From Strigomonas culicis (Eukaryota > Euglenozoa > Kinetoplastea > Trypanosomatida > Trypanosomatidae), in NCBI GenBank assembly GCA_000482145.1, contig AUXH01000183.1, positions 1 to 30,450 of the forward strand: 30,450 nucleotides of DNA. Direction: 5' to 3'. The number at the start of each line of letters is the position of its first letter. The stretch's first letter is position 1. Shown in pieces: positions 1 through 30,450 of the stretch. The notes beneath the pieces are model-generated. The model made no database searches, was not told the DNA's origin, and saw only the letters and a program-made list of their open reading frames with translations. Both the position numbers and the translations under genes were made by a program.

Positions 1-160
1 TCGCCGAGGGCAGGGGTGGGGGGGGGGCGCCCCCCCGCCACGCTCCCCCGGCCGGGGCCCTCCTTGTTTCCTTGGCTTTGGGCGGCGCCGTTCCATGCGC
101 GGCGCTGGGCGGAAACACGGCGGTGGCTTCGCCAGGTCGCGCGGGTGTGGGTGGGTGAGG
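1..160. other. GC-rich edge segment with G-run and C-run
   Basis: These bases are far richer in G and C than anything else in the window. A run of ten G (about 18-27, interrupted just upstream by further G blocks) is followed almost at once by a run of seven C, so the segment could form a strong hairpin, and the G-rich strand also fits a G-quadruplex pattern. No open reading frame is convincing here. It may be the end of a neighbouring GC-rich gene or element cut by the window edge. I do not recognise it. Confidence 0.5.
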
Positions 161-318
161 GGCCGTTCAATTGAAGCTGTTACACCAGGGGTCTCAAATG
201 ATTAGAAAGAGAATATATGCCGATAGATGTTCACCTGTCTTCATCTCGCCCTAAGCCAAACGTTTTGCTCCTTTTAATTTTGTTGCAAACGTTTTTTTTT
301 TTAACAACTCAGTGCCAG

Positions 319-704
319 ATGGGTTCCGAAGAAACAGTGAAGATAATTGTTTTGTCTGCTCGTGGAATCGGCACCGGAGAACCTGCGAGGAATGAAGCGA
401 ATATGCGTTGAGCAGATACAAATGATGGAACAGCTCGCAAGTACCAGCACCGCAACAAGGAGGCAGCATTGTACAAGTACACTTCAAAAGTGTACATGAT
501 GGATTTCCACTAGTGTATACTGGAAAGCATCTTGGAACCAGGCCGGCGCGAGGAGTTACGGAGCTGTTTGTCGAGCAGATGAACGCTGTCGATATACACA
601 CAGAGAGTGCAGCTGCCTTCAGCGAAGCAGAACAGGTGGTGTCAGCAGGGCAGGAAGTACGGCAAGTTGTGAGTGGTTTTCGTCACAAATGCGTTTACGT
701 TTGA
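319..704 (+). other. possible decayed coding remnant, unrecognised
   Basis: After a T-run and AG (about 290-312) there is a short open frame from the ATG at 319 (MGSEETVKIIVLSARG...) that stops at 409-411. A second open stretch follows from about 513 to 704 with no ATG start (VEQMNAVDIHTESAAAF...). Base composition over 319-704 is balanced and unlike the T-rich spacer around it, which suggests former coding sequence broken by stops and shifts. I recognise no family. It could equally be an untranslated leader of the next gene. Confidence 0.2.
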
Positions 705-1156
705 TATACTGTACTGACCAATCATACCTGGAAAGCTATGGAGGAGTATGTCCTACGAGTGCTACCAGGGATGCATGTGATCTTTTTGCACGTACGCGAA
801 CACCATCCTTCTTTTTTTTTTTTTGGCCAATGACTTGAAAGGTAAGGATAAAGGAGTTGCATTCCATTTTCACCACATTGCTGTGTATCCAACATTTTTT
901 CCTTCTTTGATATTTGTTGCTTCCAGTTTTTCATATTAAGGTGAAACAAGTGATTCTTGCTCTTCGCTTGTTCATTTTATTGCTAACATTTTGTTTTTCT
1001 TTCTGTAGTGAACAAAAAAAAAAAAACAGGTGATGATTTACATAAGAGTTATAAATGAATATAGTTAATGAAAGCGGAAAAAAAAAAGCGTATGTTCCAC
1101 AATGCGGCACATTCTGTCTTACAAATACATCTTCTTTCTCTACACAACCAACACTT
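705..1156. other. T-rich intergenic spacer
   Basis: This spacer holds several T- and A-runs (around 812-824, 1014-1026 and 1078-1087) and no supported gene. It carries the processing signals for the surface gene that follows. Confidence 0.5.
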
Positions 1157-1158
1157 AG
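1131..1158 (+). promoter_or_regulatory. candidate trans-splice acceptor for surface protein A
   Basis: A pyrimidine-rich tract (cttctttctctacacaacc) ends in an AG at 1157-1158, the last AG before the start codon at 1242. That gives a 5' leader of about 83 nt. A second pyrimidine tract at 1160-1197 has no AG between it and the ATG. Use of this site is inferred from the general kinetoplastid pattern. Confidence 0.45.
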
Positions 1159-1241
1159 TTTTTCATTTTTTCTTTACTTCTAACTCTTTCTATTTTGCCA
1201 TTAACTGGCATACTTAACACATCAAAAAAAAATTCACCGCA

Positions 1242-3230
1242 ATGAGATTGTGGCATAAGCAGCTGCCACGGACGTCACTTTATGCTCTTGTCGCTTGTGT
1301 GGCATTGCTGTTAGGTGTCTGTTCCACGGATGCTTCTACAGTAATTCCCATCACGGACAACATCACATTGTCCAACCGCGCAATCAGTGATGTCGTGTAC
1401 AATGTGAGCACCATGACCACCTCTTCGTCCCAATCAGTCAATTCTTTCACGGACTGCAGCCTCATGGGCGGCGGCATTGGCTTCACTGCGTTCTTGAGCT
1501 CTGTCTCCGGCACTTCCATTCCCGTATTCAACCTCACCATGACCCAGACAGTTGTCACCAGCGCTACCATCCTCATCACTGGGTACTTTCCGCCCTACTC
1601 GAACTTGATGATCTCGCACACGACGGCCACGATGAAGGGCACCACCCCACTCTACAACTTTCAAAGTCTCGTGCCCGAAAATCATGTGATTGTCTACGTA
1701 TACGAGACAACCGCGACGTGGAATAACGACGGCACTGGTGGTGCTGTGCTCCTCATGGGTGGCTCTGTGAGACAACTGTTCCAGACGTACAGCGGTCTGT
1801 ACATGGTCAACACGCATGCCAGGTACGCCGCACACATACTGCATCAGGCGAAGCCGGAATGCTCCACCACAGCGCACTGCTTGGATATTTACAGTGGACT
1901 TTTTGCCATTGATGTCGCAACGTGCACGGACTGCACTGGTGAGTTTCTACGAAGTGAAAATACCGCTTCCTTCTTGACTGGGGCATACAATGGTGTGGTG
2001 CGCATCTCAAATTGCACATCTACAGGGAGGCATGCTTTCATAGGAACCTTAGGGACAATCTCGTTCCAGTTCTCTGGTACCGGCAACCTTGTTTTCTACG
2101 GCATAACAGTGGACAGCACATTTTTAGGTGCTGGCACTGCTAACATAGGACTGGCAGGTGTGGGTTACTTGTCTTTCATGCACGTCAACGCAGTCTCTGT
2201 TGGTGCTATATCTGCTGCCTTGCCAAGTATGACTAACAGCGATAATGTTGTCTGGATGGGCAACATCACGTTGAATGGCACGCTCCTGACTTCTGTCTCC
2301 GACCTTTCATCGAGCAATTTAACGGCCAACTACTTCTTGGATCCGTATGGTATGGTATCTGAGGTCACGGGAATCTCGGGAGTTGCGGACGCGGTTGGGT
2401 CTCCCGCCTCCGTATTCTGCGCGCGCCCCGGCTTCTCCAACGCCTCCTGGGAGACGTTCAACACGTGGAAGCGCGCCAAGTGCAACTGCAATAACGGTAC
2501 CTACGGCCCCTACTGCATGCAGATCCCAGACCCCATCTCCTACTATGTGAACTACAAGGGAGGGGACACAGCCATTCCGCTAAGCACTGGGTTTATCATA
2601 GGTATCATTGTGGTTCCTATTTGCTTTTTGCTTGTGGTGCTGAGTCTTTTGTTGTTATGTGTTTTATGCTGCCGAAAGAAACGAACCGTCCAGTATACTT
2701 GTGACAGTGATACATCCAGTGAAGTGTACGCTGGTGCCAAAGTGAACTCTCGGAATGGATCAACGTGTTGTCGGATCAACTCACAGCGCTCTTTTTCGTA
2801 TTACGGCAGGAATCCGTCGAATCTGAATCGCCGGATGAGCTCTCAGGATTTTAGTTGTTCCGGCACTGGAGAACCATTGACTATGAACCAGCGGAGGAAC
2901 TCACAAGGACCCAATGCATCTTTCACCAGGAGACCCATGGGTATGAATCAGCGGAGAATCTCACAAGGACCCAACGCATCTTTCACCGGGAGACCCATGG
3001 GTATGAATCAGCGGAGAATCTCACAAGGACCCACTTCATTTTCCAATAGAAGTTCACTTTCACAGCGTGGTGAAGATGTACAAATGCAAGAGATTGAACC
3101 GAGAGGCAATGTTGCGCTCGAGGCAAGCAGTGGAGGAGTCAACGGAAGGCGTCGTTCTTTCAGCGCAATCCGTTACGTGGATCTCAAAGAAGATGACGCG
3201 GTTGAAGCATATAATTCTTACTTCGAATAA
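1242..3230 (+). CDS. surface protein A: type I membrane glycoprotein, beta-rich ectodomain
   Basis: This 662-residue protein starts at the first ATG after the splice acceptor. Residues 1-31 form a signal peptide (hydrophobic core ALVACVALLLGVC). Residues 32-390 are Ser/Thr/Gly-rich with short hydrophobic strands and many NxS/T sites, which suggests a beta-helix-like fold. A Cys motif follows at about 393-430 and ends in YGPYC, then DPISYY. Residues 451-477 are a membrane helix followed by RKKR. The cytoplasmic tail (478-662) contains three 20-residue repeats and an acidic end. The protein is clearly paralogous to surface protein C (shared motifs TTATM.GTTPL and NLTMT) and less closely to B and D. 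It lacks the Cys-rich stalk modules of its paralogues. Adhesion or coat function is inferred from architecture only; I cannot name the family. Confidence 0.85.
   Translation: MRLWHKQLPRTSLYALVACVALLLGVCSTDASTVIPITDNITLSNRAISDVVYNVSTMTTSSSQSVNSFTDCSLMGGGIGFTAFLSSVSGTSIPVFNLTMTQTVVTSATILITGYFPPYSNLMISHTTATMKGTTPLYNFQSLVPENHVIVYVYETTATWNNDGTGGAVLLMGGSVRQLFQTYSGLYMVNTHARYAAHILHQAKPECSTTAHCLDIYSGLFAIDVATCTDCTGEFLRSENTASFLTGAYNGVVRISNCTSTGRHAFIGTLGTISFQFSGTGNLVFYGITVDSTFLGAGTANIGLAGVGYLSFMHVNAVSVGAISAALPSMTNSDNVVWMGNITLNGTLLTSVSDLSSSNLTANYFLDPYGMVSEVTGISGVADAVGSPASVFCARPGFSNASWETFNTWKRAKCNCNNGTYGPYCMQIPDPISYYVNYKGGDTAIPLSTGFIIGIIVVPICFLLVVLSLLLLCVLCCRKKRTVQYTCDSDTSSEVYAGAKVNSRNGSTCCRINSQRSFSYYGRNPSNLNRRMSSQDFSCSGTGEPLTMNQRRNSQGPNASFTRRPMGMNQRRISQGPNASFTGRPMGMNQRRISQGPTSFSNRSSLSQRGEDVQMQEIEPRGNVALEASSGGVNGRRRSFSAIRYVDLKEDDAVEAYNSYFE
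2883..3044 (+). repeat. 60-bp tandem repeats in the tail of surface protein A
   Basis: There are three units of 60 bp, starting at 2883, 2943 and 3003, the last incomplete. Each encodes about 20 residues beginning MNQRR.SQGP, with a basic RR and a serine that could be a phosphorylation site. Units 2 and 3 are almost identical over their shared length. The same 20-residue periodicity is seen in the tail of surface protein C with different sequence. Confidence 0.9.
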
Positions 3231-4230
3231 CTATTCTTTTCTTTTGAATAGTAGTTTTCTCGTTACAGAGAAGTGCGTTCGCTGCCACATCTCTTCTTTT
3301 ATTATATCTGTATGTATATATGTATGCATGTATTTTTTTTTTTGCGCCTTTTTTAAATAATTGCATTGTTATGTGCATTGGTTCTAGATAAACACTATTC
3401 CTACTTGTTTTCTCCTTTTTTCACTCGAGCCTTTTTTCTGTTTTCTTCTCTACTTTTTTTTTTCAATCAAAATGTGAAATATAAGTTCTTCTTTTTTCTT
3501 GAAATATTTTCGGTGTTCAATCGCTTTCTTTCTCAATTCTGTTTCCATGGAAAAGTATCTTGTTCGTTTCTTTTTTCATGCATATGTGATTTCTTATCAT
3601 GTAAGTACCTCCCCCCTCTCATGCACATCTGCCTTCCCCCCTTTCTCTTACTGTTTCAATACGATTAGTGTACATCTGCAGTAGAAAGAGAACCTGGATG
3701 CGCGTAGTCCACAACTAACACGTTGAACGGAGCATCCATGCACAATAGTTATGTGGGTTGCGAGATGTTTTTCTCACGTGCATATGCCTCCCGAAACTTA
3801 CGGATGCATGGGCCGCCGTGCCATTCACGCGATCGTTAAGTGAATTCTAGCTGATCAATGATGGATAGTCCTCCACTTCGTTGTTCAGCGGGAAGGTAAG
3901 GTGGCTGAAGGCCTATCATGTTGCTATCACACATACGAGCTACGATCTGTTTGAAGCTTCACTTGGTGGATATGTACACGATATCTGCTATGGCGCGCCG
4001 TCTACCACTGTCTGATCTCCAAGACGGTTCCCTCTCTCTCTGTTCCTCCATTTTCATGTGTATTGTTCAAGGAGCGACGGCGGAGTAGATGCTGACTGAC
4101 TGAGAGCGTACGCACAGCCGCATGAATAGTGATACCCATGAATCTTACTCTCTTTCATTCGTGTACTGGATGAGATGATTCACCATATGGAATGCATTGT
4201 TTGTGTATATAGTAAGCTTCACGTTTCACT
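3231..4230. other. intergenic region without a supported gene
   Basis: The first part (3231-3680) is T-rich with several poly(T) runs and resembles a 3' untranslated region plus processing signals. The second part (3681-4200) has balanced composition, carries stops in all frames and no recognisable coding match. It may be old degraded sequence. Confidence 0.5.
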
Positions 4231-4266
4231 TCTCTTTCTCTTTTTCTTCTTTTTTTTTTGTTCCAG
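4231..4266 (+). promoter_or_regulatory. trans-splice acceptor for the glycosyltransferase-like gene
   Basis: A nearly pure pyrimidine tract from about 4227 runs into a T-run and ends with ttccag, AG at 4265-4266. The first ATG downstream is at 4279, which leaves a 12-nt leader. This site rules out the longer open frame beginning with TTG at 4258. Confidence 0.6.
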
Positions 4267-4278
4267 GTTTTGTTTCTC

Positions 4279-5691
4279 ATGCTCAAAATGAAGCGACGTC
4301 GTCTTTCCCGGTTTGCCCTCATCGTCCTCGCCTTCACAATCGCCTTCGCGGTGTATTGGGTGATCGACGCACGGTGCTCACCTGTACAGCCGCTGGTGTC
4401 GCCCACATCCCTTGCACCGACGCATGCACGGACCACTGACGCTCCGCCGACGCTGCCAAGCGCACCCACCACCACCGAATTGACTGTTTCTACTTCGGCG
4501 CCGCCCAATCTGATTCTGACAAAGCTCATGAGCGCTGTGACCGAGGCGGACTTGGAGTTCTATCAGTGCGCGCTGGACCGCTTCCGGTATGATGGCCCCC
4601 CGGAGGAGGTCATCCCGGTCGGTGTGGTGCCGCTCACCATCGAGCGCAGTCTCTTTCGGACGCTCCTTTGCAACTTGACAGTCTCCTTCAAGCATTTGGT
4701 TGTGATTGTCAGCGGCTTTGCGGATGACGTAAACGATGATATCAAGGCACTGGAAATACTATTGCCGAAGGACCACTTCCACGTCTACCGGAGGCCGGAG
4801 ATCACTTCGTTCAGCGGAGGCGTGAACACTGGCTTTGAATTTGCCCTGAGCTTGCCCTTCGACGAGGCTCCGTACCTCACTGTGTTCAACTCGGACACGC
4901 GGTACAGCGCCAACTACCTCAACCGCTTTGCACGCTTCGTGCGCGAGACGGTGCTGCCGGACAAGCCGCTCTTCGAGCAGCTCACGAAGGAGGTGGAGGA
5001 CGAGGTGGCCGCCGCGAAGCGAGAGAACCGCACGACGCTGCGCACCCTCGGGCTGAAGGGGCTGTCCCAGTCCGTCGCGCTGCCGGACCGCCTGCGCTAT
5101 GGCGACCCGCAGGTGATGCGGGACCTATTTGCGAACCACACCGGCATCTTCACGCACGTCACGCGGACGATGTGCGCCTTCGCGGTCTCGCGCCTGGTGG
5201 TCGCGACCGTGGGGCTGTACGACGAGAACTTTTTCCCTGCGTACGGCGAGGACTACGACTGGGTGCCGCGGGCTGACTTGATGGGCTTTAAGCACTGGGA
5301 GCCCGGGGAGACGAACATCTTTGGGTCTTTTCAGCATATCCTTAACGGGATGCTCGGGACCGTGGGCGTCGTGAAGGACCGCACGCCCGCCTCCTTCTAC
5401 CTCGGTGTGAGCCTGCGCAACATGATTGATCTGTGGATGAGCTTCAAATACTCCGCCCACAAGTTGGGAAAATATTCAGGTACTCTGGCTCAAAAGCCGT
5501 ATCTGACTGTCACGTATACAAGTCCCTTTAATGCGACGGGTATAGTGATCCCCCTCGATGTCTGGGTGTTGGATGAAGCATACATAAATAGTATCAAATC
5601 TGTAGGGTTTGGCTACACACCGAAAGAAAACGTGGTGGAGTATAATCTGTCCCTTCTCCTCCCACTTAACATGTCCCAGTACACTCCGTAA
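4279..5691 (+). CDS. type II membrane glycosyltransferase-like protein (GT2-like)
   Basis: The protein has 470 residues if it starts at the ATG at 4279; the ATG at 4288 is also possible. A short basic N-terminus (MLKMKRRR) precedes one hydrophobic helix at about residues 11-27 and then a Pro/Thr-rich stem, the typical layout of a Golgi signal-anchored glycosyltransferase. The pattern GGVNTGFEFAL, then about 15 residues on FNSDTR (D206), matches the nucleotide-sugar-binding region of GT-A fold family 2 enzymes. AYGEDYDW (E324, D325) resembles their acidic catalytic motif. The gene is GC-rich and lacks the repeats of its neighbours. Donor and acceptor sugars cannot be told. A role in glycosylating surface proteins such as its neighbours is a guess from context. 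Confidence 0.7.
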   Translation: MLKMKRRRLSRFALIVLAFTIAFAVYWVIDARCSPVQPLVSPTSLAPTHARTTDAPPTLPSAPTTTELTVSTSAPPNLILTKLMSAVTEADLEFYQCALDRFRYDGPPEEVIPVGVVPLTIERSLFRTLLCNLTVSFKHLVVIVSGFADDVNDDIKALEILLPKDHFHVYRRPEITSFSGGVNTGFEFALSLPFDEAPYLTVFNSDTRYSANYLNRFARFVRETVLPDKPLFEQLTKEVEDEVAAAKRENRTTLRTLGLKGLSQSVALPDRLRYGDPQVMRDLFANHTGIFTHVTRTMCAFAVSRLVVATVGLYDENFFPAYGEDYDWVPRADLMGFKHWEPGETNIFGSFQHILNGMLGTVGVVKDRTPASFYLGVSLRNMIDLWMSFKYSAHKLGKYSGTLAQKPYLTVTYTSPFNATGIVIPLDVWVLDEAYINSIKSVGFGYTPKENVVEYNLSLLLPLNMSQYTP

Positions 5692-5800
5692 CACTCTCTT
5701 GGCCGTAGAGCACGTGGGATACAGCGCAAAGCCGCTGTAAGGCTTACACCGTCCTCTTTGCTACTAATGTCTCTCCTATAAAAAAAAGAAGGGAAACCAC

Positions 5801-5820
5801 TTTCTTTCTTTCTTTCTTTC
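5801..5820 (+). repeat. (TTTC)5 microsatellite
   Basis: Five perfect TTTC units lie 110 bp after the glycosyltransferase stop codon, in its presumed 3' untranslated region. Confidence 0.9.
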
Positions 5821-5885
5821 AAGTGCTTTGACTAGTTAGTTTCAATCAGTTTTATTTATTTACTTGTATACACAAATGTAAAAGA

Positions 5886-6330
5886 AAAGTAGTATTGACA
5901 GAACTCTATATGCAAGTTCTATCGTGCCATGCACTAAAGGACGACGTAACACAAAGCAGCGTTTAAATGTCAAAACAAATCAACAATCATGTCTTTTTCT
6001 TCTTCTCTTATACTATTGCATTGCTTTCGTCCTCACTCACTCCAATTGACACACCACCTAACATTCAACAAACAGAGAATGAGCGAAGGAGATAAGCGGA
6101 ACATAAAAGTGGTATGAGTGATAGTGCATGTGCTTGTTCTACCACGCCACACAGTAAAGAATTACCTGACACAAAGCAGCGTTTTTATGGCAAAAAAAAA
6201 AAATTAACAATAGTGTTCCTTTTCTCTTCTTTTATAGTATTCGTTTTTAAATCTTCACTTACTTCAATTTGTGTACCACCTACCACTCACTGGAAGGATA
6301 ATGATAAGAGGAGACAAACAGAAAAAAAAA
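5886..6330 (+). repeat. diverged tandem duplication of about 220 bp
   Basis: Copy one spans about 5886-6104 and copy two about 6105-6330. Both begin aaaagt.gtat, share acacaaagcagcgttt at 5949 and 6169 (220 bp apart), continue through a T-rich stretch ending in tatt, and then share a caccaccta block near 6052 and 6275. Small indels and substitutions separate them. The unit has no open frame and looks like a duplicated spacer segment. Confidence 0.75.
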
Positions 6331-6519
6331 ACTGTATTCCGCGAGGAAGGTGTTATTATCTCAGCACATGAAGAAATAATGTTCATTTTACTTGCTCACA
6401 CGTTGATGCGCTTCGTACTTGCGGTACTTATACTGTTTCTCTTCTCTTTATCTTTCGCTCTTTTCTTTTCATGACAAAAGGTACTACTAGCTAACACTGA
6501 AGCGGTGCGGAAGTCGGCT
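6331..6519. other. T-rich spacer before the LRR remnant
   Basis: There is no supported gene. A pyrimidine tract near 6432-6470 is followed by AG at about 6479, which could be the old splice acceptor of the decayed LRR gene downstream. Confidence 0.35.
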
Positions 6520-7210
6520 TGCTCCCCTGTGTATGCAGAGCGGCCAGGACTTCATAGTCAGCTTTACACACGAGTTGATGGTGATAGAGGGCGTCCGCGG
6601 CAGATCACTGACGGCTGCATTGAGCCCTCTCGCATACACTCGGAAGGGGCACTCCTTCATTTTGGCAGCAGACGCGTTGTGCTTGGCGACCTAAACTTAC
6701 TTGATGATGATCAACTGGATACATGAAGAGTATGTAGACTTGTGGCACAGCGTGTATGGACTGGATGACAACGATGGCTAAGGTAAGTGGCCTCACATGG
6801 CTGCGCAACTGTGAATACCTCAAAGGCTTGCACACGATCAACTTCCGCTCTTGCGAAAAAAAAAACAGCACACTGGCGGGGATCAAAGGTTTACTGAGAC
6901 TAAAGCACAACGACTTGTCTGACTCCAGCGTGACCAGACCTGCCGGACTGGCCTTCAAACAGTCAACCTGCATGGATGCAATGCGCTAATGGACTTCACC
7001 AACCTGAAGAATATCCGTCAACTTGAAGTAGTAAGTTTGAGCGGAAAGCACGTAGAGGATATGTCCATTCGAAGGGAGGCGATTCATCTAAGTAGTTTCA
7101 ACCTCAGCAGAATTCGAGTGGCAGACCTCGATTCTATACGAAAATGTACATCATTGAAAAGTTCAAACGCTACAAAGTGTAGTAGTGTGCATAGTATAGA
7201 GGTATTAAAG
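6520..7210 (+). pseudogene. decayed leucine-rich-repeat gene remnant
   Basis: Short open stretches in different frames show LRR-type sequence. From about 6786 one reads SGLTWLRNCEYLKGLHTINF, then LAGIKGLLRL. From 6989 one reads LKNIRQLEVVSLSG, later VADLDSIRKCTSLKSSN. The hydrophobic spacing and the 'LR-x-C-T' element match the repeats of the two LRR genes in this window. Stops, an A10 run at about 6857-6866 and frame changes break it, and no start or full repeat series survives. The part before about 6740 is weaker and may be the former N-terminal region. Confidence 0.6.
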
Positions 7211-7236
7211 TCAAACCGTAAGAGGGGAGAAAAGTG

Positions 7237-7560
7237 TCATTATTCATGCGGCGTACATGTATTCACGCGTTGTAAAGTTTGTGATATCTGTATCCATTGT
7301 GCAAAAAAACAAAAGCAAACAGCGGTTATCTGTATATATATAGATAAATATATGTGATTTGGAGAGCTATCTTTTTTTTATCTCCTCTTCTATATTGAAA
7401 AATAAAAACTATATGTTACACATGCGCACTACATCACTCCTTTCATTTTGCGCCCTTTTGTTTTTTCTACTAGATATGTTTCTCTTTTGTGTTAGCATCC
7501 ATAGTTATTTCAGTTTCTACTATAGGAATTCTGAAACCGTACATATACATAGATAAATCT
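7237..7560 (+). repeat. dispersed flanking module, copy 1
   Basis: This segment matches copy 2 (21315-21600) and copy 3 (27180-27330). Shared blocks include atctgtatccattgtgcaaa (7288 and 21367), a T-rich stretch and a catagttattt block (about 7499, 21553 and 27312). Just after the last block this copy continues directly into gaattctgaaacc (7526), whereas copy 2 carries about 880 extra bp before its equivalent at 22444. It forms the upstream flank of LRR gene 1. Confidence 0.65.
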
Positions 7561-7580
7561 TCAACGAGAAAAAATAACAG

Positions 7581-7632
7581 GCTTTTTTTAATTTCTTTTT
7601 CCTTTTCATCTTTGTTCATATGGCTCGCCCAG
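7581..7632 (+). promoter_or_regulatory. candidate trans-splice acceptor for LRR gene 1
   Basis: A T-rich tract (7581-7618) is followed by the first AG at 7631-7632. That AG lies downstream of the in-frame ATG at 7620, so if it is used the first ATG of the mRNA is 7686. The paralogue at 22628 begins at the position equivalent to 7686, which supports this choice. Confidence 0.5.
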
Positions 7633-7685
7633 GTAAACGTTGCAAGAAGAATAAGAATGTGGTGTATTCCGTCACGTCCACTGCA

Positions 7686-9473
7686 ATGGAATGCACGACG
7701 GATAACTTGGAGGAGGGAAACGTGTGGACGGCCGTGAGCAGCTGCGCGATGGAGCTGGTGACGGCGCATCTGCCGCGCGTGTCGTGTGCGGTGTGCGCGT
7801 CCGACCGCAACGTGCGGGCTCTGGCGGAACTCAACGGCCCTGCGCACACGCACCAAGTGGAGCTTTCGAACAGGAAGTTATTTCACAGAGGTGAAGATGG
7901 CACTGTCGCTGTAAAAGTGTGGGAACACGTGGTACGGTTTGAACACGATGAAGGTTGTGAAGGTCCTGCATTGTGCGTAATCGATGTTTGTAATGTGGAA
8001 GCTGTCGAGCTTGCAGTGTGGTGGCTTCAAGTGGTTGGCGTGCGCTCGCTGATGTTGATAAATCTAAACGAACTAGCCAACATTTCTTTGATACACACCA
8101 TGAGTGTATTGCTTACTGAAGGAAAACTAACACACGAAGGGAAAGCTCTTCCATTGGTGCTGGAGGAACTGACACTTCAAGGGAAAGCTCACACTGGCCA
8201 AACAATGCAAGAATTATACTTTATCGCGCGGTGTCAACACCTGCAACAACTGAAAATAAAGTATATTACGTTGAACTCTCTGGATGGTTTTCAGAATCTC
8301 ATAAACCTGAAGGAAGTGTATCTCTCAGGTACGGATGCAGAGACGCTCTTCCCTTTGAGACACTGTGTATTGCTAGAGAAGGTCTATCTGGGCAGGGGTG
8401 AAGTGTATTCATTAGAGGGTCTTGAGCGGCTGACCGCGCTCCGCGAGTTGAGCATTTTTTATTCGTCCATAACCACCTTGAAGCACCTGTGTGAATGCCG
8501 ACAACTGGAAAAGTTGGATATCTATCATTGCAACTCTCTCACATCATTAGAAGGACTCCAAGATATGACTGAGCTTACTGCTCTTGACCTTTCTTATGCA
8601 AAGGTGAGTGATATCAGTTTTCTACGAAAATGTACGATAATGAAAGAAATGAGCCTATGTGAGTGCAATAATCTCCTTTCCTTGGATGGTTTGCAGGACA
8701 TGACGGCGCTCACAGAGCTTGACCTGCACGATTCGACTGTGCGTGACATCAGCTTACTGAGAACATGCACGCGAATGACCAAGTTAAATCTAAGTCACTG
8801 TAGTCAGGTGCAATCGCTGGAAGGGTTGCAGGACATGACGGCGCTCACACAGCTTGAACTTTCCAGTGTGAAGGTGAGTGACCTTACCTTCCTTAGGAAG
8901 TGCACGCGAATGACCAATTTAAGACTAAGGTGGTGCGGCGAATTGCAATCACTAGACGGGTTGCAGGACATGACGGCGCTCACAGAGCTTGATCTGTTCG
9001 ATTCGACTGTGCGTGATCTCAGCTTCCTGAGGAAATGCACGCAAATGGCCAATTTAAGACTAAGGTGGTGCGGCGAATTGCAATCACTAGACGGGTTGCA
9101 GGACATGACGGCGGTGACAGAACTGGACCTTTGCAAGACAGACGTAAATGACCTCACCTTCCTGAAGCAATGGACACAACTGAGACGTTTAAATGTAGGG
9201 GGGTGCTGTGACTTACAATCTCTTGATGGGCTGCAGGGCATGAAAGCGCTCGCAAGTCTTGATATTACATTTACAAAAGTGAGTGATCTGAGTATTCTGA
9301 TGAATTGTACGAACTTGCAGTGTATTACCTTACTTTACTGCACTGAGCTACACTCATTGAAGGGACTAGAGGGCTTACAAAGGCTTAAGAGTATTTCCAT
9401 ATCGTCCCGCATGGATGGAAATGTTGATAAAATATCAATACCATCAAGTAAAGTAGTAATACGTTATCTGTGA
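7686..9473 (+). CDS. leucine-rich-repeat protein 1
   Basis: The protein has 595 residues from the ATG at 7686 (617 if the ATG at 7620 is used). The first 150 residues form a conserved N-terminal region shared with LRR gene 2. It includes a CAVCASDRNVRALAELN motif and WEHVV.FE, followed by WWLQVVGVRSL. From about residue 170 to the end there are LRRs of about 22-23 residues. The central ones are organised as exact 45-residue pairs (LTELDL...VRDLSFLRKCT, then L.L..C..LQSLDGLQDM). No signal peptide or membrane helix is visible, so an intracellular location is likely. LRR arrays usually bind proteins; the partner is unknown. It lies downstream of a decayed LRR gene and carries the flanking module seen near LRR gene 2 and surface gene D. 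Confidence 0.85.
   Translation: MECTTDNLEEGNVWTAVSSCAMELVTAHLPRVSCAVCASDRNVRALAELNGPAHTHQVELSNRKLFHRGEDGTVAVKVWEHVVRFEHDEGCEGPALCVIDVCNVEAVELAVWWLQVVGVRSLMLINLNELANISLIHTMSVLLTEGKLTHEGKALPLVLEELTLQGKAHTGQTMQELYFIARCQHLQQLKIKYITLNSLDGFQNLINLKEVYLSGTDAETLFPLRHCVLLEKVYLGRGEVYSLEGLERLTALRELSIFYSSITTLKHLCECRQLEKLDIYHCNSLTSLEGLQDMTELTALDLSYAKVSDISFLRKCTIMKEMSLCECNNLLSLDGLQDMTALTELDLHDSTVRDISLLRTCTRMTKLNLSHCSQVQSLEGLQDMTALTQLELSSVKVSDLTFLRKCTRMTNLRLRWCGELQSLDGLQDMTALTELDLFDSTVRDLSFLRKCTQMANLRLRWCGELQSLDGLQDMTAVTELDLCKTDVNDLTFLKQWTQLRRLNVGGCCDLQSLDGLQGMKALASLDITFTKVSDLSILMNCTNLQCITLLYCTELHSLKGLEGLQRLKSISISSRMDGNVDKISIPSSKVVIRYL
8561..9370 (+). repeat. six 135-bp LRR units in LRR gene 1
   Basis: The gacatgacggcgctcac-type block recurs at 8561, 8696, 8831, 8966, 9101 and 9236, exactly 135 bp apart. 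Each 135-bp unit codes for two LRRs. The units starting at about 8905 and 9040 share a stretch of tens of identical bases, which indicates recent duplication or gene conversion. Confidence 0.9.
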
Positions 9474-10249
9474 TATTTTCGCTGAACTGTTTCTTTCTTT
9501 TGGAGAATTCACTGTTTATCATGAAGAATGCTCCATCACACAACGATGTTCATGCTTAGTGTAGTTTTGAATTTCACACTCTCCTTTCTGCAAGGTCTGT
9601 CATTTCTTTCATACCCATCATTGTTATCACGGTGGATGCGTGTACTTCACGTTTCGTCAGCGCTCTCCGTTCTATTTTTCTCTCTCTGTTATTATTTATT
9701 TTAATGAAGAATGCCTCGCTAACTTTTTTTTCGAAGCAAGATGGGAACCCGATACTTGCTGTGCATCAATGCCCCATATATGCGGTGCGCATGTTATTTG
9801 GTTAATAAGCATGCACATCAGTACAGGGAGCGGCTATTTTGGCAGATACAATGATATCTTTCTATCTCTCTCTCTCTTTTATACGACTAGTCATTAATTT
9901 ATAATCGACTTCGTATTTGAACTTTTGTTTTGGTAAAAAACTCTCTTTCCTTTTTTTAAATTTGTCCTTTCATCCTTCAATCACTCTTGCAGGTGCAAAG
10001 AGTGTACATGGGTAAGGAACTCAGAGTGTAATGATTGATGCACGTAAAGAATATGGTCTCTGCCTCGCACTACCTGCTGTAGTGGTGCTTACAGGTCTGA
10101 GAGTTGCAACAGCGACACGAACAGCATGTCCACTCTTTCTCTCTCGCTGAACTACCACCAGAAGGATATATGATCCTTTTTATCCCTCCCTTCTCTCTCT
10201 TTTTTTTTTTTAACAATCTTCCCATAATCACTGCCTACTCTTTTGATTA
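9474..10249. other. intergenic region without a supported gene
   Basis: The spacer is T-rich with short CT repeats (around 9863-9880 and 10137-10146). It contains two similar gaagaatgc motifs near 9522 and 9706 but no recognisable gene. Confidence 0.5.
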
Positions 10250-10281
10250 GATTATTTATTATCCCTTTTCTATTTTTGCAG
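10250..10281 (+). promoter_or_regulatory. candidate trans-splice acceptor for surface protein B
   Basis: The pyrimidine-rich stretch ends in tatttttgcag with AG at 10280-10281, about 97 nt before the start codon at 10379. Other AGs at 10369-10370 and 10375-10376 follow a (TA)n stretch rather than a pyrimidine tract and are less likely. Confidence 0.45.
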
Positions 10282-10326
10282 TATCTTTCTTTTTTGTTCC
10301 CTATTTGTTTTCTATTTTTTTTTACT

Positions 10327-10335
10327 TACACACAC

Positions 10336-10368
<33 letters not shown>
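10327..10368 (+). repeat. (CA)n/(TA)n microsatellite
   Basis: A short CA run passes into about 13 TA units immediately before the start codon of surface protein B. It would lie in the 5' leader if the acceptor at 10281 is used. Confidence 0.9.
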
Positions 10369-10378
10369 AGCACCAGAA

Positions 10379-12448
10379 ATGAAGACTTTCCGTTTGACGA
10401 GGCTGGCGCTTGTGTTGACAGCTTGTGCCCTGCTTGCTGCCGTACCCTACACAAGAGCATCTACCATCATCACTGTAGGCAGTGGAAGCCATGGTTACAA
10501 TGGATCGTCATTTGATGACTACAACTTCAGCTTCAATAACTTGCCGTCCTCTTCGTCAGAGCTGGTCACCGTGAGTCTGACCGATACCGCTGTGCGTGGT
10601 GGTGGTCTTTTCTTCACGCGAGAAGTGTCGACCGCTACTTCAACATTGACCAACGTGACACTCTTGCGTACAACGGTAACAGACACAGCGATAGCGATCA
10701 AAGGCACGTTCTACAACCTGACCATGCTCCTCTCTGGCACCACGGCAAACATGCAGGGTTCGACGGACCTGTTTGTTCTGAATGACTACGTGCCTTCGTA
10801 CAATTGCATCATCTATTTTTATAATACGACTGCCACGTGGGACGCTAGCGGTCCGGGTGGGTCTGTCTTTGTAAGGCGAGGATCTATAAGGACTTGGTTG
10901 AACATACCGAGTGCTCTGTACATGACCAGGACGAACGCGACCCGTGCGGCACATATTTGGTACACGACGTACGATGATGATGGTAACTCTATATACAACA
11001 TTGATGGTTCAGGCACCATCGCCATCGATTTTACGATATGCACCAGCTGTACGAAATCATTCATAGGAACCAATGAGGGAAGCTACTCTTTTGCGGGCTC
11101 CGTTTACAACCACTTTCGCATCTCAAATGCTACCATCACGGGTGGCGTTCCATTTTGGAGTGTTTCTACCGGATCCGGAATGTTTGCTTTCGGTCCCCGT
11201 TCAACTGTCATTCTCTCCGGCATCACGACGGACGGCTCGCTCTTCCCCAACGATAGTTTTGGCATCATCCAGAGATCTGCCAACATGGTGATGGCCCACA
11301 TCAACGCCAAAGCTTTGGGGTTGAGCACTTCCCCCGTGACGTTTCCCTTCTACACCTTGTCCTTCTCTGATACCCACACTTTCATGGGGAACATAACGAT
11401 CGACGGTGTCAGGCTGCCCGAGGATATCGCAACGTACAACGCCCACAACCTTAACGCGACTGTGCTCATCAACGAGTTCAGCTTTGCTACCGTCAATACT
11501 GGACTAGAGTCGGGAAACTACGCGATTGGGGCCCCGACCTCTGCGTACTGCAGCTTCGGCTTCTTCAGCGGTGTCTCTACGGAGACGCTCGACCGTCCCG
11601 GGGCTCAGTGGACTCGCGCCGAGTGCACCTGCAAGAGCGGGTACCACAAGCCGTACTGCACCCTGCTCCCGGACCCCCTGCCGTACTACGCCGGCTACAT
11701 CGAGTGCAGCGTAAGCCACTGCGCCACGTGCCAGTGGACGAGCGGCGATGTGTGCTCCGTGTGTGAGCCGGGCTACGTGGTGGACGGGACCGGGTGCGCG
11801 CCCATGTCCTGCCACGTGGACCACTGCACGACGTGCGTCTTCAACACAGAAGATAAGTGCGAGGTGTGTGAGGGCAACTACACGCATAACGAGGACGGCG
11901 CGACGTGCACGGCGGTGTGTCGGGCCGCTAACTGCAGTCGCTGCGTGGCGGGCACAGACGATCAGTGTGACACCTGCGCAGACGGTTTCACGCAAGAGAA
12001 TGCCATGTGTCTCCAGAGTAGGTCCGAGTCCCCTGGTTTGTCAATGACGGCGACACTTGGGCTGATGCTGGGACTAATTGCGCTTGTTGTCGTATTGGCC
12101 TTGACTGTGTTCCTCGTGTTGTGGAGCCGTCGGAGGAAGGTGGCAAGAATACAAGCACACGAGGCGGAGGAGCCAAAAGAACCGGATACTGACCAATGCA
12201 GCGTACACGTATCGACGGAGCGGAAGGATGACATGGCATATTCAGATGCTGTGATGTACTTCAATGCTGATGTTAACCACAATCCACTTTCTGGTGAAGC
12301 CCCATCTGAGAGCGACAGAAACGCGAGAGCTCCGGGCCCGGGAAGGCGGACTGCACGGCGTGGAAGAAGCACCCATCGTGTAGATTCAGTGTTTGAGGAC
12401 GTGGACTTGGATACTATGTATAATGGTGACAATGAAATCGTGGAGTAA
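10379..12448 (+). CDS. surface protein B: type I membrane glycoprotein, three Cys-rich modules
   Basis: This 689-residue protein has a signal peptide at residues 1-27 (core LALVLTACALLAAV). A Ser/Thr-rich, N-glycosylated beta-strand ectodomain extends to about residue 400. The shared Cys motif ends in YHKPYC, then DPLPYYAGY. Three Cys-rich modules of about 35 residues follow (443 to about 548), each of the form C..C..C......C..C..GY......C. A membrane helix at 558-582 is followed by SRRRK and an acidic, partly Arg-rich tail. B is a paralogue of A, C and D; its stalk and the DP-YYAGY junction are closest to D. The modules resemble furin-like or VSP-like cysteine repeats in spacing, though I do not assign them to a named family. 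A surface adhesin or receptor role is inferred. Confidence 0.85.
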   Translation: MKTFRLTRLALVLTACALLAAVPYTRASTIITVGSGSHGYNGSSFDDYNFSFNNLPSSSSELVTVSLTDTAVRGGGLFFTREVSTATSTLTNVTLLRTTVTDTAIAIKGTFYNLTMLLSGTTANMQGSTDLFVLNDYVPSYNCIIYFYNTTATWDASGPGGSVFVRRGSIRTWLNIPSALYMTRTNATRAAHIWYTTYDDDGNSIYNIDGSGTIAIDFTICTSCTKSFIGTNEGSYSFAGSVYNHFRISNATITGGVPFWSVSTGSGMFAFGPRSTVILSGITTDGSLFPNDSFGIIQRSANMVMAHINAKALGLSTSPVTFPFYTLSFSDTHTFMGNITIDGVRLPEDIATYNAHNLNATVLINEFSFATVNTGLESGNYAIGAPTSAYCSFGFFSGVSTETLDRPGAQWTRAECTCKSGYHKPYCTLLPDPLPYYAGYIECSVSHCATCQWTSGDVCSVCEPGYVVDGTGCAPMSCHVDHCTTCVFNTEDKCEVCEGNYTHNEDGATCTAVCRAANCSRCVAGTDDQCDTCADGFTQENAMCLQSRSESPGLSMTATLGLMLGLIALVVVLALTVFLVLWSRRRKVARIQAHEAEEPKEPDTDQCSVHVSTERKDDMAYSDAVMYFNADVNHNPLSGEAPSESDRNARAPGPGRRTARRGRSTHRVDSVFEDVDLDTMYNGDNEIVE

Positions 12449-13229
12449 GCATATGTTCACACATGCATATCAATGTGTGCTGTGCACTCAATTGCGCTTT
12501 GTTCAGTGATAGTGGACGTGATAATACACTGCGAATACTACTTCATCTTCAAAGTGATAGTAAAAGTACAAGCACCCACATTGGAAACCCAACCGCAACG
12601 AAAAAGGAAAGACATACGAAAGGTGATAATGATAATATCCCTTGTATGTACTCCTACGTATTTTGACATCCGGAAGAATAGGAAGGAACCAATATCTTCT
12701 ATACATTCCTCACGTATATTCTCTTCGTCACGTTTTTCAGTATTCATCATTTTTAGTATTATTGCAGTTTTATTTGGTAAAGAAAAGGGCCAGTTTTATA
12801 TACCTCCGTCGACGCGTATTGAAAGTAAACACGTGCTATCCTTTACTTCATTTTTTTTTGTTAATTCTTTTTTCTTTTTATCTTTGATCTTTATAGGATC
12901 ATTTGAGCAAGAGTGAACAGATGCTTTCATGTACTGTCCGTAATCAAACAGTCATGATACATGACACGAAACGCGTTACTATATATAACTATGTGTGTCT
13001 GTGTCAGCATATGACAGTCTTCGCTTCTAGTAGATTTTTTCGTTTTTGTTTTCATTTTCCCATTTTTCCCATTGTCAAAACAGATGTGTGTATTGCTTTG
13101 TCTTAACTGATTATCAAAACTATCAACATGTACTTGGCTTTACCGTTAATTGTAGTTTTCTTGTAATTTCATACCACCACATCCATTAACTGGAATTCAG
13201 AGAATATGGAGGTATCATATGTAACCACT
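12449..13229. other. T- and A-rich intergenic region
   Basis: No supported gene is present. The first 200 bp have several short open stretches with no family resemblance; the remainder is T-rich spacer leading to the zinc-finger gene. Confidence 0.5.
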
Positions 13230-13274
13230 TTTTTTTAAAAATTCCTTTCATGTTCTCCTTTACCCGTTACACAG
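13230..13274 (+). promoter_or_regulatory. candidate trans-splice acceptor for the zinc-finger gene
   Basis: T-runs and a pyrimidine tract (13230-13268) end in ttacacag, AG at 13273-13274. The first ATG after it (13281) is not in the zinc-finger frame, which makes the 5' end of this gene uncertain. Confidence 0.45.
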
Positions 13275-13296
13275 CGATTAATGGTCACTGTTCATT

Positions 13297-14496
13297 GTGG
13301 AGTATACATGTTCACCTGCTTTCTGCCGCGCAGAACGAGCAGAACAACGTGTCTTCTGCCCCGAGTGTTACAGCGTCTTTTCCTGCCGGTCGTCCCTCGT
13401 CAAGCATCTCAAGACGATGTGTGACGTCCCAGCGAAATCCGCCAACCACCGAGCTAGAAGCAGTCTGACCGCACCTCAGGAGAATGGTGAGGTGATGCGG
13501 TGCCCCTTTTGTATACACAAATCGGACGACCTCGAAGCCTTCAAGGAGCACATGCTCGAGCAGCACAAGCAGGTGCGGCTCCCGTGTGACGATGAGGTGC
13601 GAAAGGCGCTGGAGATCCGCGCGGCCGACGCCAAGAAACGAAACCGATCCCTTAGCTCGTTCGAAGGAGCCGCCATTCGCGCAGATGAAAGATTCCCTTG
13701 TCCCAAGTGCAAAGGGTATTTCACGAATCAAAAAGTGTTAGACAGCCACAAGTGTATGTCCAACATTGCACCCGAGCTGGTCCTCATGCCACCGCAGCTG
13801 CAGTGGGTGACGCCGCTCGCGAACGAGCAGGTGCAGTGTCCGTACTGCGATGTGAAGCCCAAGGCCGCGGTATACGGCGAGCACTGCGCCAAGTACCACC
13901 CGCATCATCCGGAGCCCGTCGCCCCCGTTGCACTGGAGGAGGTGGTGATCGCCGTAGGGGTGCTCACACCAGAGCCCGACGGCCGATTCATGTGTCCCCT
14001 GTGCAGCAAAGTTTACGTCAAGGACACGATCCGGCTCCACCTCAGAAACACGCACGATATTTACAAGGGAATACGTACCGTCGCCACAAGAGAGGCGCAG
14101 CAAAAGCAGCAGTTTAACAAGATTACAATCAAAGTGGGTCCTACCGTCAAGCCACCAGTGAAGCCGAAGGAACCGTGCACGGATAAGCGCAAACCTGCGC
14201 CGGATGCCAAGCCGCAACCCAGCAACGAGTCCGCCAATCCGTACGCATGTCCACACGAGGGCTGCTCCGCCTCTTATCAGTCCGCCTATTATCTGACACA
14301 GCACATTGCCTGTATAGGCATGACAAACGCCATAGCAAAGCGGCCAAGAAAGAAGCTTCCAGCCAGTAATCCGAACAGCAGCAAGCCGGCCGAGCCGGCG
14401 AAGAAGAAAACTCTTTTTTTTTCATTATTATCATTTTTTTTTTGCAGTTTAATTTCTTGTTCCGACATCAAGCAACTTATGAAAATGGTTAAATAA
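13297..14496 (+). CDS. six-finger C2H2/C2HC zinc-finger protein with uncertain ends
   Basis: The open frame holds six zinc-finger-like motifs, counted from 13297: C21/C24 with H..C (C2HC), C69-H90, C135 (CPKC..YF, ends HKC), C181 (CPYC...H...H), C233 (CPLC..VY...H...H) and C318 (CPHEGC...H...C). Basic Lys/Pro-rich linkers near 300 and 355-375 suggest nucleic-acid binding. No ATG opens the frame upstream: an in-frame TAA sits at 13279 and the first in-frame ATG, at 13417, would remove finger 1. The first ATG after the splice acceptor (13281) lies in another frame, so a small indel near 13300 is possible. The C-terminus from about residue 376 is translated from T-runs ending in a splice-acceptor-like tttgcag, so it may be read-through of spacer. 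Codon use is GC-rich. Target and function are unknown. Confidence 0.65.
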   Translation: MEYTCSPAFCRAERAEQRVFCPECYSVFSCRSSLVKHLKTMCDVPAKSANHRARSSLTAPQENGEVMRCPFCIHKSDDLEAFKEHMLEQHKQVRLPCDDEVRKALEIRAADAKKRNRSLSSFEGAAIRADERFPCPKCKGYFTNQKVLDSHKCMSNIAPELVLMPPQLQWVTPLANEQVQCPYCDVKPKAAVYGEHCAKYHPHHPEPVAPVALEEVVIAVGVLTPEPDGRFMCPLCSKVYVKDTIRLHLRNTHDIYKGIRTVATREAQQKQQFNKITIKVGPTVKPPVKPKEPCTDKRKPAPDAKPQPSNESANPYACPHEGCSASYQSAYYLTQHIACIGMTNAIAKRPRKKLPASNPNSSKPAEPAKKKTLFFSLLSFFFCSLISCSDIKQLMKMVK

Positions 14497-16780
14497 ATTC
14501 AACTATATTGTGTTGAGGAATTCTATGCTGTTGAACGACTCTTTTTGCTGGTTCTCTTTAAGTTTCTTGTTACTGTCATCATACGTTTTTTTTTGTTTTC
14601 TATTTTGGTAACACTCTTTCTCTACTCTTCCTTTACTTCCTCTCTCTCTCTCTTTTTTTTTTTGTGTGTGTGATGCGTTTCGTTCTTGCGTTCTTCAAGG
14701 AATGCCGTTTTAGCATTTTCACTATTAATTGTGATCGCTGTGTTGACGTATGGTACTAGTTGCTGTATAAACAGGGCTGCGTACATCAGCGAGAGTGTAT
14801 TATCACGAGGGCATGTGAATGTCTCTCCCCCAGTGTTCCCGGTGTCCTACTAATGCACTGTGCACCCTTACAGTGTGTTTTCACTCTACCACTGTTTTTC
14901 TACCGATCCTGCTCATCATAGTGTGGCGTCTCGATAAGCAGCGACATACAGTGTGCTGTGAGTATGCAAGCACTTGCAATTGCAGTGTCATGGCACCATT
15001 ATCCAGCTCACCTAACCAGCGCTCTGTCTTGGGCGGGGGGCGCCATTAGTTGATTCAAATCAGAGAAGAGGGACTCTGCTGAAATCGTGTTGTTTTTGTA
15101 ATCTGACACAATACAACTGCTTCTGCTTTTGTAAGCTCTCCTCTCACTGTTTATCGTTCAAAGAACCGCATGGGTGAAACGAATCGTTATTTGGAATCAT
15201 GCATCATGACCTTGTCCCCTCGTTTCAAGGGAGGCTGGCGATGCGTCTACTGACGAGCGAAAGCAGGTGCAGTGTAGAGTGCAGCGTAGCTGTCGTCTAG
15301 ACCATTCAAAACCGGTGGCCAAAAGCGATACTCTTGAGCGACAGAGCAGAGAAATAGGCGGTGTGAAATGTGAACATGCTATGTTCCCAAAGTCTTCTGG
15401 GCAGCTGCAGCCGGATAGGGATGTGTTTACTGGATCAGGTGGTTCAGCATGTTCGACTGTTATGATGCATCACGCTTCAAGACGCGTGGTTTCATACACA
15501 GCTGCGTGTGTACGGGTCGTGATAGGTGAGAAGGTGATCGTGTGGTGCCACGTGCTGTGTGAGATGGATATGCAGGTTGTACAGCTTGTGGAAATGACTG
15601 TTTGGTGAAGTATGCGATCGTCGTGCTGCTCCGCATTAAATCATTTCATGTTCCGCAGCCCTGTCTGTACTTGGAGAATACTAGCTTCTGAGGAATACAA
15701 GAGAAAATGTCGGAAGAGTAGGAAGGGCTATAGAAAGAGGAGACGTTATATGACATGGAGGCCTGTTACTTGGTGCACACGGTGAGAGATGACACATGGC
15801 AGCTCTTTCTCTTCAACGTGTATATGTATGTGTCGGGAACATGCTATGTATCTATACTTAATCCGAGTCAAATCTGTTGGTTTGCAGTGGACTTGCTACT
15901 CCGTGCATCTCAAGAATGCAGAGCTAGAACCCCACTTGCTTGTTCGCTGGGTGGCAGAGGATTCGATGATAGGCGATCACCTTGTGAATAAGATCGTCGG
16001 CATCAGTGATCGCGACCCGACGAGTACTAAAAGTACTGTGACGCGCTTTATGTGTGAACGGAGTGAAGGTCAGCTTCGGAAATGGTTGCGTTCCTGTTTC
16101 TTCTTCTTTGCAGTGTTTGGCGTACGTGTAGTTTGAGAATCGCAAGCGGACGAACAGCTCATAGTGCATGTGGTTTCTGCGGATGCAGACGTTCTTTGGG
16201 TTATGTCCTATGCGTGGTATTGTGCCATGCGTAAATGCGTGCAACGGCTGGGAGTGTTCATGCATGGTCACTGACGTACGCTCTTCACGCATAACTCAAT
16301 CATCGTCCCCACTATCCTCTGTCTTCACTTCCTCTTTCCTTCAGTTGAATAGCATCACCGCGGTATTCACGCTTCGAGTCAATACCGTTTTGTTTTCGCG
16401 CATTCGGGCTGCACTGGTGTAAAGGCTAGTATCATCTTTTCGTGCAGCAAGGACGCATAGTTTAATTGTTTATTCTTCCTACACTCTGGTGCGCGCAGCA
16501 CTTCACTTCAGAGCCACTCCTCCCTTTTCATTTATCTTCTTCTCTCTACTGCTAGTTGTGCATTTAGTTTCGAAACCGTAATCTCACATCTATGCACTTC
16601 GACAATAGATGTCTGTCACCTATTACATGGCGAACACGCCACCCCAGTGAAAAAGAGATACCAATTCTCCTGCTGCCGTGTACGGATTTGTTTCAGCTAA
16701 TGCAATTTATTGGAATGCTCTTCTCTCTTTTTTATTTTTGTTTCAGAATTGACTTCTACTTTCTGTTCTCTTTTTCTGTG
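14497..16780. other. long intergenic region without a supported gene
   Basis: In these 2.3 kb I see T-runs and a (CT)n run at about 14641-14652, then from about 14800 to 16400 balanced sequence with only short open stretches and no recognisable protein. The frame at 15267-15608 starts at GTG and shows no family features. The balanced composition suggests old degraded coding or mobile sequence, but I cannot identify it. Confidence 0.45.
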
Positions 16781-16789
16781 GTATTTTTC

Positions 16790-16823
16790 TGTTTCTTTTT
16801 TGTGTGCTATTTTTTTTTTACAG
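16790..16823 (+). promoter_or_regulatory. candidate trans-splice acceptor for surface protein C
   Basis: A T-rich tract ends in tttttacag, AG at 16822-16823, 61 nt before the start codon. A further T-run (16827-16850) with AG at about 16866 offers an alternative. Confidence 0.5.
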
Positions 16824-16884
16824 TTTCTTTTTTTTTCCTCTTTTTTTTTTTTGCAATATCTGAAGAGTATCCGCTCTTTCCAAC

Positions 16885-19800
16885 ATGTGTGCAATGTCCC
16901 GGAGAACAGCCTCGCTGGTTACGGCGATCACTGTTCTGCTGTTCTGCCTTTCTGTACTGAGCACCTATGTGGCCGCAACAACGTCGATTGCGATTCAAGG
17001 CAGTGTTTCCCTGTCTGGTCAAACTATCGACGGTTCTGTGTACAATTTGCGCTCGATGACCACCTCATCGCAGCGCTCACTGAACTACATCACGGACTGC
17101 ACGATTAAAGGCGAGGGCCTTGGCATCAGTGGTTTTTGGAGCGCTGTTTCCGACTACAGGATCCCCTTGTTCAACCTGACGATGACCAGGTCGACGGTGA
17201 CAAGTGCCACTATTTCTATCATCGGACACTATCCGCACTACTCAACCTTGGGTATATACTATACCACGGCCACAATGTCGGGAACGACTCCGTTGTTCGA
17301 TTTTACTGACCTTAACCTGGCGCACTACGTCGTCGTGTATATACTGGATACTACAGCCACGTGGAGTGCGGGCGGTTCCGGTGGTGACGTGCTTGTCGTC
17401 GGAGGTCTCACACGACAGCTTTTTACCGACTACAGTGGCTTCTACATGGTCAACGTCCGTGCGACGAACGCGGCGCACATGATGCATCAGCCCACACCTA
17501 CGTGTGAGGGCCAACGCGACTCCTGTTTAGACCTTGACAATGGCCTCATTGCCATCGACAATGCGCTGTGCATTAATTGCAAAGGTCCGTTTCTGCAAAG
17601 TGATATGTCTCGCACCTTTATCAACGGCTTCAGTACGGACGTACTGCGCATCTCCAACTGCACATCGACGGGAGGACAGCCCTTTATTCACGCAGTGGGA
17701 GGCTACGCGGTTAATTTTGGTTACTCGGGGAACTTGCTCTTTTATGGCATCACTGCGGATGGCTCCCTTTTCAGTCCGAGCTCCAAGTTGGTCAGTATTG
17801 GACAAACCACGTTGATGAGCTTTATGCACATTAACCTGCCTTCACTGGGGGTAAGCGAGGACATACCTGTAGGGATACGATCCTGCTGCACCGCCTGGAT
17901 GGGCAACCTCACGATTAACAGTGTACCACTGACGACGCTTACGATGCTTGCAAACTACAAATTGTTGGCTCACTATCTTCTGGACCCCTTCGGCAAAATC
18001 ATTGAAAAAGCCGGTTTAGGCACCGTGGTCGAGAGCCTTGGGGATCCTGCATCCGTATTCTGCGTGCGGCCTCATTTCACCTACAGTTACTGGGAATCGC
18101 TGAATGGATGGCAGCGTGCACGCTGCTTTTGCCTGAGTAGTGGCTACGGACCCTACTGCATGCCCATACCCGATCCAGTGGGGTACTATGCTTACTACGC
18201 CCCCCCTTCTAGCACATGCACAGCATCCCATTGCAGCCTGTGTCCGTCAGGTGAGCCGCAGACGTGCTTGGCGTGTGCCGATGGCTACGTGCTGAACCCT
18301 ACGACCTCGCAGTGTGTCACCAAGCCTGTGTGCAGCGGGAATCAACAGACATCCACCGATGGCCTCTCTTGTGTAACTATGACTTGCAAAGTGACGAACT
18401 GCAATGTGTGCGTGGCTGAACAAGACACGGTGTGCCAGACGTGCGCCAGTGGCTATAAGCTCAGCAGCGATGCGAAGTCGTGCAGCGCGATGGTGTGCTC
18501 GGTGGGCAACTGTGCAACGTGTGTCACGAACACGGAGGACCAATGCGCCACGTGCGCGACAAACTATAAGCTGAGCAGCGACAAGAAAACGTGCAGCGCG
18601 ATGGTGTGCTCGGTGGGCAACTGCGCAACGTGTGTTACGAACACGGAGGACCAATGTGCCACGTGCGCGACGAACTATAAGCTGAGCAGCGACAAGAAAA
18701 CGTGCAGCCCGATGGTGTGCTCGGTGAGCAACTGTACAACGTGTGTCACGAACACGGAGGACCAATGTGCGACATGCGCCACTAACTTTAAGCTGAGCAG
18801 CGACAAGAAATCGTGTACCGAGATGGGTTGCAATGTGGACAACTGTGCGAAGTGTGTCACGAACACGGAGGACCAATGCGCCACGTGCGCCAGTAACTAT
18901 AAGCTGAGCAGCGACACGAAATCGTGCACCGAGATGGTGTGCAATGTGAACAACTGTGCAACATGTGTCTGGAACACGGAGGACCAGTGCGAGACGTGTA
19001 CGACGAACTATAAGCTCAGCAGCGACGCGAAGTCGTGCAGCCCGATGGTGTGCTCGGTGAGCAACTGTGCAGCGTGTGTCACGAACACGGAGGACCAATG
19101 CGCCACGTGCGCCACTAACTATAAGCTGAGCAGCGACAAGAAAATGTGCAGCGCGATGGTGTGCTCGGTGGGCAACTGTGCAACGTGTGTCACGAACACG
19201 GAAGACCAATGCCAGACGTGTACCACTGGTTATAAGCTGAGCAGCGACAGGTACGGGTGCAGCCAGACAGTGTGCAGGGTGCTCTACTGTGCAACGTGTG
19301 TCACAAACATGGAGTACGAATGCGAGACGTGCGCCAGCAACTATAAGCTGAGCAGCGACAACACATCGTGCAGCCAGATGGTGTGCAATGTGAACGACTG
19401 TGTAACGTGTGTCACGAACACGGAGGACCAATGCCTGACGTGCGCCACTAACTATACACCGAGCAACGACAAGCAGTCGTGCATCAATGCAACAACGGAG
19501 ACACCGAAAGACGGCGACACGAAAGCAAAGAATGCGACGAACAGCATGCTTTCCACCGCTGCCATTGTGGGTCTCATCTGCGGTGTACTTGGCCTGCTCA
19601 TTCTTGTGCTGATCGGTGTGTGTTGCTGCTATCGGAGGAAGAAGGAACAGGATGAGAGTGTGTCTTACGACGAAACGCCTTCTGGGTCTTTTATTTTGAG
19701 GAGCCATAAAGACTCTGATAGCTTCATCCCGTATTACAATGACAATTCACGAAGTGGGCCTTCGCAGAGTAGCTCAGCGGACTCCACGTCGTATTGCAAC

Positions 19801-20133
19801 CAAAATCCACTTACTGTGCTTTCACGGAATAACTCACAGAGGTCCATGTCGTATTACAACCAAAATCCACTAACTGTGCTTTCGCGGAATAACTCGCAGC
19901 CGTGCATGTCCGATTGCTACGAAGATCCATCACCCGCGCTTTCCCATCATAATTCACAGCCTTGCATGGCCTATTACAACGAAGATGCACTACCTATGTT
20001 TCCGCAGAATAACTGTCAAGACCCCATTTTGGTTGATGACGAAGATCTATATGAGCCATGCGAAGACGCACAAATGCAGCCGATGTACCCGAGAGGCAGT
20101 TTCATGCGGCAGACCAGCAGTGGAGGGTGGTAG
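16885..20133 (+). CDS. surface protein C: large type I glycoprotein with ten Cys-rich repeats
   Basis: This 1082-residue protein has a signal peptide at residues 1-32 (core VTAITVLLFCLSVLS). Its ectodomain, to about residue 400, is closely related to that of surface protein A (shared MTTSS, IP.FNLTMT and TTATM.GTTPLF). A Cys motif ends in YGPYC, then DPVGYY. An irregular Cys module lies at about 446-498 and ten regular 37-residue modules at 499-868 (VC.V.NC.TCVTNTEDQC.TC...YKLSSD...C). A membrane helix at 893-916 precedes RRKK and a tail with four 20-residue repeats. The tail ends EDAQMQPMYPRG....SSGG, matching EDVQMQEIEPRG....SSGG in A. It stops at TAG 20131-20133 while homology to A continues in frame beyond the stop. 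The stalk probably projects the ectodomain from the cell; the ligand is unknown. Confidence 0.88.
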   Translation: MCAMSRRTASLVTAITVLLFCLSVLSTYVAATTSIAIQGSVSLSGQTIDGSVYNLRSMTTSSQRSLNYITDCTIKGEGLGISGFWSAVSDYRIPLFNLTMTRSTVTSATISIIGHYPHYSTLGIYYTTATMSGTTPLFDFTDLNLAHYVVVYILDTTATWSAGGSGGDVLVVGGLTRQLFTDYSGFYMVNVRATNAAHMMHQPTPTCEGQRDSCLDLDNGLIAIDNALCINCKGPFLQSDMSRTFINGFSTDVLRISNCTSTGGQPFIHAVGGYAVNFGYSGNLLFYGITADGSLFSPSSKLVSIGQTTLMSFMHINLPSLGVSEDIPVGIRSCCTAWMGNLTINSVPLTTLTMLANYKLLAHYLLDPFGKIIEKAGLGTVVESLGDPASVFCVRPHFTYSYWESLNGWQRARCFCLSSGYGPYCMPIPDPVGYYAYYAPPSSTCTASHCSLCPSGEPQTCLACADGYVLNPTTSQCVTKPVCSGNQQTSTDGLSCVTMTCKVTNCNVCVAEQDTVCQTCASGYKLSSDAKSCSAMVCSVGNCATCVTNTEDQCATCATNYKLSSDKKTCSAMVCSVGNCATCVTNTEDQCATCATNYKLSSDKKTCSPMVCSVSNCTTCVTNTEDQCATCATNFKLSSDKKSCTEMGCNVDNCAKCVTNTEDQCATCASNYKLSSDTKSCTEMVCNVNNCATCVWNTEDQCETCTTNYKLSSDAKSCSPMVCSVSNCAACVTNTEDQCATCATNYKLSSDKKMCSAMVCSVGNCATCVTNTEDQCQTCTTGYKLSSDRYGCSQTVCRVLYCATCVTNMEYECETCASNYKLSSDNTSCSQMVCNVNDCVTCVTNTEDQCLTCATNYTPSNDKQSCINATTETPKDGDTKAKNATNSMLSTAAIVGLICGVLGLLILVLIGVCCCYRRKKEQDESVSYDETPSGSFILRSHKDSDSFIPYYNDNSRSGPSQSSSADSTSYCNQNPLTVLSRNNSQRSMSYYNQNPLTVLSRNNSQPCMSDCYEDPSPALSHHNSQPCMAYYNEDALPMFPQNNCQDPILVDDEDLYEPCEDAQMQPMYPRGSFMRQTSSGGW
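18379..19488 (+). repeat. ten tandem 111-bp Cys-rich units
   Basis: Units begin at 18379, 18490, 18601, 18712, 18823, 18934, 19045, 19156, 19267 and 19378, every one exactly 111 bp (37 codons) long with no indels. The second and third units (18490 and 18601) are nearly identical, while the first and the last two are more diverged. That pattern fits expansion from the middle of the array. Confidence 0.95.
19789..20028 (+). repeat. four 60-bp repeats in the tail of surface protein C
   Basis: Units start at 19789, 19849, 19909 and 19969. Each encodes a 20-residue unit of the type SYYNQNPLTVLSRNNSQ..M, Ser- and Tyr-rich. The first two are nearly identical and the last two diverge. Confidence 0.88.
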
Positions 20134-20210
20134 GCAATGGTGGGTTCCATGAATCAGCTTTAGTACGTGGATCTTGAAGGTAATGGGGTGTTTGATGGGA
20201 GCCATTACGC
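20134..20210 (+). pseudogene. decayed C-terminal extension of surface protein C
   Basis: Read in the frame of surface protein C, the bases after the TAG give twelve positions from SSGG to YVDL, with stops at 20131 and 20161. Surface protein A has exactly the same SSGG-to-YVDL spacing, twelve residues, with no stops. After YVDL the C frame continues EGNGVFDGSHYAFQ against KEDDAVEAYNSYFE in A. This segment was therefore probably once translated as the end of C. Confidence 0.6.
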
Positions 20211-20940
20211 ATTTCAACAGCGTGTTTCTGAAGTGCACGTAACTCTACTGAGGGGCAACAGTGGGATTCTCTTCGTACTATATTTGCTTTTTATTTTCTT
20301 TTTTTATTTTGTGTTTTTCTTTCTCTTAATACATTTTCTTCTCTTTCCTTCGTCCTCTCGACTTATTGGACACCATTCGCGAGTGTATATTTTTCCTTGT
20401 TTTCTCTTTGGCTTTTTTTTTTGAAGCGTGCAGAAAAATGGGATTTACAGAGTAGGCAAGGAGTGTAATGAAGAAAAGAACGATTAGTTCTCGATCGCGA
20501 TGTGTTTATCAAGATAAAGAGTTTTTCAGTCGCTAGTCCTCCTCTTCTCTACTTTAAAGAGAACATTTGTTTCTTTTCTTTTCGATAATCCGCCGCGCCA
20601 ACCACTGCATCCTACTACGCCAAGTATCTTTGATTTTTTTTTCTTTGAGAGGATAGAGCACCTCTCTATTGCACATCGCATGCGGTACAGTTTAGAAAAA
20701 AAAACATTTTGTGGTAAATTTGATACGGTAAAAGGAAAACTGCATAGATTAATGTATTCCATCGCTTGAACGATGAAGACACTCACGTGGGTTGAAATAT
20801 AATGTTCTCTTCTAAATTCTTTTTTTTTTGGTGTTTATCGGAGGTTGAAACATAACTGAACATATTAGTTCATGTACTGCCAGTGGGAGGGTAAATAGGA
20901 TATGTAATGCTAAGTACGGAAAGTATATATGCATATATTT
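20211..20940. other. T-rich intergenic region
   Basis: This is presumed 3' untranslated region and spacer with many T-runs. No gene is supported. Confidence 0.5.
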
Positions 20941-22100
20941 TTGCACAGGTCTCATAGTGAACAGAAGTCACACTTTTTTGATTCCTTGTACTCAAAAATT
21001 ATGAATTTTAATAAGATAGCATTCATTTTTTTTTTGATAAATAACTGTATTCATTTTTTCTTTTTTCATCAAGAATACTTTGTCTTTCGCTTCATCTTTC
21101 TTGATTCTTCAAGATACTGGCATGTATTTTACTGTATCATTTATCATAAGATCTTGATGGGATTTCGCTTGAATCAAAATTGCGGATCAGACAGTTGCCG
21201 AAAAACACCTAGTATTCTTTTTTTTTCTAGTTTTTTTTTTCATTTACTTTATCCCCTGTGCACAACGATGATCCGCTAAAATCAGTTGCATCAAACAGGA
21301 AGAGAGAAGAAGAGCGTCACTGTTCATGCGGCATACGGGTAGTCACGCTTTGTAGAGTTCGTGGAATCTGTATCCATTGTGCAAAAAAAAAAAAGAAAAA
21401 CGTTGCTTGTATTTTGATGCATATCATATAGTTGAAGAAGCATCTTCATTCCATACCTCCTTTTATTTTCAAAACAGTGTGTCTTGTACACGTATACTGC
21501 TTCACACATCTCTTTCTCCTCTGTGCTCTATATACTGTCTCTCTTTAGTGTCGATAGTTATTTCATTCTCGACTCTATATCCCTTGCCGAAAGTGATTGT
21601 TTCTTCCTTCAAGTACTTGTACGCTGCTGGCATGACCTGCCCAACTGAGATGGATGCTGCTGTACGATTTTGCATAAGTGGTGAAGTGACATGCCGCCGC
21701 TAGGTGCATTCTGCTAAAACGAGCGCTTTCTCTTCCTTTTGTTATGATTTCTTTTCCTTGTACACGTGCCGGGGTGTTGTGGGGCGTATGACTCGAATAA
21801 AGTAGTGTAGGCTTCTCTCGAGGGGCGTCCGAGGAACAACATGTCAGAGGCTTCAGAGGCTGAGGGTGTTTTAGACGAGTTGTGGGCGTTGCATGATCTG
21901 TTGAGTCGGTTCCATGCCTATGAGACAATGACATGCGATGGCGATGGACGCTAGTTAACAGAGCGTCATGGTTTTCCCTCTGGTAAGGTTAACTAATTGT
22001 ACAGAGTCTGTGTTCTTTCATTTGCAACATCCAAGTCGAAAATATGCGGCTGTTTTTCTGGCTTGATTGTATAGACGCAGAAATAAATACGGGTCTATTT
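20941..22100 (+). repeat. dispersed flanking module, copy 2 (long form)
   Basis: Collinear blocks are shared with copy 3 (26860-27890): agaagtcacacttt (20962 and 26872), a catttat.ataag block, a catagttattt block (21553 and 27312), a short frame containing VLDELW (about 21870 and 27670), and aaaatatgcg (22038 and 27875). Blocks at 21319-21386 and 21553 are also shared with copy 1. Identity is patchy, so this is an old duplication. It precedes LRR gene 2, whereas copy 3 precedes surface gene D. Confidence 0.6.
21841..21954 (+). other. short frame with VLDELW, relic or small gene
   Basis: An ATG at 21841 opens a 37-codon frame (MSEASEAEGVLDELW...) ending at TAG 21952-21954. Copy 3 of the flanking module has a related frame at 27650-27724 (MPEAESVLDELW...). 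The shared residues suggest that this part of the module was once, or still is, coding. I recognise no family, and the two frames diverge right after VLDELW. Confidence 0.3.
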
Positions 22101-22627
22101 CGGCTTCGAGAAGAGTATTTGTAACGAAAGAAACTGCATAGTAGTAGCCCAATCAGTAGTAAATGTGCATCCATATTTCGACGTGTGAGCGGACTGTGGT
22201 CCCGTTATATCACTGCTTTTCAACATCATTATTTTTTTTTTCGCTAGTTTCCGTGCTGGTGGCTTGTGTGTTTGCTCAAGTAGTACATCACCTTCCCTCT
22301 GCGATACTCTCACCGCATCTCTACTCATTTCTCTCCCGCACACCTCTTCTATGTACTTCATGTAGTTTTTTTTTTCTCGATTTTCATTCTCTTCTTTCCC
22401 ACTTTTAAATACCTATTTAACAGTAGCTTTTTTATCATTTCAGAAATTCTGGAACCTTATAGTTTTATATAAAGATACTCAAAAATACGCTTTCCTTTTT
22501 CTTCAGTTTTTTTTTCAAATAGTATTTCGCGTGAATTCTTGGTCTTTTTTTCATAACTCATCTGACTGTTTGAATTAAGCGGAAACCCAACAAAAAGAGT
22601 CTGATTTGTCTGTTCGCACCCACTGCA
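22101..22627. other. 5' flank of LRR gene 2
   Basis: This T-rich spacer has many T-runs. Near 22436-22490 the sequence catttcagaaattctggaacc matches the immediate upstream flank of LRR gene 1 at about 7513-7535. Possible splice acceptors are AG at 22505-22506 and 22521-22522. Confidence 0.5.
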
Positions 22628-23613
22628 ATGCAACGCACGACTGATGAAGTGGTGGAAGGCAACATGTGGACGCCAGTGAACAGCTACGCACTGGGGCTGG
22701 TGACGGCGTATCTGCCTCGCGTCTCGTGTGCAGTGTGCGCGTCGGACCGCAACGTGAGGGCTCTGGCGGAGCTCAACAGGCCTGTGCACACGCACACTAT
22801 TATTGTTTCGAACCGCAAAGGTTTTTACATTGGAGAAAACTGGAATTTCCCCTGGGAAGTGGAAGAGGACCATGTCAATGAGGAATATGAGGATTCATTT
22901 TCCGTTTCCAACTTCGGAGAGGAAGAGAATACTGTTGAGAATGAAGACAGTGATGTTACTACAGAGATCTGGGAGCACGTGGTAAAGTTTGAGTACAATG
23001 AAAGCCATATGGACCATGCATTGTGTGTGATGGATGTGAGTGATGTGCATGCCGTTCATTTGGTGACGTGGTGGCTTCAAGTGGTTGGTGTCCGCTCACT
23101 GAAGCTCATAAATGTAGATAAGTTGACTTCTTTAGGCTTGGAAAACGTCCTTTTCACCTTGCTGACAATGTCACACCTAACAAGGGAAGGGAGACCTCTG
23201 CCGTTGGTGCTGCAGGAGCTACTTTTTGAAGGGAGGGAATCTTTTCCCACATATATGAAGCACTTAAACTCTATCCAGGAGTGTCACGGTTTACAAAAAC
23301 TACACCTAAAATGTTGTGTGTTGGGGTCACTCCAAGGGCTCGAGACACTCACACACCTGAACGATTTTCATCTCGAAGGAACACTATCCAATACACTCAC
23401 GCCGTTCAAGAACTGTGTGTGGCTGGAGACACTGTTTATTGGTGAGTGTTTGAATTTGACCTCAATAATAGGTCTTGAAAGATTGACGGCGTTGCGAGAG
23501 TTGACCATCTGCCACTCCGGTATAACGGACTTGGTGCCTCTCCGTGTATGCCTGCATCTGAAAAAGCTAGACCTGCGGAATTGCTCGAGTCTACAATCTT
23601 TAAGGAGTGTGGA

Positions 23614-24427
23614 AGGTTTAACCGAACTCACAGAGCTGTATCTTTCAGACACGGAAGTGAGTGACCTCCGCTTGCTGCAACAATGTGTGCACATGGTAAA
23701 GTTGGAACTAAGCGGCTGCAGAAAGGTGCATTCCTTAGACGGGTTGCAGGACATGACGACATTGAGAGAGCTGGACCTTTCCCGTACGCAGGTGCATGAC
23801 CTCCGCTTCCTAAGGAGATGCGTGCAAATGACGAAGCTGGATCTATGCGGATGCAAGGAATTGGGATCCTTGAACGTCTTGCAAGACATGATACAACTCA
23901 CAGAGTTGGACCTTACCCATATACAGGTGCGTGATCTCCACTTCCTGAGGAAGTGCACACAAATCACGCAGCTGGATTTAACGGGTTGCAAGGATTTGGA
24001 ATCCTTAAACGGACTGCAAGACATGACGCAACTCACAGGGCTGAACCTTTCGTGGACGAGGGTGCATGACCTCCGTTTCCTGAGAAAGTGCACGCAAATC
24101 ACGCAGCTGGATCTAAGGGGTTGCAAGGAGTTGGAATCCTTAGACGGTTTGCAAGACATGACAGTACTCACAAAGCTGGACCTTTCCCATACGCGGGTGC
24201 TTGATCTCAGCCAGCTTCCTGAGGAGATGCGTGCAAATAACGAAGCTGGAGCTTTGCGGCTGCAAGGCTTTGGAATCCTTAAGCGGATTGCAAGACATGA
24301 CGCAACTCAGAGAGCTGAACCTTTCGTGGACGAAGGTGCGTGACCTGAACACTCTGAGTGGATGCACAGAACTCCATCGGATTGATTTGCGGCTCTGCAC
24401 TGAGTTGCACTCGTTAAAGGGTTTAGA
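23614..24427 (+). repeat. 135-bp LRR units in LRR gene 2
   Basis: The ga.atgac-type block occurs at 23614, 23749, 23884, 24019 and 24154, each 135 bp apart, and then at 24293, a spacing of 139. The one aberrant interval locates the 4-bp insertion without reference to any other gene. Confidence 0.9.
24208..24215 (+). other. frameshift site: cagc tandem duplication
   Basis: The sequence gatctcagccagcttcctga has cagc twice. The equivalent place in LRR gene 1 reads gatctcagcttcctga with one copy. The extra 4 bp shift the frame by +1 and cause the early stop at 24341. Confidence 0.8.
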
Positions 24428-24563
24428 GAACTTAGAAGAACTTGAGGAGATTTCTATTTCTCAGAATATGAGACGAAAAGTGGATGTAAGTTCAATACCA
24501 TCCAAAAAAAAGAGAATTATCAAATACCAACGCCATTCGAACTGTACGGGTTGTGTAGGATAA

Positions 24564-25470
24564 AAACCGACTCTCCATGATTTTGTATTTTCTTCACGTG
24601 TACATATCTGCTTGATGCTTGCTGCAGCATAGGAGGTTTCTTTCTTTATGATAATGATGCATGCGTGTGCACATGTACATGAGGCATCCATGCTTTCCCT
24701 CTGAGAAGTCAATGGTCATATACGCTGGTTATGCTTCGGTATACATTTTAGTAACGTGTAGCAGGACAGATTTCTGTATGCCGAGTTCCACGTGAAAACA
24801 CAGAGACTTGTTTGGCGTTAGAACAGACCGTAGTGTTGTGACTACCGGGTAGAATGGTTTCATGTTTTTTTTTTTAACTATGAAGGTGTCTTTCTTTCTT
24901 TCTTTCTTTGTTGTATCTGTTTAAAATGGATAACGTTTTTTTTTTAATACTTTCTTTTTTTATTGTTTCTCTTGTTATTATCGAAAGAATGAATGGAAAA
25001 TCGCTTTTCATTTTAAACGACCTCTCCCACTAACTGAGACGCAATTGAATGAAAGGAAGTTCGTAATAATTGATACTAATTGGCACTATTGGTTAGAAAA
25101 TATCTGTTATTTCGGAAGATGTCCGCCTATATATATTTTGTTTTTACACGTATGCCCTGTTTTTGTTCTACTGCGGAAAAAGATCCAGGTGATCCATGAG
25201 TTTGCTCATTTGGCACAGCATATATTGAGTACTGTGGTATGTGGCATAATGATTAATACTTCTTCTGTGCACCGTTCTCTATTTCTCCCTCTCTTTTACA
25301 GGCAACCAAGCGATAATGTTTTTTTTTTTGTAAACACCCCTTGTGGCTTCTTCCGCACGCTTCTTAGGATTCCTCCTGCGCGCATGCAAGTTGCCCTCCG
25401 GCGCATCCATCCATCTGGCTCATTTGTTTTTCTACATTTCTCCTGAAGCTCTTTACGATTATGAAGCATG
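24564..25470. other. intergenic region, T-rich, no supported gene
   Basis: It includes a (TTTC)n tract at about 24890-24908 and several T-runs. The open stretch at 25045-25446 is low-complexity and T-rich in part, and shows no protein family features. Confidence 0.45.
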
Positions 25471-25479
25471 CGGTGTTTA

Positions 25480-25742
25480 GGCCTCGCCTGGCGCACTAGT
25501 GGCGGGATAGTTCCAGGGGCACCATCCGATATGGTTCTGTTGTCGAACCCGACGCGCAACAGCGAGTGCCCTAATACCCTGAAAGGACCATCACAGTAGC
25601 TCAGTGCATGGAGCTGGCCCCTCTGCAGTGTCTCGCAAGGTGTCTGTATGTCCACTGCGTGCTGCCGGGGAAAGCGGTCAGGGTCTGTGGTCAAAGATAT
25701 AACTCGTAAATGACGGAAGAACTGCTTGTGTTGACGGTACAC
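25480..25742 (-). pseudogene. possible retroelement-derived remnant (weak)
   Basis: On the minus strand the open stretch reads GQLHALSYCDGPFRVLGHSL, then RVGFDNRT and PPLVRQARP. The GPFRVL core with hydrophobic flanks resembles the GPY/F module at the end of some retroelement integrases. The stretch has balanced, GC-richer composition amid T-rich spacer. There is no intact gene, no terminal repeat and no other pol motif in view, so the call is tentative. Confidence 0.2.
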
Positions 25743-26859
25743 GCTCTGGTCGAGTGAAAGAGGTACTAAGCCTGTAGAGATGAACTACCACAGAAGAAGG
25801 ATGTTGGTGTCCTTGAATCGATTAAGGATGCTTACAGCGCTGCATGAGTGGATACACGCGACTTGGTCGGTGTTCATGGTCGGTGTGCTTTACCGGGAGA
25901 TACCCATATCTGGAATGCAGCATGCAGTTGCAGTTGTCCATTGTAGCATATCCGGGTCTTGGCGCGGGCACGGAGTCATGTGAAGCGTGGAAATACCATT
26001 CGAGGACCCTTGTGTGCATCCGTGTAGTTGCACGAACGGAGGTACCCAAATGCGCGCGAGTGGAAAGAGAAGCGCTTCATGACACCTGTTTGTGCTTCTT
26101 GCTCTTTTCCATACTCTTTTCTTTGGTTCGTTTTCTTTTCGTTCACCGAACGTACAACTGCAAAAAGTGTATGAATGATAAACCGAGGGCGTGAGTACTT
26201 TGGCATTTCCACGAATTAACGTATACAATCTACCAATATGTTGTTTCTGCATGATTACCTTCTTTTTTCTTTCTTTTGATTCGATTTTTTTTCAAGTGTT
26301 TTTAGAATACAGTGTCGTTTGTGTTTAATTCCACATTCTTGTCACTGATTTTGTAGAGGAATTTGCTTCTTTGGTCCCTTACTTCTATTAAGATGTGGAC
26401 AATAAAGAATACACAAATTCTTATTTAAACAAATGATGTAAGACCTATAAAATGGTGAAAGCGGACGAACAAAGCCTAAAATGGTAAGATGAAAACAAAT
26501 CATACAATTGTGCTCATGTATGTGTTTTTTTTTCATTTGGATTTTTAACGATATATATAAAAAAAAAGGATAGTCCTCTATGTATTTGTTACGATTCTTC
26601 TTTTTCTTGACACTGGTGTTTCTGTTTTTTTTTTTTTAAGAATAAAGCAAATCATTTCGTATACGTTGTTCTTTTTGTAGTGAACATGAGCGCATGCTAT
26701 CCAATACGTCAGTTTGTTCTGTTTTATTAATTCTCTTTCTCTCTTGTTATTGTTGTGAACGAGAAATGAGTAATTTGTTTTCATACTCTTTCAGTATTTG
26801 TAATACGCAATACTAAATACATACATCTACATATATATGTATGTATTAAACAAAATCTC
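25743..26859. other. intergenic region without a supported gene
   Basis: The first 450 bp are balanced in composition and broken in all frames; they could belong to the same decayed sequence as the minus-strand remnant. The rest is A/T-rich with T-runs. Confidence 0.4.
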
Positions 26860-27890
26860 CAAGCTGATAGAAGTCACACTTTGTTTTTATTCATTACAAG
26901 CATTGACTATATCTGTAAAGAAAGTGATATTATTTTCATTAGTTACTTGTTTTCATTCTAATACCTAAGAATGCGGTCTGTATCGATTCATTTCGTTTGA
27001 TTCGCTCGCATGTTAGAATTGAATTTGGTACACCATTTATTATAAGTTTATTATAATTTTTTGATGCAACGTCCCATGGATCGAAATCAAAAGCAATAGT
27101 GCTGTCGGTAGTTATGAACTATTATTTTGCTTTTTTTTTCCCCCGTTTTCGATTCTTTTTCCCTTTTTCCTTTTCTATGCGTGATGTGGTTTAAGCACTA
27201 TCCTCTTCCCCATTCTTATACTGAAAACACTTCTTGTTACACATTACTTCTCTCCTTGTCTTGCACTTTCTGTTTTGGTACTAGGTCTGCCTTTCTTTTG
27301 TTTTAGTGTCCATAGTTATTTATGTGGCTAGCATACATCTCCTATTAAAGGTGATATCAGCTGTGCGATGTACTAGAGTGCTACCAGTGCGGCGTCGATG
27401 AGCTGAGCGGGATGCTGATGTGAGATCTTGCAAACGAGATGCAGCGTCAGACCATCCCTGGGTTAATTCTGCTAGAGCTAGGACCTTTTCTCCATTCCTT
27501 TCGTTTTCGCTTGACTTTTCTCGTCGGCAGATTCGCCTTTTATACGCATGACGGTAACGACAACATGGTGGAGGTACTCATGGGTCTTTGGTGCAGCGGT
27601 AAAGCGGCCGTCTGTGATCTTTCCTGAGAATGGAGCTGCGGCAACAAGTATGCCAGAAGCGGAAAGCGTTTTGGATGAGTTGTGGGAATCAAACACGTGT
27701 GAGAAAATGTTTATACTGTTTTGATCTGATTGCGTCTTGATCCTCAGCAAATTTCTACACTAACAGGAATCGAGAGCGACGTTCGAGGCGACTTGTGTCG
27801 CGCTGATTTTAACACACGAATGATCCTGTACGTGCTGCTGGATGTTCCTTTCTTCTCTTGACTTGAAGTAAAAAATATGCGCTTTGCATA
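26860..27890 (+). repeat. dispersed flanking module, copy 3
   Basis: It is collinear with copy 2: agaagtcacacttt (26872), a catttat.ataag block (about 27032), a tactgaaaac...gttacaca stretch shared with copy 1 (about 27220), a catagttattt block (27312), the VLDELW frame (27650) and aaaatatgcg (27875). It stands upstream of surface pseudogene D instead of an LRR gene. Confidence 0.55.
27650..27724 (+). other. short VLDELW frame, second copy
   Basis: The ATG at 27650 opens a 24-codon frame (MPEAESVLDELW...) ending TGA 27722-27724. It matches the frame at 21841 over VLDELW and the acidic residues before it. It is probably a relic of a gene or element carried in the flanking module. Confidence 0.3.
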
Positions 27891-28090
27891 GTTGACACTT
27901 GGGAGATAACTAGTGTAACTTATGCTAACGCTTGTTCTTTTACTTTTCTTCTTGGTTTACCGTGCATGCAAATGTTTCCTCTTTCCCTTTCTTCTCCTTG
28001 CTTCTTACAACTCTCGGTTATCACCTCTTCTTTGCTTTAGATTTTTTTCCCTTTTGTTGCTTACTTTTTTTTGTTTATTGTTCTCTCTTC

Positions 28091-28133
28091 TATCATTCAT
28101 TTTTATTTCCCTTTTTTTTTTCATAACCTCAAG
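28091..28133 (+). promoter_or_regulatory. candidate trans-splice acceptor for surface gene D
   Basis: A long T-rich tract ending at about 28121 is followed by AG at 28132-28133, six bases before the ATG at 28139. This would give a very short leader. Confidence 0.45.
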
Positions 28134-28856
28134 CTACCATGAAAGGAGGATCCATTGTCAGCGCTGTTTTGCTGACATGGCTCGTGGTGCTCGTGAACAT
28201 TGTCGTACCCATTGCGGCTGACACGACTGTGGTCATAACCGGTTCAATGACAGTTGAAAAGGGCGACTCCAAGTACAATGGTATGACATACGATTTCACT
28301 GGCATGACACAGGCCACGGCAGTCGCGGTAGTGAACATTGCTGACGCAGAAGTCAGTGGAAATGGTCTGCGTTTCCTGGGGTTTCCCAGTGCTCCCAGTG
28401 CTACGGTATATGCGTTGAACCTGTCTCTTGCAAACGCGATGGTGATGGACAGCACCATCACGCTGCAAGGCTATCTGCCGCGCTACTCGAACTTCTACTT
28501 TTCCAACACGAAGGCCACTATGAGCGGCACGACACCCCTCTTTCTCCTGACCAACGTTGTCCCGCAGTATTACGTCATCATCAACATTGTGGACGTGACA
28601 GCGAATTGGCCGACATCCGGTAGTGGCGGCGATGTGCTCCAGATTGGCAAGACTGTTCGACTGTTGGCGCAATACCACAGCGCCTTCTACATCACTCGCG
28701 TCAACGCCTACAATGCCGCTCACATCTGGAACGTGGCTGTATCTCTTTCGTCGACCATGCACTTTGTGGTTGTGCGGGACTATTCGATGCTTGCGGTGGA
28801 CTACGTCAATTGCTACAACTGCAAGGGTGCCTTCATTTACTCGTCGAACTCACAGG

Positions 28857-28864
28857 CCCCCCCC
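28857..28864 (+). other. C8 homopolymer frameshift site
   Basis: Eight C in a row lie in a coding stretch. Upstream codons are in the frame of 28139. Downstream family homology is in the frame that would be continuous with seven C. The gene is therefore out of frame by one base here. Confidence 0.75.
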
Positions 28865-29493
28865 AGTGGTGGGATCCGTCTACAGCATGGTGCGCTACTC
28901 CAATTGCACACAGACGGGCGGCAAAGCCTTTTTTGCGGCCACGAGCAGCGATGCATTCAATTTTGGCCCAGGGTACGGCTCCGTTGTCTTTTCAGGTATC
29001 ACCACAGATGGCGTCTTTTTCCAGTTCACTGGTACAGGCAGAGGTCACGTGAGGCGCTTTACTATGTTCACCTTCATGCACATCAATGCCGCTTCTTTCG
29101 GCATTTCAACCTCCTCCCACTTGCCCGTGTACTTGTTTAAAGGTTATAGTGCAATGCCCGAGTCACACAGTTTTTTTGGCAACATCACCTTTGGCGGCAC
29201 TCTTCTCTCTTCGACTACGCAGTACAGTAATGCGAGGATCCAGGCCAAGTATCTCGTAACTCCCTACCGCAAGTTTGTGACGTATGGTACCGGTTACTCC
29301 ATCCGTGGCATGGTCAATCAGTACAGCTACTCCGTGGGAGCCAACACGGCTGCGTACTGCGCCTTTGGTGGTGGCACGTCGAGTATCGGCACCGAAACCC
29401 TCGGCGATACCACCAACGGTGGCACACTCTGGACGCGGCCCAAGTGCGTGTGCGCCACCGGCTACTGGGCGCCGTACTGCACACCGGTGTACG

Positions 29494-29505
29494 ACCCACT
29501 GCTGT
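29494..29505 (+). repeat. left target-site duplication of the retroposon
   Basis: The 12-bp sequence acccactgctgt immediately precedes the retroposon and is repeated exactly at 29754-29765. It is part of the coding sequence for DPLL in surface gene D. Confidence 0.92.
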
Positions 29506-29580
29506 CCCTGGAGAAGGAAGGCCACCTCTACGTGGTTCCAGGGATCAGTACCCCATTTGGGGGGAAGCTAAAAGCCCTCC
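29506..29580 (+). ncRNA. candidate HDV-like self-cleaving ribozyme at the retroposon 5' end
   Basis: The expected nested pseudoknot can be drawn by hand. P1 is ccctgga (29506-29512) with tccaggg (29537-29543), seven perfect pairs starting at the first base of the element. P2 is ggaaggc (29516-29522) with gccctcc (29574-29580), one A-C mismatch. P3 is cac (29523-29525) with gtg (29532-29534), loop of six. P4 is cccc (29551-29554) with gggg (29559-29562). The J4/2 strand holds gctaa with C29568 in the place of the catalytic cytosine. Predicted cleavage is between 29505 and 29506. The L1Tc element has a published ribozyme of this class at the same place. Activity here is untested. Confidence 0.72.
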
Positions 29581-29666
29581 GATTTACCCACAAGGGTGAA
29601 CCGGGGGGATTTGGCCTTGACTGGGCTTCCAGGTCATACAGCGAGGCACCCAAGCGTGCTGGCCGA

Positions 29667-29688
29667 GGTCTAGTCTTCGGACTAGGCT
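29667..29688 (+). other. hairpin with cUUCGg tetraloop inside the retroposon
   Basis: Bases 29670-29675 (ctagtc) pair perfectly with 29680-29685 (gactag) around a ttcg loop. Wobble and GC pairs extend the stem to about nine. The cUUCGg loop is unusually stable in RNA. It sits in the 3' half of the element and might serve recognition by the reverse transcriptase supplied in trans; that role is speculation. Confidence 0.6.
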
Positions 29689-29753
29689 CTGAACATCGCT
29701 CGCGCCTCATTACCCGAAAACGGTAGACGTGTAGTGGGTTGGGAAAAAAAAAA

Positions 29754-29765
29754 ACCCACTGCTGT
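29754..29765 (+). repeat. right target-site duplication of the retroposon
   Basis: This is an exact copy of the 12 bp at 29494-29505, directly after the A-run. Its first A cannot be told apart from the tail. Confidence 0.92.
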
Positions 29766-30024
29766 ACTACGCCGGCTACACGTACGGCCTCGTGGACTGT
29801 GCGGTGGATAACTGCACGCAGTGCTGGTGGGGGCACCCCGAGAAGTGCACGGAATGTGACCCCGGCTTCATGCTGTACACATCCACGTGGAGCTGTGTGC
29901 CCAACATTTGCGGTTACTGCGACAAGGACGACGGCAAGATCTACACCTACACGGAGGGCGTGTGCGTGGAGAACGCGGTGGCGAACTGCGCGGCTGTCAA
30001 CACCAAAGGCACCTGCGTGACGTG

Positions 30025-30236
30025 CAATGAGGGCTACTCTCTGTACAACAAGGCGTGCGTCAAGTGCAATGTCGAGAACTGCGCGCTCTGCTCCAAGGAG
30101 AACTTCTGCTACCAGTGCAATACGGATCAGCAATGAGGGCTACTCCCTGTACAACAAGGCGTGCGTCAAGTGCAATGTCGAGAACTGCGCGCTCTGCTCC
30201 AAGGAGAACTTCTGCTACCAGTGCAATACGGACCAG
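30025..30236 (+). repeat. 106-bp frameshifting tandem duplication in surface gene D
   Basis: Bases 30025-30130 and 30131-30236 match at all but two positions (ctctctg/ctccctg and ggatcag/ggaccag). Because 106 is not a multiple of three, the first copy ends at a TGA (30134-30136) and the Cys modules continue only in the frame of the second copy. The duplicated part encodes one Cys module (NEGYSLYNKACVKC...). Confidence 0.92.
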
Positions 30237-30450
30237 GCCTTCGTCGCGGACAGCAACGGCCAGTGCGCCTACTGCACGGACCACTGCGCAACTTGCACCA
30301 GCACCGACTGCACCGCCTGCGGGGATGGCTACAAACTGACGGACGGCACATGCACGGCCTTGTGCAGCATTGCGGGTTGCAGCACATGTGTCAGTGCCAC
30401 TGCGTGCGCTACGTGCGACTCCGACTTGACGCTCTTGTCGGACAGCACGT

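Follow-up and report, generated by a model that had tools for sequence, protein, structure and literature searches.

What does a ribozyme-like sequence do at the start of an insert in a surface-antigen-like gene of Strigomonas culicis, a unicellular parasite of insects? The window, that is, the whole 30,450-nt stretch of DNA analysed here, carries in its gene D a 248-bp retroposon, SINE1, which ends in poly(A) and is bounded by a 12-bp target duplication (Table 1). The original prediction held that the first 75 nt of this insert fold as an HDV-like ribozyme and took gene disruption at the RNA level as its meaning. Judged from its sequence, SINE1 appears to be a non-autonomous retroposon of the ingi/L1Tc type whose host is a Strigomonas-like trypanosomatid, and by the same comparison it is a derivative of the element LINE-A produced by internal deletion. 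A more fitting view, we suggest, is that the ribozyme serves to process the element's own 5′ end. The whole explanation comprises a 5′ end of ingi/L1Tc type, a covarying HDV-like fold, a fixed target in antigen genes, a proposed R2-like release of the element RNA and, less surely, a LINE-A that is translated starting from the host's start codon, and we give it a probability of about 0.7.

Table 1. Positions of the features in the window, and contigs that carry copies of the element family
Feature	Position or contig	Strand	Remark
Gene D, surface-antigen-like	28139..30450	+	Carries the insert; runs off the contig; has frame breaks besides the insert
SINE1 insert	29506..29753	+	29506-29718 resembles the LINE-A 5′ end, 29721 onward the LINE-A 3′ end, then poly(A)
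Target-site duplication, 5′ copy	29494..29505	+	ACCCACTGCTGT; within the D-P-x-x-Y codons of the host gene
Target-site duplication, 3′ copy	29754..29765	+	ACCCACTGCTGT; direct repeat of the 5′ copy
HDV-like ribozyme fold, Pr77 type (predicted)	29506..29580	+	From Rfam register, descriptor and pair counts
CGTG, Pr77 downstream promoter element	29531..29534	+	+26 to +29 of SINE1
TAG closing the frame that runs from the host part through SINE1	29724..29726	+	In-frame stop brought by the insert
Paralogue, uninterrupted, 1082 aa	16885..20133	+	Empty target site PDPVGYYAYY
Paralogue	1242..3230	+	Empty site PDPISYYVNY
Paralogue	10379..12448	+	Empty site PDPLPYYAGY
SINE1	C183		Sense, target point
LINE-A 5′ ends	C444, C241, C651		Sense, target point
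LINE-A 3′ end	C560		Sense, target point; downstream side alone visible
SINE2, full length	C651		Sense, target point
SINE2, 5′-truncated	C611, C281		Sense, target point
SINE2, 5′-truncated	C9		Intergenic, with a different 12-bp repeat

The HDV nested-pseudoknot layout claimed for the first 75 nt is borne out by the pair counts, a fold descriptor and the Rfam register, as P1 (7 bp), P2, P3 and P4 follow in the order of a nested double pseudoknot with P1 at base 1. The perfect 7-bp P1 of the original prediction is there (CCCUGGA/UCCAGGG, 29506-29512 with 29537-29543, 7/7 pairs), beginning directly 3′ of the target duplication. P2 forms as well (29516-29522 with 29574-29580), with 6/7 pairs; its one A.C mismatch had not been mentioned. 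P3 (ACC/GGU, 29524-29526 with 29534-29536) has 3/3 pairs and closes a 7-nt L3 (29527-29533), and P4 (CCCC/GGGG, 29551-29554 with 29560-29563) has 4/4. The J4/2 strand, likewise part of the earlier claim, is present as GAAGCUAAAA at 29564-29573, and the C at 29568 is, by analogy with HDV-like ribozymes, presumably the catalytic one. CNRA is the J4/2 motif of HDV-like ribozymes, and the J4/2 C lies within such a motif, CUAA in three types and CCAA in SINE2. A clear two-pair P1.1, which is not part of the descriptor, was not seen by eye.

Could such a fold be a chance match? With a descriptor composed after the sequence had been seen, none of 20,000 dinucleotide-preserving shuffles gave a match at base 1. 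Applied to 581,218 bases (both strands, overlapping loci), the descriptor matched five different sequences, which represent four ribozyme types and each stand at a retroposon-like 5′ end. Four of these were elements already recognised; the fifth is a retroposon-like sequence in C135, with a place that LINE-B had pointed out separately about 460 nt downstream of it, and this match is not fully blind because the locus had been chosen for a P3/L3-like stretch. The pattern from P3 to J4/2 occurs at 7 places in the 17.7-Mb assembly, all of them in such retroposon elements, and at 0 in the reversed control, while the P3/L3 piece alone, with up to 2 mismatches, does not discriminate (31 places vs. 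19 for the control).

Among 4227 Rfam families searched with a 121-base stretch, the best was RF02682 (HDV-F-prausnitzii, a model named for another organism's ribozyme), whose positions 1-74 fall on 29506-29579 with an E of 0.17. Its score of 17.8 bits is below the curated cut-off (gathering score 44), and the match begins at the element's first base, in exact register. The search of the whole window at E ≤ 5 returned four sub-threshold matches and no HDV ribozyme. SINE2 matches RF02682, third in its list, at positions 19-32 only (14 positions, 11.9 bits, E 3.9), and its top match is a tRNA-like-structure pseudoknot family (E 1.2). The plain fold energy of the ribozyme stretch is ordinary (z -0.5), which is uninformative here because the program cannot form a pseudoknot. 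The low Rfam score and the ordinary energy would fit a coincidence; the shuffles, albeit with a post hoc descriptor, the exact register with the element end and the covariation of the stems leave the chance of one close to nil.

The covariation was followed across four ribozyme types, i.e., SINE1/LINE-A, SINE2, LINE-B and SINE-C, with pair counts that omit three copies of LINE-A and one, the second, of LINE-B. The counts come from a hand partition, because MAFFT set P1 of SINE2 and LINE-B out of register. In P1, 4 of the 7 pairs (3, 4, 5, and 7) are changed on both sides between the four types, and each of the 28 cells holds a standard pair (G-U in two). For P2, both sides have changed in three of the six compared pairs (2, 4, and 5), and standard pairs fill 22 of 24 cells; the two that deviate are pair 3 of SINE1 and pair 3 of LINE-B. 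When strands are mixed between types, P1 gives 4-7 pairs against 7/7 for own strands, and 7 is reached only by SINE1 x SINE2, whose 5′ strands are identical. The own strands of P2 give 5, 6, 5, and 6 of 6 in the four types and mixed ones 4-5; the window type is not singled out by this mixing, because its 5′ strand makes 5/6 pairs with its own 3′ strand and 5, 5, and 5 with those of the other types. Loss of P1/P2 pairing in other copies had been named as something that would count against the original prediction, and the opposite was seen. On these comparisons of sequence, both stems persist across four ribozyme types of one genome, by way of changes that compensate each other.

Ribozyme-bearing retroposons are already known in trypanosomatids. 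The 5′ end of SINE1 bears the Pr77 signature (CCCT at +1, CCACC, and CGTG), and in this it is like L1TcRz/Pr77 of L1Tc, NARTc and SIDER2A, which also occupies the first 72-77 nt (PMC4035085, PMC4748587). The likeness extends to a cut expected before C1 and to the pairing of a LINE with an internally deleted SINE (PMC4035085); the differences are that the element here sits at one fixed point of a coding gene family and that the ribozyme here is a sequence-based prediction. The cut position that had been proposed, 29505/29506, agrees by analogy with the mapping of the cut to C1 in five related trypanosomatid ribozymes, as described in PMC4035085. By its sequence, the SINE1 ribozyme is a predicted new member of the Pr77/L1Tc ribozymes, and it is only a new member of the group because HDV-like Pr77 ribozymes of ingi/L1Tc retroposons were known before (PMC4035085); Strigomonas is absent from the genomes listed in section 5 of that paper.

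It is worth considering that the 75 nt may act mainly as a Pr77 internal promoter, with the fold as a relic and the element RNA starting at +1 without cleavage of a host transcript. The position of CGTG speaks for this, +26 to +29 here vs. +25 to +28 in L1Tc (PMC4748587), as do TcoSIDER1beta and TbSIDER1beta, which fold adequately yet did not cleave in vitro according to the part of PMC4035085 that deals with them. However, covariation of P1 and P2 between types is not required of a DNA promoter, and a LINE-A transcript from +1 would have no in-frame ATG before the endonuclease motif. Both roles can also coexist, as reported for L1Tc, and such a dual role is possible for SINE1 because the CGTG promoter element is present together with the ribozyme fold. 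We consider the promoter-only account unlikely, and the element RNA probably cuts itself free by means of the predicted ribozyme.

The position of the insert proved to be a recurrent target, which goes beyond what could be seen from the window. Nine copies of the family were found in the window's own assembly, and this is a lower bound, because the assembly seems to lack small contigs and the three LINE-A 5′ ends and the LINE-A 3′ end lie at contig ends. LINE-A, SINE1, and SINE2 have a common 3′ end and occur with target duplications, and 8 of the 9 copies lie in sense at a single point of surface-antigen-like genes, directly after GACCCNNNNNNNT. All five full-length 5′ ends start immediately 3′ of GACCCNNNNNNN(T/C), 13 nt from the G of a GAC codon, and the host sequence before the truncated copies in C611 (GACCCCATTCTCT) and C281 (GACCTCATCTTGT) agrees with the same insertion point. 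On the 3′ side, poly(A) leads directly into D-P codons in 5 of the 6 copies that have a 3′ end; four of these junctions agree with the same base, that of C611 is one base short, and the sixth copy is the intergenic one in C9. The target duplication of C611 is only about 10 bp, as compared to 12 bp.

A shared site could also stem from one old insertion that was copied by gene-family duplication or gene conversion, and the hosts are indeed a multigene family of the kind that recombines (a search of the assembly with the paralogue at 16885-20133 gave 63 matches, in which some genes appear as two pieces). In the six pairs formed by SINE1 and three LINE-A copies, however, the elements are 96-100% identical over 220 nt, whereas the upstream flanks are 44-59% identical over 286-300 aligned nt. 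Since near-identical elements adjoin unlike flanks, the insertions are independent and site-specific. Moreover, every junction bears its own gene's letters, LINE-A, SINE1, and SINE2 all occur at the point, and the loci examined yielded 25 different sequences of the site, of which 19 are empty paralogous sites and 6 are occupied (C281, C560 and the gene at 16885 with its empty site escaped the search pattern). A single ancestral insertion was rejected, as element identity is far above flank identity, and we hold it to be highly improbable. The four pairs with SINE2 say nothing on independence, because elements (52-57%) and flanks (53-59%) both differ.

Regarding the 5′-truncated SINE2 copies in C611 (L039), C281 (L041), and C9 (L040), all start within about 10 nt of one point, which in the full SINE2 (L006, ~1340) marks where a polypyrimidine tract followed by AG ends. 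An origin from trans-spliced RNA was set aside, as bases upstream of the putative acceptor AG are retained.

SINE1 and gene D both lie on the plus strand, and the sense orientation described in the original prediction is supported. Disruption at the RNA level is not supported as the main meaning, because gene D consists of two overlapping ORFs in different frames, contains a 106-nt tandem duplication (30024-30235, 98%, not a multiple of three), and receives an in-frame stop with the insert itself. In the host family, the paralogue at 16885-20133 shares 80% identity, over 56% of its length, with a "surface antigen" of Strigomonas culicis, which is the sole named protein of two matches in the search and which also has an empty site (DPVRYY). 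Pfam recognises a Giardia VSP-like stretch in this window paralogue (E 3.4e-8); among nine window ORFs at E ≤ 0.01, no RHS family was matched and both gene D ORFs were without any match. A protein search with the ORF that leads from gene D into SINE1 found no match among 2433 candidates. Leucine-rich-repeat genes (7620-9473 and 22628-24343) are interleaved with the surface-antigen paralogues.

The reading frame of the LINE partner, LINE-A, continues that of the host. In C651, 690 open codons begin in the host frame, pass the ribozyme, then a 2A motif and an AP endonuclease, and reach the contig end. The 2A motif of LINE-A is DIE(L/R)NPGP (DIELNPGP in the C651 copy), and its AP endonuclease domain is PF03372 (E 1.8e-11). 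LINE-A is open in the host phase from base 1 over all 94 codons to the end of 2A, and the 278 nt to that point lack ATG in every frame in 3/3 of its 5′ ends; the C651 copy has no in-frame Met before element codon 111, which lies beyond the APE motif at codon 100. When the first 240 nt were shuffled 5,000 times with dinucleotides preserved, the host phase (one of three phases) was open in 181 cases, ATG was absent from all frames in 835, and both applied to 32; with single-base shuffles, both applied to 10. The host frame meets a stop in the SINE2 ribozyme. In LINE-B, a stop within the ribozyme closes the 2A frame, and 2A is preceded by an ATG of the element's own.

We tentatively propose, as a possibility open to doubt, that LINE-A without a start codon inserts in frame and borrows the host's start and translation, so that its 2A-endonuclease polyprotein would be read from the host start codon in uncleaved transcripts and the endonuclease would be released from the host part by 2A. 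Uncut transcripts would then be the coding mRNA, and those cut by the ribozyme would provide the template for retrotransposition. There is an even chance that LINE-A protein is instead made by non-AUG or internal initiation, or that active copies with an ATG exist elsewhere, the openness of the host frame being a by-product. No complete host-LINE-A frame was seen, and the hosts are each imperfect upstream: that of C444 has one TAG upstream of the insert, that of C241 has several frame breaks, and that of C651 is open but has its first in-frame Met at residue 27 of the 690-codon frame. An intact host N-terminus was found in 0/3 LINE-A copies, and in C444 and C241 the element's endonuclease part is itself broken. 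Errors at contig ends may affect these host frames, and only three 5′ ends are available. Against initiation of this kind, the three copies hardly differ over their 5′ 220 nt, the 278 nt are ATG-free in each, and LINE-B of the same genome retains an ATG.

A search over the genome found no RVT_1 domain. The LINE body is not in the assembly, and it presumably fell into small contigs that the assembly lacks (C651 of 670 contigs is still 10.4 kb); membership in the ingi/L1Tc clade thus rests on the element ends. The LINE part of the C651 frame had no protein match at E ≤ 0.001 among 1361 candidates, all proteins of 0.55-1.75 times 690 aa.

Taken with the predicted ribozyme, the fixed target points to the following way of life. 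Polycistronic transcripts of antigen genes would run into the element, and the ribozyme would cut at the host/element junction to give an element RNA with an exact 5′ end. This RNA could be the template for target-primed reverse transcription, with first-strand synthesis primed at a bottom-strand nick that adjoins the proline codon. Such a cycle would be R2-like, but in a protein-coding gene family, and a fixed target inside transcribed genes would explain a precise cut at the junction. If true, the ribozyme and the fixed antigen-gene target would make the family an R2-like parasite of protein-coding genes, whose insertions offer a recurrent route to truncate or diversify surface antigens. A start-less, host-in-frame LINE with 2A predicts a joint host-LINE mRNA and a 2A-released protein.

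Among known site-specific elements, SLACS and CZAR target the spliced-leader RNA genes and have an endonuclease of another type than that found here. They resemble LINE-A in being site-specific trypanosomatid LINEs, and ingi elements are described as having relative site specificity and 12-bp target duplications (PMC3820030). R2 is site-specific in a transcribed multicopy gene (28S rDNA) and, as reported in PMC3774820, frees its RNA from 28S cotranscripts by an HDV-like ribozyme that cleaves at the 5′ junction; in contrast to R2, the family described here has an AP endonuclease, a 12-bp target duplication and a protein-coding target family. The RHS genes of Trypanosoma with their ingi/RIME inserts are similar in that a multigene family has a recurrent site for a LINE and its SINE and contains truncated genes (PMC7563717). 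However, RHS is another gene family, and its inserts are reported to give nonsense mutations or frameshifts (PMC7563717), whereas the LINE frame here is continuous with the host. In the portions of the literature covered by our search, we found no earlier description of this insertion site, of a LINE that lacks a start codon, or of a ribozyme in Strigomonas, and the main text of PMC12278014 contains neither "strigomonas" nor "surface". Relative to those portions, the combination of a ribozyme, a surface-antigen target and a start-less, host-in-frame LINE appears to be new.

The genome contains further retroposon families with ribozyme folds. In six places (C550, C57, C135, C90, C203, and C169), no antigen-gene flank was seen by eye beside LINE-B or SINE-C. 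LINE-B is a second LINE family with its own HDV-like fold (P1 CCGUAGC/GCUACGG; C550, L081 1494-2231; C57, L084); one of its copies lies in a gene with LRR-like sequence, and one is short, with a direct repeat, in AT-rich DNA. SINE-C is a SIDER2-like SINE family (C135, L026 1489 onward; L085, L086, and L087), and its copy in C135 combines a ribozyme fold with a perfect P2 and an apparent second, degenerate Pr77-like stretch.
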